Shown piece by piece: positions 1 through 46,028 of a stretch of 46,028 bases of DNA (positions are counted from its first letter, which is position 1; every line of letters begins with the position of its first letter). The DNA comes from a virus. The translations under genes were made by a program, and so were the position numbers. The DNA is taken from IMG/VR virus record IMGVR_UViG_3300045927_000164, positions 1 to 46,028 of that record; one strand, given 5' to 3'. Below the pieces are notes generated by a model. The model was not told where the DNA came from and did not search any database. It worked only from the letters and a program-made list of their open reading frames with translations.

Positions 1-2
1 GT

Positions 3-53
3 CCTTTTCACGCGCCGTCAGAATCAGAAAGTTCGCGCCGATGGCACCGATGA
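3..53 (+). CDS. 3' end of a small gene that continues from the right end of the window
   Basis: The frame starting at base 3 is open and stops with TGA at 51-53. That stop overlaps the ATG at 50-52 as ATGA, the coupling used throughout this genome. If the right end (45965-46028) is joined to base 1, the same frame gives a 38-aa protein with a zinc-knuckle-like C-x2-C-G start. Inference only: the ends may not really be adjacent. Confidence 0.45.
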   Translation, partial: PFHAPSESESSRRWHR

Positions 54-280
54 TGGCGACCGACACGGTGAAGGAACGCCACAAGGCCACGGTCGCGGTG
101 TGGCAGGCCAAGGAACGCGTGCGGCTGATGCAGGCGGGGGTGGACGCGGTCGTCACGCGCGCACTCGTGGGCAGCGAGCCCGTGCCGGCATCGGACGTCG
201 CGGGCGTGATTGGCGCGCTCGCCACGGCACTCGTCGACTTGCAGACGGCGCGGACGCGCCTGCGGGAGGCCGACGCCTGA
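50..280 (+). CDS. Small hypothetical protein upstream of terminase
   Basis: A 76-aa, alanine-rich, probably all-helical protein with no family I recognise. ATGs at 41, 50 and 53 are all possible starts. I chose 50 because it forms an ATGA overlap with the frame ending at 53. The gene ends in a TGATG overlap with the small terminase gene, so the two are probably co-translated. Its place between the HNH end of the genome and the terminase suggests a packaging accessory role, but nothing in the sequence proves it. Confidence 0.6.
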   Translation: MMATDTVKERHKATVAVWQAKERVRLMQAGVDAVVTRALVGSEPVPASDVAGVIGALATALVDLQTARTRLREADA

Positions 281-834
281 TGCCTCGAGGTGGCAAGCGA
301 CGCGGCGCTGGCGCGAAACCGAAGCCGACCGAGCTCAAGGTCATCCAAGGGACCTGGCGGAAGGACCGCGACGGCGACAAGCCGCTCGACGTCGACGCGC
401 TCGAGCAGGAGACGCACGAGCAGCTCGACCCATTCCCTTGGCTCTCCGAGCGCGAGTGCGAGCTGTGGGCGCTGGCGCTTGAGCGGTTCGGTGGCTGGAC
501 GAAGACGAGCGACACCTTTGCCCTGGCCGGGCTCGTGGGCCTGCTGCAGCTCGCGGAGCAGAACCGCGAGGCCCGGGCGAAGTCGCCGCGGCACGCCGCG
601 ATGCTCGCGTTCAAGCGGCGCCGTGACGGGAACGTCAGTTACCTCGAGGCGCGCGAGCATCCGCTCGTGATTCAGCAACTGCGGATCATCGACGCCCTGC
701 GGAAGTGGCTCGTGGAGTTCGGGGCGACGCCAGCGAGCCGCACGCAGATGCGAGAGGACGGGAAGGGCGGTCGCGGTGCGGCGCCGCCGCCGGTCGATCC
801 CTTTGAGGCATATCTGGCGAGAAAGCGTGGCTGA
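280..834 (+). CDS. Terminase small subunit (P27-like)
   Basis: The 184-aa protein starts MPRGGKRRGAGAKPKPTEL, the basic N-terminus typical of P27-family small terminases. Such subunits bind phage DNA and deliver it to the large subunit for headful or cos cutting. The central part is helical with acidic and aromatic patches; the C-terminus (DPFEAYLARKRG) is also typical. The start at 280 overlaps the previous stop (TGATG). The frame is open further upstream but reads as arginine-rich shadow there. The large terminase follows after one small gene. Confidence 0.85.
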   Translation: MPRGGKRRGAGAKPKPTELKVIQGTWRKDRDGDKPLDVDALEQETHEQLDPFPWLSERECELWALALERFGGWTKTSDTFALAGLVGLLQLAEQNREARAKSPRHAAMLAFKRRRDGNVSYLEAREHPLVIQQLRIIDALRKWLVEFGATPASRTQMREDGKGGRGAAPPPVDPFEAYLARKRG

Positions 835-836
835 CG

Positions 837-1118
837 TTGAGAACAGTCGAATTGCCGGTGCCCGTACTCGAACGACTCCTAGAGATGCTCGAGACACTCC
901 TCGACGCGAGCCGAACCGCGGTGGAAACTGCGGACGAGGCGCTCAGGATCCTCAATCAGACCGAAGAGGCAGGGCCCTTCGTGGACCGGATTCGTGCTCT
1001 GAATGAGGCTATGGCGAGTCAGCGTTCTCAGATCGTCTCGGCGCAGCTGTCTGTCGCCGCGGTCATTGCGCAGGGACGGAAGATAGTCAGCGGGGCTGAT
1101 GACGACGCGTCCAAGTGA
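837..1118 (+). CDS. Small helical protein between terminase subunits
   Basis: A 93-aa protein predicted to be nearly all helix, with heptad-like leucine/valine spacing (for example VLERLLEMLETLLDASRTAV). The likely start is TTG at 837, two bases after the small terminase stop; GTG at 858 is an alternative. There is no clear Shine-Dalgarno. It overlaps the large terminase start by 20 nt. I do not recognise the family. A coiled-coil packaging accessory is a guess from position. Confidence 0.55.
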   Translation: MRTVELPVPVLERLLEMLETLLDASRTAVETADEALRILNQTEEAGPFVDRIRALNEAMASQRSQIVSAQLSVAAVIAQGRKIVSGADDDASK

Positions 1119-2883
1119 CCCCGTCACCGCCTACGCGCGGGCCGTCGTCGGCGGCAAGGAGATCGCCGGCCGGCAGGTCCGTCTCGCCTGTCAGCGCCAT
1201 CTGAAGGACCTTGAGCACGGTCCGGCGCGAGGCCTCGTGTGGCGCGTCGAGGATGCGCGCGACGGCATCGAGTTTTTCGAGCGCTTCCTCCACCTCCCCG
1301 ACATCGACCGAGACGACGACACCGGCGAGGAGGAGCTCTCCCTCGAGGCGCTGGCCGAACCGATCGCTGGGATCCCGTTCCTGCTCACGCCGTGGCAGAA
1401 GTTTGTCGTCGGGTCGGTCTGCGGCTGGTGGACCGTGAAGAAGACGGTCCGCTTCCGGATCGCGTACGCCGAGATCGGGAAAGGCAACGGCAAGACGCCG
1501 CTGATGTCGGGCCTCGGCATCCGCGCGATGTTTCTCGGCCGCCGCGGAGCGCAGTGCTATTTCGCCGCCACCTCGAGGGACCAGGCTCGGCTGGCCTACG
1601 TGGACGCCCAGAACATGGTTCGGGCATCGCCGCTGATCCACAAGCGGGTGGACGTTGGCGAGCACAACATGGCGGTGCTCTCGAGCGGGTCCTTCCTGCG
1701 CCCCATCAGCGCCGAGAAGCGAGGGCTCGACGGGAAGCGCGTGCAGTTCGCCGGCATCGACGAGGTGCACGAGGCGCGCGCGATCGTCGTGCAGAAAATG
1801 CGCGCCGGCACGAAGGGCCGGAAGAACGCGCAGATCGTCATCATCACGAACAGCGGTTTCGACAAGACGTCGATCTGCTGGCAGCTGCACGAGTACTCGC
1901 GCAAGGTGCTCGAGGGCGTCATCGAGAACGACGCCTGGTTTGCCTTCGTCTGTCAGCTCGACCCCTGCGACGAGCACGCGAAGGCTGGCCGCCAGTTCCC
2001 CGACGAGAAGTGCCTGAAGTGTGATCGCTGGGACGTCGAGGGGCCGCACTGGCGGAAGGCGAATCCCAACCTCGGGGTGTCAATCACGTGGGACTACCTG
2101 CGCGAGCTGGTGCGGGAGGCGAAAGGGATGCCGGCGTCCGCGGCGATCGTGCAGCGCCTCAACTTCTGCGTCTGGACCGAGCAGCGGGTCGTATTCCTCG
2201 ACATGGGGGCGTGGCTCGAGTGCGCGACGTTCACCGAGGACGAGCTCGGCGGCGCCACGTGCTATGCGGGGCTGGACCTCGGGCAGAGCGATGACCTGTC
2301 GGCCTTCGTCCGCATCTGGACGCTCGCCGACGGCCGCATCGCCGTGAAGGCGCGCTTCTGGGTTCCGGAGAGCGCGCTCCAGCAGTATCCCGAGCGGCCC
2401 TACGCCCAGTGGAAGGCCGCCGGCGTCCTGGAGATTACCCAGGGGACCACGACGGACGAGGACCAGGTCGAGGAGGCCGTGCAGGCGGACTGCCTGGCGG
2501 ACGGCGTCCGCACGCTCGCCTACGACAAGCGTTTCGCGAACCACATGGCCCTGCACCTCCAGGGCGCCGGGATCACTTGCGTCGACACCCCGCAGGGGTT
2601 CCAGCTCACCGAGGCGATGCGGCGCCTCGAGAAGCTGACGAAGGACCGGGCGATCGCGCACAACGGCAATCCGATCCTCGCGTGGATGGCCTCCAACTTG
2701 GTGGCCCGGTTCGGCCGCAACAAGGAGGTCAGGCCGGACAAGGACGCCAGCGCGGAAAAGATCGACGGGGTGGTCGCGCTGATCATGGCGCTCGACGCTG
2801 CCCTCGACGAGCTCCCCGAGAGCGCGTCCGTCTACGACTCGCCGGAGCGCGAGGACGGCATTGCGTTGATTGATTTTTCGTAG
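1099..2883 (+). CDS. Terminase large subunit (HK97-like, Terminase_1)
   Basis: A 594-aa packaging motor with N-terminal ATPase and C-terminal nuclease. Walker A is GKGNGKT (residues 127-133). Walker B is in VQFAGIDE (about 215-222), with the catalytic glutamate in IDEVHEA. The RNase H-like nuclease domain starts at YAGLDLGQSDDLSAF with metal-binding D393; further acidic residues lie near TLAYDKR and KIDGVVAL. The linker carries four cysteines (C285, C290, C305, C308), which could bind zinc and is uncommon in this family. The gene overlaps the preceding small gene and is followed by the portal module. Confidence 0.95.
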   Translation: MTTRPSDPVTAYARAVVGGKEIAGRQVRLACQRHLKDLEHGPARGLVWRVEDARDGIEFFERFLHLPDIDRDDDTGEEELSLEALAEPIAGIPFLLTPWQKFVVGSVCGWWTVKKTVRFRIAYAEIGKGNGKTPLMSGLGIRAMFLGRRGAQCYFAATSRDQARLAYVDAQNMVRASPLIHKRVDVGEHNMAVLSSGSFLRPISAEKRGLDGKRVQFAGIDEVHEARAIVVQKMRAGTKGRKNAQIVIITNSGFDKTSICWQLHEYSRKVLEGVIENDAWFAFVCQLDPCDEHAKAGRQFPDEKCLKCDRWDVEGPHWRKANPNLGVSITWDYLRELVREAKGMPASAAIVQRLNFCVWTEQRVVFLDMGAWLECATFTEDELGGATCYAGLDLGQSDDLSAFVRIWTLADGRIAVKARFWVPESALQQYPERPYAQWKAAGVLEITQGTTTDEDQVEEAVQADCLADGVRTLAYDKRFANHMALHLQGAGITCVDTPQGFQLTEAMRRLEKLTKDRAIAHNGNPILAWMASNLVARFGRNKEVRPDKDASAEKIDGVVALIMALDAALDELPESASVYDSPEREDGIALIDFS

Positions 2884-2892
2884 CACGCCCTC

Positions 2893-3087
2893 ATGAGCGA
2901 CAATCAGATGGCGCGGTTCAGACGGCTGTCCCTGCGAGATTGGCTGGCGGTGTTCGGGGTCGTGTCGTTGATCTCGGGCGTGAGCCTTGTCGCCGGCGTC
3001 GGGTATGCCCTCATGGCGCTGGGCGGCGTGCTCATCGCGAGCGCGGCGCTCAGTTTTCTGGCGTCGCCGCGCCGGCAGGAGGAGTAG
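2893..3087 (+). CDS. Small membrane protein, two TM segments
   Basis: A 64-aa protein with a basic N-terminus (RFRRLSLRD) and two hydrophobic stretches, about residues 17-36 and 39-57, ending in a charged tail. It lies between large terminase and portal, 10 nt from each. No recognised family. Small two-TM proteins are common in phage structural operons; a holin-like role is possible but this is not the usual place for one. Confidence 0.65.
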   Translation: MSDNQMARFRRLSLRDWLAVFGVVSLISGVSLVAGVGYALMALGGVLIASAALSFLASPRRQEE

Positions 3088-3093
3088 GCCACC

Positions 3094-4623
3094 ATGCTGC
3101 TCGAGTCCCTCTTCGGCGGTCGGGTCGCCGCCAGCACGCGCGATGCGGCGAGTCCGCACTGGTGGGGCGGGCTCGACCCCATGAGCGCGGCCGGGATGCC
3201 GGTGACCGACGAGACGTCGATGCGGGTGTCGACGGTGTTCGCCGCCCTGCGCGTCCTGTCCTGGTCGCTGGCGTCGGTGCCGCTGATTACCTACCGGCGG
3301 ACCGCCGACGATCGGGGCAGCGAGCGCGCCAAGGACCTGGGCCTCTACAGCGTCCTCCGGCGTCGCCCGAACCGCTGGCAGACGTCGTTCCAGTGGCGAT
3401 CGATGGGGATGGTGCACGCGCTGCTTCGCGGCAACTTCTTCAACCGGATCGTGTCGGGCCCACGGGGATTCGCCGACCAGCTGCGGCCGCTGATGCCCGA
3501 CCACACGCGCCCCGTCGACCAACTCCCCGACGGCAGGCTCGTCTACCTGCACACGCCGAGCAACAGGCCCGAGGAGCGCCTGACGAGCGATGAGGTGCTG
3601 CACATCCCGGGCCTCTCGCTGGACGGGATCAGCGGGGTGTCGGTGATCACCGCCATGCGGGAAGGCGTCGGCCTGGCGCTCGCGCAGGAGCGGTACGGCG
3701 CCAGCCAGTTCGGCCGGGCGCCGAAGATGGCCGGGCTCCTGAAGCACCCGGCGGTGATGAAGCCGCAGACCGCGCAGCGCGTCGCCGAATCGTTCCGGCG
3801 CGCGAACGCTGGCCCGGCGAACTGGCACAGCGTCGCGGTGCTCGAAGAGGGGATGGAGTGGGTCTCGACCGGCATGAACGCGAAGGATGCCGAGTTCATC
3901 CTGTCGCGGGATTTCCAGATTTCCGAGTTCCTGCGCTTCCTGGGCGTGCCCGGGGTGATGGTGGGGTACGCGGACAAGACAGCGACCTACGCGTCGGCCG
4001 AGCAGTTCTTCCTATCGTTCGTGACGTATTCGGTGGGCGGGTGGGCCGTCAACTGGGAGCAGAAGTTCGACACCGAACTGATCCTCGAGGAGGACCAGGA
4101 GACGGTCTTCACGAAGTTCGTCCTCGATGGCCTGAAGCGCGGCGACCTGAAGACGCGGTTCGAGGCCTACGAGCGCGGCATCACGAATCAGTTCATGACG
4201 CCGAACGAGGCGCGCGCGTTCGAGGACTGGAACCCGCTCGAGGGCGGTGACGAGGTGGTCGAGGCGCCGGCGCCGTCGGCGCCGCCCAGCAACGGGGCGA
4301 ACGAACGGGCCCGGGCCATCGCCCGCAGCGCCGCCGAGCGCGTTGTGCGGAAAGAAGTCGAAGCGATCCGCGCCAGGACCTCTACGGTGCAGGACACGCC
4401 GGAGCAGCTGCACGCCTGGCTCACAAAGTTCTACGAGGGCCACGTGCGGATGGTGCAGCAGGTGCTGTGTCTGACGGGCGCGCAGGCGTGGGGGTACGTT
4501 TACGCGCAGCGTGAAGCCGTGCTCGCCGATCCGGCGTGCATGTCGACGTGGGAAGAGCAGCTCGTGCCGCGGCTCGCGGCGCGGGCGTTGGGGGAGGAGG
4601 AGAGGGATGCCGCCGCTGCCTGA
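3094..4623 (+). CDS. Portal protein (HK97 family)
   Basis: A 509-aa portal that forms the dodecameric ring at the head vertex, through which DNA enters and leaves. The N-terminus has the typical pattern: an alternating hydrophobic start, then VTDETSMRVSTVFAALRVLS and SLASVPLITYRRT. Central motifs include TAMREGVGLALAQERY, FILSRDFQISEFLRFLGVP and the stem/crown region EQFFLSFVTYSV. A strong Shine-Dalgarno (AGGAGGAG) precedes the ATG. The C-terminus is alanine/proline-rich, then a helical extension. The last 17 nt overlap the protease gene. Confidence 0.93.
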   Translation: MLLESLFGGRVAASTRDAASPHWWGGLDPMSAAGMPVTDETSMRVSTVFAALRVLSWSLASVPLITYRRTADDRGSERAKDLGLYSVLRRRPNRWQTSFQWRSMGMVHALLRGNFFNRIVSGPRGFADQLRPLMPDHTRPVDQLPDGRLVYLHTPSNRPEERLTSDEVLHIPGLSLDGISGVSVITAMREGVGLALAQERYGASQFGRAPKMAGLLKHPAVMKPQTAQRVAESFRRANAGPANWHSVAVLEEGMEWVSTGMNAKDAEFILSRDFQISEFLRFLGVPGVMVGYADKTATYASAEQFFLSFVTYSVGGWAVNWEQKFDTELILEEDQETVFTKFVLDGLKRGDLKTRFEAYERGITNQFMTPNEARAFEDWNPLEGGDEVVEAPAPSAPPSNGANERARAIARSAAERVVRKEVEAIRARTSTVQDTPEQLHAWLTKFYEGHVRMVQQVLCLTGAQAWGYVYAQREAVLADPACMSTWEEQLVPRLAARALGEEERDAAAA

Positions 4624-5494
4624 TTTCGCACCGTCCCTGAGCACGCTCGCCTATCGCCCCTGGGCCATTGACCAGCCGTGGCTGCAGCGGGCGTTCGAGC
4701 TCTCGCTACACGCCGAGCGCGAGTCCGACGAGGCGCAGGTCGCGGCAGTCACCGCGAACACGCGGCGCGGGGTCGTCGCAGTGATTCCCATCAGGGGGAC
4801 GATCGCGCCGGGGTATCGCGGCATGACGTCGCCGGCGGCGCTCGTCACTGCGGTGCGGATCGCCGTGGCTGACCCGGGCATCAGCGGCATCGTGCTCCAT
4901 GTCGACAGTCCTGGCGGATCGGTCGCCGGTCTGCCCGAGGCTGCCGATGCCATCAGGCATGCGCGCGGCGCGAAGCCCATCGTGGCGCAGGTCGATACGC
5001 TCGCCGCCTCAGCGGCCTACTGGCTGGCGGCGCAGGCGGACGAGATCGTCGTGACGCCGAGCTCAGAGGTTGGGAGCATCGGCGTGTTCACGGCCCACTT
5101 CGACTTCTCGAAGATGCTCGACACCGTGGGCCTGAAGGTCACCTGGATCTTCGCCGGCCGCTACAAGGTCGAGGGCAACCCTGCGGAACCGCTCCAGGAG
5201 GATGCTCGCGTCCATCTGCAGAGTCACGTGGATCACTACTACGGCATGTTCGTGTCGGCGGTCGCGAAGGGGCGCGGCGTTGGCGTCGAGCAGGTCCGGA
5301 AGGCCTGGGGCGAGGGACGGACGGTCACCGCGCAGGATGCCGTCGACCGCGGGATGGCCGACAGCGTCGGGACGCTCGAGGAGACGATCCGGCGCGTCGG
5401 GCGCGGGAAGACGTCGGCACCCGTACCTGCGGCCGCCGCACAGGACTCGTGGCGAGCTCGTCGCCAGCGGATGAGGGAGCTCGTCGCTGGCTGA
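4607..5494 (+). CDS. S49 (SppA/protease C-like) head maturation protease
   Basis: A 295-aa serine peptidase expected to cleave the capsid scaffold during prohead maturation. The core shows VDSPGGSVAGL (about 99-109), then TLAASAAYWLAA with the likely catalytic Ser135, and GRYKVEGNPAEPL with the likely Lys187, the S49 Ser-Lys pair. The ATG at 4607 follows a GGAGGAGGAGAGGG Shine-Dalgarno and lies inside the portal 3' end; the open frame upstream is shadow of the portal. No separate scaffold gene follows; the capsid N-terminus seems to supply that role. Confidence 0.92.
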   Translation: MPPLPDFAPSLSTLAYRPWAIDQPWLQRAFELSLHAERESDEAQVAAVTANTRRGVVAVIPIRGTIAPGYRGMTSPAALVTAVRIAVADPGISGIVLHVDSPGGSVAGLPEAADAIRHARGAKPIVAQVDTLAASAAYWLAAQADEIVVTPSSEVGSIGVFTAHFDFSKMLDTVGLKVTWIFAGRYKVEGNPAEPLQEDARVHLQSHVDHYYGMFVSAVAKGRGVGVEQVRKAWGEGRTVTAQDAVDRGMADSVGTLEETIRRVGRGKTSAPVPAAAAQDSWRARRQRMRELVAG

Positions 5495-5567
5495 GAACTA
5501 GCCCTGGCGTGGGGTAACTTGTCAGTCGAGGCAAAGGTCCGCGGGAGGGTGACTTTCCACGGGATAA

Positions 5568-5585
5568 TCCACAACCTATTGTGGA
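5568..5585. promoter_or_regulatory. Operator-like dyad upstream of a promoter
   Basis: The perfect inverted repeat TCCACAA-ccta-TTGTGGA (7-bp arms) lies about 40 bp upstream of the TTGACA at 5625. It could be a regulator binding site or a small RNA hairpin. No regulator can be assigned. Confidence 0.45.
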
Positions 5586-5624
5586 CATTGGAAGTTGTGG
5601 CGCCTATATCTGGCCCGAGAGGCC

Positions 5625-5653
5625 TTGACATGTGTGTCACACGAGCGCATGAT
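5625..5653 (+). promoter_or_regulatory. Sigma70-like promoter
   Basis: TTGACA (5625-5630), a 17-bp spacer, then CATGAT (5648-5653; 4 of 6 to TATAAT). The perfect -35 and ideal spacing stand out in a GC-rich non-coding stretch. It would start a transcript containing the hairpins at 5690-6015 and the 52-aa gene. Host promoter rules are unknown, so this is a prediction. Confidence 0.45.
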
Positions 5654-6064
5654 GGCGCGTCGCTGGGGCGGTACGGAGAAACGGCCGCCGGGTGTTAGCG
5701 CACCTCGACGGCCGAAGGGAACGATTAGCAAGCCAGAGCGTATCCTCGCGCTCGGCTCCGCGTCAAGGTCAGCCCGCGGGATCCTTCCTCAGAGCCACCA
5801 ACAGCGAGCTGTAGGTCCGACGACGCTCGGGGTGTGGACTTCGGTGCAACTCGGCCGGAAACGGTCGCGCCGGCGCGAGGCTACCTTGAGCTGAGGACGT
5901 AACGAGCACGGCAGCCTGCCAGCTGCCGTGCCGTCGGCGTGTGACGATCGCGCCGTTCGCGATTCGGTGCCGCCTCCCGGAGACGAAGTTTATCGTCTCA
6001 CACGGGACACCGTGTCAAGAGTAATCGGATCGTCGCCTCGCGATCTTGATTCCCGAGAGGAATC

Positions 6065-6223
6065 ATGATCACTCGCACTCGCTCGAAGGACCGGCAGGTC
6101 CCGCGCGCCGTGGGGCCCACGTTCGAAGGGTTCTACGTCGTCGTGTGGAATCACTGGGCCGGGCGCTACCTCGATGCGCGCGACTACGGGTATAAAGCCT
6201 GGCCCGTAGGCAAGCGTAGGTAA
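6065..6223 (+). CDS. Small basic protein, 52 aa, in its own transcription unit
   Basis: The ATG at 6065 follows GAGAGGAATC (good Shine-Dalgarno) and the frame stops at TAA 6221-6223. The protein has a basic N-terminus (MITRTRSKDRQVPR), an aromatic middle (FEGFYVVVWNHWAGRYLDAR) and a basic end (YKAWPVGKRR). I know no matching family. It is the only good gene in the 1-kb gap between protease and capsid. A promoter-like site precedes it and a terminator-like hairpin follows directly, so it looks like a classic moron. Its high content of aromatic and basic residues would suit nucleic-acid binding, but that is a guess. Confidence 0.6.
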   Translation: MITRTRSKDRQVPRAVGPTFEGFYVVVWNHWAGRYLDARDYGYKAWPVGKRR

Positions 6224-6224
6224 G

Positions 6225-6277
6225 GGGCGCTGGTCGCCGCGGTCGGCCAATCGATCGGCCGCCGCGGCGCCCTCTTT
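6225..6277 (+). terminator. Terminator-like hairpin after the 52-aa gene
   Basis: GGGCGC (6225-6230) can pair with GCGCCC (6267-6272). CCGCG and GGCC arms inside are closed by an AATCGATC loop, with small bulges, and TCTTT follows. It begins right after the stop codon at 6223. The T-tract is short, so termination may be partial. Confidence 0.55.
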
Positions 6278-6309
6278 GGCAAGGCGAGTCAACAGCATCG
6301 GAGGTGCCC

Positions 6310-6339
6310 TTGACAGGATCCGAGGACCGCGCCTACGCT
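6310..6339 (+). promoter_or_regulatory. Possible promoter for the capsid gene
   Basis: A TTGACA at 6310-6315 with TACGCT at 6334-6339 (18-bp spacing, 3 of 6 in the -10) lies after the terminator-like hairpin and about 210 bp before the capsid ATG. Weak -10, so modest support. Confidence 0.35.
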
Positions 6340-6436
6340 AATCACCGTAGTCGGTTGCGCCTGCACGGAATCTGGCGGCGTCCATTGACCCGCTGAGCAC
6401 TGGAGACAGGCCCCACAGCGTCACGCGCTGTCCATT

Positions 6437-6508
6437 GACACGCGGGCACGTGGTTCCCAGACCGCAGAATCGTTTTGCTGCGACCTGGGCGCTTCGTGCC
6501 CGCGTGTC
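6437..6508 (+). promoter_or_regulatory. Long three-stem hairpin in the capsid 5' leader
   Basis: Perfect 14-bp arms (6437-6450 with 6495-6508; left arm GACACGCGGGCACG) enclose two more collinear stems: CCCAG/CTGGG (6456-6460/6485-6489) and GCAG/CTGC (6464-6467/6478-6481), with loop AATCGTTTTG. The structure ends 39 nt before the capsid ATG. It may protect the mRNA, control translation, or bind a regulator. Confidence 0.6.
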
Positions 6509-6547
6509 GCGTGTACGGCGCCTGAGAGTCGCAACGGAGACACCACG

Positions 6548-7909
6548 ATGCGACTCAAGGCCCTGCTTGACCGGCGCGCCAAGCTCACCGCCGAGGCCAA
6601 GGCGATCTTCGACCTGGCGGCCAAGGAAAACCGCGACCTCACCCAGACCGAAAAGGATCGCGACGACGCGATCGAGGCCGAGCTCGCCACGGTCAACGCC
6701 GAGATCGACCGTGAGCAGCGCCAGCAGCAACGCGACCTGGCGGTCTCCTCGCAGCGGATCGCCACCACCGGTACCGGCACCGGCGCCTCCGGGCAGGCCA
6801 TCCAGCAACCGCAGCGTGACCAGCACGGGCGCGTGATCGTCGGCCAGTCCGGTGACGAGCGCCGGATGCAGGACCCGATGCTCGGGTGGCGCGACGTCGG
6901 CGAGTTCGCGATCGCCGTGCAGACGGCCTGCCGTCCCGGCGGCGCCGTCGACCCCCGTCTCGCCACGCCGGTCCCCCAGCCGGGCGCGGCGCCGACCGAC
7001 TTCCATCGCGAGACGGGCTCGACCGATGGCTACATGGTCCCGCCGCAGGCCAGGCAGGAGATCTACCAGATCGCGTTCAACGATCCCCTGCTCGACCTGA
7101 TCACGCGCGAGCCGACGACCAGCAATTCGGTCGACCTGCTCGCCGATGAAACGACGCCCTGGGGCGCGACGGGCGTCCAGGCGCGGTGGCGTAGCGAGGG
7201 GACGCAGATGACGCCCTCGCGCCTGGTCACCGACCCGCGGCGGGTCATCGCGCACGAGCTGTACGCGTTCGTCCTCGCGACCGGTGAGCTCCTGCAGGAC
7301 GCGCCGCGGCTCGCCTCGCGACTCACGCTCCGCGCCGGGCAGGCGATCCGCTGGAAGCTCGGTGCAGCCTTCATGCGCGGCACCGGCGCAGGCCAGCCCC
7401 TGGGCTGGCTCAATGCGGGCGCCCTCGTCACGCAGGCGGCGACCGACAACGGCAGCCCGGCGGTCAACCTGACCGCGCTCAACGTCGCCGAGATGTACTC
7501 GCGCATGCTGGCGGACTTCATCGGCCAGGCCGTTTGGGTGGCCAACACCGACGTGCTGCCCTCACTCATCACCCTGCGGCTCGGCGAGAACACGATCTGG
7601 ACGCCGCCCGCGACGGGCATCGCCCAGGCGCCTGGCGGGTTCATCGTCGGCCGGCCGCTGATGTTCAGCGAGCACTGCGCGACCGTCGGATCGGTGGGCG
7701 ACCTCCAGTTCATCGCGCCGGCAGGCTACTACGCCACGCAGCGCGGCGAGCTCGAGAGCGCCAGCTCGCTGCACCTGTTCTTCGACTACAACGTCGAGGC
7801 GTTCCGCTGGATCATCCGCGTCGGCGGCATGCCGTTCCTGTCCGCGCCGGTGTCGCCCGCGTATGGGAGCAGCACGAAGAGCCATTTCGTCGCCCTCGCC
7901 GCGCGGTAA
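6548..7909 (+). CDS. Major capsid protein (HK97 fold) with N-terminal delta domain
   Basis: The 453-aa shell protein has a helical, charged N-terminus (about 1-70, for example LTQTEKDRDDAIEAELATVN) like the scaffold-type delta domain of HK97 gp5, then a polar linker (about 75-105) where the S49 protease probably cuts. The shell domain starts near TDGYMVPPQARQEIY. Typical features are LVTDPRRVIAHELYAFVLAT (E-loop/spine helix), QAIRWKLGAAFMRGTGAGQP, GGFIVGRPLMFSEHC and the P-domain end FRWIIRVGGMPFLSAPVSPA. The leader contains the hairpin at 6437-6508. Confidence 0.93.
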   Translation: MRLKALLDRRAKLTAEAKAIFDLAAKENRDLTQTEKDRDDAIEAELATVNAEIDREQRQQQRDLAVSSQRIATTGTGTGASGQAIQQPQRDQHGRVIVGQSGDERRMQDPMLGWRDVGEFAIAVQTACRPGGAVDPRLATPVPQPGAAPTDFHRETGSTDGYMVPPQARQEIYQIAFNDPLLDLITREPTTSNSVDLLADETTPWGATGVQARWRSEGTQMTPSRLVTDPRRVIAHELYAFVLATGELLQDAPRLASRLTLRAGQAIRWKLGAAFMRGTGAGQPLGWLNAGALVTQAATDNGSPAVNLTALNVAEMYSRMLADFIGQAVWVANTDVLPSLITLRLGENTIWTPPATGIAQAPGGFIVGRPLMFSEHCATVGSVGDLQFIAPAGYYATQRGELESASSLHLFFDYNVEAFRWIIRVGGMPFLSAPVSPAYGSSTKSHFVALAAR

Positions 7910-7974
7910 CGCTGGCTCTGAGGTCGAGGGCCAGCCCTGAGCGCTGGCTCTCCCCTCACCAAGGAGATCCGCAA

Positions 7975-8415
7975 ATGGAAACGCCGAACGTGCTCCCCTC
8001 GAAGCGGGGATCGACCATCGACCTCATCCCGCCGCAGTCGGTCACCGGCACCAGCGTGTCGACGGGCTGGGTGGACATGTCGACGCGGCAGGCGGTGCAA
8101 GCCGTCGTCAACGTCGGGGTGATCTCATCGAGCGGCGTCGTGAACGCGAAGCTCGAGCAGACCACGAGCGATGGGGGATCGGCGGCCGACGTGACCAGCA
8201 AGGCCATCACCGCGCTCACGCAGGCCGGCAGCGACAGCAACAAGGGCGCGATTCTCAACTGCCGGAGCGACGAGCTCGACGTCAACAACGGCTATCGCTG
8301 GGTCCGCCTCACGATCACGGTCTCCGGCGCCGCGGCGCTGGTCTCCGGGGTCCTGCAGGCCTTCGATCACCGCTACGCCTCTTCGCTCGACAGCGCGATC
8401 GATTCCGTCAACTGA
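7975..8415 (+). CDS. Probable head decoration/accessory protein, copy 1
   Basis: A 146-aa beta-rich protein starting METPNVLPS after an AAGGAG Shine-Dalgarno. It shares its start, the block NCRSDELDVNNG and the FDHRY end with the next gene, so the two are tandem paralogues. The place directly after the capsid gene suggests a decoration or minor head protein bound to the shell, but no named family was recognised. The upstream open frame is shadow of the capsid gene. Confidence 0.7.
   Translation: METPNVLPSKRGSTIDLIPPQSVTGTSVSTGWVDMSTRQAVQAVVNVGVISSSGVVNAKLEQTTSDGGSAADVTSKAITALTQAGSDSNKGAILNCRSDELDVNNGYRWVRLTITVSGAAALVSGVLQAFDHRYASSLDSAIDSVN
8255..8291 (+). repeat. 37-nt direct repeat, copy 1
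   Basis: The 37 bases encoding the conserved NCRSDELDVNNG block are identical to 8763-8799 in the paralogous gene, while surrounding DNA has diverged. Confidence 0.9.
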
Positions 8416-8455
8416 GGCAGTCGGGACCGCCATTGTAGGGGAGATCGGAGCTCGC

Positions 8456-8944
8456 ATGGAAACGCCCAACATCCTCCCATCGACGCGCGCGCCGATCGTG
8501 GCCGCCGTCTTTCCGCATGCGTCGCCTGCGGGGGTGCAGTCCCCGCCGACGCTCCAGACCGCGTATGTCGGGCTCGACGAAGTCGGGTCGGTGCTCGCAC
8601 GGGTTCTGTACGGCGTCATCGGCGCCGGGCAGATCGTCGGCGCCTCGCTCCTGCAGGCGACGGACGCCGAGGGCACGGGCGAGAAGGCGATCACCGGTAA
8701 GGCCAGCACCCTGGCTCCCGTCGGCGCCGCGAGCCCGAGCGAGGACAACGGGCTCCTCGAGATCAACTGCCGGAGCGACGAGCTCGACGTCAACAACGGA
8801 TTCTGCTTCGTCAAGCTCGTCGTCACGGTCACCGACGGATCCCCGGTGCCATCGCCCGCGGAGAGCACGCCGCTCGCCGCGTGGATCGAGGTGTTCGATC
8901 ACCGGTATCCGCCGACATCGATCGCGGCGGAGACGATCGAGTAG
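8456..8944 (+). CDS. Probable head decoration/accessory protein, copy 2
   Basis: A 162-aa paralogue of the preceding protein: METPNILPS start, NCRSDELDVNNG block, VFDHRYPP near the end. The middle is diverged, with a proline-rich insert (PVPSPAESTP). A 37-nt stretch (8763-8799) is identical to 8255-8291, so this block is either recently duplicated or still recombining. Function as for copy 1: a shell accessory by position only. Confidence 0.7.
   Translation: METPNILPSTRAPIVAAVFPHASPAGVQSPPTLQTAYVGLDEVGSVLARVLYGVIGAGQIVGASLLQATDAEGTGEKAITGKASTLAPVGAASPSEDNGLLEINCRSDELDVNNGFCFVKLVVTVTDGSPVPSPAESTPLAAWIEVFDHRYPPTSIAAETIE
8763..8799 (+). repeat. 37-nt direct repeat, copy 2
   Basis: Identical to 8255-8291. 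Complete identity inside two otherwise divergent genes suggests gene conversion or strong constraint. Confidence 0.9.
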
Positions 8945-8956
8945 GTCCCAGGTTCC

Positions 8957-9574
8957 ATGTCCCAGGCGCTTCCCGCACATGCGTGGGCTGGGGCCACGGT
9001 CGCCATCCTCGGCGCCGGGCCCAGCCTCACCGACGCCCAGCTCGCTCTGGTGCGTGAAGCCGGGGTGCGGGTGATCGCCATCAACAACACGTGGCGCCTC
9101 GCCCCGTGGGCCGACGTGCTCTACGCCTGCGATGCTCGCTGGTGGGAGTGGGAGCAGGGCGCGCCGGACTTCCCTGGGGTGAAGGTGTCGCTCGAGGCGA
9201 AGGCCGGGAAGTGGCGCGGGGTCCTCGTCTACCGGAACACGGGGCGTGAGGGCTTCGACCCCGATCCGACCGCGCTCCGGACCGGCTGCAACGGCGGGTA
9301 TCAGGCGATCCACCTGGCCGCGCACCTCGGCGTGGCGCGTATGCTCCTGCTCGGCTACGACATGCGGGCCGTCGGTGGGCGCACGCACTACGCGTCGTAC
9401 GAAGAGCGGGTCGACACGAAGCCGCCCTTCGCGCTCTTCCTGAAGTGCTTTCCGACGCTCGCGCCGGCACTCGCCGAGCGCCGCATCGAGGTCCTCAACT
9501 GCACCCCAGGGTCTGCCCTCTCGGTGTGGCCGCACGTCGCGCTCGAGGAGGCGCTCCTCCGTGTGGCTGCGTAA
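8957..9574 (+). CDS. Rossmann-like protein (MptE/DUF115-type), glycan-modification candidate
   Basis: A 205-aa protein opening with a nucleotide-binding-like loop, TVAILGAGPSLTDAQ (residues about 14-28). It has the pattern V-I-A-I-N-N-T then ADVLYACDARWW, and later LLGYDMRA. This pattern occurs in MptE-like/DUF115 proteins and in sialyltransferase-like enzymes often found with glycosyltransferases. It is the first of three consecutive genes that look like a sugar-transfer cassette and overlaps the next by 14 nt. Substrate unknown; the virion shell or a host polysaccharide is possible. Confidence 0.6.
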   Translation: MSQALPAHAWAGATVAILGAGPSLTDAQLALVREAGVRVIAINNTWRLAPWADVLYACDARWWEWEQGAPDFPGVKVSLEAKAGKWRGVLVYRNTGREGFDPDPTALRTGCNGGYQAIHLAAHLGVARMLLLGYDMRAVGGRTHYASYEERVDTKPPFALFLKCFPTLAPALAERRIEVLNCTPGSALSVWPHVALEEALLRVAA

Positions 9575-10334
9575 TCAGGAAGGGCACGCCGCCTTCGACG
9601 TCCGGCCACTGCGGGAGGTCCGGCAGCCGGGCCTGTCCGCGATGTTCCGCGTCCGCAACGAGGCCGCGTGGATCGCGCCGGCGATCGAATCGGTCCTCGG
9701 CTGGTGCGACGAGGTGGTCGTCGCGCTGCAGCCCTGCGACGACGAGACGCCGGCGATCCTCGAGGGCTTCGGCGCCGCGATTCGCGTCCTCCCGTATCCC
9801 TTCGAGCTCCGGCCGATGGGCCCCGGGCATGATCGCTGCCCCGAGATCTCCGTGCACGCGACCAGCTACTACTACAACTGGACGCTCGCGCACACGAGCT
9901 GCACCCACGTCGCGAAGTGGGACGGCGACATGGTGGCGATGGACTGGCTCGGCGACGAACTGCATCCGCTCCTGGACGCGGGGCACGACCGGATCTCGTT
10001 CGCGGGCGTGGACCTGGTCGACGATGCGCGCGCGGTCGGCAACCACCCGCACTGTCCGACGGCTGGCGTTTTTCGTGTCACGCCGGCGGTACGCTACCGC
10101 CAGGGGCGGTTCGCGGAGACGTTCACCGCGCCTGCGCCAACGCACACGATCGCGGGGCCCGCCTTCGTGCACCTGAAGTGGGCGAAGCCAGAAGCCTCGG
10201 CCATCCAGCAATGGCCGGCCGACTGGCGGGCGATGCCGCACTTCCAGCGCATCTATCAGCGCCGGCTGCCGGTCGGGCCCTACACGGGCGAGTATCCGAC
10301 GCCGCTGCGGCGGCGCCTCGAGGCAGCCGCATGA
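9561..10334 (+). CDS. Glycosyltransferase family 2-like protein
   Basis: A 257-aa protein with GT-A features: AMFRVRNEAAWIAPAIESVL (about 27-46), the strand DEVVVALQPCDDETP, and a metal-binding-type KWDGDMVAMDW with D121-G-D123. The GTG start at 9561 sits inside the previous gene. It ends in an ATGA overlap with the next gene. It would transfer a sugar from a nucleotide-sugar to an unknown acceptor. Such genes beside capsid genes can glycosylate virion proteins; here that is inference. Confidence 0.7.
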   Translation: MWLRNQEGHAAFDVRPLREVRQPGLSAMFRVRNEAAWIAPAIESVLGWCDEVVVALQPCDDETPAILEGFGAAIRVLPYPFELRPMGPGHDRCPEISVHATSYYYNWTLAHTSCTHVAKWDGDMVAMDWLGDELHPLLDAGHDRISFAGVDLVDDARAVGNHPHCPTAGVFRVTPAVRYRQGRFAETFTAPAPTHTIAGPAFVHLKWAKPEASAIQQWPADWRAMPHFQRIYQRRLPVGPYTGEYPTPLRRRLEAAA

Positions 10335-11158
10335 CGCCGGCGATTCGGATCTTCGCGCGGCCCTCGCCCCACCAGACGGCGGCGGCGCGCTGGGCGCTGG
10401 ACGGCTTCGCGCGGCATGGGCTCTCGGCTGAGATCGTCTCGGCCTACAGCTACACGCCGTGCGACCTCGCCGTCTGCTGGGGCGTACACCACGAGGCGAT
10501 CTTCGCCGGCCAGCGCACGCACGGCGGCCGCGTCCTGGTCATGGAGCGGGCCTACCTCGGAGACCGGACGCACTGGGTCTCGATGGGCTACGACGGCCTG
10601 AACGGCCGCGCGCAGTTCTACACCGAGGACGTGCCGAGCGATCGCGCGGCGGCGCACTGGTCGCACGCCCTCCGGCCCTGGCGCGACGGCGGGCACTATG
10701 CGCTGCTCCTTGGGCAGGTGCCGGGCGATGCCGCGGTGCGCGGGCTGCAGCTCGAGGCGTGGGTGCGCGACATCGCGCGCGCGCTGGTCGCGCGCGGCTA
10801 TCTTGTCGTCTTCCGTCCGCACCCGCAGGCCAGGCAGACCATCCACGCGCCGGCGCTGTTGGTGCAGGCGCGCCGCGATCGCAGCCTCGACGAGGAGCTC
10901 GCAGAGGCCGCTGTCGCGGTGACCTGGAACAGTAACGCCGGCGTCGACGCGGTGCTGGCCGGCGTCCCGACGGTCGCGCTCGACGAAGGGTCGATGGCCT
11001 GGCCGGTGACGAGTCATGCGATTCAGGCCGATCCGGTGCGCCCCGATCGACGGCGCTGGCTGGAGCGCCTGGCCTACTGCCAGTGGACGCCGGACGAAAT
11101 AGCCCATGGTGACGCGTGGGCGCACCTGCGCCAGGGCCTCGAGGTGGCGGCGGCATGA
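10331..11158 (+). CDS. GT-B/KpsC-KpsS-like glycosyltransferase
   Basis: A 275-aa protein. Its C-terminal half matches the pattern of capsule-polysaccharide and Kdo-type transferases: LVVFRPHPQAR (about 158-168), then VTWNSNAGVDAVLAGVP and TVALDEGSMAW (about 198-224), the glycine/serine-rich nucleotide-sugar site followed by a conserved D/E-G-S. The N-terminal half is a diverged Rossmann domain. Its start overlaps the previous stop (ATGA) and its own stop overlaps the connector start (ATGA), so it is fully inside the late operon. Confidence 0.65.
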   Translation: MTPAIRIFARPSPHQTAAARWALDGFARHGLSAEIVSAYSYTPCDLAVCWGVHHEAIFAGQRTHGGRVLVMERAYLGDRTHWVSMGYDGLNGRAQFYTEDVPSDRAAAHWSHALRPWRDGGHYALLLGQVPGDAAVRGLQLEAWVRDIARALVARGYLVVFRPHPQARQTIHAPALLVQARRDRSLDEELAEAAVAVTWNSNAGVDAVLAGVPTVALDEGSMAWPVTSHAIQADPVRPDRRRWLERLAYCQWTPDEIAHGDAWAHLRQGLEVAAA

Positions 11159-11817
11159 AGCTCACGCTCGTGACCGCGCCGGCCGACGAGCCGTTCCTGC
11201 TCGAGCCGCTGTCCCCACCGGACGGCTCGAGCCTGATGGAGTGGCTCAACGTCGTGCGGGACGATGAGACCGAGCTCGTGCGCGAGTGCGCAATCGCGGC
11301 GCGGCAGGAAGCCGAGGTGGTCACGGACCGTCGATTCATCGACCAGGTCTGGGATCTCGTCCTGCCTGGCTTTCCAGCGGTGATCACACTCCCATATCCG
11401 CCGCTGCGCTGGACGGGGAGCCCGCTGACGCCGGACGTCGCCATCACCTACCGCGCGCCAGACGGGACGGTCGAGACGCTCGACTCCGATGCGTACGAGG
11501 TGTGGGCGCCGCGTGGGGAATTCGCGGACCCGGCTGAGATCCGGCCGGCGTACGAGCAGCTGTGGCCGCAGACCGCCTGCGTCTGGAACGCGGTTACGGT
11601 GCGCTTCGGCTGTGGGTATGGCGCGTCGTTCGACGATGTGCCGGCTGGGCTGCGGAAGGTGATCGCGCGGCTTACCGAGGAGCAGTATCGCGTCCGCGGC
11701 GTCACCATCACGAGCACCGGGTCACAACGGGAGCGGCCAGTGCAGAGCGGCTTCACCGTGCGCGATGCGCTGATGCCGTACCGCGTGCTCGACGCCTGGT
11801 GGCGGGAGGCCTGCTGA
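11155..11817 (+). CDS. Head-tail connector (gp6-like / phiE125 gp8-type)
   Basis: A 220-aa adaptor protein. It shows a helical N-terminal part (LMEWLNVVRDDETELVREC, about 23-41), a beta insertion (VITLPYPPLRWTGSP, the typical P-P-L hydrophobic turn) and a C-terminal helix (PAGLRKVIARLTEEQYR). Connectors of this family ring the portal base. Gene order (connector, closure, gp10-like, terminator) fits. It overlaps both neighbours. Confidence 0.8.
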   Translation: MKLTLVTAPADEPFLLEPLSPPDGSSLMEWLNVVRDDETELVRECAIAARQEAEVVTDRRFIDQVWDLVLPGFPAVITLPYPPLRWTGSPLTPDVAITYRAPDGTVETLDSDAYEVWAPRGEFADPAEIRPAYEQLWPQTACVWNAVTVRFGCGYGASFDDVPAGLRKVIARLTEEQYRVRGVTITSTGSQRERPVQSGFTVRDALMPYRVLDAWWREAC

Positions 11818-12164
11818 TGCACCTCGCGGCGGGCGCGCTCGATCGCCTGATCCGGATCACGCGGCCGCCGACCGAGGCCGAGCGGACGCTCGACGACTTC
11901 GGGCAGCCGGTCGCGGCGCCGGTGACGGTGCGCGATCGCCTGCCGGCGCAGCGGATCGACGCGGACGGTACGGAGCGGTGGCAGATGCAGGGGATCGCCG
12001 CCGTCACCAGTGCGCGGTTCCGGATTCGCTGGTATCCCGGGATCACGCCGGTGTGCGTGGTCGAGGACTTGACGGACGGCGATCGGGCGTTCGACGTCAA
12101 GGCGGTGAAGGAGCTCGGGCGGCGCGAAGGCCTCGAGCTGCTCTGCGCCGGGCGTGCGGAGTGA
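11817..12164 (+). CDS. Head closure / head-tail joining protein (SPP1 gp16-like)
   Basis: A 115-aa beta-barrel-type protein. Features are the N-terminal AGALDRLIRITRPP, DDFGQPVAAPVTVRDRLPAQ and RFRIRWYPGITPVCVVED, the standard pattern of phage head-tail joining proteins. It overlaps the connector stop by TGATG. It closes the head channel and docks the tail. Confidence 0.8.
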   Translation: MHLAAGALDRLIRITRPPTEAERTLDDFGQPVAAPVTVRDRLPAQRIDADGTERWQMQGIAAVTSARFRIRWYPGITPVCVVEDLTDGDRAFDVKAVKELGRREGLELLCAGRAE

Positions 12165-12176
12165 TGGGACCCGTCG

Positions 12177-12614
12177 ATGGTGACCTTCAAGGTGAGCGGG
12201 TTCGCCGAGCTCGAGCGCGCATTGCGGGCGCTGCCGAAAGAGGCATTCCAGGTCAACGCGGTGCGGTCCGCCATGAAGCGGGCGGCCCAGCCGACCGCCG
12301 AGCTCGCCTCAGCGACGGCGCCCGTGGACTGGGGCGACCTCGAGGCGTCCGTCGCGGTGCGGTCGACGCCGAAGCGCGACCGACAGTTCGACGTGCAGAT
12401 CGGCATCGGGGCCGCGAAGCGGGGCAAGGAGGCGGCCTTCTGGGGTCTCTTCCAGGAGTTCGGGACCGCGCACCATCCGGCACAGCCCTGGCTGCGGCCG
12501 GCCTGGGACGCGACGAAGGACCAGGTGCGGGACGCGCTCGGCGACGAGCTCTGGAAGGCCATCGAGCGCACCGCGAAGCGCCTGGCGCGCGTCGCCCGGA
12601 AGGCGGGGCGGTAG
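12177..12614 (+). CDS. HK97 gp10-like tail completion protein
   Basis: A 145-aa protein with the family signature AFWGLFQEFGTAHHPAQPWL (about 95-114) and an N-terminal FKVSGFAELERALRALPKEA. gp10-type proteins act at the head-tail interface. ATG at 12177, 12 nt after the closure gene. The tail terminator follows 3 nt later. Confidence 0.85.
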   Translation: MVTFKVSGFAELERALRALPKEAFQVNAVRSAMKRAAQPTAELASATAPVDWGDLEASVAVRSTPKRDRQFDVQIGIGAAKRGKEAAFWGLFQEFGTAHHPAQPWLRPAWDATKDQVRDALGDELWKAIERTAKRLARVARKAGR

Positions 12615-12617
12615 GTC

Positions 12618-13073
12618 GTGCTCGGCCCTTCGGACGTGCGGGCGTTCCTGCTCGGGAGTCCGACGACGGGCAACGCGACCAGGGATGCGGCGGCGGTCGC
12701 GATCGTGGCGGCCCTCGACGACCGGATCTTCCCGTTGCGGCTGCCCCAGGTCGTGACACTGCCGGCGATCCGGTACCAGCGGGTCGATCGCGACGGGGTC
12801 TACTCGCTGCAGGGGTTCTCTCGGCTGGCGCGCCGGCGGTACCAGTTCGACGTCTATGCCGAGACCTACGCCGCCGCAGAAGCCCTCGCGCTCGCCCTCG
12901 AGGCCCGGCTCGACGGCTACCAGGGGCCGATGGGGGCGACGTCACCGGCGCCGCGGTGTGGCGGCGCCATCCAGGACCTGGCGCGGGACTTCCCGGAGCC
13001 GGAGCCGGACGTGCGAGCCGGTGAAGAGCGCTATCGCATCACCCAGGACTACCTCCTCTGGGAGGAGCCCTGA
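12618..13073 (+). CDS. Tail terminator (DUF3168-like)
   Basis: A 151-aa protein with a helical N-terminus, LDDRIFPLRLPQVVTLPAIR and RYQFDVYAETYAAAEALALA, the DUF3168 pattern. It is expected to cap the tail tube and set its end for head joining. The GTG start at 12618 lies right after the gp10-like stop. The tail tube gene follows. Confidence 0.8.
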   Translation: MLGPSDVRAFLLGSPTTGNATRDAAAVAIVAALDDRIFPLRLPQVVTLPAIRYQRVDRDGVYSLQGFSRLARRRYQFDVYAETYAAAEALALALEARLDGYQGPMGATSPAPRCGGAIQDLARDFPEPEPDVRAGEERYRITQDYLLWEEP

Positions 13074-13096
13074 TTCGCCGAACGAGGAGCTGACCG

Positions 13097-13537
13097 ATGT
13101 CCAACGCACGAGCCTCCTTTCAGTCCACCCTGAGCGTCGCCATCATCGGCGCCAGCCCGCAGGTCTTCACGCCGATCGCCGAAGTCACGACCCTCGGTGA
13201 GTTGGGTCCGGAGACCGCCGACATCGAGGTCACCCACCTCACAAGCGCCGATGCCTATCGTGAGTACGTCGCCGGCGCGATCGAGCCAGGGGAGCTGACC
13301 GGCGTCGCGAACTACCTCCACGGCGAGGCGACACAGGACCTCACGACCGGTCTGGGCTACCGCCAGAAGCAGCGGACGAACTACCGGTGGCGCATCGAGC
13401 TCTCCGGTGTCTCGCCGGCCGAGGGCCTGGAGTTCGACGGGTACGTCAAGTCGTGGAAGCCGAACATCGGCGGGATCGACGACAAGCCGACGCTGAACTT
13501 TTCGATCAAGATCACCGGTCCGATCGACGAGTTCTGA
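13097..13537 (+). CDS. Major tail tube protein
   Basis: A 146-aa beta-sandwich tube subunit. Diagnostic pieces: IAEVTTLGELGPETADIEVT (about 27-46), THLTSADAYREYVAGAIEPG, and the end PTLNFSIKITGPIDEF. These match the tail tube fold of long-tailed phages. AGGAGCTGACCG precedes the ATG. A hairpin region and the chaperone genes follow. Confidence 0.85.
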   Translation: MSNARASFQSTLSVAIIGASPQVFTPIAEVTTLGELGPETADIEVTHLTSADAYREYVAGAIEPGELTGVANYLHGEATQDLTTGLGYRQKQRTNYRWRIELSGVSPAEGLEFDGYVKSWKPNIGGIDDKPTLNFSIKITGPIDEF

Positions 13538-13573
13538 TGATCCCCCTGGGGTCCGTCCGGCCGCGTGGGAGCT

Positions 13574-13601
13574 GGGCCCGCGGCTGGGCGGTGGCGGGCC
13601 C
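13574..13601 (+). other. GC-rich hairpin between tail tube and chaperone genes
   Basis: GGGCCCGC (13574-13581) and GCGGGCCC (13594-13601) are perfect 8-bp arms around a 12-nt loop in the 125-nt gap. There is no T-tract. It may attenuate transcription or stabilise the abundant tube mRNA. Confidence 0.5.
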
Positions 13602-13662
13602 CGCTGGAGCCGAATCGACGGCTGCCCCGGAATCTTCCACGTGAGGAGTGAGCGACGGCGTT

Positions 13663-14010
13663 ATGGCGAACACGCGACGCGGCGAAGTCAACCTGCAGGG
13701 GCACACCCTCTGCTTCGACACGAACGCGATGTGCACCCTCGAAGAGGTGCTGCAGGTCGACTCGATTCAGGCGCTCGCGGAGAAGCTGGCCGCGAAACCC
13801 AGTCTGCGGATGCTGCGGCAGATCGTCCACGTCGGCCTGCAGCGGCATGACGCGGAGCTCACGCTCGAGCAGGCCGGTGACGTGATCTCGGACGTCGGCC
13901 TGAGTGCGGCGACCGAGGCGGTTGTCGCCGCGATGAACGCGATCGCGGGAGACGCGGGGAAGCCCGCCCGCCCTCGGGTCGCGGCGGTGTCGACTGGGAA
14001 GGCCTCCTAG
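13663..14010 (+). CDS. Tail assembly chaperone (G-type)
   Basis: A 115-aa protein starting MANTRRGEVNLQGHTLCFDT and continuing NAMCTLEEVL, the pattern of short tail chaperones (GTA-family/gpG-like) that bind the tape measure during assembly. The ATG at 13663 gives the family-like start; a GTG at 13648 is also open. The stop at 14008-14010 lies inside a downstream reading frame that has family-like sequence but no good start codon, so a frameshifted longer form is likely. Confidence 0.75.
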   Translation: MANTRRGEVNLQGHTLCFDTNAMCTLEEVLQVDSIQALAEKLAAKPSLRMLRQIVHVGLQRHDAELTLEQAGDVISDVGLSAATEAVVAAMNAIAGDAGKPARPRVAAVSTGKAS

Positions 14011-14366
14011 CGTCGGCCGTCGCGGCGGGCTACAGCCCGGAGCAGTTCTGGCGCTGGACGCCGCGCGAGATTGCGGCCGTCAAGCGAGGGATCGCGGCGC
14101 GTCAGCACGACCAGCTGCAGGTCGCGCTCCAACTGGCGATCTACGTGGCCTGGCACACGGCAGCGTTCTCGAGGCAGAAGAAACTCCCGGACCTGGATCG
14201 ACTCCTGATGCGCGTCCGAGAGAAGGCGGCCCGCGCGGCTCGGCCGCAGCAGCGCGCACCAGCCACCGTGGCCCAGCAGCGGGCGCTGCGTGGGGCGCTG
14301 ATGCTGGGGCAGGCCCTGATGGGGATGACGCCGAAGCGGCGGCAGCGACCGCGGGGAGGACCATAA
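13989..14366 (+). CDS. Tail chaperone T extension, probably made by frameshift
   Basis: This frame is -1 relative to the G-type chaperone. It reads DWEGLLASAVAAGYSPEQFW, then RWTPREIAAVKRGIAARQHD and LQVALQLAIYVAWHTAAFSR, typical of the second half of tail chaperones. Its first in-frame start codon (GTG 14145) would delete most of that conserved-looking part. The region upstream is open in both frames, so slippage may occur between about 13920 and 14000. GGGGAAG at 13956-13962 is the nearest slippery-like sequence but imperfect. Confidence 0.7.
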   Translation, partial: VDWEGLLASAVAAGYSPEQFWRWTPREIAAVKRGIAARQHDQLQVALQLAIYVAWHTAAFSRQKKLPDLDRLLMRVREKAARAARPQQRAPATVAQQRALRGALMLGQALMGMTPKRRQRPRGGP

Positions 14367-14370
14367 ACCA

Positions 14371-17300
14371 GTGGCTGGCGGCGCGCTGATCGGAGCCCTG
14401 CGGGTCGAGCTCGCCTCGAACCTCGCGCAGTTCCAGGCCGACATGGGCCGAGCGGCCGACGTGGTCAAGTCCACGTCCGGGCAGTTCGCCGCCGTCGGCC
14501 AGAAGTTCGAGCAGATGGGGTCCAGCCTGAAGTCGGCCGGCACTCAGATGTCGGTCGCCATCACCGCGCCGCTGGTCGGGCTGGGCGCCGCCTCGACGAA
14601 AGCCTTCCTCGAGTTCGAAGGGGCGATGAACCGCGTGAGCGCGGCGCTCGCGCCCACTACGGAGGAGTTCAAACAACTCGAGGCCGCGGCGATCGAGTGG
14701 GGCGCGAAGACGAAGTTCAGCGCCACCGAATCGGCCGAAGCGCTCGGCGAGCTCGGGAAGGCGGGCTTCACGGTCGCGCAATCGATCGCGGCGCTCCCGT
14801 CGGTCCTGCAGCTCGCGACCGTCGCGCAGATGTCGCTGGCGGACGCAGCCACCGTCACCGCCGACACCATCACGCAGTTCGGGCTGAAGGTCGAAGACGC
14901 CGCGCGCGTCAATGACGTCCTCACCCTCGCCGCGCAGAAGTCGACCATCGACGTCAAGCAACTCGCCGACTCCTTGAAGTACGCGGGGCCGGTCGCGGCC
15001 GGATTCGGGCTGTCGATCGAGGACACCGCAGCCGTCCTCGCGGAGTTCGGCAACGCAGGCATCAAGGCCGACATGGCCGGCACCTCGCTCCGGAAAATCC
15101 TCACCGGCCTGGCCAACCCCACGAAGGGCATGCGCGACGGCATGGAGGCGCTCGGCATCGAGACGCTCAAGAGCGCCGACGGCACCTTCAAGCTCGCCGA
15201 CGTCGTCGACACGCTGCGCGCCCATGGCGCCGATGCGGCCACGGTCATGCAGATGTTCGGCGATCGCGCTGGGCCGGGTATGGTCGCGCTCGTGTCGAAG
15301 GGGTCCGCCGGACTCCGTGAGCTCGAGCTGAGCCTGCAGAACGCCGCCGGCGCCGCACAGACCGCCGAACGGACCTCGATGCGAGGGCTCACAGGCGCTT
15401 TCGAGGAGATGAAGGGATCCGTCGAGACTGCGGCCGTCGCCATTGGATCGGCGCTCGCGCCGGCGCTGACCCAGGTGGCCGTGCTCGTCGGTCAGGTCGC
15501 GGACTGGGTGGGGCAGACGCTCGTCCCGTGGTTCAAGGAGCTGTCTCCGACCACGCAGACGGTCGCGCTTGCCTTCGCCGCGGTCGTGGCCGCCGTCGGC
15601 CCGCTCCTGGTTGTGATCGGCGGGCTGATGACGGCGCTCGCGCCGCTGCTGCCGGCACTCGGCGCGATCGGCGGTGCGCTGGCCGCACTCGCCACCGGAC
15701 CGATCGGGTGGGTCATCGCCGCGATCGCGCTGCTCTCGGCTGCCTGGTACGCCTGGGGCGACGACATCAAGGCCGTCGTCATGCCCATCGTCGACGTCGT
15801 CGTCACGGCGCTGGCGCCGGTCGTGACCTGGCTGAAGGACGTCTTCCTGGCGGCGCTGGGCCTGTTCGTCGCCGGTGCGAAGCAGGAGATCAACAACTTC
15901 CTCGTCGGGTGGGGGCTCTTCCGCGATGCCTTCCTCGCCGTCGCGGGGCCGATCTGGGAGCTCGTCAAGGCCCTCACGGACCTCTTCCTCTCCAGCTTCG
16001 AGCTGATCATCGCCATGCACGCGCGCGCGGCGCGCGAGATCGTCGCGCTCCTGACACCGGTCCTCACCTTCCTCAAGGACGCGTTCCTGAAGGGCGTCGA
16101 GGCCCTGGCGCCCTTCATCCGGCCGCACATCGAAGCCGTCGTCGCGATCTTCACCTTCCTGCGCGACACCGTGCTGCCGATTGTCGAGGCGCTCGTCAAG
16201 GGCGTGGCGACCTGGCTGCTCGACAAGTTCACGGGGATCGTGAAGGGCATCACCGACCACGTGAAGAAGGTGGCCGAGACCTTCCGCTGGCTGAAGGACC
16301 AGGTCGTCGGCCATTCGTTCGTGCCCGACATGATCGACCTCATCGCGCGGGAGTTCGGCCGGCTGAAGCCGGTGATGGTGGACCCGACCAAGCGCGCGGC
16401 TACGGACGTCGCCACGGCGACGCGGACGATGGGCTCGACGGTGGGCAGGGACGTCCGAGCGGCGATTGACACGGTCGCGCGGCAGGCATCGCGGATGCAG
16501 CCAGAGTTCACCGTACCGGTTGTGAGCAGCGTGCAGGCGGCCGTTGACCTGGTCGCGGCGCAAGTCGCGCGCTTCCAGCCCGAGATCGCCGATCCGCTGG
16601 TGCGAGACACGCAGGCGCTGCGGACCAGGGTCGACGGTGAATGGAGCGGCATGTCGGGGGACATGGTGAGCCGCACGCAGAGCTCGTGGTCGGAGATCGC
16701 TGGCGCCTTCGGGTTCGGCCGCGACACCGTGGTCGGCAAGGTCGCGGAACTGGCTGACGTGATCGCCAGCAAGTTCGGCAACGGCGAGGGGGGGATCGGT
16801 GACAGCGCGGCGAAACTCGCCTCGCAGCTCGGAGGCATGTTCGAGACGATCGGCGGGATCTACCAGGCGCACAAGTCGGGGGACCTGACCACGCTGGTGC
16901 TCAGCTACTTCGAGGCCTTCGGCCAGATCGTGAAGTACGGCGATGCGTGGGCCGCGCGAATGAAGAGCATCGCGTCGACCGTGGGCGGCTGGTTCTCGGC
17001 GCTGTGGAAGGGCCTGAAGTGGATCTTCACCAAAGGCGGCGCCGGTGGCGGCGAGGACTTCCCGACAGACCCCGACGACTTCGGCGGTGTCGGCCCACCG
17101 GGCACCATTCCGACGCCAGGCAGCTTCCCGGAGCCGGCCTACTTCGTGCCGCCCGGCACGCTGCAGTGGGCGCAACTCGACGACGACGGCCGTCGGTTCG
17201 GGGCTGACCTCAGTGCCGACACGCTGCGCGTGAGCCCGATGGAAGCGGTCATTGAAACGCCGGTCGGCGAGCCAGGCGGGGAGCAGACGATCGTGGTCGA

Positions 17301-17376
17301 GCTCGACGGCTACACGCTAACGAGCGCCGTCGTGCGCCGGATGCCTAACTTCGTGCGCGTGCGGACGGCCACCTGA
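14371..17376 (+). CDS. Tape measure protein (TP901-type)
   Basis: A 1001-aa protein that sets tail length and fills the tube. The TP901-like core spans about 60-330: LVGLGAASTKAFLEFEGAMN, then LGKAGFTVAQSIAALPSVL and EFGNAGIKADMAGTSLRKIL. Two or three hydrophobic segments lie around residues 390-460 (for example LLVVIGGLMTALAPLLPALG), probably for membrane passage. The GTG start follows GGGAGGACC. The C-terminus is glycine/proline-rich. The order chaperones then tape measure is standard. A 1031-codon open frame on the opposite strand is a GC-rich shadow. Confidence 0.92.
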   Translation: MAGGALIGALRVELASNLAQFQADMGRAADVVKSTSGQFAAVGQKFEQMGSSLKSAGTQMSVAITAPLVGLGAASTKAFLEFEGAMNRVSAALAPTTEEFKQLEAAAIEWGAKTKFSATESAEALGELGKAGFTVAQSIAALPSVLQLATVAQMSLADAATVTADTITQFGLKVEDAARVNDVLTLAAQKSTIDVKQLADSLKYAGPVAAGFGLSIEDTAAVLAEFGNAGIKADMAGTSLRKILTGLANPTKGMRDGMEALGIETLKSADGTFKLADVVDTLRAHGADAATVMQMFGDRAGPGMVALVSKGSAGLRELELSLQNAAGAAQTAERTSMRGLTGAFEEMKGSVETAAVAIGSALAPALTQVAVLVGQVADWVGQTLVPWFKELSPTTQTVALAFAAVVAAVGPLLVVIGGLMTALAPLLPALGAIGGALAALATGPIGWVIAAIALLSAAWYAWGDDIKAVVMPIVDVVVTALAPVVTWLKDVFLAALGLFVAGAKQEINNFLVGWGLFRDAFLAVAGPIWELVKALTDLFLSSFELIIAMHARAAREIVALLTPVLTFLKDAFLKGVEALAPFIRPHIEAVVAIFTFLRDTVLPIVEALVKGVATWLLDKFTGIVKGITDHVKKVAETFRWLKDQVVGHSFVPDMIDLIAREFGRLKPVMVDPTKRAATDVATATRTMGSTVGRDVRAAIDTVARQASRMQPEFTVPVVSSVQAAVDLVAAQVARFQPEIADPLVRDTQALRTRVDGEWSGMSGDMVSRTQSSWSEIAGAFGFGRDTVVGKVAELADVIASKFGNGEGGIGDSAAKLASQLGGMFETIGGIYQAHKSGDLTTLVLSYFEAFGQIVKYGDAWAARMKSIASTVGGWFSALWKGLKWIFTKGGAGGGEDFPTDPDDFGGVGPPGTIPTPGSFPEPAYFVPPGTLQWAQLDDDGRRFGADLSADTLRVSPMEAVIETPVGEPGGEQTIVVELDGYTLTSAVVRRMPNFVRVRTAT

Positions 17377-17380
17377 CGCC

Positions 17381-19588
17381 ATGTCCGAGATCACGCTCTT
17401 CACGATCGGCGGCGATGACGTCACGGACTTCGTCCTGCACCAGACGCTGGAGGTGGAGTACATCGGCAACAACCGCGGCGTCCTGCGGTGCCTCCTTGAG
17501 GACCACGGATCGCCGGCGTTCCGCCCGTCGTTCGGGGACGAGGTCGTGCTCGAGATGGACGGTGTTCGGGAGTTCAGCGGCGTCGTGTGGACCCCGACCG
17601 AGCGCGACGTCGTGAACGATGAAGGCAACCTGACGACGGTGGAGGCCGTCGACGCGTCGGCCCTGCTCGAGTTCGTGATGTTCAACGGCATCACCCCCGC
17701 TGGCACGCTGCGCGACGCGGTCGCGGCCCCGGTGCTCAACTTGGCGCCGCACCAGATCATCTTGAATCCGGCGATGGCCGCCGGGCCGACGGTGGGAGCC
17801 CAGGGCTTCCGGTTCATGACCATCAAGGAGATCGCGGATCGCTTGTCGCTGGAAAGCAGCTGGGTGCATCGCGTCATCTACTCAGCCTCGCAGAGCCGAC
17901 TCCTGTTCGAGTTCGTTGAGCCGGGAACGGTCGCCGCGCCTTTTCAGCTCACGTCGTCGACGCTGCGCAGCGTCGAGGTGGAGCAGGGCAGCCTGCAGGG
18001 CTACATCAACGAAGCCTGGGCCATCTTCGGCGAAGGCGCCCGCGTGGTCACGCAGCGCTGGTACGGCGACGGGGCGACGCGCGAATTTCGGCTGAACTAT
18101 GACCTGGCCGAGCTGCCGGGTGTGCTCACGGTCGGCCGGACCGGCGGCGTGACGTTCGAGCCGACCTCGATCTTCGGCCAGGGGTTCTCGACGCCCTGGT
18201 ATTACGACCGGGCGCAGAACTGGAACCAGCGCTGGGTGCAGGACGCCGGCGAGGCCGTCCTGGGGAGCGACGAGTACGTCGAGGCGACCTTCCTGTCACA
18301 GTTTCCGAACAGCATCTTCGAGCGCGATCTGGCCGCCTTCGCGGAAACAGGCCGGCCCTACACGGGCCGCCTCGAGCTCCCGGAGGTCTTCGACTACGAC
18401 CAGGCGCATGCTTACCTCCTGGCGCATCTGCGCCGATTCGCGGGCTCCACGCGGCGCCTGAAGGGCATCACGCAGGAGCCGGGCCTCCGGTCGCTGCAGA
18501 CGACCACCGCCAACCTTCCGAATCGTGGGCTCGCCAGCGTGGACGTGCTCATCACCGGCGTCCGGATGCGGCACGTCAGCGGCCTTGGCGATGACGAGCA
18601 CCTCTTCGAGTACGAGGTCGAAGCCGTCGAGGGGGACGAATACCGCGACAGCTGGCTGGAGTACTTCCAGCCGGATCGACCGGTCCGCGGCTTCGGGGGC
18701 AGCGGGGGAGGCGTCGGCGGCGAGAACCCGCCGGAGACGACGAACGACCCGGAAGTCGTGCTCAGCGGGCCCACCAGCTACCCGATTGGGGCGCGCGGCG
18801 TCACCCTGACCACGAGCAGCTCGACGGCCTGGACGGATACGGCCTGGGTCGAGGTGATGCCGGCGGCGAGCGCCCCGGCCACCTTCTGGGCGCTCTGCGG
18901 TATCCACGTGGAGGAGATCGCAAACCTGTGCGACGGGATCGAGTTCGACGTCTCGCTCGGGCTGGCCGGCTCTGAGGTCGCCGGCATCTGTGCGACCTTC
19001 CGCGCCGGGGGCAACACCCGGAATTCGCCGAACTGGCTGACGTGCCCGATTCCGATCGGGCCGATTGCGCCGGGGACGCGCGTGTCGGTGCGCTGCCGGT
19101 ACCGTGACGCCGCCAGCCAGTCCGCCAAGACGCAGTACGTGAAGGCCCTCTACTATCCGACGGTCCCCGCGGGCATCAGCCTCACGACCCGTCCGTTCCG
19201 CTCGGCGACGCCATCGAGCTACATCACGCTGACGACCTCGAGCTCGGCGTGGGCGAACCCAGCGGCCTTCACCGAGATCATCGCCGCGACAGCGGCCCCG
19301 TGGCAGCTCTCCCAGGTCCTCATCAGCGAGGGCGACATCCCGTTCAACTCGGGCGGGGACGAGATCGAGATCGACGTCGCGACCGGGCCGGCCTCGAGCG
19401 AGGTCGTGCAGACAACCGTGCGTATCCATACGCGGCAAGGCGTCGCCGTGAGCCAGGGCGTCGAGCTCGACCCGATCCTCGCAGGCCAAATCCCCGCAGG
19501 GGTTCGAGTCTCGATGCGTGCCCGACACCGGCGCGCGGCCGCGCTCACCTTCGGGGTCAGCGCGCAGTACTACGAGGGGGCGCTGTGA
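17381..19588 (+). CDS. Tail-tip/baseplate protein with two C-terminal repeated beta domains
   Basis: A 735-aa protein directly after the tape measure, where distal-tail and hub proteins lie. The N-terminal 440 residues look like a hub/tail-tip protein (TLFTIGGDDVTDFVLHQTLE at the start). A glycine-rich linker (FGGSGGGVGGENPPE) leads to two homologous beta domains of about 130 residues. They share LTTSSSxAW, a conserved SEV strand and IxPGTRVSVR / IPAGVRVSMR. Related domains appear in the next gene. They may be carbohydrate-binding modules. Confidence 0.7.
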   Translation: MSEITLFTIGGDDVTDFVLHQTLEVEYIGNNRGVLRCLLEDHGSPAFRPSFGDEVVLEMDGVREFSGVVWTPTERDVVNDEGNLTTVEAVDASALLEFVMFNGITPAGTLRDAVAAPVLNLAPHQIILNPAMAAGPTVGAQGFRFMTIKEIADRLSLESSWVHRVIYSASQSRLLFEFVEPGTVAAPFQLTSSTLRSVEVEQGSLQGYINEAWAIFGEGARVVTQRWYGDGATREFRLNYDLAELPGVLTVGRTGGVTFEPTSIFGQGFSTPWYYDRAQNWNQRWVQDAGEAVLGSDEYVEATFLSQFPNSIFERDLAAFAETGRPYTGRLELPEVFDYDQAHAYLLAHLRRFAGSTRRLKGITQEPGLRSLQTTTANLPNRGLASVDVLITGVRMRHVSGLGDDEHLFEYEVEAVEGDEYRDSWLEYFQPDRPVRGFGGSGGGVGGENPPETTNDPEVVLSGPTSYPIGARGVTLTTSSSTAWTDTAWVEVMPAASAPATFWALCGIHVEEIANLCDGIEFDVSLGLAGSEVAGICATFRAGGNTRNSPNWLTCPIPIGPIAPGTRVSVRCRYRDAASQSAKTQYVKALYYPTVPAGISLTTRPFRSATPSSYITLTTSSSAWANPAAFTEIIAATAAPWQLSQVLISEGDIPFNSGGDEIEIDVATGPASSEVVQTTVRIHTRQGVAVSQGVELDPILAGQIPAGVRVSMRARHRRAAALTFGVSAQYYEGAL

Positions 19589-20403
19589 GCAAGACGACCA
19601 ACCAGCCGACCCTCTGGCTGCCTGCGGCCGCTGACGCCGTCCAGGCGACGCCGGATGCCACGGCGTGGGCCGCTGGCGCCTGGGCGGACCTCACGACGTC
19701 GTCGGCGTCGGTCATGTATCCGCGGTTCCTGGCCGTGCTCCCGAACGACGGCGGCGTCCTGACGGAGCTGTCCGCGCAGATCGAGATCGGGGTCGATCCG
19801 ACGGGCGGCACGACGCGGATCGTGGTGGCCACCTGTCGCGTGCGGTTCGGCGCGAACCAGTGGGGCGGCCGGGCGACCATCCCGCTCCCGCTAATCTACA
19901 GCGTCATTCCCTCGGGGAGCCGCGTGTCCGTGCGGGTGACGCACAGCGCCTCGTCGGATACCGACGTCTATCGCATCGCGTTGGGCTATCAGACGAGCCT
20001 CGGCGGCGCCACGGGCTACCTGAACACCGTGCTGACGTGCACGCCGATCGACAGCGCGACGGCCTCGATCGCGGGCACGACGGGGTGGGCGAACGGCGCC
20101 TGGACGGACCTCATCACGGCCCTCGCCGCCGATGCCCTCATCGTCGGAGTCGTCGCGGCGGGGTGGACGGTGAACGGAGAGATCGAGCTCGGAGCGGACC
20201 CGACCGGCGGGACGAGCTACGTGTCGATCGCCCCGTCCTTGCCCTACACGACGCCGGCGGCGGACTCCGGAACCGGGATCGGGTACGTCCGGCTCCCGCA
20301 CCCGATCCGGGTGACCGCGGGCAGCCGCATCGCGATGCGCCAGCGGGCGAACACCTCGAGCGCGTTCAACGGGACGATCTGGCATCAACCGGCGGCCGCG
20401 TGA
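19585..20403 (+). CDS. Probable tail accessory/receptor-binding protein of two repeated beta domains
   Basis: A 272-aa protein made of two copies of a beta domain like those ending the previous protein. Shared features are ATAWAAGAWADLTTSSAS / GTTGWANGAWTDLITALA, IEIGVDPTGGTT / IELGADPTGGTS, and IPSGSRVSVRVTH / VTAGSRIAMRQRA. The GTG start overlaps the previous stop by 4 nt (GTGA), suggesting coupled translation. The module set may vary adhesion by copy number. No database family was recognised. Confidence 0.6.
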   Translation: MSKTTNQPTLWLPAAADAVQATPDATAWAAGAWADLTTSSASVMYPRFLAVLPNDGGVLTELSAQIEIGVDPTGGTTRIVVATCRVRFGANQWGGRATIPLPLIYSVIPSGSRVSVRVTHSASSDTDVYRIALGYQTSLGGATGYLNTVLTCTPIDSATASIAGTTGWANGAWTDLITALAADALIVGVVAAGWTVNGEIELGADPTGGTSYVSIAPSLPYTTPAADSGTGIGYVRLPHPIRVTAGSRIAMRQRANTSSAFNGTIWHQPAAA

Positions 20404-20420
20404 CCAAGGGAGGGGCCTCC

Positions 20421-20744
20421 ATGACACTGGCTGACATGAAGACCCGCGTGACGATGAAGGACGTGATGGCGCTCGTCGTCTTCGCGCTCGGCATCGGGGG
20501 CTGGATCGAATCCCAGCGCGGCCAACGCGCCGTCGTCGACGCGCGACTGGCCGCCACCGAATCGCAGATGCAGGCGATCACGTCGAGCATCGACTCGACG
20601 AAGGCGTATGCCGAGCAGACGTACTCACGGAAAGACGTGATCGCCTCCGAGCTGCAGGCCCTGCGTGGTACGATTGAGGCCACACGTCAGGAGGTGGCGG
20701 ATCTGCGTCGGACGGTCACCGGGAAAGGTGAGCAGACGCGCTGA
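20421..20744 (+). CDS. Single-TM protein with coiled-coil tail
   Basis: A 107-aa protein. Residues about 12-30 are hydrophobic (MKDVMALVVFALGIGGWI), followed by a heptad-rich helix (about 40-100, for example SELQALRGTIEATRQEVADL). AGGGAGGGG precedes the ATG. The layout resembles inner-membrane spanins or other lysis accessory proteins, and the position after the tail genes fits, but no lysis motif proves it. A strong terminator follows. Confidence 0.6.
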   Translation: MTLADMKTRVTMKDVMALVVFALGIGGWIESQRGQRAVVDARLAATESQMQAITSSIDSTKAYAEQTYSRKDVIASELQALRGTIEATRQEVADLRRTVTGKGEQTR

Positions 20745-20842
20745 TCGCAACACGAAGGTTCCCCTAGGCGTCCGCTGATCACGGGCGCGACGAGGTCTGA
20801 GCCTCAGGCCGGGGACACCCACAGGGGGCAGGCGAGCTCAGA

Positions 20843-20892
20843 GGCGGCTCCCCGTCTGCGCGCGACGCGCAGCCGGGTCGAGCCGCCTTTTT
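20843..20892 (+). terminator. Rho-independent terminator with nested hairpin
   Basis: Outer arms GGCGGCTC (20843-20850) and GAGCCGCC (20880-20887) are perfect, followed by TTTTT (20888-20892). A perfect inner 7-bp hairpin (20856-20872, loop CGA) nests inside. It splits the late region into tail and host-interaction/lysis parts. Confidence 0.85.
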
Positions 20893-20921
20893 CTTTGCCT
20901 GTCCGAGGGAGGACAGACGCC

Positions 20922-21116
20922 ATGCCGATGGTACTTGTCGACGAACAGCTGCTCGAGCGCATGGTGAGCGCGCTGGAGATCGGCATCAGAGAGGACACGC
21001 TCGCGGAGCGGTATGCCGTCCTGAACCAGGCGCGCGCGCTGATCAAGCTGCCGCCGCAGCGGCACACGCTCGAATGCGAGGAGGACGCCGCCAGCGTCGC
21101 GCGCACCCACGAGTGA
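20922..21116 (+). CDS. Small hypothetical protein
   Basis: A 64-aa acidic protein with a helical centre (EQLLERMVSALEIGIREDTL). The ATG at 20922 has a strong GAGGGAGGAC Shine-Dalgarno. It is the first gene after the terminator and 10 nt upstream of the 605-aa protein gene. No family recognised. Confidence 0.6.
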   Translation: MPMVLVDEQLLERMVSALEIGIREDTLAERYAVLNQARALIKLPPQRHTLECEEDAASVARTHE

Positions 21117-21126
21117 AGCGGTCACC

Positions 21127-22944
21127 ATGAGCGGACATTTCCCGCGCCTGACGCCGCCCGGCGACCTGGTCGTGTCCGGGCACGACGTCATCGAGCTCGA
21201 GCGCGAACCGATCGCGCCGCTCGAAGGCGACCAACTCCCACACGGGACGTCGCCGGAGTGGTTGTCCGCCAGCCAGATCCAGGCCGAGTCGAACGCGATC
21301 CTCTACACCTACCAGGGCGGCGCCCACGACGGCGCGCTGATGGAGGCCCGCGGTCCGGACTACATCCCGCAGATCATCGGTCGGAGCGGGAACGTCATCG
21401 CCGCCGGTGGCGGCCGGTGGACCGTCTTCGAGGTGGTGCCGAGCGCCGGGCCCTGCCTGCGCTTCGACGACTCGACCATCTGGGCCGGCTACCAGGCGCC
21501 GGCCTGGAACGATGACGGCATCCTCTTCGCCTGCACGCAGCACGCGACCGGGCTCCTGCTCGCGGGCCGGCCGACAGCCATGCAGATCGTGCCGGGGCTC
21601 ACGGGGCAGCCGGTGCTCGGCGCACGCGAGCCGGCCTGGCGGTACGGGGCGCTTTGCTGGGAGGCTGGAACGCGCGTCTACGGGCGCGTAACGGGAGACG
21701 CCCCGAGCGAAGACCTCACGCTTGCGGAGTGGGAAGCAAAGCCGATCCCGATCCGCACGCCCGGCGGCTGGTGGCTGCTCTCGCACGACCAGACGCGCGT
21801 GCTGCTGCGGCCCTGGGGCTCGAGCCGCGGGTACGTCGTCTTCGCCGGCGATTCGGACGGGCCGCACGATGCGCGCTGGGACCGCTTCACCGAGACGATC
21901 CGCGTGGTGTGGTCGGTCAAGGGCCGGCTGCACGACGCCCGTTTCCGGATCGACGGGGCGCTCGAGTCGCTCGTCGACGAGCCCTTCGTCGTCGACCCGA
22001 CAGGCGTCATCGAGGACACGCTCCCGCACGTCCTCGGGCCCTATCCCGCGATGGCGCGGCCGGACTGCGCCACCTTCATCAAGAGCCTGACCGACGCGGC
22101 GTATGCCGAGTGGTGGTCATTCGACCCGTCGCGCATCTATCACGAGTTCGATCGCACGCGCCAACCTGGTGACCTTGGCTGGTATCTCGAGCCGCTCCCG
22201 CTCTGGCTGCCGCGGCGCGTGCAGACCGGGTCCACCTGGGCTTTCGAGGGGGAGATTGTTGATCTCGGCGGAACGCCGGCGCCGGCCGGAGTTCATCCCT
22301 TCGAGTTTCTCGCCCGGATAGACGTGGCCGCGAGCGGCACACTCGGCGGCCGGCCAATCGCGTTCGTCCACACCTACGACCCGCGACGTCGCGAAGCAGA
22401 CTCCACCGTACGCCTGAAGGGCGGATACGAGAAGTTCATCTACGGCCGGCCGGAAGACGGCCTGCTGCGGTGGGAGTACTGGCGCACGAAAGACGACAAC
22501 AGCGGCGACGAGCTGGTCCACTCGGCAGACGCTGGCTTCCCGAAGGGCCAGACGTCACTGACCCCGCTGCCGTCGCCGCGTCCACCCGATGACGAGGACG
22601 ACATGCCTGGCTATCCCGACCTGCAGCCGATCCCGCGCGACCAGCTCCTCGACACGCTCGACTGGCTGCGCTTCGAGGTCTACACACCATCCCAGGAGGA
22701 TGAGCGCCCGGGCGAGCATCCATTCCGGCTCGTCCCCCACCCGCTCGACGACGAAGGGATCGCGGCGTGGCTCTGCGACGCCTACGAGAGCGTCGGCCGC
22801 TACCGGTACGGCCTCAGTCACCAGGCGGCCAAGGACTACGTCTATCGGGAGATTCAGAAGGTCGTGTCGCCTCCCGACCCGGTGCCACCACCGCAGGTCA
22901 TCAGCGCGCCGATCCATGTGGCCGCAAGGGACTTCGTCCGATGA
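21127..22944 (+). CDS. Large uncharacterised late protein, possible fibre/host-interaction
   Basis: A 605-aa protein rich in W, G and D. It has repeated short strands around 45-270 that could form a beta-propeller-like fold (for example PAWNDDGILFACTQHATGLL, PGGWWLLSHDQTRVLLRPWG). A central segment (about 310-370: IYHEFDRTRQPGDLGWYLEP) looks enzyme- or receptor-like. A proline/acidic linker (PLPSPRPPDDEDDMP, about 480) precedes a helical C-terminus. No signal peptide. It ends in ATGA coupling to the beta-helix gene. I do not recognise the family. Confidence 0.55.
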   Translation: MSGHFPRLTPPGDLVVSGHDVIELEREPIAPLEGDQLPHGTSPEWLSASQIQAESNAILYTYQGGAHDGALMEARGPDYIPQIIGRSGNVIAAGGGRWTVFEVVPSAGPCLRFDDSTIWAGYQAPAWNDDGILFACTQHATGLLLAGRPTAMQIVPGLTGQPVLGAREPAWRYGALCWEAGTRVYGRVTGDAPSEDLTLAEWEAKPIPIRTPGGWWLLSHDQTRVLLRPWGSSRGYVVFAGDSDGPHDARWDRFTETIRVVWSVKGRLHDARFRIDGALESLVDEPFVVDPTGVIEDTLPHVLGPYPAMARPDCATFIKSLTDAAYAEWWSFDPSRIYHEFDRTRQPGDLGWYLEPLPLWLPRRVQTGSTWAFEGEIVDLGGTPAPAGVHPFEFLARIDVAASGTLGGRPIAFVHTYDPRRREADSTVRLKGGYEKFIYGRPEDGLLRWEYWRTKDDNSGDELVHSADAGFPKGQTSLTPLPSPRPPDDEDDMPGYPDLQPIPRDQLLDTLDWLRFEVYTPSQEDERPGEHPFRLVPHPLDDEGIAAWLCDAYESVGRYRYGLSHQAAKDYVYREIQKVVSPPDPVPPPQVISAPIHVAARDFVR

Positions 22945-24497
22945 CGCGACCTGCCGCACTCCTGTTCGGGCTGCTCGCCACGGGCCAGCCGACGCCTACG
23001 TACTACGTGGCGCCGACCGGGAGCCAGACGAGCACGTGCGAGTCGGCCGAGGCGCCGTGCTCGCTCGAACGCGCGGTCGAGCTGTTGAACGCGGGATCCA
23101 TCGCGCCAGGGTCGATGGTGCTCCTCCGGTTCGGAACCTACAGCCCGCCGCGGCTCGTGCTGGCTCGTGGCGGGACAGCCCCGGCGCCGATCAGGTTCGT
23201 CGCGGAGCCAGGCGCGCGCCTGGCTGGCGTGTCGGCGCGCCCTGGGCCGTGGACGCGCGCCGCTGGTCGCCAGTACGTCTGGCAGGCGCCGCTCCCGTTC
23301 CCTGGCGTCGGCACGGTCGCGCAGCTCGACGCGACGACCTGGCAGCCCTGGCTCGTCGACGACAGGCTCGGCCGTGCGCCGACCGTCTCCCTCGGGCGGC
23401 CATTCACTCTGCTCGTTCCGCCCATGTACGCGCGCCGGAGCGACGTCGCGCAGGTCGAGGCGCAGAGCTGCACGTGGACCGCCGACGACACCACGCTCAG
23501 CGTGCATATGTGCCACGACGGTCCGCCGGCACCGGAGGACGACCTTCGAGTCGGGACGGCGACCGCAGGCCAGCTCGCCATCGCTGGCGACCACCTGACG
23601 ATCGAGGGCCTCGCCGTGGCCTACGTCAGCGGCAGTGGGATCAAGATCGAGACGAGCGCGACCGGGACGGTCCTCCGGCGGGTCACGGCGCTCGCCACGC
23701 AGGTCTGGATGGAGGGCAGCGGCACGCTGGCCGAGGACCTCCACGCTTCGCACAACATCAGGCAAAGCCCGCTGCCGAACCCAGACTGCACCGAGGCGAC
23801 CGACGTCAATCCGAGCTTTGGGATTGGGGAGTGCTTCCATTCCGGCGGCGACCGGCTCGCGCTCCTGATGGGGCGCCAGCGCTCGACGCGCCAGTACAAC
23901 CAGGCGTGCGTGCGCTGTCGCGTCGATCGGAGTTGGAACCTCGCACACATCGCGGGCCGCAACACTGTGATCGACTCTGAGTTCTGGGGGGCGCCAAACC
24001 ACTGCATCACCGCGTCGGACACGGGCGTGACGTTGACGGGCAACGCCGTCCTCAACTGCCAGGACAGTCTCTACCTCGGGCATGACGGCTTCGACGAGCT
24101 GACCGTCGAGCGCAACGTCTTTGCGGGCGCGACGTACATCACATCATCCAGCGGGGGCACGGGCGGGGCGCCCGTTACGGGGTGGACGTTCCGGCACAAC
24201 GTGCTCACGCGGCTGACGGTGGATCGCTGGGCGTTCGACGCGATGACGAGCGCGTGCAACGTCTTCATGGGCACGGCGCCAGCGCTGCGGCTCATCGCCA
24301 CGAATGGGATCCCTGGCCGGACGTGGCAGACGCTGGCCGACGCGCAGGCGAGCGGGCTTGAGCCAGGAAGCAAAGCGCTTCCGCCGTCGTCGTGGACGAG
24401 CGGTTCGATGTTCGCGCGGTTCACCGGACAGGCGGATCCGGTGTTCGACTTTCGCGACCCGCTGACGGTGTGCGGTGCGCGCGCGGGGATCCAGTGA
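22941..24497 (+). CDS. Exported right-handed parallel beta-helix protein (tailspike/depolymerase-like)
   Basis: A 518-aa protein with a short signal-like N-terminus (MTRPAALLFGLLATGQP), then TYYVAPTGSQTS, the usual entry to a pectin-lyase-type helix. The coils contain ALAIAGDHLTIEGLAVAYV-type strands, GSGIKIETSATGTVLRRV and NTVIDSEFWGAPNHCITAS. About twelve cysteines in pairs (for example CESAEAPC, ACVRC) suggest disulfides and hence export. It could degrade or bind host polysaccharide. A signal peptide is unusual for a virion spike. Coupled to neighbours by ATGA and TGATG overlaps. Confidence 0.65.
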   Translation: MTRPAALLFGLLATGQPTPTYYVAPTGSQTSTCESAEAPCSLERAVELLNAGSIAPGSMVLLRFGTYSPPRLVLARGGTAPAPIRFVAEPGARLAGVSARPGPWTRAAGRQYVWQAPLPFPGVGTVAQLDATTWQPWLVDDRLGRAPTVSLGRPFTLLVPPMYARRSDVAQVEAQSCTWTADDTTLSVHMCHDGPPAPEDDLRVGTATAGQLAIAGDHLTIEGLAVAYVSGSGIKIETSATGTVLRRVTALATQVWMEGSGTLAEDLHASHNIRQSPLPNPDCTEATDVNPSFGIGECFHSGGDRLALLMGRQRSTRQYNQACVRCRVDRSWNLAHIAGRNTVIDSEFWGAPNHCITASDTGVTLTGNAVLNCQDSLYLGHDGFDELTVERNVFAGATYITSSSGGTGGAPVTGWTFRHNVLTRLTVDRWAFDAMTSACNVFMGTAPALRLIATNGIPGRTWQTLADAQASGLEPGSKALPPSSWTSGSMFARFTGQADPVFDFRDPLTVCGARAGIQ

Positions 24498-25513
24498 TGG
24501 AGCTGCACACCATCGTCGGCGCGTCCTGCCTCTCGGCACTCCGACCAGGCCACGACCACCGGCCGACGCTCGACGAGCTCGCCGCGCTCGGCGTCAACCT
24601 CGTGCGCGTGTTCTGCGGAGCGCTCTCGTGGGCTGAGCAGACGCCTGGCGACGTCTACATGCGCCTGCCGACGTTCCTCGACGACTGCCACGCACGCGGG
24701 CTCGATGCCTACCTGTCCTACATCACCGACGCTGGCACGGGCTACGACCTCGAGCGCCACGTCGACGAGCTCGAGGCAATGACCGCCGGCCGCGTCAACG
24801 TCCTGCGCGAAGTCGCCAACGAGCCGTATCACCCCACGCAGGGCGGGCGCCTGCCGTGGGAGCGCCTCAGCGCGCTGCGCGATCGCATGGCCGAACCGGC
24901 AGCACTCGGCGCCGCTGAAGACGACGAGAGCGATGACAACACGCGCGGGGACTTTGGATCGGTCCACCGTGACCGCTCGCGCGACAAGTGGAACTGCGTG
25001 CGCCGCGTGCGCGAGATCGAGGGCCTCAGCGACCGCGCCGAGAAGGCGGCGATCGACCAGGAACCCATCGGCGCCGCGGAAGTGAGCGAGCCGGGGCGCC
25101 GCGAGAGCGACCCGGCGATCTTCTTCACGCAGTCCGTGCTCGCCAAAATCATGGCGGTCGGGACCGTCCTGCACTCGACGGACGGGCTCGCTGCGGTGCC
25201 CTTCCGGGTGAATCAGCGCATGTGCGCGCAGGCGTTCATCCGCGGATCGCAGTGTTGGCAGGGGACGCGGCTCACGTTCAAGAACGCGGGCTGGCACGAC
25301 TCGCCGGTCAAGGACGCCGCGTTCAGCGATCGACCAGGCGGCACCGTCGTGCGCGTCTACTCCGGCGTGTCGGGGGACTCCGGCATTACGTGTGCGCTCG
25401 GGCTCACGGGCGAGCCGAAGATCGAGTGGCAGAACGGGTGGGCTCCGCGAGAGACGGATCCGATCGTCGACGAGCTGCCTGGCGTCATCGTCTACGCCAT
25501 TTCACGCGGGTGA
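24497..25513 (+). CDS. Glycoside-hydrolase-like (clan GH-A style) protein
   Basis: A 338-aa protein. The N-terminal 200 residues follow a TIM-barrel glycosidase pattern: LDELAALGVNLVRVFCG (about 25-41), GLDAYLSYITDAGT, then VLREVANEPYHP with N108-E109 as the likely acid/base. AAIDQEPIGAAE has E189 as a possible nucleophile. The C-terminal domain (about 210-338) resembles a carbohydrate-binding beta domain. No signal peptide. It may cut host polysaccharide or cell wall; it is the best candidate for a lytic or glycan-cutting enzyme here. Confidence 0.55.
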   Translation: MELHTIVGASCLSALRPGHDHRPTLDELAALGVNLVRVFCGALSWAEQTPGDVYMRLPTFLDDCHARGLDAYLSYITDAGTGYDLERHVDELEAMTAGRVNVLREVANEPYHPTQGGRLPWERLSALRDRMAEPAALGAAEDDESDDNTRGDFGSVHRDRSRDKWNCVRRVREIEGLSDRAEKAAIDQEPIGAAEVSEPGRRESDPAIFFTQSVLAKIMAVGTVLHSTDGLAAVPFRVNQRMCAQAFIRGSQCWQGTRLTFKNAGWHDSPVKDAAFSDRPGGTVVRVYSGVSGDSGITCALGLTGEPKIEWQNGWAPRETDPIVDELPGVIVYAISRG

Positions 25514-25516
25514 GCT

Positions 25517-25702
25517 ATGTGGGAGCGAGTCCTCAATGAACCGGTGCTGTTGGCGGCCCTCGTGCGCCAGGCGATCGCCCTCAGCGCGGCGTTCGGCTTC
25601 GGCCTGACGGAGGCCCAGACGCTCGCGGTAATGGCGTTCGTCGAAACCCTGACCACGCTCTTCACGCGGGCAGTGGTCACCCCGAATCGCAGATTGGAGT
25701 GA
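25517..25702 (+). CDS. Small holin-like membrane-associated protein
   Basis: A 61-aa protein: MWERVLNEPVLLAALVRQAI, then ALSAAFGFGLTEAQTLAVMA, FVETLTTLFTRAVVTPN. One or two hydrophobic helices are separated by the G-L-T-E-A-Q turn. This layout (NEP start, FGLGLT-E-Q turn, TR-x-x-VTP end) is common in small holin-like phage proteins. It overlaps the possible GTG start of the next gene. Confidence 0.6.
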   Translation: MWERVLNEPVLLAALVRQAIALSAAFGFGLTEAQTLAVMAFVETLTTLFTRAVVTPNRRLE

Positions 25703-25707
25703 CGCTC

Positions 25708-26931
25708 ATGCCCATGCGACAGACATCGTTCATCTCCCGCGCCAGGGTAGTGCTCGCCGGCGTGGCGCTCACCACCTCGTTGGTGCCGGCGGCCCTCAGC
25801 GCGCAGCCGGCGATCTGGTCGAAGATCGTCGGTCCACAGAACGTGACTGGCAACAACACGCCGGTGCGCCTGCGGCCTGGTGGAGATGGCGGCGCGCTGG
25901 CGACCGTCGGCCTGCAGGTCGAGGGGACGTTCAGCGGCACAATCACGCTGCGCTGCTCCATTAGCGGGAATACTTACGTGGCGCTGGACCTGATTCCGCG
26001 GCCGAGCGGCGCCACGGTGACCTCGGTATCCGCAGCTGGGCTCTGGAAGGCCGACGCAACGGGCTGCCGGATTGTCGAGGCCACGCCATCCTCGTGGGCC
26101 AGCGGTACGGCCGTGGTCACGCTACTCGGGACATCGAACGGCGGCGGGGCGGCGTCGGCCGAGCTCTCTGGAGAGATCGAGCTCGGCGAGGTGACAGTCA
26201 CGGCGTCCGCGCTTCCCACGGGCGCGGCGACGGCCGCGAATCAGGCTACGTCGAATACCAACCTCGCGACGATCGCTAACGCTGTGAGCGGAAGCGGTTT
26301 CCAGCTCTCCAGTGCTGGCGTGATCGCGACGGTCATCGACCTCACCAACAGCAATCCGGTGGCGACACGGCCTGTCGATAGCAACGGCGATGCGATGAAT
26401 TTCACCGCCGACGTCACGGTGGACCTGGATACAGACGGCGGTGACACGCAGACGGCGGCAGGTTATCCCATCCTTCTTCCATCAGCGAGCGGTGGGGTTA
26501 CTGGTGGCACTAGCACGGCTCCGATTCGTGTCGACCCGACAGGTACTACGTCACAGCCAGTGAGCGGCGCCAACTCCCTACCACTCATCGTCTGCAACTC
26601 CAGCGTTGCGATTTCCACAGCCACATCAGGGAACGTCGAGCTCGTCGCGCTGACAGGCGGGCAAACCGTGTACGTCTGTGCATTCGATGTCACGAGCGCT
26701 GGCGACGTTAACGTGCAGTTCATCTCGGGAACAGGCACGGCCTGTGCGACGGGTGAAACGGACAAGACCGGGACGTATCAGCTTATTGCTCCATCTGGTG
26801 GGGGCCTGCGAGGACTTGCGCGCGGTTCTGGAGTCGGCACACTGTTCCGTGGAGCTAGCGGCGAGGCTGTCTGCATCGAGTTGTCCGCTGCCGTCCAGGT
26901 AGACGGACTCCTTACTTACGCCAAGTTCTGA
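25708..26931 (+). CDS. Exported beta-rich protein, probable fibre/host-surface protein
   Basis: A 407-aa protein. The signal peptide is clear: basic RQTSFISRAR, hydrophobic VVLAGVALTTSLVPAAL, and cleavage-like SAQP (about residue 33). The body is Ser/Thr/Gly-rich beta sequence with six to seven cysteines (for example LRCSISG, TGCRIV, VYVCAFD). The C-terminal 110 residues (GNVELVALTGGQTVYVCAFD onward) look like a structural beta sandwich. I chose ATG 25708, 8 nt after GGAG; GTG 25699 overlaps the previous stop. Confidence 0.6.
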   Translation: MPMRQTSFISRARVVLAGVALTTSLVPAALSAQPAIWSKIVGPQNVTGNNTPVRLRPGGDGGALATVGLQVEGTFSGTITLRCSISGNTYVALDLIPRPSGATVTSVSAAGLWKADATGCRIVEATPSSWASGTAVVTLLGTSNGGGAASAELSGEIELGEVTVTASALPTGAATAANQATSNTNLATIANAVSGSGFQLSSAGVIATVIDLTNSNPVATRPVDSNGDAMNFTADVTVDLDTDGGDTQTAAGYPILLPSASGGVTGGTSTAPIRVDPTGTTSQPVSGANSLPLIVCNSSVAISTATSGNVELVALTGGQTVYVCAFDVTSAGDVNVQFISGTGTACATGETDKTGTYQLIAPSGGGLRGLARGSGVGTLFRGASGEAVCIELSAAVQVDGLLTYAKF

Positions 26932-26944
26932 GGGATTGCCCACA

Positions 26945-28087
26945 ATGCGGCATCTGACATGGTCGCTGCTCGCGACGGTCCTCTTGAGCGCCCCGTGCGC
27001 CGCGCAGGTCGATCTGGAAGAACGCGTGATCGCCCTGACTCCGGTTTCGATGGGGTCTGCGCCGTCGTTCTCGTCCTTCTCGCTCGACTCGTCGACAGAC
27101 GCCATTGAGTACATCTTCCAAGCCACCGACACGACCGGTCTCTGCGAGCTGTTGGTGCGGTACCAGACGAGGGCTGGCACGCCGCCCACGTACCAAATCA
27201 GCGTGCAAGGCGTGGACGGGTCTGGCCGGGCCGATGGCGTGATCAAGGACGATGGCGGGGCTGGCGACGCCTCGACGACGTTTACGCCGCCAGCGGACGG
27301 CACCTGGGACGGGACGATGCGACGCTTCACGCCGACGCAGTGTTACGTTCCCACTCGGGGACAATGGCTCGCCATCGTGATCAGCTACAGCAGCGGGACC
27401 ATCAACGGCAGCAACCTGGGGCAGTTCAGCACACACTTCGGCGGCACGGCGCGGGCCGCGCCCTACATCGTGCGCGTAGACAGCGGGGCTGGCACAAAGT
27501 TCGCGTTCTTGCCGCTCTTTGGATACTCGAACGGCTCAGGGGCCGTGCGCGGATTCCCAGTCGAAGCCATCAATATCACGCAGTATTCCAGCGATTCCAC
27601 GCCTGACGAGCGCGCGGTTCGGTTGGCGTTGAAGTCTGGCGAGTGCTCGACGTTCACCCTACGCGGCGTGCGGGCACAGATCCGTACCCCTGCGGCTGCG
27701 ACGGCGCTGACGGTCGCGCTCTACAGCGGCACCAGCGTGCTCCAGACGATCACGCTGGACAGTGACCAGATGGGCAACAACGCGTCCAACGATCAGCCGC
27801 TCACCGTGCGGTGGACCGACTCGACGCTGTCAACGCTCACCTGCGGCTCGGCGTACTACATCGGGTTCCAGGCGGGCTCGACGTCGATGAATATCGCGCT
27901 CCGAGAACTCGTCGTCGATGCGGCCGGCGACATGGAGGCGCTCCCGGGCGGGGCGGACATCTACGCGGCCACGCGGAGCGACGCCGGGGCGTGGTCTGAC
28001 GCGACGTCTACGCGCTACGTGGTGGAGCTGCTCATCGAGTCGGTCACGGCGGCGAGTGGGGGGAGTGGACGGGTGATCGGGTCATGA
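26945..28087 (+). CDS. Exported beta-sandwich protein, unknown
   Basis: A 380-aa protein with signal peptide MRHLTWSLLATVLLSAPCAA followed by Q-V-D. Two jelly-roll-like halves are visible: TTGLCELLVRYQTRAGTPPT (about 58-77) and FTLRGVRAQIRTPAAATALT (about 238-257). Both carry CBM-like patterns such as TQCYVPTRGQWLAIVISY. Cysteines are few and probably paired. The ATG is 9 nt after AGGGA; a TTG at 26936 is less likely. It is the third exported product in a row; its stop overlaps the next start (ATGA). Confidence 0.6.
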   Translation: MRHLTWSLLATVLLSAPCAAQVDLEERVIALTPVSMGSAPSFSSFSLDSSTDAIEYIFQATDTTGLCELLVRYQTRAGTPPTYQISVQGVDGSGRADGVIKDDGGAGDASTTFTPPADGTWDGTMRRFTPTQCYVPTRGQWLAIVISYSSGTINGSNLGQFSTHFGGTARAAPYIVRVDSGAGTKFAFLPLFGYSNGSGAVRGFPVEAINITQYSSDSTPDERAVRLALKSGECSTFTLRGVRAQIRTPAAATALTVALYSGTSVLQTITLDSDQMGNNASNDQPLTVRWTDSTLSTLTCGSAYYIGFQAGSTSMNIALRELVVDAAGDMEALPGGADIYAATRSDAGAWSDATSTRYVVELLIESVTAASGGSGRVIGS

Positions 28088-30552
28088 GGCGATGGCTCGC
28101 GGCCGTCGCGGTCTTCGCTGCGTGCGTGATCTGGTCCTGGATGCGGCGCCGTCGGTACCTCGCTGGCGTGGCTGGCGTCGATGGCGTCAGTGACGGCGTG
28201 TGCAGCGGAGGTGGACCGTGCCATCGTCCGCTGATCGGCGCACTTGCCGCGCTTGTGTTGTGCGGAGGGCAGGCGGCGGCCCAGGAGCACTACCCGCTGG
28301 AGTTACTCTCGCCGACGGCCATTGGCGCTGCGGGGACTGGGCACGACGCCGACAACCGGATGTACCGGCAGTACACGGGTATCCCCTACGCCTTTCGAGC
28401 GTTCGCGACGGGTGGCACATGGCCCTACACCTGGACGATCTCAGGACAGCCGTCTGGCATGACCATCGTGACGGGCCCGTGTACCGCCGCCGACGGCACC
28501 TGCACGGACGGGCTGATCGAATGGGCGAGTCCGACCGCCGGCACGCATTCCAACATTCAGGTGTGCGTGAGCGACGACGACGAGCAGGACTGTGAAACCT
28601 TCTCGCTGACGGTGGGCACGTCCGGATTCGTGTTTCTCGACGCCGACGACGGCAACGACACCACGGGCAGCGGAACGCTCGCGTCGCCGTGGCAGACCAT
28701 CAGTAAGGCCAGAGCCAGCGGCGGCGCCAACAGCTTCGTCTATCTGCGCGGGGCGACGGCGAAATACAACTTCGCGGGCATCACCGGCACGACAAGCCTG
28801 GACTGCGGGACGGGCGTCGCGGGCACGCGCGTCGTGTTCACCGAGACGTCGCAGCCGGTGATTTTCGTCGGCTACCCCGGCGAAACCCCATTCATCGACC
28901 ACACCGGCGGCGGCGTCTCCCCCGCGCCGTGCTGGTCCCTCGTCGGTGACAACATCTATCTGAGCAACCTCTCGTTCGAGAATTGCGCGTCGCAGTGTAT
29001 CCGGACTGGCGTCACCAACAGCTTTGGCGCGCACTATCACAATCTCGACTTCGGCAACCGCGGCCCGGGCTGCAACGAATGCAACTCGTCCGCGTTCATG
29101 TTCTCGCGACTGGATCCAGGCGGGTACGCCTACGGGACCGTGATCCAGAATGTCCGCGACACCGACGTCGAGTACGGGTCCGCCAACTCGTTTCTGAAGG
29201 CCTACACTCTCGTCAAGCCGGTTTTTCAGCAGATCATCATCTCCGACGTGCACACCCGCACGGCCGAGGCGGAGGCGCTGATTGCGCTGAAGGACGGCGC
29301 GGCGCAATTCACGGTACGCGATTCGCAGTGCATCGACACGACGGACAACTGGCCGATCCAGGTCATGTGTCTAGGCGGCGGCATGCACAGCGACACGACG
29401 GGCGGGCAGGACACGTACGGCGAGATCTACTTCAACCAATTCCTCCTGCCAGACGGCGCATCGGCGCTGTTCAATCTCGATTCCGAGGCGAGCCCGACGA
29501 TCTACTCGTACCGCAACACCTACCTCGGCACGGTCACGCTGTGGAACGTGGATAGCGACGACGGGCCGTTCTCGTTCGTGCGCGACGTCATCGTGAATAG
29601 CGATTCGGCCGACACGCCATTCAATGGCTTCAACTGGGCGACGAGTGGTAGTGCGGGGGGCTCATGGCTCGGCACACAAGATCAGTCGCGCGTCACGATC
29701 ACGAGCGCGCTCGTGTGCGCGCCCGCCGACGGCTGCACCGACGCCGACGGATTCCTGATCGGGTCGGCGTTGACGAACCACGGTCCAAACTCGGCCACTC
29801 CGAAGGGCCACATGATGGAGGCCGCCGAGGCGTCACCAAGCTACTCAGCGCGGCGATTGAGTCGTATCGCCAGAGCGTTGCCTAGCGCGCCTCGCGAACG
29901 TGAGGCCAAGGCCGAGGCTGAGCAGCCACAGCGTCGAAGTTGGCTCAGGAACGCGGAAGGGCGAACCGTCGCGGACGGCCCACGCCAACGACTGACTCCC
30001 GGGGTCGGAGAGGTCAGTGCCAAAGATGTGGTTCCATTCGTTGTACGAATCGTCGAGCCAGACGGACCGCGCGTGCCAATTTACAAAGGGACCGGTCGTG
30101 CCTTGGTGATACGTGGAAGAAGTGGGCTCGTCGGGGTTCTCCAAATACCAATACCAGCCGAGCTGTGCGGCCATCACGGTCATTTCGGATCGGCCGTGCT
30201 CCCAGCCACCGCCGAAGTAGCGAGGCAGTCGCCAATCATCGAATCCGCCAAACTCAAGCTGAGCGACCCAGTCGAAGGCGCCGAAGCCCCAGACGAACAG
30301 CCCATCGAGTCCAGGGTCCACATCCAGGCGTTGCCGTTCGGCGTCCACGCCTTGATAGCCCGTCGTCATGACATAGGCCGCGTCCTGCAGCCACGTGAGG
30401 TCCTGCACCGTGTCGTAGATCATGCCGTTGCCGAGATCAATCAGATCGGCACGTGCGACGCCAGGCGCAGCGGTGAGGAGACCGACGACCAGCACGAAGA
30501 CGGGGCGTTGCACGGTAGTCCTCCAATCAAAGCGCTGAGGCGGACAGGCTAG
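28084..30552 (+). CDS. Exported beta-helix protein with an abnormal read-through C-terminus
   Basis: Open for 822 codons, but only about the first 580 (to about 29826) look like a genuine protein. There is a hydrophobic start, a second signal-like segment (GALAALVLCGGQAAAQ, about 52-67; an alternative start is GTG 28198), an Ig-like domain (GGTWPYTWTISGQPSGM), then FLDADDGNDTTGSGTLASPW and beta-helix coils with many paired cysteines (GCNEC, NCASQC, VCAPADGC). After GPNSATPKGHMMEAAEA the frame is antisense to the PEP-CTERM gene. The original stop was probably lost at a recombination joint. Confidence 0.6.
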   Translation: MRRWLAAVAVFAACVIWSWMRRRRYLAGVAGVDGVSDGVCSGGGPCHRPLIGALAALVLCGGQAAAQEHYPLELLSPTAIGAAGTGHDADNRMYRQYTGIPYAFRAFATGGTWPYTWTISGQPSGMTIVTGPCTAADGTCTDGLIEWASPTAGTHSNIQVCVSDDDEQDCETFSLTVGTSGFVFLDADDGNDTTGSGTLASPWQTISKARASGGANSFVYLRGATAKYNFAGITGTTSLDCGTGVAGTRVVFTETSQPVIFVGYPGETPFIDHTGGGVSPAPCWSLVGDNIYLSNLSFENCASQCIRTGVTNSFGAHYHNLDFGNRGPGCNECNSSAFMFSRLDPGGYAYGTVIQNVRDTDVEYGSANSFLKAYTLVKPVFQQIIISDVHTRTAEAEALIALKDGAAQFTVRDSQCIDTTDNWPIQVMCLGGGMHSDTTGGQDTYGEIYFNQFLLPDGASALFNLDSEASPTIYSYRNTYLGTVTLWNVDSDDGPFSFVRDVIVNSDSADTPFNGFNWATSGSAGGSWLGTQDQSRVTITSALVCAPADGCTDADGFLIGSALTNHGPNSATPKGHMMEAAEASPSYSARRLSRIARALPSAPREREAKAEAEQPQRRSWLRNAEGRTVADGPRQRLTPGVGEVSAKDVVPFVVRIVEPDGPRVPIYKGTGRALVIRGRSGLVGVLQIPIPAELCGHHGHFGSAVLPATAEVARQSPIIESAKLKLSDPVEGAEAPDEQPIESRVHIQALPFGVHALIARRHDIGRVLQPREVLHRVVDHAVAEINQIGTCDARRSGEETDDQHEDGALHGSPPIKALRRTG
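29845..30513 (-). CDS. PEP-CTERM protein with DUF1566-like domain (lysogenic cargo)
   Basis: A 222-aa protein on the minus strand. The GTG start at 30513 follows GGAGGACTACC. A signal peptide (RPVFVLVVGLLTAAPGVARA) leads to a DUF1566/Lcl-type body: DLTWLQDAAYV, FDDWRLPRYF, WYWYLENPDE and QSLAWAVRDG. The C-terminus VPEPTSTLWLLSLGLGLTFA then RRARQR is a PEP-CTERM tail (PEP box, TM helix, basic end). Such proteins are processed by exosortase in exopolysaccharide-forming Gram-negative bacteria. The gene abuts attP, so after integration it would sit at the prophage end. Confidence 0.8.
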   Translation of the reverse strand: MQRPVFVLVVGLLTAAPGVARADLIDLGNGMIYDTVQDLTWLQDAAYVMTTGYQGVDAERQRLDVDPGLDGLFVWGFGAFDWVAQLEFGGFDDWRLPRYFGGGWEHGRSEMTVMAAQLGWYWYLENPDEPTSSTYHQGTTGPFVNWHARSVWLDDSYNEWNHIFGTDLSDPGSQSLAWAVRDGSPFRVPEPTSTLWLLSLGLGLTFARRARQRSGDTTQSPR

Positions 30553-30570
30553 CACGGCCGGAGCACACGC

Positions 30571-30597
30571 CCAGGCGGGCATGGCCCCTGCGCCTGG
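30571..30597. repeat. Inverted repeat upstream of the PEP-CTERM gene
   Basis: CCAGGCG (30571-30577) and CGCCTGG (30591-30597) form perfect 7-bp arms. The right arm is part of a direct repeat shared with 30812-30838. It may be an integrase arm site or regulatory element. Confidence 0.5.
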
Positions 30598-30605
30598 CCC
30601 CGTCG
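30579..30605 (+). repeat. 27-nt direct repeat, left of attP core
   Basis: Matches 30812-30838 at 25 of 27 positions. The two copies flank the tRNA-derived core, one on each side, as expected for integrase arm-type sites or a recombination scar. Confidence 0.6.
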
Positions 30606-30638
30606 TGATTCTGGTGTGAATCGTGCTGGTTGGTTCGC

Positions 30639-30682
30639 TTCCCAAGCCAGTTAGACGGGTTCGATTCCCGTAGCCCGCTCCA
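30639..30682 (+). other. attP core: 3' half of a tRNA-Gly(CCC) gene
   Basis: TTCCCAA is a tRNA anticodon loop with CCC. GCCAG, the 3' side of the anticodon stem, follows, then a perfect T-arm (ACGGG-TTCGATT-CCCGT), acceptor strand AGCCCGC, T and CCA. No 5' half precedes it, and CTGG upstream only partly mimics the missing stem. Phages carry such 3' tRNA halves so the host tRNA is rebuilt on integration. The integrase stop codon is 5 nt away. Confidence 0.85.
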
Positions 30683-30687
30683 CCACA

Positions 30688-31911
30688 TCACCCCCTGGTT
30701 TTCAGCGATTTTCGGCCCTGCCCATAGGCCGCGGCGGCGCGGCCGACTTTCTTGCGACCCTCGCGCACATCCCCGATTTTGTTGCTCGGTCGTTCCGTGC
30801 GTCTCGCGCGCGCATGGCCCCGGGGCCTGGCCCCGTCGAGGGTTGCGACCACGCTCCGCAGGCGATCAGGGACCGCGCCCATCGTGTAGCGCATCGCGGT
30901 CTCGAGCGTGACGTCGAGCAGCTCCGCGGCGGCGCGCAGGTCGCCCGTCTGCCGATAGACCGTCGCACCGAAGGCGTGCCGCGCATCGTAGGGCCGCAGC
31001 TGTAGCGGCGGGCGACCAGCCCGGGCGCGCACCGTGTTCAGCGCCTCGAGGGCGCGGCTGAACACGCGGAAGAGCGTCGCCTTCGCCACGCCACCGAGCT
31101 GCAGCGCGCCTCGCTCGGCGTCCACTGTCGCGAAGGCTCGCTGCCGCGCGTACTCGCCAAAGGCGCGCACGCCCTCCTCGGTCAGCGGGAGGGTGCGGCT
31201 GACGGTGCCCTGGCCCTTCTGCCGGCCCAGGATGAAGACGGTCCGCGCCTCGAGGTCGACATCCTCGGCACGCAGGAGTCGGATGCGCGCCGGTGGCAGG
31301 CCGGTGGCGCTCATGACCCACCACAGCGCGCGCGCCTTCCCCGGATACATTGCGCGGAGCAGCTGCTTCCGCGTCTCGGCGTCGATGTCGCGCGCCTCGA
31401 GTGCCGGCGGGCGCTGGTGGTCGGTGTCGCGCGCGGGGTTCGGCAGGTCGCCATCCGCGTCGAGCGCATCGAAGAGCGCGATGAGCGCCTGGCGCCGATG
31501 GTTGCACGTGACCGCGGCCACGTCAGCCTCCCGCCACTCGTGCAGCTGCGCGTTGAGTTCTGCGGTCGCGAGCTCGAGCCGTGAGCGGTCGCCAAAGCGC
31601 GGCAGCCAGGCGCGGAGATCAGAGCGGCGCGAGCCCCAGGAGGGCATCGCGGTGACGGTGGCGAGATAGGCCTCGACGTCGCCGGCGAGTGTGCCGCGCG
31701 CGGCGCGACGGAGCGGCTGCTTTGCGCGGAGTTGCTTCCGCGTCAGCGCCTGCCAGTCGCGGATGACCGCGAAGTTCGCCCCGAAGGGGAAGCGCTTCTC
31801 CTTCGTGCGCGCATGCGGCGACGTCCCGACTTGGACGCACGCGGCGTAGCCTCGATCGTCGCGGTAGATGCCAGGCGCGACACGGACGCGAGGACCTCTA
31901 TTCCGCGGCAC
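30688..31911 (-). CDS. int: Tyrosine recombinase (integrase)
   Basis: A 407-aa site-specific recombinase. An N-terminal arm-binding region (about 1-75) leads to a core-binding SAM-like domain (GDVEAYLATV to FDALDADGDLPNP) and the catalytic domain. Recognisable boxes are ALWWVMSATGLPPARIRLLR, LGRQKGQGTVSRTLPL, RPYDARHAFGATVYRQTGDL and LLDVTLETAMRYTMG with nucleophile Tyr. The usual first Arg after TG-L is Pro, and the box III His/Trp position is Val, so the active site is atypical. It ends next to attP and starts inside the upstream small gene. Confidence 0.85.
   Translation of the reverse strand: MPRNRGPRVRVAPGIYRDDRGYAACVQVGTSPHARTKEKRFPFGANFAVIRDWQALTRKQLRAKQPLRRAARGTLAGDVEAYLATVTAMPSWGSRRSDLRAWLPRFGDRSRLELATAELNAQLHEWREADVAAVTCNHRRQALIALFDALDADGDLPNPARDTDHQRPPALEARDIDAETRKQLLRAMYPGKARALWWVMSATGLPPARIRLLRAEDVDLEARTVFILGRQKGQGTVSRTLPLTEEGVRAFGEYARQRAFATVDAERGALQLGGVAKATLFRVFSRALEALNTVRARAGRPPLQLRPYDARHAFGATVYRQTGDLRAAAELLDVTLETAMRYTMGAVPDRLRSVVATLDGARPRGHARARRTERPSNKIGDVREGRKKVGRAAAAYGQGRKSLKTRG
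30812..30838 (+). repeat. 27-nt direct repeat, right of attP core
   Basis: Matches 30579-30605 at 25 of 27 positions and lies inside the 3' end of the integrase gene (minus strand). Confidence 0.6.
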
Positions 31912-32161
31912 GAGCGGTGGAGTCCCAAAAGCGTGCTTCGATCTCGTCCGTCAGATGGATCTCGAGTTGGCCGGCCCACTGGCGATTCTTCGTGGGATCG
32001 CTTGGGAAGCCATCTACGAACGCTCTTTGGTCTCCGCGGTAGGCGGCTTGAAACGCGCGGAACGCCTGCCCAACGTCAGTGCCTGTGTCGATCGAAGACC
32101 GCAGCGTTCGAAAGGTCGCGACGATAGCGGTCTTCTCATCATCGGTCAACGGGGTCATCAT
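31898..32161 (-). CDS. Small hypothetical protein upstream of integrase
   Basis: An 87-aa protein (starts MMTPLTDDEKTAIVATFRTL), acidic and mostly helical. AGGAGGCA precedes two tandem ATGs (32161 and 32158). It overlaps the integrase start by 14 nt, so it is probably translated with it. An excisionase or recombination directionality role could be tested, but it shows no basic DNA-binding helix. Confidence 0.55.
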   Translation of the reverse strand: MMTPLTDDEKTAIVATFRTLRSSIDTGTDVGQAFRAFQAAYRGDQRAFVDGFPSDPTKNRQWAGQLEIHLTDEIEARFWDSTARAAE

Positions 32162-32393
32162 TGCCTCCTGCAGTCGGCAGCCCCCAACCTCGCGCGGTGT
32201 AATCTTGCTCGATCGTCACGGCGAAGCCCTTGGCCTCGGCCTCAGTACCCTTCACCACGACGGTCCGTACAAAGAGGCCGGTCCGATCGACGATCCGAAT
32301 TTCGAATCCGAGGGGATGCGCGTAGAGCGAAGCGGCGCGGATCGCGCCAGCCTTCTCTAGGACCCACAGCGGAAAGAGTGGCGGCGCGTGCAT
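32139..32393 (-). CDS. Small hypothetical protein in the lysogeny operon
   Basis: An 84-aa protein starting MHAPPLFPLWVLEKAGAIRA, with a beta-rich middle (FEIRIVDRTGLFVRTVVVKG). It overlaps the next gene by 23 nt. No family recognised. GC is lower than in the structural genes. Confidence 0.5.
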   Translation of the reverse strand: MHAPPLFPLWVLEKAGAIRAASLYAHPLGFEIRIVDRTGLFVRTVVVKGTEAEAKGFAVTIEQDYTARGWGLPTAGGNDDPVDR

Positions 32394-32424
32394 ACGATCC
32401 AGCGCTTCTTAGAGACGCCGCAGG

Positions 32425-33000
32425 TCACAGGCGGCCTGGGCGCGCGCGGACGTCGAGCACCTCCTCGCTGCGCGGGTCGAAGTCGCATTCGTAGATGTGG
32501 TTCTGGAACGCGCCGAAGCCGTTCTGAAACTGAATCTTGTCGCCGATGTACGTCACGACCCCCGTAGCCCTGTTCTTCCACCGGTAATGCGAGAACTTCG
32601 GTTCAAGAAGGCCATCCGTCCATTTGTGCGAGTACTTCGCGAGACGCTCGACGGCGTCGTCGCAACGCACACTCGCCGCAATCACGTGTTTCTCTCCCCA
32701 GCATTTGAGGTCGGCCAGACAAGTCGCATCCTTGTTGGTCGTCGCGGCTCCTGACGCGGCAGGAGCGCCAGCTCCTGCTCCACCCGTCGTCGCAGGGGCG
32801 GGAGCCGCGCCTGGCGCCGTACGGTTCGAGTTACTCAGAACCGAGACGCCGCACATTCCGATCGAGAACACCCAAAGACCGACGCCCGCCAGTTGGACCT
32901 GGCCGCCGCGATCCTTGGCCATCGTCAATTTGGCCATCAGGAGGCCGACGACGAAGACGGCCATCGAGAGGAACCAGATCAGGACCGAGGCTGTCAGCAT
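32425..33000 (-). CDS. Two-TM membrane protein with an external Cys-containing domain; superinfection-exclusion candidate
   Basis: A 191-aa protein. TM helices lie at about 4-23 (VLIWFLSMAVFVVGLLMAKL) and 38-56 (LAGVGLWVFSIGMCGVSVL). An alanine/glycine/threonine linker follows (about 62-88), then a conserved-looking domain with paired cysteines (CLADLKCWGEKHV, SVRCDD, YECDFD) and aromatic patches (KYSHKWTDGLLEPKFSHYRW). Expressed with repressor and integrase, it would be made in lysogens. Membrane proteins in this slot often block superinfection, which is inferred here. Confidence 0.6.
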   Translation of the reverse strand: MLTASVLIWFLSMAVFVVGLLMAKLTMAKDRGGQVQLAGVGLWVFSIGMCGVSVLSNSNRTAPGAAPAPATTGGAGAGAPAASGAATTNKDATCLADLKCWGEKHVIAASVRCDDAVERLAKYSHKWTDGLLEPKFSHYRWKNRATGVVTYIGDKIQFQNGFGAFQNHIYECDFDPRSEEVLDVRARPGRL

Positions 33001-33281
33001 GGGAGGCTCACGCGTGGATCAGCCGCGGCGCCGGCGCGCGCGCGGCGCCGCACCTCAGCGCATGCTCGCCGCCTCATCCCCACGGCGTACTTCGCGCCAA
33101 CCGATTCGGCGGGACGGGCGGACTGCGCCGCGATCGAGCCAGCGATCGCCGCCGCGCGATAGAGAGGTTCCTCGAGCTCGGTGACCGTGGTGTCCTGCCC
33201 CTTGTATCCCTGACAAGTGCTCCCGAACTGTCCGCGGATCACTCGGCCGCCAGGTTCCGTGCTGTCGAGTGTGGCCGTCAC
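32994..33281 (-). CDS. Small protein coupled to the repressor
   Basis: A 95-aa protein starting at GTG 33281, which overlaps the repressor stop as GTGA. It reads TATLDSTEPGGRVIRGQFGS, then CQGYKGQDTTVTELEEPLYR, and ends in an Arg-rich tail. It overlaps the membrane protein gene by 7 nt. No family recognised. Tight coupling suggests a repressor-associated function. Confidence 0.5.
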   Translation of the reverse strand: MTATLDSTEPGGRVIRGQFGSTCQGYKGQDTTVTELEEPLYRAAAIAGSIAAQSARPAESVGAKYAVGMRRRACAEVRRRARAGAAADPRVSLPC

Positions 33282-33790
33282 TCGTCTCCTTTTCCCTCCG
33301 TGCCCGTTGAGGAGATGCCACTGGCCATACGCCTGGCGAGATCCACTATCGCCAGCGCGAACGCCTTGCGGTCCTGCGGGCGCTCCAACAATTGCCACGC
33401 TAGGGTCGCGGCGGAAAACAACAGTCCCCGATCAGGCAGGTCCAGCATCGTGCGTACGTCCTCCGTGAGACGGCGGCTCGATGCAGAATCGTCAACCGGT
33501 TCCGTTTTCTGTAATGCCAGAGCTTCGTCGTCACCTGGCTTGCCGAGTAACTCCGCAGAGAGCTCGGCCAGGAGTGCTCCGGGTTCCACGTGCGCCAAGC
33601 GCGCATACGCCCAGACCACATCCGGCGGGGGAACCCGTCCACCCTCCCACTTCGCGATGTAGGACCGGTCCGCCTGGACTCCCAAACGATTGAGCGCCTG
33701 AGCGATCTGGCCGCTCGTGCGTGTCCCTCGCAGCGCCTCAAGGGTTGCTCCAAACCGTGCGGCGCGCCTCGTCGGCTTCCTTCCGGCCAT
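33278..33790 (-). CDS. XRE-family lysogeny repressor
   Basis: A 170-aa protein with an N-terminal helix-turn-helix (about 14-62): FGATLEALRGTRTSGQIAQA, then LNRLGVQADRSYIAKWEGGR with the W-E-x-G-R end typical of XRE repressors. The C-terminal part (about 75-160) is helical with no LexA-like Ser-Lys protease motif, so induction may not go through RecA-stimulated self-cleavage. It is transcribed away from the Cro-like gene. Confidence 0.8.
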   Translation of the reverse strand: MAGRKPTRRAARFGATLEALRGTRTSGQIAQALNRLGVQADRSYIAKWEGGRVPPPDVVWAYARLAHVEPGALLAELSAELLGKPGDDEALALQKTEPVDDSASSRRLTEDVRTMLDLPDRGLLFSAATLAWQLLERPQDRKAFALAIVDLARRMASGISSTGTEGKGDE

Positions 33791-33890
33791 AGCTTGCCTA
33801 GTAACGGTAACGGAGCGACGGGCTGAAATTGACGCCCCTTGTTAGAAAATGGGTTGACATGTGGCAGCGAGTAGCTTTATGGTCTGCCAT
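33791..33890. promoter_or_regulatory. Lysis-lysogeny switch region
   Basis: A 100-bp space between divergent regulators. It contains a direct repeat GTAACG-GTAACG (33801-33812), a plus-strand TTGACA (33854-33859) with a weak TTATGG -10 (33877-33882), and the start of the palindrome TGCCATATGGCA (33885-33896). Operators for the XRE and Cro-like proteins are expected here. Confidence 0.6.
33854..33882 (+). promoter_or_regulatory. Early rightward promoter (PR-like)
   Basis: TTGACA, 17-bp spacer, TTATGG. The start site would fall near 33889, next to the ATG at 33891, giving an almost leaderless transcript. Confidence 0.55.
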
Positions 33891-33896
33891 ATGGCA
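33885..33896. promoter_or_regulatory. 12-bp palindrome covering the Cro-like start codon
   Basis: TGCCATATGGCA is a perfect palindrome with the ATG of the early regulator inside. A protein bound here would block both transcription start and the start codon region. Confidence 0.55.
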
Positions 33897-34130
33897 TCGC
33901 AAGCCGCCCCGCGCGTGGCGTTCAACGTCGCGCAGATGACGTTGGACATGGCAGCGAAGGGCTGGATCGGGAAGGACCTCGCGCGCAAGGCGAAGGTCAG
34001 CGAGATGGCGGTCTCCCGTTTCCTCCGCGGCCAGACCCAGTCGCCGCGGGTGGCGAAGAAGCTCGCGCAGGCCCTCGGCAAACCCCTGGAGACGTACATC
34101 GCCCTGGTCGAGCAGGAGGCGTCGGCGTAA
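33891..34130 (+). CDS. Cro-like HTH regulator
   Basis: A 79-aa protein with an HTH core: WIGKDLARKAKVSEMAVSRF (about 30-49), then LRGQTQSPRVAKKLAQALGK. The start ATG 33891 was chosen over 33861 because the latter lies in the promoter. No Shine-Dalgarno precedes it, matching a leaderless mRNA. It is the first gene of the plus-strand early operon, divergent from the repressor. Confidence 0.75.
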   Translation: MASQAAPRVAFNVAQMTLDMAAKGWIGKDLARKAKVSEMAVSRFLRGQTQSPRVAKKLAQALGKPLETYIALVEQEASA

Positions 34131-34363
34131 TGGCCGCCCACGTCTCGGTGGTCACTCAGCGCGTGAGTCGCAAGGCGTGGCTGCGCGGTGCCGAAGGCTC
34201 AAGGCAGACCCTGTGCGGTGCGGCGATCACGGCGTCTGACATCTTGCTCGCCGATGCGCGCCGCATGAGCACGCTCGATTGCCAGCAGTTCGACGTCTGC
34301 GCAGCGTGCATTCGCGAGTTGCAGCGCCGCGAGGTCGAGCGGATGTTTCGGGAGGGTCGCTGA
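34130..34363 (+). CDS. Small hypothetical early protein
   Basis: A 77-aa protein containing a C-x2-C pair (FDVCAACIREL, about 55-65), which with C29 and C50 could bind a metal. TAATG and TGATG overlaps join it to its neighbours. No family recognised. Confidence 0.6.
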   Translation: MAAHVSVVTQRVSRKAWLRGAEGSRQTLCGAAITASDILLADARRMSTLDCQQFDVCAACIRELQRREVERMFREGR

Positions 34364-34605
34364 TGGCCGCGCCCGACCCCATCATCGAGCGCGTCCCGCT
34401 GGTTTGCACGCTCGACGACGTGTGCCGCCTCCTGCGGATCTCCCGCGCGCACGCGTGGCGGATGCGCCGTGACCGCATCTTCCCGGTCCGCGAGCTCGAG
34501 CCCAACTTCGACGATCGTCATCCGCGGTTCAGCGGCGAGGACGTGCTGGCCGTCGTGCGGCAGCGGTCGACGCTCGGTGCGCGCCGGTGGGCGCGCGTGG
34601 GGTGA
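34363..34605 (+). CDS. Small HTH DNA-binding protein (AlpA/excisionase-like)
   Basis: An 80-aa protein: LVCTLDDVCRLLRISRAHAW (about 13-32) then RMRRDRIFPVRELEPNF, the winged-helix pattern of AlpA/excisionase/HTH_17 proteins. It is a candidate excisionase or early regulator and overlaps the previous stop (TGATG). Confidence 0.65.
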   Translation: MAAPDPIIERVPLVCTLDDVCRLLRISRAHAWRMRRDRIFPVRELEPNFDDRHPRFSGEDVLAVVRQRSTLGARRWARVG

Positions 34606-34611
34606 ATCGCG

Positions 34612-35037
34612 ATGCGGCCCTGTCCCATCTGCGCCGGCGTCCTCGAGCTCGATTGCGCGCGCGAGGTGTGGTTCTGCCCGGCGTGTGAACCAGCCCCGCG
34701 GTCTGCGCCAGCCGTTCCCCTGGCGTCGATCGCCGCACCGCCGTCGCGGCCGCTGCGGACGCGGCCGTCGTGGTGCTGGCGAGGCGTCCAGGACGCGGCC
34801 ATCTGGCTGGCCATCCAGTGTGAGGTCGACCAGGTCTTCATTGCGATCGGTCGGCTCTCGGCGGAACGCCGCCTCTACGACCAGCACGCCCGCGTGATCG
34901 AAGGGCTCACGCGGACCCACGCGGAGATTCTGCGCCGTGAGCTGGCGCAGGCCTACGCGGATGGACTCAATCGCGCGCGCGCCGAGGCCGCGACGCTGGA
35001 CGCGCTGATTCGCGCGTGCCGGCCGTCGCTCAACTGA
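34612..35037 (+). CDS. Zinc-ribbon protein with helical C-terminus
   Basis: A 141-aa protein. CPICAGVLELDCAREVWFCP plus ACE gives a C-x2-C...C-x2-C ribbon (residues 4-25). A proline/alanine linker follows, then a long helical domain (about 58-138: GRLSAERRLYDQHARVIEGL). Probably nucleic-acid binding; the early operon position fits. Confidence 0.6.
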   Translation: MRPCPICAGVLELDCAREVWFCPACEPAPRSAPAVPLASIAAPPSRPLRTRPSWCWRGVQDAAIWLAIQCEVDQVFIAIGRLSAERRLYDQHARVIEGLTRTHAEILRRELAQAYADGLNRARAEAATLDALIRACRPSLN

Positions 35038-35043
35038 ACGGCG

Positions 35044-35238
35044 ATGCGCGTCATCTGCGCGTGGTGCGGCGTCGAGCTGCAGGCGGGGCCGGACGCCGGG
35101 CGCGTCTCTCATGGCATCTGCGCGACGTGCGAGGAGGGGTGGCGAGATGGTCTGGCTCGATTGGCTGGTGATGCTCACCGTCGCGATCATCCTCGCGGTG
35201 TCGTTCATGAAGGGCTGCCGCCGGGCGGGGACCGATGA
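35044..35238 (+). CDS. Short zinc-finger-like protein
   Basis: A 64-aa protein with VICAWCGVELQAGPDAG and SHGICATCEEGW, a C-x2-C/C-x2-C finger. After about residue 35 the sequence is arginine/glycine-rich and overlaps a TM-encoding frame, so the C-terminal half may be shadow. The stop forms ATGA with the frame starting at 35235. Confidence 0.5.
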   Translation: MRVICAWCGVELQAGPDAGRVSHGICATCEEGWRDGLARLAGDAHRRDHPRGVVHEGLPPGGDR

Positions 35239-35542
35239 CGAGGGCGGCCCTGACGAGTCTCAGCTGGTGGACGTGCCTGCTCCGCTGGCACCACGAGGAC
35301 ATGGCCCCGCGCCTGCTTCGCGGGCGGCTCTGCGTGACGTGCGCGGTGTGCGGGCGGGTGAGTCGGGGCGTCGAGGTGGGCCGCCCAGCGCGCGAGGCCC
35401 ACACGCCGACGCCGCTGCTCCCGAAGCGCCGACTCGTGACGCGGTGATCATGCGCGACCAGGTGCGCGAGGACGTGCGCGCACGGCTGGTGCGCCAGCAG
35501 GAAGGACGCCGGGAGCAGGCGTTTCAGAGGAAGGGGTTCTGA
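35147..35542 (+). CDS. Possible single-TM protein overlapping two other frames
   Basis: A 131-aa frame with an AGGAGG Shine-Dalgarno 10 nt before ATG 35147. TM helix WLDWLVMLTVAIILAVSFMK is at about 3-22, followed by a low-complexity middle and a charged helix (DQVREDVRARLVRQQEGRRE). The middle is antagonistic to the frame 35235-35447, so only one of the two may be real. The charged end could instead belong to a 32-aa frame starting at GTG 35444. Confidence 0.4.
   Translation: MVWLDWLVMLTVAIILAVSFMKGCRRAGTDDEGGPDESQLVDVPAPLAPRGHGPAPASRAALRDVRGVRAGESGRRGGPPSARGPHADAAAPEAPTRDAVIMRDQVREDVRARLVRQQEGRREQAFQRKGF
35235..35447 (+). CDS. Small Cys-containing protein in an overlapping frame
   Basis: A 70-aa frame with TSLSWWTCLLRWHHEDMAPR then LCVTCAVCGRVSRG, resembling small phage zinc-ribbon proteins. 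ATGA and GTGA overlaps at both ends support translation. It competes with the 35147 frame. Confidence 0.45.
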   Translation: MTRAALTSLSWWTCLLRWHHEDMAPRLLRGRLCVTCAVCGRVSRGVEVGRPAREAHTPTPLLPKRRLVTR

Positions 35543-35548
35543 CGATGG
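35531..35548 (+). repeat. 18-nt repeat over a translation start, copy 1
   Basis: AAGGGGTTCTGACGATGG, identical to 35908-35925; includes the Shine-Dalgarno and ATG. Confidence 0.85.
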
Positions 35549-35895
35549 AAACGATCGACAAGTTCGACAGGATGCTGGGCGGGTTGAAGGATCTTCCAGA
35601 CGTGCTCCACACGAAACCATCAACGGTGGTGACGACGCTGCCGCTCATCGGAAAGGCGCAGACGTTCATCATCCAGACCTACCGCCAGCGCGAAATTCGC
35701 GACACGGTGTTTCTGCAGTACGTCGACGACGAGCGTTCGCTGCGGCTGGTCATCCCGCCGAAGATCGCGGACGCCATCGCCGCACGGCGTGACGCGTTGA
35801 CCAGCAAGTCGAGAAAGAAGGCCGCGAAGGCGGCCGCTGCCGCTCGTAAGGAGCGTGGTGAACCGCCGGCATTCATGCGGAAGGCATCGGCCTAG
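35545..35895 (+). CDS. Hypothetical early protein
   Basis: A 116-aa protein: TIDKFDRMLGGLKDLPDVLH, a beta segment (FIIQTYRQREIRDTVFLQYV) and a lysine/alanine-rich helix (SRKKAAKAAAAARKERGE) like a nucleic-acid-binding tail. GGAAGGGG precedes ATG 35545. Unlike many neighbours it has a balanced composition, supporting a real gene. Confidence 0.65.
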   Translation: METIDKFDRMLGGLKDLPDVLHTKPSTVVTTLPLIGKAQTFIIQTYRQREIRDTVFLQYVDDERSLRLVIPPKIADAIAARRDALTSKSRKKAAKAAAAARKERGEPPAFMRKASA

Positions 35896-35907
35896 TACGC
35901 AGGCTGA

Positions 35908-35925
35908 AAGGGGTTCTGACGATGG
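35908..35925 (+). repeat. 18-nt repeat over a translation start, copy 2
   Basis: Identical to 35531-35548; includes the Shine-Dalgarno and ATG of the next gene. Confidence 0.85.
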
Positions 35926-36170
35926 TCGATGTTCGCGTCTTCCTGACTGGCCTTGAGCCATTGTCGAGCACGCGGTTCACACGCGAGGACACGCGCCCGG
36001 CGTTCGCGACGATCGACCTCGGCGCACTCACGCTGTTCGTCCAGTCCATAGACGGGCCGCCGGTCGCTCGTGCGTTGGCGAACGAATTGAACGCTGCGGC
36101 GGATTGGATCGAGGCGCAATGCGCGCCGTCGCCAGAGCCTGCGCCAGCCGAAGAACCGCTCATCTTCTGA
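35922..36170 (+). CDS. Hypothetical early protein
   Basis: An 82-aa protein (MVDVRVFLTGLEPLSSTRFT), with TIDLGALTLFVQSIDGPPVA, a helix and a proline/glutamate tail. Its ribosome-binding region is the same 18 nt as the preceding gene's. No family recognised. Confidence 0.55.
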   Translation: MVDVRVFLTGLEPLSSTRFTREDTRPAFATIDLGALTLFVQSIDGPPVARALANELNAAADWIEAQCAPSPEPAPAEEPLIF

Positions 36171-36179
36171 AGGAGCCCC

Positions 36180-36773
36180 ATGCAACTCGACCGCGTCCAG
36201 ATGTATCTCGCCGACCTGCGCTTCGCCACGGAGCGCGTGACCGAGGACGAGGACCAGACCTCGCGCCGCGTGGTGGTGCCCGTCTTCCGCATCGAGCCCT
36301 TCACGCGGGACGTCGCGGCGAAGCTCGTGCCGGGCGCGCTCTCGAAGCTGTTCGAGGTCTCGAGCGGCAACCCGACCGACGACCTCGTGACGATCGAGCT
36401 CGGCTTGAACGCGCCGCTGGTGACGCTCGAGCTCCGGCAGGCCGGCGACACGCAGCCCTCCGTCAAGATTACCGACGTGCGGGTGTCAAAGCGGATCAAG
36501 GTGCGGCGCGACAAGGAAACACCGACCTACGCGGCGACGCTGCGCCTCAACTTCACCTATCCCAGCGCAAAGGACTTGCTCTTCCTGGCGCACGTCCTCA
36601 ACTCGCAGCTGCTCGTGACGCTCGTCGAGCAACAGATGGAGCTTGGCCTCGGCGCAGACGCGGGGGACCACGACGCCGACGGCCAGGAGCCGGTGACGCA
36701 GTTCCGCCCGCTGACGCCGAACGAGGTGGCGCGCAAGCCACGACCGCGTCGACCCGGCGCCGCCTCGCACTGA
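36180..36773 (+). CDS. Hypothetical early protein, 197 aa
   Basis: Starts MQLDRVQMYLADLRFATERV after AAGGAG. Alternating beta strands follow (VVVPVFRIEPFTRDVAAKLV; TIELGLNAPLVTLELRQAGD), then a helical region (SAKDLLFLAHVLNSQLLVTL) and a polar end. No catalytic motif seen. Its place before the recombination genes suggests DNA metabolism, unproven. Confidence 0.6.
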   Translation: MQLDRVQMYLADLRFATERVTEDEDQTSRRVVVPVFRIEPFTRDVAAKLVPGALSKLFEVSSGNPTDDLVTIELGLNAPLVTLELRQAGDTQPSVKITDVRVSKRIKVRRDKETPTYAATLRLNFTYPSAKDLLFLAHVLNSQLLVTLVEQQMELGLGADAGDHDADGQEPVTQFRPLTPNEVARKPRPRRPGAASH

Positions 36774-36799
36774 GCCGGAAGGACCGCGGAGACGCCGTC

Positions 36800-37288
36800 A
36801 TGACGCGCGATGACATCTACCGTCAGGCCCTGGTCGAACTGCGCAATGACCACGCGCGTATCGCCGTGGCCATCGACGGGATCGAGCAGTTGCTGAAGGC
36901 CGTCGAGGCGCCGAGCGCCAGCATCAACGGCCGGCGTGCGCCGCGCGCGCTTCGCGGCCGCCGAGCTGCAGGTGACGCCACGCCCCCCCCGCTCGACGTT
37001 ACGGGGATACGTCGGTCGGCCGACGCGCCGGCCAGCACCGCGGCGCCGTCGGCCGACGCGGAGGAAGCATTCGTGGGCCTGTACGACCAGCGCATCGTGG
37101 CCCGTCTGAGGCTCGCCCCTGACACTGGGGCAACGCTGACCGAGGTCGCGCGCGGCGTCGTGGGGCAGCACGCCATGAAGCAGAAGGCCGGATCGATCTT
37201 CGGGGCCCTCGCCTCGCTCGTGAAACGCGGCGTCGTGAGGAAGGACGGCCGCTACTACCGCCTGCCGCCGCAGGCAGAAGAGGACTGA
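36800..37288 (+). CDS. Protein with C-terminal winged-helix-like domain
   Basis: A 162-aa protein. The N-terminal helix (DDIYRQALVELRNDHARIAV) precedes an alanine/proline linker and a compact domain (about 95-155): LRLAPDTGATLTEVARGVVG then ASLVKRGVVRKDGRYYRLPP, a winged-helix pattern ending in the wing. Probably DNA-binding. The start was placed at ATG 36800 because upstream is shadow of the 197-aa gene. Confidence 0.6.
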   Translation: MTRDDIYRQALVELRNDHARIAVAIDGIEQLLKAVEAPSASINGRRAPRALRGRRAAGDATPPPLDVTGIRRSADAPASTAAPSADAEEAFVGLYDQRIVARLRLAPDTGATLTEVARGVVGQHAMKQKAGSIFGALASLVKRGVVRKDGRYYRLPPQAEED

Positions 37289-38361
37289 TGCACACGACTG
37301 CACTCACGACCCCTGCCGCTGTCGAGGGCGCGATCACCTCGCAGCAGCTCCGCGCGCGTCTCGCCCTCATCCAGGACGCGATGCGGACCGTCATGGTCGA
37401 AGGCGTCGACTACGGGAAGATCCCCGGCACCGACAAGCCCACCCTCATGAAACCTGGCGCGGAGAAGATCTGCGTCCTACTCCGACTCTCGGCAGGCGAG
37501 CCGGAAGTGCTCGACCTCAGCACCCACGACGAGGTGCGCTATCGGCTGCGCGTGCCGATCGTCAGTGCCGCCGGCGAGATCCTCGGCGTCGGCGTTGGCG
37601 AGTGCTCCTCGAGCGAGGAGAAGTACCGCTGGCGCCAGCCCGTGTATCAGAGCAAGGAGTGGGAGGAGACGGCCGAGGATCGCCGCCGCGAGGTCTGGAA
37701 GAGGAAGGGGGGCAGCGCCTCCAAGCAGAAGCAGGTCCGGACCAACCCTGCCGACGTCGGCAACACCGTGCTGAAGATGGGGCACAAGCGTGCCTTCCTG
37801 CACGGCGTGCTCCTCGCCACGGCCGCGAGCTCCGTCTTCACCCACGACCTCGAGGACATGAGCGAGGAGCTCCGGGCGTCGGTCACTGGAACGGACGAGC
37901 CCACTGAGCCAAGCGAACCGAAGCGCACCTCCAGCACCGGCGCGCCGCCGGCGGCCAACGGGGGCGCCGCCGCGGCGCCGACCGCACCAGCGACGAAGGA
38001 CGCCGGTATCGACATCCTGCGTGGTGTGCAGTTCCTCGACTCGAAGTACGTCGCCGCGTCGCTGGACGGGAAGGTCAAGGCCCACTACACGATCGCCACC
38101 TCACAGGGCGAGGTCTGCACCCCCGACCAGCAGCTCTACAGGGAAGCGGAGAGCTGCGAGGGGAGCGCGCACCGCTTCGACCTGCACACGCGGCTGACGC
38201 GCCGCGGTGACGGGAAGCGCGTTCGTCTCCTCCTCCAGATCAATCCGATTCCCGAGAGTGCGCCGGCTGCCGCGGCGCCTGCGGCGCAGCCGTCGGAGGC
38301 CGATTCGGCCACGACGTCCGCTGCTGGTGACACGCCAGAGCAGGGAGGCCTCCTCTCGTGA
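37288..38361 (+). CDS. Putative recombination/ssDNA-annealing-associated protein
   Basis: A 357-aa protein with the conserved block VEGVDYGKIPGTDKPTLMKP then GAEKIC (about 37-62), seen in a widespread phage/bacterial family usually beside exonucleases. A second conserved stretch is VGNTVLKMGHKRAFLHGVLL. An alanine/proline linker (about 205-235) leads to a C-terminal domain with two cysteines. The next gene is a RecB-like nuclease (4-nt overlap), so an annealing/recombination partner is likely but not shown. Confidence 0.55.
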   Translation: MHTTALTTPAAVEGAITSQQLRARLALIQDAMRTVMVEGVDYGKIPGTDKPTLMKPGAEKICVLLRLSAGEPEVLDLSTHDEVRYRLRVPIVSAAGEILGVGVGECSSSEEKYRWRQPVYQSKEWEETAEDRRREVWKRKGGSASKQKQVRTNPADVGNTVLKMGHKRAFLHGVLLATAASSVFTHDLEDMSEELRASVTGTDEPTEPSEPKRTSSTGAPPAANGGAAAAPTAPATKDAGIDILRGVQFLDSKYVAASLDGKVKAHYTIATSQGEVCTPDQQLYREAESCEGSAHRFDLHTRLTRRGDGKRVRLLLQINPIPESAPAAAAPAAQPSEADSATTSAAGDTPEQGGLLS

Positions 38362-39002
38362 CGCCGCGGCGATCGCCATACACGTGGGTGACTTGGATCA
38401 CCGGCCTGCTGGCCGGCGACGACCAGTGCCAATACGCCGCCTGGGTGAAGTCGCACTTCACCTACGAGAAGCGCGTGCGCGACGATGACTTCGACCTGGC
38501 CACGTGGCAGGCCGAGCACGCCGCGATGGTCCACGCGCGCGCCGCGCAGCTCGAGGCCGAAGGCTGGGCGGTCGCCATCGAGCGCCAGAACAAGTTCACG
38601 CTCAAGGGCACGACCACGACGCTCGCCGGCGCGCCGGACCTGGTCGCCACGAAGGGTGACGTGGTGCTGGTCAGCGATTGCAAGAGCGGGCAGCGCCGGG
38701 GGAAGGACGTCTGGCAGGTGCTGGTCTACTTGTTCACCAGGCCGCTTTCGCACCCCGAGTCTGAGGGCAAGAGGCTCGCCGGCGAGCTGGTCTACCGGGA
38801 CGGCCTCCTTCCGATCCCCGGCCTGCAGTTCACCGACGACCACCGGGCGCGCATCGTGCGCGTCCTGCAGCTGGCTGGCGGGCCGGTCGAGGCCCCGCCG
38901 CCGGCGACGCCGAGCGTGGGGGAGTGCGACCGCTGCGACATCGCGGCCTGCGCCTTCCGCGTCGCGTACACCGACATCACCCGTGACGTCGCCGCCTTCT
39001 GA
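38358..39002 (+). CDS. RecB/Cas4-like PD-(D/E)XK nuclease with Fe-S type cysteines
   Basis: A 214-aa protein. Active-site pieces: GAPDLVATKGDVVLVSDCKS has D94 and D107-C-K109, followed by W-QVLVY (Q120-x3-Y124, the RecB QxxxY motif). One cysteine near the N-terminus (C24) and three near the C-terminus (C190, C193, C198 in ECDRCDIAACAF) match the split four-Cys 4Fe-4S arrangement of AddB/Cas4/Dna2. Probable 5'-3' exonuclease paired with the preceding protein. Confidence 0.75.
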   Translation: MTPRRSPYTWVTWITGLLAGDDQCQYAAWVKSHFTYEKRVRDDDFDLATWQAEHAAMVHARAAQLEAEGWAVAIERQNKFTLKGTTTTLAGAPDLVATKGDVVLVSDCKSGQRRGKDVWQVLVYLFTRPLSHPESEGKRLAGELVYRDGLLPIPGLQFTDDHRARIVRVLQLAGGPVEAPPPATPSVGECDRCDIAACAFRVAYTDITRDVAAF

Positions 39003-39259
39003 CGTCCTCACCTCGCCATGCCACGACGCCGCCGCCTCCCCGCGCCGAGCTCCTCGAGAGCCAGACGCTCACATCCACCGCCCGCGCGCTCGCCGCGCTG
39101 CTCCAGGAGCGGCACGAGCACGAGAAGCCGAGATCGGGTTCGTGGGCCTGGCGCTGAAGCGCTTGGAGCAACAGCTGGCCGAGCAGCTCGCCGCGCCAGA
39201 GCCCCCAGCCCATGAGCGATGAGCCGGTCCATGCGGAGATCACCGTCGTCGTCGCCTAG
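39003..39259 (+). pseudogene. Short gene remnant(s), apparently frameshifted
   Basis: Protein-like sequence switches frame: AELLESQTLTSTARALAALL then QERHEHEKP in one frame (about 39041-39130), and EIGFVGLALKRLEQQLAEQL in the -1 frame, stopping at 39222. Neither piece has a good start. A 15-codon frame (39212-39259) follows. Most likely a small decayed helical gene, or a frameshift error in the assembly. Confidence 0.35.
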
Positions 39260-39848
39260 CCCTGTTCGCGGGCGCGCTACCAGTCGGGGCCGGTGGTGTC
39301 ACTTGCGGGGGGTTCCGGGCAGTCCAGATGTCTGCAGCTTCAGTGGCGAACGACAGTTGCTCGGCAAAGAACTCAGTCCGCGTCATCCGTGCGATGCGAT
39401 CGAGCTGCGGCGTCAACAGCAAGCGGTCGTCAATTGGCCATTCAACCCAGTTGCGGGCGAAGGTTGAAAAGGCCCAGCCGCGAAACAACATGAGTAGTGG
39501 AGTGGTCACGCCAAGGTGCCACACCGTCATCGTTGCAGCGAGCAACCAAATCTCAGATTGGGAGGGGTCGAAGTGAAGCACAGCCCCCGGGTCCGTGCTC
39601 CCGTGCTTGAAGAAGTTCCCGGCTTCCTTCATGCGGTCGCGGATCTCGTCCCGGTATTCAGGTCGAACGTACTCGCGAATGAATCCTTCAATGTCAAGTT
39701 TGTGTGCGAGACGATCACCAACCTCGAACGCGGCCATGGCGAGCGTATGGATCGAGACCGGGTCCCCGTCGTGAAAGTAAAGATCGATCGCCGTCTCGAG
39801 CTGACGCTGACACGCATCGAGCTTCGAAATGTTGAGTGGCTCCGTCAT
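39240..39848 (-). CDS. Minus-strand moron, HEPN-like protein
   Basis: A 202-aa protein starting MTEPLNISKLDACQRQLETA at 39848, alone on the minus strand inside the plus-strand early operon. It is nearly all helical, with DPVSIHTLAMAAFEVGDRLA and KEAGNFFKHGSTDPGAVLHF, a pattern I associate with HEPN-like bacterial proteins, though no clear R-x4-6-H catalytic motif is present. An arginine tail ends it. GC is visibly lower than its surroundings, so recent acquisition is likely. A defence role is a guess. Confidence 0.6.
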   Translation of the reverse strand: MTEPLNISKLDACQRQLETAIDLYFHDGDPVSIHTLAMAAFEVGDRLAHKLDIEGFIREYVRPEYRDEIRDRMKEAGNFFKHGSTDPGAVLHFDPSQSEIWLLAATMTVWHLGVTTPLLMLFRGWAFSTFARNWVEWPIDDRLLLTPQLDRIARMTRTEFFAEQLSFATEAADIWTARNPPQVTPPAPTGSAPANRARRRRR

Positions 39849-39908
39849 GGCCAAAGGATACCCGCATGAGTGTCGTGACGATGCCGACCCTGCGGCGTCC
39901 ATTCCACC

Positions 39909-40562
39909 ATGGCCTCTCGTCCTGCCATGACGCTGACGTTTGACCCCATCGCCCACGAGTACTTCGTCGATGGCCGTCGCTGGCCGTCGGTCACGGAGTG
40001 TCTCCACCGCGTCGGGCTGGCGAACTTCGACCATATCCCAGGGCCCACCCGGCGCGCGGCGCTGGCGCGCGGCCGCCGCGTGCACCTGGCTGCCCACGAC
40101 CTCTGTCAGGGGGAGCTGGACTGGTCGAAGGTCCTTGAGCACGACAAGCCCTTCGTGGAGAGCTGTGCGGGCTTTCTCGAGGCCGGCCAGTGCTCCTTCG
40201 ACTTCCGCGAGCGCCGCGTATGGCATCCCCAGCGCCGCTACGCCGGCACGTGCGACGGTGGCGGCTGGTGGCAGGGGCAGTACGCGCTCGTCGACTGGTG
40301 CTGCGGGGATCTGTGGGAGAGCTGCAAAGATTTGCAGACCGCCGCCTACGCCGAGGCGCTGCGCGTGATGCCGCCGCCGGAGTGGCCTGACTTCACGCCG
40401 AGCACACCGATCGTGCGCCTCGGCGTGCGCCTGCTGAAGTCAGGCGCCATCGCGCAGCCGGAACCCTACCGGGATCCGCAGGACTATCCCCGATTTCTCC
40501 TCGCGCTCGGCGTGACGTGGGAGCAGGAGCGCCGTGGCGTGCGGGCGAGGAAGGTGGCGTGA
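39909..40562 (+). CDS. RecB-like PD-(D/E)XK-fold protein with altered active site
   Basis: A 217-aa protein. LTFDPIAHEYFVDGRRWPSV at the start and YAGTCDGGGWWQGQYALVDW then CCGDLWESCKDLQTAAY match the family whose motif is usually G-T-x-D ... x-D-x-K-T-G ... QTAAY. Here the catalytic Lys is Cys (D129-W-C131), so it may be inactive or binding-only. ATG 39909 is used; 39927 also fits. The stop overlaps the next start (TGATG). Confidence 0.65.
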   Translation: MASRPAMTLTFDPIAHEYFVDGRRWPSVTECLHRVGLANFDHIPGPTRRAALARGRRVHLAAHDLCQGELDWSKVLEHDKPFVESCAGFLEAGQCSFDFRERRVWHPQRRYAGTCDGGGWWQGQYALVDWCCGDLWESCKDLQTAAYAEALRVMPPPEWPDFTPSTPIVRLGVRLLKSGAIAQPEPYRDPQDYPRFLLALGVTWEQERRGVRARKVA

Positions 40563-40942
40563 TGCTCCAGCGGCACGACCTTGAGCTCGTCGTCGTGTGG
40601 AACGGGACCATGGACGGCCCAGATAGCGAGTACAACCGGGCCAGCCCGGCGGCCACGGCCCACGCGCCGAAGTCGACCCAACACGTCGACCTTCCGACGC
40701 GGATCCTCGGCGCGTTGCGCCAGGCGTACCCGAGCGCGCTCACGCACTCCCAGATCGCTGGCGCGCTCGGGCTGCGGACCGATGCGGCAACGCTCTACAC
40801 GGTCTCCCAAGTGCGCTTCGGCCTGCAGCGACACGGTCGGATCGAATGCGCCTACCCGCAGCAGCGCACCGACGGCCGAACGGGCCGGCCGCTGCTGCGG
40901 TTCCGCTACATGCCCATGGCGCAGGAGCGCGACCCCCGATGA
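40562..40942 (+). CDS. Winged-helix-like small protein
   Basis: A 126-aa protein with PTRILGALRQAYPSALTHSQ, IAGALGLRTDAATLYTVSQV and RFGLQRHGRIECAYP (about 45-105), a winged-helix arrangement ending in an Arg-rich wing. Overlaps both neighbours (TGATG, ATGA). Likely early regulator or replication accessory. Confidence 0.6.
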   Translation: MLQRHDLELVVVWNGTMDGPDSEYNRASPAATAHAPKSTQHVDLPTRILGALRQAYPSALTHSQIAGALGLRTDAATLYTVSQVRFGLQRHGRIECAYPQQRTDGRTGRPLLRFRYMPMAQERDPR

Positions 40943-41637
40943 CCTCACGCCGCACCGCCGCTGTCGTGAAAGAGCCCGCTGCGTTCACCGCCCGCGACGA
41001 CGCCGCGATCACGGCGCAACTCACGCGCACCGTCGAGGCCGTGCGGCTGCTGAAGGTCACCGACCACGCAAGCTACGCCCAGGCCGGAGAGGACCTGCTC
41101 GCGCTCAAGCAGCTCGAGCAGGGCGTCCACGAGCACTACGACGAGGACTGTGCGACGGCGAACAAGTTGCACAAGAGCCTGACGGGCAAGCGCACTGCCG
41201 CGCTCAACATCATCAGCCTAGCGCGCCAGTACATTACCGCGCAGCGGACGACCTACTCCGACGAGCAGGAGCGCCTGCGGCTCGAGGCTGAGCGCGCCGC
41301 GACGGCGGCGGCGCAGGCTGCGGATGAGGCACGCGCGCTCGAGGATGCCGCGCTGCTCGAAGTGCAGGGCCACGCCGACCTTGCGGCGTCGGTGATCGAT
41401 GCGGCTCTCGCCACACCAGCGGCGCCCATCGTCATCCCGGCCGATCTGCCGAAGACGGAAGGCGTGTCGCCGACCACCACCTGGGCGTGGGAGCTGCTCA
41501 ACCAGCGGCTCGTACCCGAGGAATACAAGACCATCGACGAGAAGAAGGTCGGTGCCGTCGTACGCGCCCTGAAGGGGGAGACGCGCATTCCCGGGATACG
41601 GGTCTACCCGGTAAAAGGTGAGCGGGTGACGCCATGA
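40939..41637 (+). CDS. Coiled-coil early protein (DUF1351-like layout)
   Basis: A 232-aa protein. A helical N-terminal part contains ASYAQAGEDLLALKQLEQGV and HKSLTGKRTAALNIISLARQ. A long charged coil follows (DEQERLRLEAERAATAAAQA), and a C-terminal small domain ends IPGIRVYPVKGERVTP. This matches a common phage layout of unknown function, often placed with recombination genes. Confidence 0.55.
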   Translation: MTSRRTAAVVKEPAAFTARDDAAITAQLTRTVEAVRLLKVTDHASYAQAGEDLLALKQLEQGVHEHYDEDCATANKLHKSLTGKRTAALNIISLARQYITAQRTTYSDEQERLRLEAERAATAAAQAADEARALEDAALLEVQGHADLAASVIDAALATPAAPIVIPADLPKTEGVSPTTTWAWELLNQRLVPEEYKTIDEKKVGAVVRALKGETRIPGIRVYPVKGERVTP

Positions 41638-41759
41638 CCGACTACAGCGGCGAATCCTGGGAGGACACGATCGCCTACGCGATGGGCGTGCTCGGCTGGC
41701 TCGTCGTCGCCCTCGTGCTCGTCGGGGTCGGCGGCGTCCTGGTGTGGGTGCTGTGGTGA
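41634..41759 (+). CDS. 41-aa single-TM protein upstream of the HerA-like ATPase
   Basis: MTDYSGESWEDTIAYAMGVL, then a hydrophobic helix (GWLVVALVLVGVGGVLVWVLW). ATGA overlaps the previous stop, and its own TGA overlaps the GTG start of the ATPase (GTGA). Co-translation with the ATPase suggests a functional link, perhaps membrane anchoring. Confidence 0.6.
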   Translation: MTDYSGESWEDTIAYAMGVLGWLVVALVLVGVGGVLVWVLW

Positions 41760-43540
41760 CACGCCCTCAGTCGTCGATCGTGCTGGCTCCAGGGCTCGAG
41801 CTGCCGCTCGACGCCGTCACCCGCACCTTCGGCATTCTCGCGGTGCGCGGAGCGGGGAAGAGCAACACGGCCGCCGTGATGGCTGAGGAGATGTTCGCGG
41901 CCGGGCTCCCGTTTGTGGTGATCGACCCCGTGGGCTCCTGGTACGGCCTCCGAAGTTCGGCCGACGGCGCATCGCCGGGCCTGGCCATTCCCATCTTCGG
42001 CGGCCGCCACGGTGACATTCCGCTCGAGCGCCACGCCGGCGAGCTCGTCGCCGACCTGGTCGTCGAGAAGCGGCTGTCCTGCGTCCTCGACCTGGCGACC
42101 TTCGAATCGGAGGGCGCCAAGAAGCAGTTCCTCCTGGACTTCGCGCGGCGGCTCTACCTGAAGAGCGAGAACCCGCTGCACCTCTTCCTCGAGGAGGCCG
42201 ACGACTACATCCCGCAGAAGCCGATCCGCGACGAGCTGCAGCTGCTGCGGGCCTTCGAGAACATCGTCCGCCGAGGCCGCGCGCGCGGCCTCGGGCTGAC
42301 CCTCATCACCCAGCGCAGCGCCGTGCTGAACAAGAACGTCCTGACCCAAGTCGAGACGCTCTTCGCCATGCGCACCACGGGCCCCCAGGACCGGGCCGCC
42401 ATCGAGGAGTGGGTCCGGTACCACCAGACCGGCAAGGACGTCCTCTCGACGCTCGCCGAGCTCAAGGACGGCGAGGCGTGGGTCTGGTCGCCGCACTTCA
42501 TCGGCGTGATGCAGCGCGTGCAGGTGCGGCGCCGGCGGACGTTCGACAGCGGCGCCACGCCGAGGAACGTGCGGGCTGGAGACGCGCGCCCCGCGGCGAC
42601 CCTGGCCGACGTCGACCTCGAGGCGCTGAAAACGTCGATGGTCTCGACGATCGAGAAGGCGAAGGCCGACGACCCGCGCGAGCTGAGCCAGCGCATCGCG
42701 GCGCTCGAGCGCGAGCTCGCCGACGCCCGGCGCGCGCCGTCGGCCACACCTGTCGTTGAAACTGTCGAGGTCGAGCGCGTGCCGCCGGATCTGGCGCCAG
42801 CCGTCCTGGCGGTGCGCGAGGCGATCACGGAGGCGCATCATCGAATCACGACGCTGTTCGAGGAGGACCTGGCGGACGCCATCCGAGCCGTGCAGGTCAT
42901 CGTCGAGCGCACACCGACATCGGACCCACCGCGGGTCCACCGCCACACCCTGACGACGCACGCTGCACGCGGTCGAACGCCCGGGGACGGGACAAGTCCG
43001 GCTGCGCCTGTCAGCCGGCCCGCCTCCCGGGCCTCGACTTCGCCGGCCTCGCGCTCGTCGGGAGGGCCCGCGCAGCGCATCCTGGACGCGCTCGGCGAGC
43101 TCGCCAGCATCGGCATCCGTGACCCCGATCGCGTCCAGGTCGCCTTCTTCGCCGACTACACACACGTCCGGAGTAAGGGCTACCTGAACGCCCTCGGCAC
43201 GCTGCGCTCGAGCGGGCAGATCACCTACGTCAACGGGTCTCGGGTGATGCTCACCGAGGCCGGCGCACGCCACGCCAGGGCCCACCACCGGCCGACTGCG
43301 CGCGCGCTGCAGGACCGCGTCGTTGCGCTCATCGGCGGCGCCACCGGCCGCATCCTTGAGCCGCTCATCGCGGCCTATCCCAGAAGCGTGCGTCGCGAGC
43401 AGCTCGCCGCCGCGGCCGACTATGGCCACGTGCGTTCCAAGGGCTTCCTGAACGCGCTGGGGCGCCTGCGAACGCTGGGGTTTGTCACCTACCAGGCCGG
43501 CGACGTCGTCGCGACGCCCGTGCTGTTTCTGGAGCGCTGA
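41756..43540 (+). CDS. HerA/FtsK-like (DUF87-type) ATPase with two C-terminal winged helices
   Basis: A 594-aa protein. Walker A is LAVRGAGKSNTA (about 28-39), Walker B LHLFLEEADDYIP (141-153), followed by a sensor-like TLITQRSAVLNKN. The fold matches HerA/VirB4-type hexameric DNA pumps. A coiled coil (about 285-330) and a Pro/Ser linker precede two repeated winged-helix units (about 437-487 and 518-578) that share HVRSKGYLNALG / HVRSKGFLNALG. It may translocate DNA for phage replication or act with one of the nearby nucleases. GTG start at 41756. Confidence 0.7.
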   Translation: MTRPQSSIVLAPGLELPLDAVTRTFGILAVRGAGKSNTAAVMAEEMFAAGLPFVVIDPVGSWYGLRSSADGASPGLAIPIFGGRHGDIPLERHAGELVADLVVEKRLSCVLDLATFESEGAKKQFLLDFARRLYLKSENPLHLFLEEADDYIPQKPIRDELQLLRAFENIVRRGRARGLGLTLITQRSAVLNKNVLTQVETLFAMRTTGPQDRAAIEEWVRYHQTGKDVLSTLAELKDGEAWVWSPHFIGVMQRVQVRRRRTFDSGATPRNVRAGDARPAATLADVDLEALKTSMVSTIEKAKADDPRELSQRIAALERELADARRAPSATPVVETVEVERVPPDLAPAVLAVREAITEAHHRITTLFEEDLADAIRAVQVIVERTPTSDPPRVHRHTLTTHAARGRTPGDGTSPAAPVSRPASRASTSPASRSSGGPAQRILDALGELASIGIRDPDRVQVAFFADYTHVRSKGYLNALGTLRSSGQITYVNGSRVMLTEAGARHARAHHRPTARALQDRVVALIGGATGRILEPLIAAYPRSVRREQLAAAADYGHVRSKGFLNALGRLRTLGFVTYQAGDVVATPVLFLER

Positions 43541-43547
43541 GCAGCCT

Positions 43548-44516
43548 ATGTGGGCCCGACTCGACGACGGGATCATCGACCACGAGAAGATCGAAGCGGC
43601 CGGCGAGCGTCTCGGCCGGCGCCATGGGTACGAGCGCGCGTTAGGCGCCTTCACGTGGAGCCTGGTGTACGCCAATAAGCGGCTCACCAACGGAAAGATT
43701 CCTGCCCACGCCGTCCTTCGACGTGGGTTGTCCTCGGAAGCTGTCGACGCGTTGATCCAGGAGGGGCTCTGGCACCAGGAGCCAGACGGCAGCTATCGCA
43801 TCCACGACTTTCTCGACTGGAACCAGACCGCAGAACAGGTGAAGGCGCGGCAGGCGTGGGACCGTAACCGCAAACAGCTCTACAACAATCAGGACCTCCT
43901 GCACGAGATCCGCGCGCGCGATGGGGATTCCTGCCGCTACTGTGGGCGTGCCGTGAACTGGCGGGATCGTCGAGGCGATGCTGGCGGCACCTTCGATCAC
44001 GTCATCCCGCGTGGCGGGAATACCGCTGAGAACGTTGTTGTCGCGTGCCGGGGCTGCAACAGCCGAAAAGGGAAGCGGACGCCGGACCAGGCAAGCATGC
44101 CGCTGTTGCCGGCCGGCCATCTAGTGACGGCACTAGAACCAATCCAGAACCAATCTGGAACGGAACCAGTTCCGGAACTAGTTCCGGAACCAGATATTTC
44201 TAGTCCCTTCCCTACACGCGCGGGATCGCGCGATCCCGTCCCGTCCCGTCCCGTCCCGTCCACAGTACCCCCCGTAGCCCCCCGTGCCGGGGGGCGGCTC
44301 ACCCGCGCCGAGCGGAAGGCCCGGGCCCGGGTGACCCTCGGGGCCTCGGGCCCGGGCGGCTGGCGCGACCGTTGCCGAGAGCTCGGCCACGCCCCGCCCT
44401 GCCAGTCGCCGGACCGCTGTGCGCTGCGCGTCGACGTCGCGGCGCAGTGCCCGCATCAGCCGACGTGCGAGACGTTCGGCGCCTGCAAGCAGTTACGAGC
44501 GGAGGCGGCCCTATGA
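43548..44516 (+). CDS. Replication-initiator-like protein fused to an HNH nuclease
   Basis: A 322-aa protein. Residues 1-100 resemble phage replisome organiser/initiator N-termini (MWARLDDGIIDHEKIEAAGE; SYRIHDFLDWNQTAEQVKAR). Residues 125-175 are an HNH domain: C129-x2-C132, FDHVIPRGGNTAENVVVACR with D150-H151, then C167-x2-C170-N. A repetitive Pro/Glu linker (about 195-245) is encoded by the iteron-like array. A Cys-rich end (C285, C291, C301, C307, C313) may bind zinc. Such a fusion is unusual. Confidence 0.65.
   Translation: MWARLDDGIIDHEKIEAAGERLGRRHGYERALGAFTWSLVYANKRLTNGKIPAHAVLRRGLSSEAVDALIQEGLWHQEPDGSYRIHDFLDWNQTAEQVKARQAWDRNRKQLYNNQDLLHEIRARDGDSCRYCGRAVNWRDRRGDAGGTFDHVIPRGGNTAENVVVACRGCNSRKGKRTPDQASMPLLPAGHLVTALEPIQNQSGTEPVPELVPEPDISSPFPTRAGSRDPVPSRPVPSTVPPVAPRAGGRLTRAERKARARVTLGASGPGGWRDRCRELGHAPPCQSPDRCALRVDVAAQCPHQPTCETFGACKQLRAEAAL
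44135..44193. repeat. Iteron-like array, possible phage origin
   Basis: A unit close to (A/G)GAAC(C/T)A recurs with 11-12-bp period at 44135, 44146, 44162, 44174 and 44186, with a short GGAAC at 44157. The last three form the perfect 16-bp palindrome CCGGAACTAGTTCCGG (44172-44187). An AT-richer stretch follows (AGATATTTCTAG). Lambda-type phages keep such origins inside the initiator gene. Confidence 0.6.
44221..44259. repeat. 18-bp palindrome and CCCGT tandem repeat
   Basis: CGGGATCGCGCGATCCCG (44221-44238) is a perfect palindrome. It runs into five tandem CCCGT units (44235-44259). Part of the same repeat-rich segment as the iterons. Confidence 0.75.
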
Positions 44517-44767
44517 CGACCTGCAAGGGCTGCGGCGCGCCCATCAAGTTCGTCCTCACGCTGAAGGGCCGCCGGATGCCCGTGGACGTCCGGCAGACCA
44601 CCATCGCGGTGCCACCCGCCAGCGGCGACGACCAGGAGCCCTGGCTGCTCGCGGCGGGGCACGTGCCGCACCACATCACGTGCCCCAACGCCGACCAGTT
44701 CCGGCGCGATCGTCCGGTTCCGGCGCGGTCGCCAGGCCGCATCGACCACCCGGGGGAGGACCGCTGA
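44513..44767 (+). CDS. Zinc-ribbon-like small protein
   Basis: An 84-aa protein, TTCKGCGAPIKFVLTLKGRR then MPVDVRQTTIAVPP, and HVPHHITCPNADQFRR. C-x2-C near the start with a later H-x2-H/C site fits a small zinc ribbon common in phage early regions. ATGA/TGATG overlaps on both sides. Confidence 0.6.
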   Translation: MTTCKGCGAPIKFVLTLKGRRMPVDVRQTTIAVPPASGDDQEPWLLAAGHVPHHITCPNADQFRRDRPVPARSPGRIDHPGEDR

Positions 44768-45054
44768 TGCACGTGGGCCAGCGCGTGAAGGTCTACGAGA
44801 CCGCCGAAGCCCGGAAGAAATACCACGAGTGGAAATGCCTTGGGGCGGGCGTCGTGAAGCGCATCGACAGCGAGCTGGCGGTGGCCGTCTGGATGGTCCA
44901 CCGCACGGGGCAGCTCGTCACGGTGCACGTCGCCCGGGAGCGGCTCGCCGCCCGCGATCGCTCCGCGCCGGTCGACACGATGGTTCCGATTCCCGTAGTC
45001 GACGCCGACGGCCAGGAGCCCCTCGACACCTTCCGCCGGAGCGCCCTCGGATGA
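44767..45054 (+). CDS. Small beta-barrel-like early protein
   Basis: A 95-aa protein. HVGQRVKVYETAEARKKYHE, then LGAGVVKRIDSELAVAVWMV and QLVTVHVARERLAAR suggest a small SH3/KOW-like barrel. No named family. TGATG start; the stop overlaps the next ATG. Confidence 0.55.
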   Translation: MHVGQRVKVYETAEARKKYHEWKCLGAGVVKRIDSELAVAVWMVHRTGQLVTVHVARERLAARDRSAPVDTMVPIPVVDADGQEPLDTFRRSALG

Positions 45055-45581
45055 GGACGAGCAACGCGAAAAAGGGGAGTTACTACAAGCAGCGGACGAA
45101 GGAGTACTTCGAGCGCCGCGGCTACGTGGTGGCCTTCCTTGAGCGCATGATGTGGCTCCGCGGACGCCCCGACGAAGCGATTGCGCGCGCCTGCGCAGCG
45201 GCCGGCCTGCAGGCCCCGCCGTCGCTGAAGCCCGTGAAGCAGGACCAGTTCGCGAGCGACTTGCTCGCGATGAAGGCCGACGAGCTGATCTTCATCCAGG
45301 TGAAGGGACACACCGACCACACCGCGGCGGCTGTGCGCGCCTTCCTCGAGTTCCCGTGTCCGCCGTTCGCGAAACAGTGGGTCGTGATGTGGGAGCCACG
45401 GGCGCGCGAGCCGATCGTGGTCGACGTGCGCCAGTACATGGCCGAGCGGGACGCGGCGATGCCGAATCGGCCGAGGAAGCCAGAGCAACGGCTGCCGTTC
45501 CGAGGGACATTGCCACTCCTCGAGGGAGAGGTACCGCACGCACCTCCGGCCGACAGTCGGCGCACGAGGGTGCCGTGGTGA
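45051..45581 (+). CDS. PD-(D/E)XK resolvase-like nuclease
   Basis: A 176-aa protein: KKGSYYKQRTKEYFERRGYV (Hjc-like N-terminal helix with Glu), DQFASDLLAMKADELIFIQV then KG, giving D70 and Q83-V-K85. The Gln where Glu is usual occurs in part of this superfamily. It could resolve branched DNA before packaging. Coupled by ATGA to its neighbour. Confidence 0.6.
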   Translation: MRTSNAKKGSYYKQRTKEYFERRGYVVAFLERMMWLRGRPDEAIARACAAAGLQAPPSLKPVKQDQFASDLLAMKADELIFIQVKGHTDHTAAAVRAFLEFPCPPFAKQWVVMWEPRAREPIVVDVRQYMAERDAAMPNRPRKPEQRLPFRGTLPLLEGEVPHAPPADSRRTRVPW

Positions 45582-45585
45582 ACCC

Positions 45586-45975
45586 ATGCCGCTGAAGCCC
45601 CCCACGCGCGCACAGCACCGAGCTCGAGGCTCGAGGCCCATGGCTCAGGGCTCACGCCCAGAGTATCGAGGCAGCGCCGCGAGCCGTGGGTACGGGCGCC
45701 GCCACGAGCGCTGGGCTCGTGCGGTCAAATGGCGCCAGCCGTGGTGCGTGGGCTACCCGCTGGGCGTGCACGGTGAACGCGCTGTGCCATCGGTCATCGC
45801 CGACCACGTCATTCCGTTCCAGTGGTGCGGCGTGCTCCTGGCCCGCGAGGACTATCCCGGCGGCGACCCGTGGTCGATCGAGAACGGGCAGGGGCTGTGC
45901 AGGACGTGCGACAACCAGAAGCGGTTCGATGATCTGCGGCAAGAAGGTGAGCGGGGCACGAAGGATGCCACGTAA
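45586..45975 (+). CDS. HNH endonuclease, terminase-proximal
   Basis: A 129-aa protein with ADHVIPFQWCGVLLA and WSIENGQGLCRTCDNQKRFD, the D-H ... N ... C-x2-C-x-x-K end of HNH nucleases. The first half lacks a clear Cys pair (only W-C near the middle). HNH proteins beside terminase genes assist cos cleavage and DNA packaging; here the terminase lies across the window ends if they join. Start ATG 45586, 5 nt after the previous stop. Confidence 0.8.
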   Translation: MPLKPPTRAQHRARGSRPMAQGSRPEYRGSAASRGYGRRHERWARAVKWRQPWCVGYPLGVHGERAVPSVIADHVIPFQWCGVLLAREDYPGGDPWSIENGQGLCRTCDNQKRFDDLRQEGERGTKDAT

Positions 45976-46028
45976 CGGCGCTCCACCACGGCCGTGCGAA
46001 AATCTCTACAAAGGCCCGTTCTGCGGAC
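45965..46028 (+). CDS. 5' part of a small gene cut by the window end
   Basis: ATG 45965, inside the HNH 3' end after GAAGG, reads MPRNGAPPRPCENLYKGPFC and runs off the end in frame. Continued at base 1 it gives GRPFHAP... and stops at 53 (38 aa). The C-ENLYKGPFCGRPF pattern resembles small phage zinc-knuckle proteins. Confidence 0.45.
   Translation, partial: MPRNGAPPRPCENLYKGPFCG

Follow-up and report, generated by a model that had tools for sequence, protein, structure and literature searches.

A kilobase of mostly non-coding DNA between the protease and capsid genes of an HK97-type phage, at a junction where relatives carry unrelated cargo

Background

What occupies the 1053 bp (5495-6547) that separate the S49 head protease gene from the HK97-type capsid gene in the phage studied here? 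The window, by which we mean the whole virus record of 46,028 bases (GC 0.68), carries a gene row of terminase, portal, S49 protease and HK97-type capsid, as identified by Pfam and PHROG, and the gap lies between the last two (Table 1; the protease ORF is given in its longest form, the choice of start codon being provisional). The GC content of the gap is 0.64, against 0.68 for the window, a difference for which non-coding DNA may account. An earlier note on this DNA had described the gap as a self-contained moron with a large structured RNA leader; the term moron now also covers gene insertions (PMC6316719). On balance, and with modest confidence, we favour the reading that the gap has two parts: a moron-type insertion of the ordinary kind, at a site that repeatedly takes up cargo, and after it a distinct leader of the capsid gene with a promoter and a hairpin of its own.

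A phage integrase gene (30688-31911, minus strand) together with a weak HTH_31 match, just under the Pfam cut-off (33278-33790, minus strand), suggests that the phage is temperate. Adjoining the integrase, also on the minus strand, 29848-30645 encodes a protein with weak matches to Lcl_C and PEP-CTERM, just under the Pfam cut-offs, which is possibly a lysogenic-conversion cargo gene. A portal-based search for the closest virus found none, and searches of phages and plasmids for DNA homologous to the gap returned chance-level matches only. We rejected a replication origin as the content of the gap, which holds one DnaA-like 9-mer (with one mismatch) and no genome-wide extreme of the cumulative GC skew.

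Table 1. Features of the gap and its two borders (positions in the window)
Feature	Position	Strand	Properties
S49-family head maturation protease ORF, left border	4511-5494	+	Pfam Peptidase_S49, E 3.6e-39; phrog_53
7-bp dyad TCCACAA-N4-TTGTGGA	5568-5585		exact; single copy in the window
Promoter-like site TTGACA-N17-CATGAT	5625-5653	+	10/12 matches
Non-coding stretch; with a real promoter, a leader would begin here	5654-5902	+	folding not beyond chance; codon scores negative
Cluster of five short perfect hairpins	5903-6070	+	z -4.9 for 5903-6075; nowhere else in the window are perfect hairpins so dense
Hairpins of the cluster	5906-5931, 5947-5963, 5980-5999, 6000-6015, 6047-6065	+	stems of 6-10 bp, within 165 nt
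52-aa ORF (ORF52), possible cargo gene	6065-6223	+	codon score 0.14; GC3 0.83; GAGAGG 4 nt upstream
Stable G+C-rich hairpin with short TCTTT tail, terminator-like	about 6228-6275	+	-33.9 kcal/mol within 6225-6285
Second promoter-like site TTGACA-N18-TACGCT	6310-6339	+	9/12 matches; 239 nt before the capsid ATG
Imperfect 72-nt hairpin just before the capsid gene	6437-6508	+	inverted repeat I1; 31-nt arms, 81% complementary
HK97-type major capsid protein ORF, right border	6548-7909	+	Pfam Phage_capsid, E 3.9e-36; phrog_10

Results and discussion

The protease-capsid junction in relatives

Relatives were collected by aligning the capsid with that of a Bradyrhizobium phage (A1), which yielded 16 genome loci and 80 viral-contig loci; the only close capsid match among the viral contigs is the same virus. 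After removal of near-identical capsids, 82 loci containing both genes were left, in which the median spacing between protease and capsid is approximately 98 bp, compared with the 1053 bp of the window. The earlier statement that the two genes normally abut thus describes the typical relative, but about one in five departs from it, with 15-16 of the 82 reaching 300 bp or more; in one locus (L034) a second S49 ORF lies in the gap, so that the true spacing is approximately 117 bp and 15 loci remain rather than 16. A gap of at least 300 bp occurs between portal and protease in only one of 75 loci, and between the capsid and the next gene in none of 73, the latter count being biased low because any ORF of 90 codons was accepted.

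The extra DNA at the protease-capsid junction of these relatives measures 0.3-3.3 kb, and its contents differ: CopC with CopD, a NUDIX protein, an HTH protein together with a protein of two transmembrane segments (2TM), a DUF2971 protein and several inserts to which no family could be assigned. Judged by these comparisons, the junction is a recurrent cargo site with unrelated cargo in different relatives. Closest in kind to the window are six Bradyrhizobium-type prophages (L025, L027, L079, L080, L081 and L084), which share its capsid and protease family and carry a variable insert of 0.9-3.3 kb at the same junction; unlike the window, several of them contain identifiable genes with other functions, in some cases encoded on the opposite strand, and none of their inserts has sequence similarity to that of the window. 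That DNA was inserted at this junction in the window itself we infer from comparison with relatives whose capsids are at most about 53% identical to its own (the same virus excepted), none of which is an empty-site sister.

Two of the relatives' inserts may be described more closely. The 3.3-kb insert of L084 (3192-5527 of that locus), whose capsid is of the Bradyrhizobium type, encodes CopC and CopD, which are of copper-resistance type, and also a 334-aa protein without a Pfam match. At the junction of L055 (4726-5484, minus strand), the DUF2971 protein matches PDC-S31, a candidate defence family of PADLOC, with an E value of 4.3e-17.

Promoter-like sites and the one candidate gene

The first promoter-like site, which the earlier note had picked out, is present as described and is by our count exceptional for this genome: plus-strand sites with ten of twelve promoter matches number two in 46 kb, where shuffled sequences give an expectation of 0.15, and the other lies at 33854, beside the HTH gene. 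The second site, also noted earlier, was likewise found, with an expectation of 0.02 in a stretch of 320 nt. Upstream of the first, the dyad noted earlier is exact and has no second match in the window even when three mismatches are allowed (0.62 expected by chance); it is a possible protein-binding site, while the idea of a repeated operator was dropped in view of its single occurrence in the window. The hairpin that had been called terminator-like is indeed very stable, but only TCTTT follows it, and a terminator scan of the window did not list it, since it fails the T-run rule. The promoters and the terminator of the gap are resemblances in sequence, not measured starts and ends of transcripts.

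That the gap is mostly non-coding, as the earlier note had held, was borne out by a score for codon usage, for which 14 of the window's ORFs served as the training set; in 52-codon chunks it is 0.46 ± 0.21 per codon in true frames and -0.49 ± 0.43 in wrong ones, and so distinguishes the two on average. ORF52, whose score is intermediate, is the only candidate gene within 5495-6547; the other ORFs tested in the gap score like non-coding sequence in sliding windows. A hidden or decayed gene was also sought by Pfam and PHROG scans of the gap ORFs and rejected, ORF52 being all that these and the codon windows yielded.

The ORF exists with the good ribosome-binding site that had been attributed to it, but its intermediate codon score leaves its standing as a gene less secure. 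Its product would be basic (pI 10.6). A search for relatives of the 52-aa protein, which the earlier note had proposed as a check, found none in phage records, plasmid records or viral contigs, and neither Pfam nor NCBIfam contains a matching family. The weak similarity to phrog_37304 (20 residues, E 0.002) was set aside as a family assignment, for that profile gives chance-level matches only in 50 related records and rings in four of 14 control genomes. The predicted structure has a mean pLDDT of 56 and no usable fold. Compared with the rest of the gap, the codon score and GC3 of ORF52 lean towards coding sequence, and it may be a real gene.

A strong hairpin in the capsid leader

Two stretches of the gap, both missed or under-weighted in the earlier note, fold beyond chance. 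The stronger is the 72-nt hairpin, which belongs not to the moron-like unit but to the capsid leader that follows it: the 150-nt window that covers it (at 6401) has a z of -4.4 to -4.9, the lowest of 459. A second viral-collection contig (L003/L031) is 100% identical to the window over 5,443 bases and ends at position 6464. This independent contig thereby stops inside the hairpin, which looks like an assembly stop at the palindrome.

Is such a leader peculiar to this phage? We folded the 113 nt running through the capsid start codon in the relatives and, as a control, a stretch inside the capsid gene; z fell below -2 at 24 of 95 loci and in 6 of 95 control stretches, counts that are not fully independent because near-duplicate loci are included. 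In several relatives the pre-capsid hairpin is followed by T-rich sequence, which that of the window lacks. The window and the other non-duplicate loci whose gaps reach 150 bp or more, 27 in all, have 8 promoter-like sites in the last 320 nt before the capsid, where 1.4 would be expected; two of the eight come from the AT-rich L092, in which chance alone gives 0.74. In Bradyrhizobium prophages with different inserts, the last 110 bp or so before the capsid are 93-97% identical. A literature search on pre-capsid hairpins returned nothing relevant.

A rival account makes the gap a late-gene control region of the capsid operon and nothing else: ORF52 would be no gene, the upstream transcript would end in the gap, and a separate promoter and leader hairpin would serve the capsid. 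In its favour, the second promoter-like site and the strong hairpin belong with the capsid, several relatives (L055, L103, L037 and L065) have both a strong hairpin and a promoter-like site at approximately 190-240 nt from the capsid start, and ORF52 has no relatives. However, the account has no need of the promoter-like site at 5625 or of 800 bp of further DNA, where typical relatives make do with some 98 bp, and the codon score of ORF52 falls on the coding side of the gap. We regard it as unlikely.

A structured stretch before ORF52

The second stretch that folds beyond chance is 5903-6075, with a z of -4.9 and none of 200 dinucleotide-preserving shuffles as good; the 150-nt window at 5901 ranks fourth of the 459 by folding excess. 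The preceding 5656-5902 has a z of -0.77, with 47 of 200 such shuffles as good, sliding windows over 5500-5850 are near zero, and the z of -3.0 for the whole of 5656-6064 is owed mainly to 5903-6075. Of the roughly 400-nt structured leader that had been proposed, only the last part folds beyond chance, the initial 250 nt being no better than their shuffles; what structure there is takes up less of the gap than had been described and sits in a different place. The stems listed there, including a GAAA-capped hairpin and a long-range pairing of 5763-5774 with 5879-5889 (which contains a bulge), can be drawn, but they lose their support because the region is unremarkable against shuffles.

Could the cluster be a new functional RNA? 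It might regulate ORF52 in cis, or it might be the end of an RNA that acts in trans. The folding excess of the cluster and its five perfect hairpins in 165 nt are in keeping with this, and the last of the five takes in both the ribosome-binding site of ORF52 and its start codon. Against it, the minus strand folds equally strongly, as expected of palindromic DNA sites (the same holds for the window at 6401), and the predicted accessibility of the ORF52 start lies within the range of this phage's other genes. Occlusion of the start codon was accordingly discarded as a strong claim, and because accessibility is typical of the genome, translational control of ORF52 is no more than possible, as is a cis-regulatory RNA in the gap more generally.

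Searches for a known or related RNA point the same way. With Rfam, no match in the gap reached gathering thresholds, and at E values of up to 5 only two MIR7486 matches and one Actino-ugpB match appeared, all far below cut-off; the MIR7486 match on the capsid-leader hairpin we take to be a chance match to a long hairpin, because both strands score. A covariance model built from the single sequence 5903-6075, searched against 94 sources (approximately 1 Mb of related loci), recovered itself with an E value of 5.6e-45, and its next best matches, at 0.045 and above, are chance-level, so no homologue was found; single-sequence models being weak probes, this is absence of evidence and not proof. 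An exact-pattern search for the hairpin at the ORF52 start found none, and one for the 5906-5931 hairpin found the same arms in a viral contig (L119) that has no other similarity, which we took as coincidence.

GOLLD and ROOL have phage associations. With OLE, they are large ornate bacterial RNAs (PMC12286853). The window resembles them in that it is phage DNA with a hairpin-bearing non-coding stretch, and differs in that no Rfam family reaches its cut-off, that only about 165 nt fold beyond chance and that homologues were not found. For want of a match, we have rejected GOLLD, ROOL or any other Rfam RNA as the content of the gap. A functional RNA of either kind at 5903-6070 seems to us quite improbable, and its more specific form, a previously undescribed phage RNA element (an ORF52 riboregulator or a trans-acting RNA) that is part of the moron, is if anything a shade more doubtful.

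Least probable of all is that the gap is what is left of an older insertion, now decayed or neutral and without its original gene or genes, in which the hairpins and the ORF are remnants or due to chance: most of it is non-coding and resembles nothing in the collections searched, and other family members hold full cargo genes at the junction, but no gene remnant was recognised (a PHROG scan of the three plus-strand frames and two minus-strand ORFs gave only the weak ORF52 match), and the promoter-like site and hairpins exceed chance.

Elsewhere in the window, folding excess was also observed in the 150-nt windows at 20801 (z -4.6), 11101 (z -4.3) and 45601 (z -3.6). Two successive post-capsid genes carry a 75-bp direct repeat, 80% identical (8255-8329 and 8763-8837), and are probably related. 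ARAGORN predicts a tRNA-Leu (CAG) at 23534-23631 on the minus strand, inside a long plus-strand ORF (22767-24497), which may be a false positive.

A probable moron-type insertion followed by a capsid leader

We return to the moron-type insertion with its separate capsid leader. The layout proposed in the earlier note has held up in outline: extra DNA lies between genes that are usually close together in relatives, and it contains a small orphan ORF set between a promoter-like site and a terminator-like hairpin, then a second promoter-like site, at a junction where relatives carry unrelated cargo. In these respects the gap resembles a phage moron. It is unlike one in that most of the insert, 5495-6060, is non-coding, which is unusual for a moron, and in that the termination signal is weak, the hairpin having no proper T-run; ORF52, with no homologue and an intermediate codon score, also counts against this reading.

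The steps of transcription, termination and translation are those that we infer from the sequence elements. A host sigma-70-type promoter at 5625 would give rise to a short, mostly untranslated mRNA carrying one small gene, for a basic protein of 52 residues, and this mRNA would end at the hairpin near 6275. Translation of ORF52 may be restricted by the cluster of hairpins, the last of which reaches its start codon. A promoter at 6310 would then restart transcription, such that the capsid gene, whose product is needed in quantity, is served despite the insertion, and the 72-nt hairpin before it could act as an element of mRNA processing, stability or attenuation.

Interest in the cargo of the window itself, a small orphan gene, is limited and would grow only if its leader were shown to be a regulatory RNA. 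The recurrent junction is a place in which to seek host-fitness genes, and possibly defence genes, in this HK97-type family, and the pre-capsid hairpin suggests that its members may share a means of keeping capsid expression independent of the inserted cargo.
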